Shown here: positions 1-13,491 of the stretch, one piece after another
How positions within the stretch are numbered: the stretch's first letter is position 1
Layout of the letters: each line of letters begins with the position of its first letter
Assembly (NCBI GenBank): GCA_031178645.1
Contig: JAPSIP010000015.1
Span: forward strand, 1 to 13,491
Source: Paracoccus sp. (in: a-proteobacteria)
Lineage (GTDB): Bacteria; Pseudomonadota; Alphaproteobacteria; Rhodobacterales; Rhodobacteraceae
Reading direction: 5' to 3'
DNA: 13,491 nt
Translations under genes and position numbers: made by a program
The notes under the pieces: model-generated
The model's database searches: none
What the model was told of the DNA's origin: nothing
What the model saw: the letters and a program-made list of their open reading frames with translations, nothing else

Positions 1-1011
1 ACGCTGGTGGCGGCCCTGCTGACGATGGGCATTTCCACCGTCATCATCGGTCTTCTGCCGACCTATGCGCAGATCGGCGTCGCGGCGCCCGCGCTGCTGG
101 CGCTGTGCCGGTTCGGACAGGGCTTTGGCCTGGGCGGCGAATGGGGCGGGGCGGTGCTGCTGGCCACGGAAAACGCGCCCGAGGGCAAGCGAAGCTGGTA
201 TGGCATGTTCCCGCAGCTTGGCGCCCCGGTCGGGCTGTTCCTGTCGTCGGGCTTCTTCTGGGTGCTGCTGCATTTCATGAGCCAGGACGACCTGCTGGCC
301 TGGGGCTGGCGGCTGCCCTTCCTGGCCTCGATCATCCTGATCGTGCTGGGCCTCTGGGTGCGCCTGTCGATCACCGAAACCCCCGAATTCGCCGAGGCGG
401 TCAAGCATGACCAGCGTGTGTCGGTCCCGGTGGTGGAACTGTTCCGCAACCACAAGCGCAGCCTGTTCCTGGGCACCTTCGTCGCGCTTGTGACATTCGT
501 GCTGTTCTACATCTGCTCGGCCTGGCTTTTGTCCTATAACGTCAAGGTGCGCCAGATCGCCTTCATGGATGCGCTGCTGATGCAGATCTATGGCTCGGTC
601 ATCTTCGGCATCGCGATCCCTTTCGCGGGCAAGATTGCCGATGCGACAGGCCGCCGGCCGTTCCTGGTGGTGGTCACGATCCTGATCGGCATCTTCTCGT
701 TCTTCCTGGCGCCGCTGATGGGCGCGGGCGGGGACAGCCTTTACCTGTTCGTGACCATCGGCATGTTCCTGATGGGCCTGACCTATGGCGTGATCGGCGC
801 CGCCCTTGCCGCGCCCTTCCCGACGCGGGTGCGCTATACCGGGTCGTCGATCACCTTCAACTTCGCGGGGATCTTCGGGGCATCGCTTGCGCCCTATGCG
901 GCGACCTGGCTGCAGCAAAGCTATGGCCTGGCCCATGTCGGCTATTACATGCTGGCGGCGTCGGTGATCACGCTGGTCTGCATCCTGGCATCCGGCCGCG
1001 ACGAGGTCTGA
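1..1011 (+). CDS. MFS transporter of the metabolite:H+ symporter (MHS) type, 5'-truncated by the window edge
   Basis: The frame is open from base 1, so the start codon lies upstream; 336 residues are visible against about 430 for the family. MHS proteins are 12-helix inner-membrane symporters that take up organic acids or betaines with protons (ShiA, KgtP and ProP relatives). The visible part starts near the third helix. Visible residues 37-51 carry the family signature RFGQGFGLGGEWGGA. After the central cytoplasmic loop (about residues 125-150, ending near RNHKRS), the second-half loop motif GKIADATGRR sits at about 210-219. The rest is hydrophobic helices down to the C terminus. The next gene starts 8 bases downstream on the same strand, so the two are probably cotranscribed. 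The substrate cannot be read from the sequence. The transporter is separated from the malonate operon by convergent matR, so a role in malonate uptake is not indicated. Confidence 0.9.
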   Translation, partial: TLVAALLTMGISTVIIGLLPTYAQIGVAAPALLALCRFGQGFGLGGEWGGAVLLATENAPEGKRSWYGMFPQLGAPVGLFLSSGFFWVLLHFMSQDDLLAWGWRLPFLASIILIVLGLWVRLSITETPEFAEAVKHDQRVSVPVVELFRNHKRSLFLGTFVALVTFVLFYICSAWLLSYNVKVRQIAFMDALLMQIYGSVIFGIAIPFAGKIADATGRRPFLVVVTILIGIFSFFLAPLMGAGGDSLYLFVTIGMFLMGLTYGVIGAALAAPFPTRVRYTGSSITFNFAGIFGASLAPYAATWLQQSYGLAHVGYYMLAASVITLVCILASGRDEV

Positions 1012-1019
1012 CGGGGATC

Positions 1020-2063
1020 ATGGCAGCGGGGGCGGCGTTCAGGCAACAGGCGCAGACGGTGCTGATCGGCATCGCCGGGGTCGGGCTGTTCCTGGTGCTG
1101 CACCTGCCGCTGCCCTTTCTGTTCGGGCCGATGATCGCCTCGCTGGTCGCGGCCCTGATGGGCGTGCGGCTGGCGGGGCTGGGCCAGATTTCGGTCGCGG
1201 CGCGGTCGGTTCTGGGCGTGGCCATCGGCGCCTCGGTCACGCCGGCGCTTGTGTCGCAGCTTCCCTCGATGCTGGCCTCGGTCGCGATCATCCCCCTCTA
1301 CATCGCGGCCATCGGGCTGGTGGGCGTGCCCTTCTTCCGCCGCTTCTGCGGCTTCGACCTGGTGACGGCCTTCTATGCCGCCATGCCGGGCGGGGCCGCC
1401 GACATGACCGTTTTCGCCGCCGAAGCCGGGGCCAATATCCGCCAGGTGTCGCTGGTCCATGTGACGCGGCTGCTGGTCATCATGATCGTCGGCCCGCTGG
1501 TGCTGGTCTGGCTTTACGGGGTCGAACTGACCCATCCGGTAGGCCAGCCTGCAACTCAAATCCCCTGGACCGAGCTTGTGGTGATGGCCCTGGCCGCCAT
1601 CGTCGGCTGGAAGCTGGCCGCCCGGATCGGGCTGTTCGGCGCGGCGATCCTGGGGCCGCTGATCGTGGCCGCAGGGCTGTCGCTGGCGGGCGTCCTGCAC
1701 ATGCGCCCCCCGCGCGAGGCGCTGCTGGCCGCGCAATTCCTGATCGGCATCGGCATCGGCACCAGCTATGTCGGCGTCACGCTGCGCGAATTGCGCGAAA
1801 CCGTCGCGGGCGGGGCCGTCTTCGTCCTGATCCTGGCGGTGCTGGCAGGCGCCGTGACCGAATTCGTCACCCTGACCGGCCTTGCCCCGCCGGTCGAGGG
1901 CTTCCTGGCCTTCATGCCGGGCGGGCAGGCCGAGATGTCTATGCTGGCGCTGATCGCGGGGGCCGACCTGGGCTTCGTGGTGGCCCATCACATCGCCCGC
2001 GTGATCCTGGTCCTGACCGGCGCGCCGATCCTGTTCGCGCTGATCCGGCGGCGGCGCCCTTAG
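1020..2063 (+). CDS. AbrB-type integral membrane protein (PF05145 family)
   Basis: This 347-residue, very hydrophobic protein has about ten membrane segments. It contains the internal duplication typical of the family that databases call 'AbrB' or 'putative ammonia monooxygenase'. The repeat hallmark occurs twice, as MPGGAADM at residues 122-129 and MPGGQAEM at 299-306, each followed by an AxxAGA(N/D) helix. Those names are historical: the family is not the AbrB DNA-binding regulator and not an ammonia oxidase. Its members look like transporters or membrane regulators of unknown substrate. The ATG start follows the upstream transporter stop by 8 bases with only a weak GGGG ribosome-binding site, which suggests translational coupling. 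The stop lies 6 bases from the stop of convergent matR. Family assignment is secure; function is not known. Confidence 0.85.
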   Translation: MAAGAAFRQQAQTVLIGIAGVGLFLVLHLPLPFLFGPMIASLVAALMGVRLAGLGQISVAARSVLGVAIGASVTPALVSQLPSMLASVAIIPLYIAAIGLVGVPFFRRFCGFDLVTAFYAAMPGGAADMTVFAAEAGANIRQVSLVHVTRLLVIMIVGPLVLVWLYGVELTHPVGQPATQIPWTELVVMALAAIVGWKLAARIGLFGAAILGPLIVAAGLSLAGVLHMRPPREALLAAQFLIGIGIGTSYVGVTLRELRETVAGGAVFVLILAVLAGAVTEFVTLTGLAPPVEGFLAFMPGGQAEMSMLALIAGADLGFVVAHHIARVILVLTGAPILFALIRRRRP

Positions 2064-2069
2064 GCTGCG

Positions 2070-2729
2070 TCAGGCCAGCGTCTGGCGCATCGCCGCGATC
2101 AGGTCGTGGAAGCGGTCGCCCTGCACGATCACGTGGTCATGCAGCGCCCGCGCCGCGCCTTCGGCGTCACCGTCGCGGATCGCCGTGACGATGGCGTCAT
2201 GTTCCGCGAATGACCGGGTCATGCGGTTCCTGACCTGCAACTGCATCCGGCGGTAAGGTTGCAGCATCGCGTGCAGCCGCGCGGCTTCCTGGGTCAGGAA
2301 GGCATTGTGGGTGGCGCGATAGATGCAGTGGTGGAATTCCGAGTTGCGGGCGTAATAGGCCTCGACTTCGCCCGCCTCGGCCAGGCGGCGGCAGTCCTCG
2401 TGGACCTCGTGGAAGATGTCCAGTTCGGCATGGCTGATGCGGCGGGCGGCAAGGCGGCCGCAGCTTGCCTCGATCTCGGCCATGACCTCGAAGCGTTCTG
2501 CCAGTTCCTCGGGGGACCAATGGGTGACGAAGGTGCCGCGCTTGGGCATGACGCGGACCAGCCCCGAGGCTTCAAGCTGCTGGAACGCCTCGCGGATGGG
2601 GGTGCGCGAGCAGTCGAATTCTTGCGCCAGTGCCTCGGGGTCCAGCCGCGTACCGGGCAGGAAGCGGCCCCGGACGATCGAATCTTCCAGGGCGCGGCGG
2701 ATGCGCAAGGTGTTCGGAACGCTGGTCAT
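2070..2729 (-). CDS. matR: GntR/FCD-family transcriptional regulator of malonate utilisation (MatR-like)
   Basis: This 219-residue regulator has the FadR-subfamily layout. A winged helix-turn-helix spans about residues 7-70, with the recognition-helix signature SRTPIREAFQQLEASGL at 41-57. An all-helical FCD ligand domain covers about 80-210. H133, H177 and H199 match the metal-binding histidines of FCD domains; the usual Asp before the FH motif is Asn129 here. I chose the ATG at 2729 because GGAGGAGA lies just upstream; the frame stays open to about 2915, but those extra codons overlap the divergent matC leader and look non-coding. It is divergent from matC-matA-matB, the same relation as in the Rhizobium mat locus, where MatR is a GntR protein responding to malonate or malonyl-CoA. 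The role is inferred from this context and the family; it could act as repressor or activator. Confidence 0.88.
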   Translation of the reverse strand: MTSVPNTLRIRRALEDSIVRGRFLPGTRLDPEALAQEFDCSRTPIREAFQQLEASGLVRVMPKRGTFVTHWSPEELAERFEVMAEIEASCGRLAARRISHAELDIFHEVHEDCRRLAEAGEVEAYYARNSEFHHCIYRATHNAFLTQEAARLHAMLQPYRRMQLQVRNRMTRSFAEHDAIVTAIRDGDAEGAARALHDHVIVQGDRFHDLIAAMRQTLA

Positions 2730-2788
2730 TCTTTCTCCTCCACAAGCGCAGCCTAGCGGAAACCTGCTCAAACATCCATCACTGATCC

Positions 2789-2823
2789 TGTTATATACAT
2801 CATCTTGTCGCGGGCGTATAACA
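2789..2823. promoter_or_regulatory. Candidate MatR operator and divergent promoter region
   Basis: The 163-base gap between matR and matC holds a locally AT-rich patch in otherwise GC-rich DNA. An inverted repeat pairs TGTTATA (2789-2795) with TATAACA (2817-2823), the half-site centres 28 bases apart. The left arm extends to TGTTATATAC and the right to GTATAACA, each containing a TATAAC-like -10 box in one orientation. TATACA (2794-2799) and TATAAC (2817-2822) stand 17 bases apart and could be a weak -35/-10 pair for matC. FCD-type GntR proteins favour short palindromes around GT..AC, and the TGTATA core on the minus strand resembles, as I recall it, the Rhizobium MatR site TCTTGTA/TACACGA. 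The role is inferred. Confidence 0.4.
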
Positions 2824-2892
2824 TCTGCGGGAGGAGGATTCGTGTGGAGGCGGATCCCCGACGTCGACCATGCAGGAAAAGGGGAGAGCCGC

Positions 2893-4275
2893 ATGACACC
2901 ACATCTGATTTCCATCTATGCACTGGTGCTGATGTTCGTGATCGCGACCATCTGGCCCATCAACATGGGCGTTTTGGCCTTTGTCGGCGCCTTTCTTGTC
3001 GGCACGCTTCTGGCTGCGCAGACCACGGGCGAGATCATCGACGGCTTTCCGGGCGGGCTGTTCCTGACGCTGGTGGGCATCACCTGGCTGTTCGCCTTGG
3101 CGCAGAACAACGGCACCATCGACTGGCTGGTCCGCATGGCCGTTCGCGCGGTCAAGGGCCGCATCGCGGCGATCCCCTGGATCATGTTCGGCATCTCGGC
3201 CCTGCTGACGGCGGTGGGGGCGGTCAGCCCCGGTGCGGTCGCCATTGTCGCGCCCATCGCGCTTGGCTTTGCCTTCCGCTATCACATCAGCCCGCTGCTG
3301 ATGGGCCTGATGGTGGTCCATGGCGCGCAGGCCGGGGGTTTCTCGCCCATCAGCATCTATGGCGGGATCACCAATGGCGTGGTCCAGCAGGCCGGCCTGC
3401 CGCTGTCGGCCATGACCACCTTCGCCGCCAGCTTCTTCGTGAACGCGGCGGTGGCAGGCATCCTGTTCATGGTGCTGGGCGGACGCAGCCTGATCTCCGC
3501 GCGGCTGGATGGCATCGAACCGGTCAACGTCCCCCATGTGGAAATCGCCCGCGCGGCCACCGGCCCGCAGATTTTCGGCGACAGCGAGGCGCAGGCCCTG
3601 ACCAAGCGCGTCAGCCGCGAGGGCGGCGGCGATTCCAACCGTCTTGTGGCCGAGGTCGAGGAAGGGCGCGAACCCGACGGCACGCCTTACCAGATCTTCA
3701 CGCTGGCGGGCCTTGTGCTGCTGGCGGTGCTGGTTCTGGCCTTCAACCTGGACATCGGCTTCGTGGCGCTGACCATCGGCCTGGCCCTGGCGCTGTGGAA
3801 CCCGACCATGCAGAAACGCGCGATGGCGCAGGTCGCCTGGCCGGAAATCATGCTGATCACCGGCGTGTCCACCTATGTCGCGGTGCTGCAGGAGATGGGC
3901 ACCATCGACTTCGTGGGCGATTCGGTGGCGGGCATGGCCTCGCCGCTGCTGGCGGCCCTGATGCTGTTCTTCATCGGGGCGGTGGTGTCAGCCTTTGCAT
4001 CATCCACGGCGGTGCTGGGATCGCTGATCCCGCTGGCGGTGCCCTTCCTGCAGGGCGAAAGCGGCGTCGGCGCGATCGGCTTCATCGCCGGGATGGCCGT
4101 TGCCTCGACCATCGTGGATGTCAGCCCGTTTTCCACCAACGGCGCCCTGGTTCTGGCCAATGCGCATGGCATCGACCGCCAGGCCTTCTTCCGCAAGCTG
4201 CTGAACTATGGCGCCATCGTGACGATCGTGGCACCCGTGGTGCTGTGGCTGATCTTCGTCGTGCTGCCGGGTTGA
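2893..4275 (+). CDS. matC: Malonate/dicarboxylate importer MatC
   Basis: This 460-residue carrier of the ion-transporter superfamily (MatC_N, PF07158) brings malonate through the inner membrane. It has about 12 hydrophobic segments in two halves, joined by a hydrophilic charged loop at about residues 200-255. Each half has a re-entrant signature: GGFSPISIYGGITN at 148-161 and DVSPFSTNG at 409-417. These are the substrate and cation sites in such folds. The N terminus (residues 6-17, with ATIWPINMG soon after) aligns from memory with the Rhizobium MatC start, so I chose the ATG at 2893, preceded by AGGGGAGAG. An in-frame GTG at 2842 behind GGAGGAGG could add 17 polar residues. It is first in the matCAB transcript, 34 bases before matA. 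The assignment rests on the family and on the presence of both malonyl-CoA enzymes next door. Confidence 0.88.
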   Translation: MTPHLISIYALVLMFVIATIWPINMGVLAFVGAFLVGTLLAAQTTGEIIDGFPGGLFLTLVGITWLFALAQNNGTIDWLVRMAVRAVKGRIAAIPWIMFGISALLTAVGAVSPGAVAIVAPIALGFAFRYHISPLLMGLMVVHGAQAGGFSPISIYGGITNGVVQQAGLPLSAMTTFAASFFVNAAVAGILFMVLGGRSLISARLDGIEPVNVPHVEIARAATGPQIFGDSEAQALTKRVSREGGGDSNRLVAEVEEGREPDGTPYQIFTLAGLVLLAVLVLAFNLDIGFVALTIGLALALWNPTMQKRAMAQVAWPEIMLITGVSTYVAVLQEMGTIDFVGDSVAGMASPLLAALMLFFIGAVVSAFASSTAVLGSLIPLAVPFLQGESGVGAIGFIAGMAVASTIVDVSPFSTNGALVLANAHGIDRQAFFRKLLNYGAIVTIVAPVVLWLIFVVLPG

Positions 4276-4309
4276 TCCCGGCCGCGCCCATCCCGCAAAG
4301 GAGAGTGCC

Positions 4310-5683
4310 GTGACAAGGATCGTGCAGACCCCCAGGCAGACCCGCTTCGGCGACCTCTTCGACATGCTGACCGACCGGGGCCGCGCCCTGCTGCGGTGGC
4401 GCGATCCTGCGGGGCGGGTGACCGCGCCCCCCGGCCTGCCCGACATGGGGGAACTGTTGCTGTCCCGCCGGGGCGAGGCTTCGGGCGTGGCCCTGGCCCG
4501 CGCCCTGGTCGCCGCCTTCGAGGAAGCGGACGAGGCCCGGCGGCTGGCGTTCCTTGAAACCCTCGCCGACCGCTTCGGTCCAGATCCCGAGGCCGTGGCG
4601 CGCGCCATGCAGGCCGTCACCCGCGATCCCGCATCGGTCGAGGCCGTCGAGGCGCTGCATGTCGCGGCCGAACCGCGCCGGCAGGAACTGTTCCGCCGCC
4701 TGAACCTTGCCCCCGGCGGCACCGCAGCCCTGGTGCGTATGCGAGAGGAACTGCTGCGCCACCTCAAGGACAGCCCGGCGCTGCGGCGGGTGGACAGCGA
4801 TTTCGCGCATCTGTTCGCGTCCTGGTTCAACCGGGGCTTCCTGGTGCTGCGCCATATCGACTGGAACACGCCCGCCGCGATCCTGGAAAAGATCATCCGC
4901 TATGAAGCCGTCCACGCCATCCGGAACTGGGACGACCTGCGCAACCGCCTGCAGCCGACCGACCGGCGCTGCTATGGCTTCTTCCACCCGCAACTGGTGG
5001 ACGAGCCCCTGATCTTCGTCGAGGTCGCCCTGACCCGCGAGATCCCCGATACCGTGGCCCCCCTGCTGGATCTGGACCGCAAGCCCATCGACGCCGCCGA
5101 GGCCACGACGGCGGTGTTCTACTCCATCTCGAACACGCAGAAGGGACTGGCCGGGGTGTCCTTCGGCAATTTCCTGATCAAGCAGGTGGTCGAGGAGCTG
5201 AAGTCAGAACTCCCCCAGATCCAGACCTTCGTCACCCTGTCGCCTGTGCCGGGCTTCGCCGCCTGGCTGGCCCGCGAACGGGACGGTGGCGAGATGCTGC
5301 CCGCCGACCTGCTGGCCGCGCTGACGCCCTTGGACCAACCGGGCTGGCATGTGGACAGGGAGGCGGCGCAGGCGCTGCGCGAGCCGCTGCTGGCCGCCGC
5401 CGCGATCTATTTCCTGCGCGCCCGCGATGGCAAGGGCCGCGCGGTCGATCCCGTCGCCCGCTTCCACCTGGGCAACGGCGCCTGCCTTGAACGGCTGAAC
5501 GTCCTGGGCGATGTCTCTGCCAATGGATTGAAGCAATCGCATGGGCTGATGGTGAACTATCTTTATGATCCCGACCGGATCGAGGCCAATCACGAGGCCT
5601 TTGCCGAACGCACCGAGATCGCGGCATCCGACGCGGTGCGCCGCCACCTGCCCGCGCCCATCGCCATGAAGGAAAAGCCATGA
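4310..5683 (+). CDS. matA: Malonyl-CoA decarboxylase
   Basis: This enzyme converts malonyl-CoA to acetyl-CoA and CO2 in the cytoplasm. The 457 residues match the usual bacterial length. A helical N-terminal domain (about 1-175) is followed by a GNAT-like catalytic domain. Conserved blocks are FFHPQLVDEPLIFVEVALT (starting about residue 224), VFYSISNTQKGLAGVSFG (269-286), TLSPVPGF (309-316) and FHLGNGACLERLN (385-397). Ser311 and His386 correspond to human MLYCD Ser329 and His423, the catalytic pair, judged by their shared LSPxPGF and FHLxNGA contexts. The start is a GTG at 4310 with AAGGAG six bases upstream. The stop overlaps the matB start by four bases (ATGA), which indicates translational coupling and roughly equal production of the two enzymes. 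No defect is visible. Confidence 0.95.
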   Translation: MTRIVQTPRQTRFGDLFDMLTDRGRALLRWRDPAGRVTAPPGLPDMGELLLSRRGEASGVALARALVAAFEEADEARRLAFLETLADRFGPDPEAVARAMQAVTRDPASVEAVEALHVAAEPRRQELFRRLNLAPGGTAALVRMREELLRHLKDSPALRRVDSDFAHLFASWFNRGFLVLRHIDWNTPAAILEKIIRYEAVHAIRNWDDLRNRLQPTDRRCYGFFHPQLVDEPLIFVEVALTREIPDTVAPLLDLDRKPIDAAEATTAVFYSISNTQKGLAGVSFGNFLIKQVVEELKSELPQIQTFVTLSPVPGFAAWLARERDGGEMLPADLLAALTPLDQPGWHVDREAAQALREPLLAAAAIYFLRARDGKGRAVDPVARFHLGNGACLERLNVLGDVSANGLKQSHGLMVNYLYDPDRIEANHEAFAERTEIAASDAVRRHLPAPIAMKEKP

Positions 5684-7191
5684 CCGCCAACCTGTTCGAC
5701 ATCCTGCAATCCGGCATCGCCGATCCCGATGCCACCGCGATCGAGACCGCTGCGGGCGAACGCATCAGCTATGGCGATCTGGTCGCGCGGACCGGCCGGT
5801 TGGCCAATGCGCTTGTGTCCTTGGGCGTCGCGCCGGGCGACCGTGTGGCGGCCCAGGTGGAAAAATCGGTCGAAGCGATCATCCTTTATCTGGCCACCGT
5901 CAGGGCAGGGGCGGTCTTCCTGCCGCTGAACACCGGCTATACCCCGGCCGAGATCGACTATTTCATCGGCGATGCAACGCCCGCGGTCCTTGTCTGCGAT
6001 CCGGCCAAGGCGGATGCCCTTGCGGAAGGGGCGGGCAGGGCTGGGGCGCGGATCGTGACGCTGGACGGGGGCGGGCAGGGTAGCCTGACCGATGCCGCCG
6101 CAAGCCAGCCTTCCGACTTCGCCACCGTCGCGCGCGCTGCCGATGATCTGGCCGCACTGCTTTATACTTCGGGAACGACGGGGCGGTCGAAGGGGGCGAT
6201 GCTGACGCATGGCAATCTGGTGTCGAACACCCAGGCCCTGCGCGAGGCATGGCGTTACGACGCAAGCGACGTGCTGATCCACGCGCTGCCGATCTTTCAC
6301 ACGCATGGCCTGTTCGTGGCGACCAATGTGACGCTGTTTTCCGGCGCCTCGATGATCTTCCTGCCCAAGTTCGACCCCGACCGGATCATGGACCTGATGG
6401 ACCGCGCCACCGTGCTGATGGGCGTGCCGACCTTCTATGTGCGGCTGTTGCAGGACGACCGGCTGGATCGCGCCACGACGGCGCATATGCGGCTGTTCAT
6501 TTCCGGGTCCGCCCCGCTTCTGGCGGAAACGCATCGCGACTGGCAGGCCCGCACAGGCCACGCGATCCTGGAACGATACGGCATGACGGAAACGAACATG
6601 AATGCTTCGAACCCCTATGAGGGCGACCGGATCGCGGGCACCGTAGGGATGCCCCTGCCGGGGGTCGAGATCATCGTGACCGATCCCGAAACCGGCGCCG
6701 AACTGCCCGGGGGTGAGATCGGCATGATCGAGGTGCGCGGCCCCAACGTCTTCAAGGGCTATTGGCAGATGCCGGAAAAGACCGCTGCCGAACTGCGACC
6801 GAACGGCTTCTTCATCACCGGCGATCTGGGGAAGTTCGATGACCGGGGCTATCTGCACATCGTCGGGCGCGGCAAGGATCTGATCATCACCGGCGGCTTC
6901 AACGTCTATCCCAAGGAAATCGAGACCGAGATCGACGCCCTTCCCAGCGTGGTCGAATCCGCCGTGATCGGCCTGCCGCACCGGGATTTCGGCGAAGGCG
7001 TGACGGCGGTTGTCGTGCCCTCGGGGCCGGACGCCATTTCCGAAAAGGATGTTCTTGCGGCGCTCGACGGGCGGCTTGCCCGGTTCAAGCAGCCCAAGCG
7101 CGTGCTGTTCCTGGACGAACTGCCGCGCAATACGATGGGCAAGGTCCAGAAGAACCTGCTGCGCGACAGGTTCGCCGATCTGTATCGCTGA
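5680..7191 (+). CDS. matB: Malonyl-CoA synthetase (malonate-CoA ligase)
   Basis: This ATP-dependent acyl-CoA synthetase of the ANL superfamily makes malonyl-CoA, AMP and pyrophosphate from malonate, ATP and CoA. Its 503 residues match the MatB length. Motifs occur in order: the P-loop-like LYTSGTTGRSKG at 161-172; RLFISGSAPL at 271-280, whose Arg271 lies where MatB enzymes use an arginine for the distal carboxylate; ERYGMTETNMN at 298-308; GDLGKFDDRG from 381; GRGKDLIITGGFNVYPKE (hinge region); and PRNTMGKVQK with catalytic Lys488. Lys488 has the same number and setting as the lysine whose acetylation inactivates MatB in Rhodopseudomonas, so this enzyme may be controlled in the same way. It overlaps matA by four bases and is last in the operon. 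Malonate specificity follows from the operon and the Met-Asn stretch after MTET. Confidence 0.95.
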   Translation: MTANLFDILQSGIADPDATAIETAAGERISYGDLVARTGRLANALVSLGVAPGDRVAAQVEKSVEAIILYLATVRAGAVFLPLNTGYTPAEIDYFIGDATPAVLVCDPAKADALAEGAGRAGARIVTLDGGGQGSLTDAAASQPSDFATVARAADDLAALLYTSGTTGRSKGAMLTHGNLVSNTQALREAWRYDASDVLIHALPIFHTHGLFVATNVTLFSGASMIFLPKFDPDRIMDLMDRATVLMGVPTFYVRLLQDDRLDRATTAHMRLFISGSAPLLAETHRDWQARTGHAILERYGMTETNMNASNPYEGDRIAGTVGMPLPGVEIIVTDPETGAELPGGEIGMIEVRGPNVFKGYWQMPEKTAAELRPNGFFITGDLGKFDDRGYLHIVGRGKDLIITGGFNVYPKEIETEIDALPSVVESAVIGLPHRDFGEGVTAVVVPSGPDAISEKDVLAALDGRLARFKQPKRVLFLDELPRNTMGKVQKNLLRDRFADLYR

Positions 7192-7213
7192 AGCTGTCCC
7201 GAAAGGACGATGG

Positions 7214-7236
7214 GGCGGGCCTTGGCCCGCCTTTTT
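7214..7236 (+). terminator. Rho-independent terminator of the matCAB operon
   Basis: A perfect stem pairs GGCGGGCC (7214-7221) with GGCCCGCC (7224-7231). The apex must open to CTTG, leaving seven G:C-rich pairs. TTTTT follows at 7232-7236. It lies 23 bases after the matB stop and before zinT, so it ends the malonate transcript and insulates zinT. Confidence 0.9.
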
Positions 7237-7272
7237 CATTCTTGAACAGCCTGACGCCTCCTGATAATCGAA

Positions 7273-7293
7273 CGTAATAACATATCATTTACG
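7273..7293. promoter_or_regulatory. Candidate Zur-type operator before zinT
   Basis: An AT-rich dyad, CGTAA-N11-TTACG, ends 10 bases before the zinT start and overlaps its GGAG ribosome-binding site. Inside it, ATAACATATCAT is an imperfect palindrome of the AT-rich sort seen in alphaproteobacterial Zur boxes. The zinT genes of other bacteria are repressed by Zur with zinc, so the position and gene fit. The half-sites match at the outer five bases only, so this is a candidate, not a clear consensus match. A GATAAT box at 7263-7268 with TTGAAC at 7242-7247 has a short 15-base spacer and could be the promoter. Confidence 0.4.
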
Positions 7294-7303
7294 GAGATGA
7301 CGG

Positions 7304-7987
7304 ATGGCAAGGGTTCAAGCAATGGCGGCAGTTCTGGCCGTGGCGATGGCAGCAGGATCGCCGGTTCTGGCGCAAAGCCACGACCATAGCCACGATCACG
7401 ATCATGCCCACGGTCATGGCCATGACCACGCGCATGACCACGCCCATGCCGACAAGTCGGTCTATGACGGCTATTTCGACGATGCGCAGGTCCAGGACCG
7501 TCCCTTGTCGGACTGGCAGGGCAACTGGCAGTCGGTTTACCCGCTGCTGACGGATGGCACGCTGGATCCCGTCTTGGCCAGGAAGGCCGAGAAGGGCGAC
7601 AAGAGCGTCGAGGAATACCGCGCCTATTACGAGACGGGCTACAAGACCGACGTGGACCGCATCATCATCGAGGGCGACCAGGTCACCTTCCATCGCGGCG
7701 ACCAGTCGGTCCAGGGCCGCTATGCCTCGGACGGGTTCGAGATCCTGACCTATGCCAAGGGCAATCGCGGCGTCCGCTTCATCTTCCAGAAGACCGACGG
7801 TGACGAGGCCGCGCCGCAGTTCATCCAGTTCAGCGACCACCGCATCGCGCCCGAAGTGTCGGACCATTACCACCTGTACTGGGGCGATGACCGCGCCGCC
7901 CTGCTGGAAGAGGTGACAAACTGGCCGACCTTCTATCCGGCCTCGCTGGACAAGGACGGGGTGCTGGCCGAGATGCTGGCCCACTGA
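7304..7987 (+). CDS. zinT: Periplasmic zinc-binding protein ZinT
   Basis: The 227-residue product is a lipocalin-like periplasmic metal carrier that binds zinc (and cadmium) and in enterobacteria passes zinc to ZnuA. Residues 1-23 are a Sec signal peptide ending VLA before Gln24. Residues 26-48 are a His-rich tail in which alternate residues are His (12 His), alternating with Asp, Ala, Gly or Ser. From about residue 55 the match to E. coli ZinT is close, from FDDAQVQDRPLSDWQGNWQS to the C-terminal NWPTFYP and EMLAH. His179, His188 and His190 in FSDHRIAP and DHYH are the three structural zinc ligands. The ATG at 7304 has GGAG seven bases upstream. The gene stands alone between the mat terminator and convergent opgD, and no znuABC or zur is in the window. 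The operator candidate at 7273-7293 suggests induction by zinc shortage. Confidence 0.95.
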   Translation: MARVQAMAAVLAVAMAAGSPVLAQSHDHSHDHDHAHGHGHDHAHDHAHADKSVYDGYFDDAQVQDRPLSDWQGNWQSVYPLLTDGTLDPVLARKAEKGDKSVEEYRAYYETGYKTDVDRIIIEGDQVTFHRGDQSVQGRYASDGFEILTYAKGNRGVRFIFQKTDGDEAAPQFIQFSDHRIAPEVSDHYHLYWGDDRAALLEEVTNWPTFYPASLDKDGVLAEMLAH

Positions 7988-7991
7988 CCCG

Positions 7992-9599
7992 TCAGGGGGT
8001 GCGGGCCAGCAGCGTGCGAAGCTGCGACGGGAATAGCTGAAGGATCAGCGTTTCCGTCATGGCCGTGCCCTTGTGGTCCACATAGACGCGCAGGTCGATG
8101 GGGGCCTGGTCGTTTTCGGCAAAGCTCAGGTCGAACAGGGCGCGCCAGTAATCGGTGCCCACGACCGGATAGACGACGGTGTTCGACACCTGCGCCTGTC
8201 CGGTCGTGACCTTGATCGTTAGCCCGTCCTCGCGCGACAGACCGGTCAGGTAAGGTCCCGCGAAGTCGCAGACGACCTTGACCACGCCCTTGGGGCGCGG
8301 CTGGCCGGGAACGCCGCCTGCGCCAAGGCGGGTGGCGGTGAAATGGGCGATGGGATTGGCGGCCGGATTGTCGCGGACCCAGTCCAGCCGATAGGCGAAG
8401 TCGTGGCTCTGGCCCTTGGCGGTTGGTTCGGCCGGCTGCCAGAAGGCCACGATATTGTCGTGGATCTCGTCATCCGTGCGCAATTCGGTCAGCACCACCG
8501 CACCATTGCCCCAGTCGCCCTGCGGCGTGATCCAGGCGCTTGCACGGCGTTCGTAGAAGACGCCGTCGTCCTGGTATTGCGCGAAATCCCGTTCCCGCTG
8601 CATCAGCCCGAAGCCCTTGACCCCTGGCGAGGCAAAGCTGTTCACCATCGTGCCGGGCGGGTTGTTCAGCGGACGCCAGATCCGCTCGCCATTGGCGGCA
8701 AGGATCTCCAGCCCGTCGGAATCATGCACCTCGGGGCGCCAGTCGGGCGAGACATGGGGCGTGTTCTTGCCGAACCAGAACATCGAGGTCAGCGGCGCGA
8801 TCCCCAGCCGGTCCACCGCCTCGCGCAGGAAGACGGTCGCGCTGATGTCCTGGGTCACGCCATTGCCGCGCCGCGATTCGATGCGATAGGCGCCGGTGGC
8901 TCGGGGGCTGTCCAGCAGCGCATAGGTGGTCAGGTCGCCATTATCCGCGGGTTCCAGCCAGAAATGGGTGAACAGCGGAAACTCTTCGGGGCCGTCGGGG
9001 ATGGCAGTGTCGATGGCCAGGCCGCGCGCCGATAGTCCGAACTGTCCACTGTAACCCGAGGTGCGCCAGTAGGACGCGCCCAAAAAGGCCATCCAGTCGA
9101 TTTCCGTTTGAGCGTCCTGGACGCGAAAGCCCGCAAAGCCCGTGGTGCGGGTCAACTGCCGCGCGGGATTGCCCTCGGGAATGTCGAACAGGTCCAGCGA
9201 GAAGGGCAGCTCGGTCGCGATGCCGTCGCTGACGGTATGAAGGCGTACCGGGTTGCGGAAATACATGCCGGGGAAGAAAGCCTGGACCGGGGACCGCTCG
9301 CCCTCGCCGCGCCACAGGCTGCGGTCGGCGCGAAAGCGCACCTGGTTGTGGTTGTCGTAGTCCACCTGGTCCAGGATGTCCGGGTCTGCGACCTGCGGCG
9401 GAACATGGGGCTTGGCAGCCATGTCGCGCGCCGTGTCGCGCAGCCAGTCGAACGAGAAAGGCTGACCTTCGCCCGATGCCGTGGCCTGGGCGCGGGCCAG
9501 ATGCGGCAGCAGGAAGAAAGCCCCGCTGCCCAGGGCGGCTTGCAACAGGTGGCGGCGGCTGAAACGGTCGCTGAACATGGAAACCCGGATGGCTGACAT
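7992..9599 (-). CDS. opgD: Periplasmic glucan biosynthesis protein of the OpgG/OpgD (MdoG) family, Tat-exported
   Basis: This 535-residue periplasmic protein belongs to the family that shapes osmoregulated periplasmic glucans (GH186; E. coli OpgD is a beta-1,2-glucanase). Residues 14-20 (SRRHLLQ) form a twin-arginine motif, followed by a hydrophobic stretch and an ARA cleavage site near 37. Tat export is a trait of OpgD rather than OpgG, hence the symbol. The catalytic-domain landmarks FPGMYFRNPV (109-118), TSMFWFGKN (271-279), RERDFAQYQDDGVFYERR (335-352) and NIVAFWQP (382-389) are intact. The Asp-rich YQDDG segment resembles the region of the proposed catalytic acid. The C-terminal part is the Ig-like domain. 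The start at 9599 has only a poor ribosome-binding site, and Met8 (9578) is an alternative that keeps the Tat motif. No opgH or other glucan synthase gene is in the window. Its stop is 4 bases from the zinT stop. Confidence 0.9.
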   Translation of the reverse strand: MSAIRVSMFSDRFSRRHLLQAALGSGAFFLLPHLARAQATASGEGQPFSFDWLRDTARDMAAKPHVPPQVADPDILDQVDYDNHNQVRFRADRSLWRGEGERSPVQAFFPGMYFRNPVRLHTVSDGIATELPFSLDLFDIPEGNPARQLTRTTGFAGFRVQDAQTEIDWMAFLGASYWRTSGYSGQFGLSARGLAIDTAIPDGPEEFPLFTHFWLEPADNGDLTTYALLDSPRATGAYRIESRRGNGVTQDISATVFLREAVDRLGIAPLTSMFWFGKNTPHVSPDWRPEVHDSDGLEILAANGERIWRPLNNPPGTMVNSFASPGVKGFGLMQRERDFAQYQDDGVFYERRASAWITPQGDWGNGAVVLTELRTDDEIHDNIVAFWQPAEPTAKGQSHDFAYRLDWVRDNPAANPIAHFTATRLGAGGVPGQPRPKGVVKVVCDFAGPYLTGLSREDGLTIKVTTGQAQVSNTVVYPVVGTDYWRALFDLSFAENDQAPIDLRVYVDHKGTAMTETLILQLFPSQLRTLLARTP

Positions 9600-9752
9600 T
9601 TCCGGGCATCACATGTTCGCTTCCGGCGCGAATGCAAGGCCGGGCCTTTGCTTCGGCGGTCCCTTGCCGCCGAATTGCCCGCCACTGTCGCAGCCTTGCA
9701 ATTAAGGGCGCCGGGCCGCGACGTGCAGCCCGGCACAGGGCCTGTTTTCCGA
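9600..9752 (-). other. 153-base gap between the RTX gene and opgD, with hairpins
   Basis: No open frame with coding character is seen. GCCGGGC (9710-9716) pairs with GCCCGGC (9728-9734) across an 11-base loop just after the RTX stop. On the minus strand only CCCTTAATT follows, so it is a poor intrinsic terminator and may only protect the 3' end. CGGCGG (9654-9659) pairs with CCGCCG (9667-9672) within the likely opgD leader. Because both flanking genes read leftward, RTX transcription could continue into opgD. Confidence 0.35.
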
Positions 9753-10490
9753 TCACCAGATGAAGTCGTCGCCGTCCAGTTGGTTCAGGCGCGTATCCTC
9801 GATCACAAGGCGATGGGCGCCCGCCTTGATGATGACATCCGACCCGCTCTGGCTGGCGGCGGCGCGGATGCTGGCAAAGCTGTTGAAGCCGGCAAAGGAC
9901 GACAGGTCGATCTCGTCATCGCCATTCTCGAAGTCGCGGATACGGTCGGTGCCGCCGTTGAAGACGAAGCGGTCCGACCCCTCGCCGCCGATCAGCGTAT
10001 CGTTGCCGGTGCCGCCGTTCAGCACGTCATTGCCCTCGCCGCCGCTGAGGAAATCGTTGCCCGCCTCGGCCCGCAGCACGTCGTCCCCCTCGTGGCCCAG
10101 CAGGCGGTCGTTGCCGCCGCCGGAACGAACCCGGTCGTTGCCTTCGCCCGCGCTGATCGTGTCGTTGCCCCCCAGCGAGACCGAGACATCGTTACCCTCG
10201 CCCAGGGTGATGGTGTTGTGGCCCGCGCCCGCATTGACGGTGTCATTGCCTTCGCCTGCGTTGATGCGGTCATTGCCGCCATTGGCCCAGATGCGGTCGT
10301 TGCCCTCGCCGCCGATCAGGCGGTTGTGGCCGGCACCGCCGCGGATGTCGTCATTGCCTTCGCCGCCGTCGATGGTGTCGTTGCCGCCGCCGCCCGACAG
10401 GGTGTCGTCGCCCGACCGGCCATAGATCAGGTCGGCCACGCTGGTGCCGTTGTAACGGTTGTCGCCGTCATTTCCGCGATAGGTCGCCAT
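9753..10490 (-). CDS. Small RTX calcium-binding protein with a type I secretion-like C terminus
   Basis: This 245-residue, strongly acidic protein is almost entirely RTX repeat. After a short head, 17 contiguous nonapeptides of the form GNDxUxGGE run from residue 27 to 179 without a break. They form a calcium-dependent parallel beta-roll. The C-terminal part has DRIRDFENGDDEIDLSSF (182-199) and ends in DDFIW, like the uncleaved secretion signals of type I exported proteins in alphaproteobacteria. There is no N-terminal signal peptide and no enzyme domain. The ATG at 10490 has AGGAGA seven bases upstream; an upstream in-frame extension of 38 codons lacks such a site and overlaps leader structure. 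Repeats 4 and 7 have GHN instead of GND, replacing a ligand Asp, and the middle repeats lose the GG pair. No type I exporter is nearby. An ECF-like promoter lies at 10620-10648. The partner and substrate are unknown. Confidence 0.88.
   Translation of the reverse strand: MATYRGNDGDNRYNGTSVADLIYGRSGDDTLSGGGGNDTIDGGEGNDDIRGGAGHNRLIGGEGNDRIWANGGNDRINAGEGNDTVNAGAGHNTITLGEGNDVSVSLGGNDTISAGEGNDRVRSGGGNDRLLGHEGDDVLRAEAGNDFLSGGEGNDVLNGGTGNDTLIGGEGSDRFVFNGGTDRIRDFENGDDEIDLSSFAGFNSFASIRAAASQSGSDVIIKAGAHRLVIEDTRLNQLDGDDFIW
9954..10412 (-). repeat. Seventeen 27-base tandem repeats coding RTX nonapeptides
   Basis: The DNA has a 27-base period that follows from the nonapeptide unit. On the plus strand it appears as recurring TCGTTGCC plus CCGCC blocks. 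The units have diverged from one another at silent and variable positions, so this is an old array, not a recent expansion. Confidence 0.9.
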
Positions 10491-10556
10491 CTTCGTTTCT
10501 CCTGCAAGGGCGGTGTCGGAAGAACGCGCCGCCCCGCCCGTGGCAGCCGCGCCCGT

Positions 10557-10572
10557 CCCGGCTGACGCCGGG
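10557..10572. other. Hairpin in the RTX leader
   Basis: CCCGGC (10557-10562) pairs perfectly with GCCGGG (10567-10572) across a TGAC loop. On the plus strand TTTCTT follows, so it has the look of a weak terminator against transcription entering from the left. On the minus strand it would sit in the roughly 125-base untranslated leader of the RTX gene. Either role is inference. Confidence 0.35.
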
Positions 10573-10619
10573 TTTCTTGGCAGGGGCCGGGGTCTGTCCC
10601 GCATCCGCCTGATGAAGGG

Positions 10620-10648
10620 GTTACGGGCGCGGACCCGCGCCTATTCCC
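10620..10648 (-). promoter_or_regulatory. Candidate ECF-type promoter of the RTX gene
   Basis: Read on the minus strand, GGGAATA is followed by a spacer and CGTAAC. The spacer between GGAATA and CGTAAC is the perfect 16-base palindrome GGCGCGGGTCCGCGCC. The -35 GGAAT and -10 CGT boxes with this spacing are of the kind recognised by alphaproteobacterial ECF sigma factors. Sixteen of 20 positions (GGGAATA-N3-GCGGGTCYGC) are shared with the site before the S8 protease at 12012-12039. It lies 130 bases before the RTX start codon and behind the terminator of the anti-sigma gene. Confidence 0.45.
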
Positions 10649-10678
10649 GGTGCAGCGACATTTTTTGGGGGCAGGCAG

Positions 10679-10705
10679 AAAAAAGGCCCCTGCGAGGGGG
10701 GCCTT
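10679..10705 (-). terminator. Rho-independent terminator of the sigma/anti-sigma operon
   Basis: On the minus strand AAGGCCCC (10705-10698) pairs with GGGGCCTT (10690-10683) across a seven-base loop and runs directly into a T tract of six (to 10679). It lies 25 bases after the anti-sigma stop and separates that operon from the RTX gene's own promoter. Confidence 0.9.
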
Positions 10706-10730
10706 GGCGCGGCAAGGGGGCAGGCGCGGC

Positions 10731-11444
10731 CTAGTCGGCCAGGGCCGCGGCCTCGTCTTCCGGGGTCAGCGGATCGCCCGCGCCGGTTTCGGCCAGCCAG
10801 TCGTCAAGCGCCGCGATGTCGCCGGATGCGGGGACATAGCCATCGGATGCGGTCATGTCGCTGGCGAATTGCCGCTGCCATCTGTCGCCCTGCCGGCAGG
10901 CCACGCTGACCGTCATGCCGGCATCTTGTTCCGTTTCGTATTCCCGGCAAAAGGCACCCTCTGCCGTGCGATAGGACGCGATCATGGTCAGGTCCCGCCC
11001 GTCCCCCAGTTCGGTCACCTGGCCCGAGGGCAGGCTGTCCAGGGCCGCGACCTCTGCCTGCGGCAAGCCTGCGGGGGCGCCCATCTGCCACCAGGCAAGC
11101 CCCACCACCGCCGCGGTCACGGCTGCGGCAAGCGCGGCCCAGGGCGCGCGGTTGGCATTGGCCGGCATGGGGGGCGTCGCGGACAAGGGGGGTGCGGTCG
11201 GGGCCACCGAGCCCGAAACCTGGACCGCGCTGCTGGCCGCACGGATGCGGGCGATCAGGTCCTTGTCGGAAGGCGCCGGGGCGGCCGAGGACAAGATCTG
11301 CAGCCGCGCCCGCGTTTCGGTGAACAGCCGCAGCCGGGCCTGCGCCTGAGGGTCGCGGGCCACGGCTGCGGAAACGCGCGCGGCCTCGGCCTGATCCAGT
11401 TCGCCGTCCGCCAGGGCCATCAGGGTTTCGTCGTCAATCTGCAC
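10731..11444 (-). CDS. Membrane-anchored anti-sigma factor
   Basis: The product (237 residues) should hold the adjacent ECF sigma factor at the membrane. Residues 1-45 form a short helical anti-sigma domain of the type DETLMALADGELD...AARVSAAVARDP, without a zinc motif. A Pro/Ala/Ser linker leads to one membrane helix (about 101-119), leaving about 115 residues in the periplasm. The periplasmic part has a Cys166/Cys183 pair in a CREYE...ACRQGDRWQ context that resembles 17-kDa surface-antigen-type domains and may form a disulfide. I chose the GTG at 11444 because AAGGAG stands six bases before it; an ATG at 11477 in the same frame has no ribosome-binding site. It follows the sigma gene by 45 bases and is followed by a terminator. 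Identity rests on the architecture and on sigma linkage; the signal it senses is unknown. Confidence 0.85.
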   Translation of the reverse strand: MQIDDETLMALADGELDQAEAARVSAAVARDPQAQARLRLFTETRARLQILSSAAPAPSDKDLIARIRAASSAVQVSGSVAPTAPPLSATPPMPANANRAPWAALAAAVTAAVVGLAWWQMGAPAGLPQAEVAALDSLPSGQVTELGDGRDLTMIASYRTAEGAFCREYETEQDAGMTVSVACRQGDRWQRQFASDMTASDGYVPASGDIAALDDWLAETGAGDPLTPEDEAAALAD

Positions 11445-11489
11445 GGCCGGCTCCTTTCGAACGGGTGTTTCTGGCATACGGGTTGCGCG

Positions 11490-11981
11490 TCATTTTATTC
11501 CCAGCCTTTCCGCCAAGGCCAGCCTGGCGCGGGACAGGCGGCTCATGACCGTGCCCTTGGGGATGTCCAGCACCTCGGCGGCCTCGGCATAGCTGAGTTC
11601 CTCGATGCAGATCAGATGCAGGATCTCGGCCTGTTCCGGGGGCAGGGTCTTCATCGCCTGCTGGGTGGCCTGCAGCATCAGCCGCGCCTCGACCGCCCGG
11701 TCGCCGTCATCGGGCAGGGCCTCGGGGATGTCGAAGACATCGACCTGCACGCCCTCGGTCCGCTGGCGGCGGGTCAGGTCGATGAAGGCATTTCGGGTGA
11801 TGCGGAACAGCCAGGGCTCCAGCCGGGCTGCGGGATCATAGCTGCCTGCGGCCCGGATCGCGCGTTCCACCGTGGTCTGGACCAGGTCGTCGGCCAGATC
11901 CGCCCGCCGGGCCAGCGACAGCGCATAGCGGCGAAGATTGGGCAGAAGCGTGATCAAAGCCTCGCCGAATGCTGGGTCCAT
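11490..11981 (-). CDS. ECF-family RNA polymerase sigma factor
   Basis: The 163-residue protein has only sigma regions 2 and 4, the minimal ECF layout. Region 2 spans about residues 9-75 with RRADLADDLVQTTVERA, which contacts core polymerase, and WLFRITRNAFID near the -10 recognition part. Region 4 spans about 105-158 with LPPEQAEILHL, ELSYAEAAEVLDIPKGTVMSR as a helix-turn-helix, and RLSRAR. The ATG at 11981 follows AGAGGGCGGC. It starts the operon with the anti-sigma gene. It is divergent from the S8 protease gene, and two ECF-like promoter elements flank the operon, so those genes are its likely regulon. No copy of that element points at the sigma gene itself, so autoregulation is not shown. 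I cannot place it in a numbered ECF group with certainty. Confidence 0.95.
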   Translation of the reverse strand: MDPAFGEALITLLPNLRRYALSLARRADLADDLVQTTVERAIRAAGSYDPAARLEPWLFRITRNAFIDLTRRQRTEGVQVDVFDIPEALPDDGDRAVEARLMLQATQQAMKTLPPEQAEILHLICIEELSYAEAAEVLDIPKGTVMSRLSRARLALAERLGIK

Positions 11982-12011
11982 GCCGCCCTCTTGGATCTTT
12001 TTCCCGACCGG

Positions 12012-12039
12012 GGGAATATTTGCGGGTCTGCCGCGTCAT
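12012..12039 (+). promoter_or_regulatory. Candidate ECF-type promoter of the S8 protease gene
   Basis: GGGAATA (12012-12018) is followed by TTT, GCGGGTCTGC and then CGTCAT (12034-12039). It shares 16 of 20 positions with the element before the RTX gene, and the -10 CGT is shifted by one base relative to that site. The start codon lies 33 bases after the element, a normal leader length. The spacer holds a small GCGG/CCGC dyad where the RTX site has a full palindrome. Confidence 0.45.
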
Positions 12040-12060
12040 TGTCCAGAAACGAACTGTCCA
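12040..12060. repeat. Direct repeat TGTCCA, period 15, between the sigma and protease genes
   Basis: TGTCCA occurs at 12040-12045 and again at 12055-12060 in a 91-base divergent gap. On the minus strand the pair reads TGGACA, close to a -35 box (TTGACA) for the sigma gene, with CAAATA 17 bases further on as a weak -10. It may be a housekeeping promoter or an operator; the evidence is thin. Confidence 0.3.
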
Positions 12061-12072
12061 AAGGGGGCCACC

Positions 12073-13272
12073 ATGCCAAACCCGCTGCTGTTTCTGATGA
12101 TCGCCCTGCTGGTCCTTGCGGGCCAGCCGCAGCGTCATGCCGACGGCTGGTCGCTGGTCGCGACTGCCCTGGCCGATGACGATGACGACGATGATGATGA
12201 TGACGACGACGACGATGATGATGACGACGACCGAGTGGTCCGCCGTGCGCGGCCCGCCGCCCCCGCGCCCCTGCCCATCCGGGCCGAGAACGAGGTTCTG
12301 GCGCGCGGCCTGGCCGAAGCCGACCTTGCCACCCTCCAGGCCGAGGGGTTCCAGATCCTGCAGCAGCGGGAACTGTCCGAAGGCGGCAACCTGACCCGGC
12401 TTCTGAAGCCGGGGGCGCTGACCATGGACCAGGCCCGCGACCGCGTCCGCGCCCTGGCCGCTGCGGCAGAAGCCGATTTCAACCATTTCTACCGCAGCGA
12501 GCAGGCAGGGCAGGGCACGCCATGCACGGGGGCCGATTGCCTTGCCCGCGACATGATCGGCTGGCCCGCAGGGCTTGCAGGCTGCGCCGCGCTGCCGCGC
12601 ATCGGCATGGTCGATACGGGGCTGAACGCCGATCACGCGGCGCTGTCGGATGCCCGGATCCGGGTCCACCGGATCGACACCGGGGCCGCGCCTTCGGATC
12701 TGCTGCATGGAACGGCGGTGGCCGCGCTTCTGGTGGGCGACCGCGACAGCCGCAGCCCCGGCCTTGTCCCGGGCGCGGAACTGATCGCTGTAGATGCCTT
12801 CCAGAAGGTCGCCCGCGATCAGCGCGCCGATGCCTTCGGCCTGATCGAGGCCCTGGATTACCTGGCCTCGCAACAGGTGCGCATCGTCAACCTGTCGCTG
12901 GCGGGACCGCCGAACGACGCCCTTGCCCGCCAGGTCGAGGAGATGGCGGCAGACGGCATCCTGCTGATCGCCGCCGCCGGCAATGGCGGGCCGCGCGCGG
13001 CGCCTGCCTTTCCAGCGGCCTATGACCAGGTGCTGGCGGTGACGGCGGTGGATCGGCGCGGCCAGGTTTATCGCCGTGCAAACCGGGGCGACCATATCGA
13101 TCTGGCCGCGCCGGGGGTGAATGTCTGGACGGCGGCGTCGATCAGCGGGGCGAGATTCAGCGCTTCGCCCCGGCCCAGGGCGACGATTTGCGCGGCGCGC
13201 AGCTTCCACCACGGTAGGAGGGCGCCGACGATGCGTTTGAAGTCCCGCAGGTCGCTGGATTCGCCCGAATAA
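12073..13272 (+). CDS. Secreted subtilisin-like (S8) serine protease with a polyaspartate tract, 3'-disrupted
   Basis: The open frame codes 399 residues. Residues 1-34 form a signal peptide ending in TALA; residues 35-53 are 19 consecutive Asp; a basic and Pro/Ala-rich linker follows. A helical prodomain-like part (about 70-150) includes a Cys pair (CTGADC). The subtilase fold then shows the catalytic Asp181 (GMVDTGLN), His212 (LHGTAVA) and oxyanion Asn304 (AAAGNGG), and reaches APGVNVWTAASISGARF by 362. The GTSxAxP motif with the nucleophilic Ser should follow within about ten residues but does not occur in any frame. Instead the reading turns into an Arg/Ser-rich tail and stops at 13272. 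The protein as coded should be inactive. Start ATG 12073 follows AAAGGGGG. An ECF-like promoter precedes it, so the intact ancestor was probably a sigma-controlled exported protease. It can be viewed as a pseudogene. Confidence 0.82.
   Translation: MPNPLLFLMIALLVLAGQPQRHADGWSLVATALADDDDDDDDDDDDDDDDDDDRVVRRARPAAPAPLPIRAENEVLARGLAEADLATLQAEGFQILQQRELSEGGNLTRLLKPGALTMDQARDRVRALAAAAEADFNHFYRSEQAGQGTPCTGADCLARDMIGWPAGLAGCAALPRIGMVDTGLNADHAALSDARIRVHRIDTGAAPSDLLHGTAVAALLVGDRDSRSPGLVPGAELIAVDAFQKVARDQRADAFGLIEALDYLASQQVRIVNLSLAGPPNDALARQVEEMAADGILLIAAAGNGGPRAAPAFPAAYDQVLAVTAVDRRGQVYRRANRGDHIDLAAPGVNVWTAASISGARFSASPRPRATICAARSFHHGRRAPTMRLKSRRSLDSPE
12175..12231 (+). repeat. (GAY)19 trinucleotide tract coding polyaspartate
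   Basis: Nineteen GAC/GAT codons in a row lie directly after the predicted signal-peptide cleavage site. The two codons are mixed in short runs, which lowers slippage compared with a pure repeat and suggests the acidic stretch is selected for. Length change by slippage would stay in frame. Confidence 0.95.
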
Positions 13273-13491
13273 GGCGTCTTGGGCGTCCATTCCTTGCGCA
13301 GCTGCTCGGGCGCGACGTCCCTGGGCTGGAGGTCTCTGCCCTCCAGCGCCGCCCTCAGGCACCAGTAGCGCAGACCCGGGCCCCGGCCTTCGCTGTGGCG
13401 CGACCCGATCAGTCGGTCGGGTTTGCCGGGAAAGCGCCGTTTGAGGCGGGCGGCGATCTCGGCGTGGGGCGCCACGCCGTGGAAAATCGCC
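13068..13491 (-). CDS. Unrecognised protein, N terminus beyond the window, fused through a junction
   Basis: From the window end down to about 13159 the minus strand has the best coding signal; the frame stays open to a TAA at 13068, inside the protease gene. The visible product begins AIFHGVAPHAEIAARLKRRF and includes GLRYWCLRAALEGRDL, LRKEWTPKTPYSGES and FKRIVGALLPWWKLRA. I do not recognise the family. The codons differ from the rest of the window: AGG and AGA arginines and AAA lysines occur within a short stretch. The last part (about 13068-13158) is antisense to genuine subtilase codons, so the native C terminus is probably lost or lies within a few codons of the junction. It could be a transposase or other mobile-element gene, a neighbouring gene moved by a rearrangement, or an assembly join. 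Confidence 0.4.
   Translation of the reverse strand, partial: AIFHGVAPHAEIAARLKRRFPGKPDRLIGSRHSEGRGPGLRYWCLRAALEGRDLQPRDVAPEQLRKEWTPKTPYSGESSDLRDFKRIVGALLPWWKLRAAQIVALGRGEALNLAPLIDAAVQTFTPGAARSIWSPRFARR
13325..13347. other. Hairpin within the 3' foreign-looking segment
   Basis: GCTGGAGG (13325-13332) pairs perfectly with CCTCCAGC (13340-13347) across a seven-base loop. A second perfect stem, GGCGTGG (13461-13467) with CCACGCC (13472-13478), lies 113 bases further on. Both sit inside the minus-strand reading frame. No function is evident. Confidence 0.3.

What the first reader, a model, noticed from the sequence alone, without database searches (positions are those of the whole stretch)
10620..12039. 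Same ECF-like promoter element before the RTX gene and the S8 protease gene, flanking a sigma/anti-sigma operon
GGGAATA-N3-GCGGGTCYGC followed by CGT occurs on the minus strand at 10648-10620 (towards RTX) and on the plus strand at 12012-12039 (towards the protease). Sixteen of 20 aligned positions agree, and each copy lies at a sensible distance upstream of its gene. ECF sigma factors usually read GGAA-type -35 and CGT-type -10 boxes. The simplest reading is a local regulon of one sigma factor. A rough chance estimate for a 16/20 match between two GC-rich gaps is not negligible, so the placement matters more than the match alone.
Basis: partly seen in the sequence, partly recalled or inferred. 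Interest (0 to 1): 0.72.

Follow-up and report, generated by a model that had tools for sequence, protein, structure and literature searches.

The report
One sigma factor's three local promoters
A Paracoccus-type bacterium carries a small stress-type gene switch whose protein very probably turns on a neighbouring secreted protease, a calcium-binding protein and its own inhibitor through the same short DNA signal; the switch is a known kind, but what it controls in this group looks largely undescribed.

Summary
The two elements are real and where stated. They are very probably promoters of the ECF sigma factor encoded between them. The informative part is GGGAATA (-35) and CGT (-10), 15 or 16 bases apart. 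The shared middle (GCGGGTC) is chance: it is gone before RTX in the nearest relative while both boxes persist. GGGAATA-N15/16-CGTA occurs only twice in the 2.03-Mb draft genome, before RTX and before anti-sigma; the protease copy ends CGTC. The protease element, at fixed N15 spacing, is in 30 of 32 usable orthologous loci (0.02 expected after shuffling); the RTX element is in 7 of 7 loci where RTX follows anti-sigma. The system matches Sinorhizobium meliloti RpoE6 (group ECF26), whose protease and intragenic anti-sigma promoters others mapped: a known kind. New here is the comparative regulon: RTX, permease and glycerate kinase nearby; exported poly-Asp proteins, an L,D-transpeptidase-like protein and vitamin-K-carboxylase homologues elsewhere in the genus. 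No transcription was measured and the signal is unknown. Two highly conserved cysteines in the anti-sigma factor's predicted periplasmic part suggest a thiol sensor.

The parts
12012..12036 (+). ECF26-type promoter of the S8 protease gene: GGGAATA-N15-CGT, predicted start about 12046
   Evidence: 30 of 32 usable orthologous loci carry GGAA[TG]A-N15-CGT at this place; same boxes and spacing as the mapped SMa0142 promoter
10622..10648 (-). ECF26-type promoter of the RTX gene: GGGAATA-N16-CGTA, predicted start about 10613
   Evidence: boxes conserved and spacer not in the five relatives aligned
   Evidence: S. meliloti ecfR6 promoter lies at the end of rpoE6
10683..10705 (-). terminator-like hairpin with T run between anti-sigma and the RTX promoter
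   Evidence: 4 such sites found in 9500-12600, 2.0 expected by shuffling; a hairpin at the same place in the five relatives, by eye
11490..11981 (-). ECF sigma factor gene, group ECF26 by relationship to RpoE6
10731..11444 (-). anti-sigma gene, likely start GTG 11444 (the longer frame opens at 11477); conserved C177 and C194 (numbering of the 248-aa frame)
9753..10490 (-). RTX calcium-binding nonapeptide-repeat protein, likely start 10490 (MATYRGND)
12073..13152 (+). S8 (subtilase) protease gene with, by eye, an N-terminal signal and poly-Asp tract; cut off at 13152 where the contig departs from its relatives

Best explanation
The elements are promoters of the ECF sigma factor encoded between them, a member of group ECF26 related to S. 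meliloti RpoE6. Model: the sigma factor is held by a membrane-anchored anti-sigma factor. An envelope signal, possibly thiol-reactive because two cysteines of the predicted periplasmic domain are highly conserved, frees it. It then transcribes the divergent S8 protease gene (GGAATA-N15-CGT), the RTX gene behind a terminator-like hairpin (GGAATA-N16-CGT) and, from a promoter inside its own last codons, the anti-sigma gene. In 31 of 32 genus loci no such element precedes the sigma gene itself, so the built-in loop is negative (more anti-sigma) rather than autocatalytic. Shown by sequence: elements, positions, conservation, co-occurrence with the sigma gene. Inferred by homology: promoter function and anti-sigma action. 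Guess: the signal, and what protease and RTX protein do.
For: Protease element in 30 of 32 usable loci at exactly N15 (0.022 expected after shuffling); the two others are one-base variants at the same spacing. Anti-sigma element in 31 of 32 loci, 25 at one identical place. In 32 sigma genes 26 of the 30 ATA codons among 305 Ile codons lie in the last four codons. A matrix built only from protease promoters finds sites before RTX (7 of 7 loci with RTX next to anti-sigma), SLC13 permease (11 of 11) and glycerate kinase (9 of 9 usable; a few of these loci are near-duplicates). GGGAATA-N15/16-CGTA: 2 matches in the 2.03-Mb own genome, both here, reversed control 0. Over 125 genus genomes GGGAATAA-N14/15-CGTA has 118 hits against 18 for the reversed control: 80 within 5 kb of the sigma gene, 33 elsewhere in 24 of 58 sigma-positive genomes, 5 in 4 of 67 sigma-negative genomes. 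S. meliloti RpoE6 promoters mapped by others have the same boxes, including SMa0142 and one inside rpoE6 for ecfR6 (PMC6180224; found again in pSymA).
Against: No transcript was mapped in Paracoccus. RTX has no own site in 8 of 8 loci where it follows glycerate kinase (co-transcription assumed) and none in L089. The window RTX element scores lowest of the seven RTX sites (9.7 bits; 1 of 200 shuffles reached it). The protease boxes look invariant partly because GGAA[TG]A and CGT were required in the search. Genomes are related, so counts are not independent. In some relatives outside the genus the element precedes the sigma gene (L177, L188, L191), so the negative-only loop is not general. ECF15 and ECF26 factors cross-talk in S. 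meliloti (PMC6180224).
Confidence: 0.9

Rival explanations
1. The elements belong to the general stress sigma factor (EcfG, group ECF15), not to the local one.
For: Both groups use GGAA-type -35 and CGT-type -10 boxes, and RpoE6 and RpoE2 regulons overlap in S. meliloti (PMC6180224).
Against: The -35 box is GGAATA in 27 of 30 distinct protease promoters (GGAAGA 2, GGATTA 1; the search itself required GGAA[TG]A except for one hand-added variant), whereas RpoE2 targets in the Table 1 passages of PMC6180224 mostly read GGAAC. A 36-41% sigma homologue is listed for many genus genomes with and without the ECF26 gene, and the two placed in the tree group with RpoE5, ECF15; the element instead follows the ECF26 gene (distant sites in 24 of 58 against 4 of 67 genomes).
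Confidence: 0.06
2. Chance resemblance of two GC-rich gaps.
Against: Fixed spacing in 30 of 32 loci, a third element between the two, and only two strict matches in 2.03 Mb.
Confidence: 0.01
3. Only the protease and anti-sigma elements are functional; the RTX element is a weak relic and RTX is made by read-through or another promoter.
For: Lowest matrix score of the RTX sites (9.7); long leader of about 120 nt; RTX lacks an own element in P. denitrificans.
Against: Seven of 7 loci with this gene order keep it; GGAATA and CGTAA are invariant and the spacer is not in the window and five relatives (G051 has TG instead of GG just before GAATA's GG, i.e. CTGGAATA); a terminator-like hairpin separates RTX from anti-sigma; RTX genes on another contig or 11 kb away carry the element too (L159, L155).
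Confidence: 0.08

Closest known systems
Sinorhizobium meliloti RpoE6-EcfR6-SMa0142 module (group ECF26)
   Same: Sigma factor divergent from a serine protease (S8 by tblastn), anti-sigma downstream, protease promoter GGGAATA-N15-CGT listed among promoters mapped by 5'-RACE or RNA-seq, RpoE6-dependent anti-sigma promoter at the end of the sigma gene (PMC6180224); sigma 51% identical; both anti-sigma cysteines kept.
   Different: No RTX or glycerate kinase match and only SLC13 matches of E 0.45 or worse in the 30 kb fetched around it; its neighbouring targets are SMa0139, SMa0146 and SMa0148. The rpoE6 promoter itself does not match the consensus; the authors argue for autogenous regulation from ecfR6 expression.
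P. denitrificans PD1222 plasmid 1 cluster (PDEN_RS27890 to PDEN_RS22725, L070)
   Same: S8 protease divergent from sigma, anti-sigma, then a calcium-binding RTX gene.
   Different: SLC13 permease and glycerate kinase, each with its own element, lie between anti-sigma and RTX; RTX has none.
S. meliloti RpoE1 and RpoE4 (ECF26, sulfite response)
   Same: Same group and promoters of the GGAATA/GT type; anti-sigma partners (PMC3511301 and PMC6180224, passages).
   Different: RpoE1 and RpoE4 control sulfite oxidation genes; no divergent protease is mentioned for them in the passages read; their sequences were not compared here.
Caulobacter sigF-nrsF
   Same: Anti-sigma factor with two conserved, probably periplasmic cysteines needed for control (PMC3511200, passages).
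   Different: Different ECF group (ECF16 according to PMC6180224) and a different anti-sigma protein; only an analogy for the sensing idea.

Membership tests
ECF26 | Sigma factor groups with a known ECF26 member and apart from ECF15 and ECF16 | tested here: met
   Tree of 45 rows: 37-row clade with RpoE6 and the window, support 92/93 (just short of the tool's star of 95/80); RpoE5 (ECF15) groups with other Paracoccus homologues; RpoE7 (ECF16) and the ECF29-like row sit on very long branches, and the tool warns of long-branch joins. RpoE1, RpoE3 and RpoE4 were not included.
ECF26 | Promoter -35 GGAATA, -10 GT (consensus as stated in PMC6180224) | tested here: met
ECF26 | Serine protease divergent from sigma (the RpoE6 arrangement, called widely conserved in PMC6180224) | tested here: met
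   also in the first 14 of the 80 loci (L174-L187)
ECF26 | Anti-sigma: N-terminal anti-sigma domain, one membrane span, periplasmic C-terminal domain | tested here: inconclusive
   NCBIfam anti-sigma model hit at 41 bits, below its cut-off of 100, and no Pfam match; conserved DGEL motif and cysteine pair; hydrophobic stretch near 114-131 by eye. Structure prediction could not be run.
ECF26 | Official ECF26 profile model | not testable with these tools
   No ECF classification library on hand
ECF26 | Target expression depends on the sigma factor | not testable with these tools
   Needs an experiment
ECF15 (EcfG) | -35 GGAAC-type box | tested here: not met
RTX toxin | Score over the RTX haemolysin model's cut-off | tested here: not met
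   91.5 bits against 1000; a short protein made mainly of repeats

The most novel reading that the evidence does not exclude
In Paracoccus and some relatives this ECF26 factor runs an envelope programme built on exported, extremely acidic proteins: poly-Asp proteins, RTX repeats and a poly-Asp-tagged subtilase, together with homologues of the vitamin-K-dependent gamma-carboxylase (HTTM plus VKGC lumenal domain). If those enzymes modify the acidic proteins (carboxylation of Glu, or even of Asp), a sigma factor would control a bacterial analogue of the animal Gla-protein pathway, with the protease as its processing enzyme. The window genome shows only the protease and RTX arm; the VKGC domain was not found in it (71.5% complete) or in its close relative G101.
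Probability: 0.2. Interest if true: 0.85.

Novelty: new member of a known kind. Interest (0 to 1): 0.5.

Why it matters
RpoE6 of S. meliloti has mapped target promoters but its authors could not define a role (PMC6180224). Tying its relatives across a genus to RTX and poly-Asp exported proteins, a permease with glycerate kinase and carboxylase homologues gives a concrete set of functions to test, and P. denitrificans PD1222, a laboratory strain, carries the core cluster. The anti-sigma promoter written into the last sigma codons is a clean case of DNA-level selection on codons (rare ATA kept at one place), and the conserved cysteine pair gives a testable sensing hypothesis.

Tried and rejected
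The 28-base string as a regulatory word was rejected: its middle is not conserved and loose matches are no commoner than the reversed control. A known structured RNA in the RTX leader: no Rfam match in the window at gathering scores; not pursued. Sigma-70-like promoters in 9500-12600: none, so what transcribes the sigma gene is unknown. The YkuD protein search with the L138 protein was too wide (125 of 125 genomes at E<=1e-40); only the 9 genomes with matches at 67% identity or more are informative: 7 sigma-positive and 2 with an RpoE6-like paralogue (L102, L169). A first test for poly-Asp genes beside carboxylase genes used flanks that were too short (1 of 25, control 0 of 21); repeated with longer regions and a changed detector it gave 18 of 25 loci against 5 of 78 control loci; the controls were not matched for genus. 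One search used a wrong stretch for G101; corrected. Anti-sigma rows: one search used 34 sequences its script could delimit. Of 13 others looked at afterwards 9 show the cysteine pair, L092 and L100 were not resolved, L074 is cut by the contig end and L101 follows an interrupted sigma gene. Literature searches listed no paper on a Paracoccus ECF26 regulon or on sigma-controlled bacterial carboxylase homologues; several listings were capped (for example 8 of 1,821), titles and abstract starts were seen, only open-licence papers are held, and the ECF classification papers themselves were not read.

Full report
What was checked. The window is contig G000:C171 of a 2.03-Mb draft genome, 71.5% complete. 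The sigma factor's closest matches among plasmid records are Paracoccus, and G101 of the same genus matches the window at 94.4% over 2500-13152. Both stated elements are present. Gene order: RTX repeat gene, anti-sigma gene and ECF sigma gene on the minus strand, S8 protease divergent on the plus strand.

Which part carries the signal. In 33 orthologous loci (window, two plasmid records, 30 loci from unnamed genus genomes taken from the top matches, not chosen by motif), the region between sigma and protease holds GGAA[TG]A-N15-CGT in 30; one is cut by the contig end (L096), one reads GGATTA (L079) and one reads AGT in place of CGT (L092), the last two at the same spacing. Shuffling gives 0.022 loci on average for 32 usable regions. 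The region of the predicted start (GTCCAG) is also conserved. The spacer is variable, and before RTX the string GCGGGTC is absent in all five relatives aligned, while GGAATA and CGTAA are invariant.

A third element. Scanning 401 kb of loci with a matrix built only from protease promoters showed a further site at the 3' end of the sigma gene. It overlaps the codons GGA ATA before the stop. It is present as GGAATA-N15/16-CGT near the sigma stop in 31 of 32 loci, 25 at the identical place. In these 32 genes only 30 of 305 isoleucine codons are ATA, and 26 of them sit in the last four codons, which points to selection on the DNA. In the window it is 11502-11477. In S. meliloti the ecfR6 promoter reported inside rpoE6 (PMC6180224) lies at the end of that gene too. 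Before the sigma gene itself, 1 of 32 loci has a site of 12 bits or more (L091).

The RTX gene. Of 16 loci with usable RTX upstream sequence (L093 was left out because its match starts late), 7 have RTX directly after anti-sigma and all 7 have a site; 8 have RTX after glycerate kinase and none has a site of its own; L089 has RTX elsewhere and no site. In the glycerate-kinase type, permease (11 of 11) and glycerate kinase (9 of 9 usable; L079 left out) have sites. A terminator-like hairpin separates anti-sigma from RTX in the window (where such hairpins number 4 against 2.0 expected) and a similar hairpin is seen in the five relatives. RTX genes 11 kb away (L155) or on another contig (L159) also carry the element.

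Genome-wide. In the own genome GGGAATA-N15/16-CGTA occurs twice, before RTX and before anti-sigma. In 125 genus genomes, 58 have the sigma gene at E<=1e-50. The pattern GGGAATAA-N14/15-CGTA has 118 hits, the reversed control 18: 80 within 5 kb of the sigma gene, 33 elsewhere in 24 of 58 sigma-positive genomes, and 5 in 4 of 67 others (Fisher p 2.4e-6, not corrected for relatedness). By my reading, with Pfam run on examples only, 26 of the 33 distant sites precede genes of recurring types: poly-Asp exported proteins 9, YkuD L,D-transpeptidase-like 5, glycerate kinase 3, VKGC homologue 3, RTX 2, CbiA-like 2, SLC13 1, second S8 1; 7 are unassigned, among them one before what looks like rpoC. Of the 5 sites in sigma-negative genomes one (G105) precedes a poly-Asp gene and the other 4 are unassigned; G105 and G131 carry more distant ECF26-like sigma factors.

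Carboxylase homologues. Two proteins downstream of such sites (L141, L148) match PF05090 and PF22777, the VKGC lumenal domain (5e-73 and 1.6e-38 for L141). PF22777 is found in 27 of 125 genomes: 23 of 58 sigma-positive and 4 of 67 others, of which two (G052, G105) carry an RpoE6-like paralogue and two (G033, G129) show only short partial matches. Ten of 24 usable loci have a site of 12 bits or more before the gene and 14 do not (L260 had no usable upstream sequence). An exported poly-Asp frame lies within about 5 kb in 18 of 25 loci, against 5 of 78 control loci without VKGC (controls not matched for genus, frames found by a simple text rule).

Beyond the genus. Of 80 named loci fetched with a sigma alignment, the first 14 (L174-L187; L174 is titled Paracoccus, the other 13 are other genera) all have a divergent S8 relative; 12 of 14 have the element in the divergent region and 13 of 14 at the sigma 3' end. 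Among the other 66, many lack the protease, the element or both. In L177, L188 and L191 an element precedes the sigma gene, so autoregulation probably occurs elsewhere.

Classification. The window sigma factor falls in a clade with RpoE6 (ECF26), apart from RpoE5 (ECF15), support 92/93, and its promoters match the ECF26 consensus stated in PMC6180224 (section 7 in full, other passages including part of Table 1). That paper describes rpoE6's divergence from a serine protease gene as widely conserved in ECF26. The window is therefore a new member of a known kind.

Mechanism. The anti-sigma factor has a conserved N-terminal DGEL region, a hydrophobic stretch and a C-terminal domain with two cysteines invariant in the 34 sequences aligned, EcfR6 among them; they are the only cysteines in 30 of the 34. 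Of 13 further loci 9 show the pair and 4 could not be judged. In Caulobacter two conserved cysteines of the anti-sigma factor NrsF are needed for control (PMC3511200, passages), and two ECF26 factors of S. meliloti respond to sulfite (PMC3511301, passages). A thiol or disulfide sensor is therefore plausible but untested. The protease might act on the anti-sigma factor or on the exported acidic proteins; nothing here decides.

Limits. No expression data in Paracoccus; relatedness of genomes not modelled; own genome incomplete; structure prediction unavailable; no VKGC domain or distant element was found in the window's own genome.

Noticed in passing
13153-13491: The last 339 bases match none of the fetched loci; the protease gene is cut at 13152, and the minus strand encodes a piece resembling the anti-phage protein Avs3a (padloc 1.3e-18; NCBIfam 1.1e-17). 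Either an assembly chimera or a real junction.
   Followed up: partly
11477 and 10604: The longest frames of anti-sigma (11477) and RTX (10604) probably start too early; conserved starts are GTG 11444 and ATG 10490.
   Followed up: yes
2416-7191: Apparent malonate-use operon: MatC-type transporter, malonyl-CoA decarboxylase, malonyl-CoA synthase.
   Followed up: no
7304-9599: ZinT zinc-recruitment protein gene beside an MdoG periplasmic glucan gene.
   Followed up: no
12150-12240: Long run of Asp codons (GAY repeats) in the protease N-terminus; tract length differs between relatives, by eye.
   Followed up: no
L139 1749-2801, L146, L178 7455-8549: About 350-aa protein with a weak CbiA-type nucleotide-binding match (L139, below cut-off) preceded by the same element in Paracoccus and in a Tepidamorphaceae record.
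   Followed up: partly
L102, L103, L169: Second, more RpoE6-like ECF26 lineage in some Paracoccus genomes; an S8 relative was found by tblastn beside L102 and L103.
   Followed up: partly
L038 / L101: Genome G019 has a sigma gene interrupted by a stop codon and a protease match in two pieces, suggesting decay of the module.
   Followed up: no
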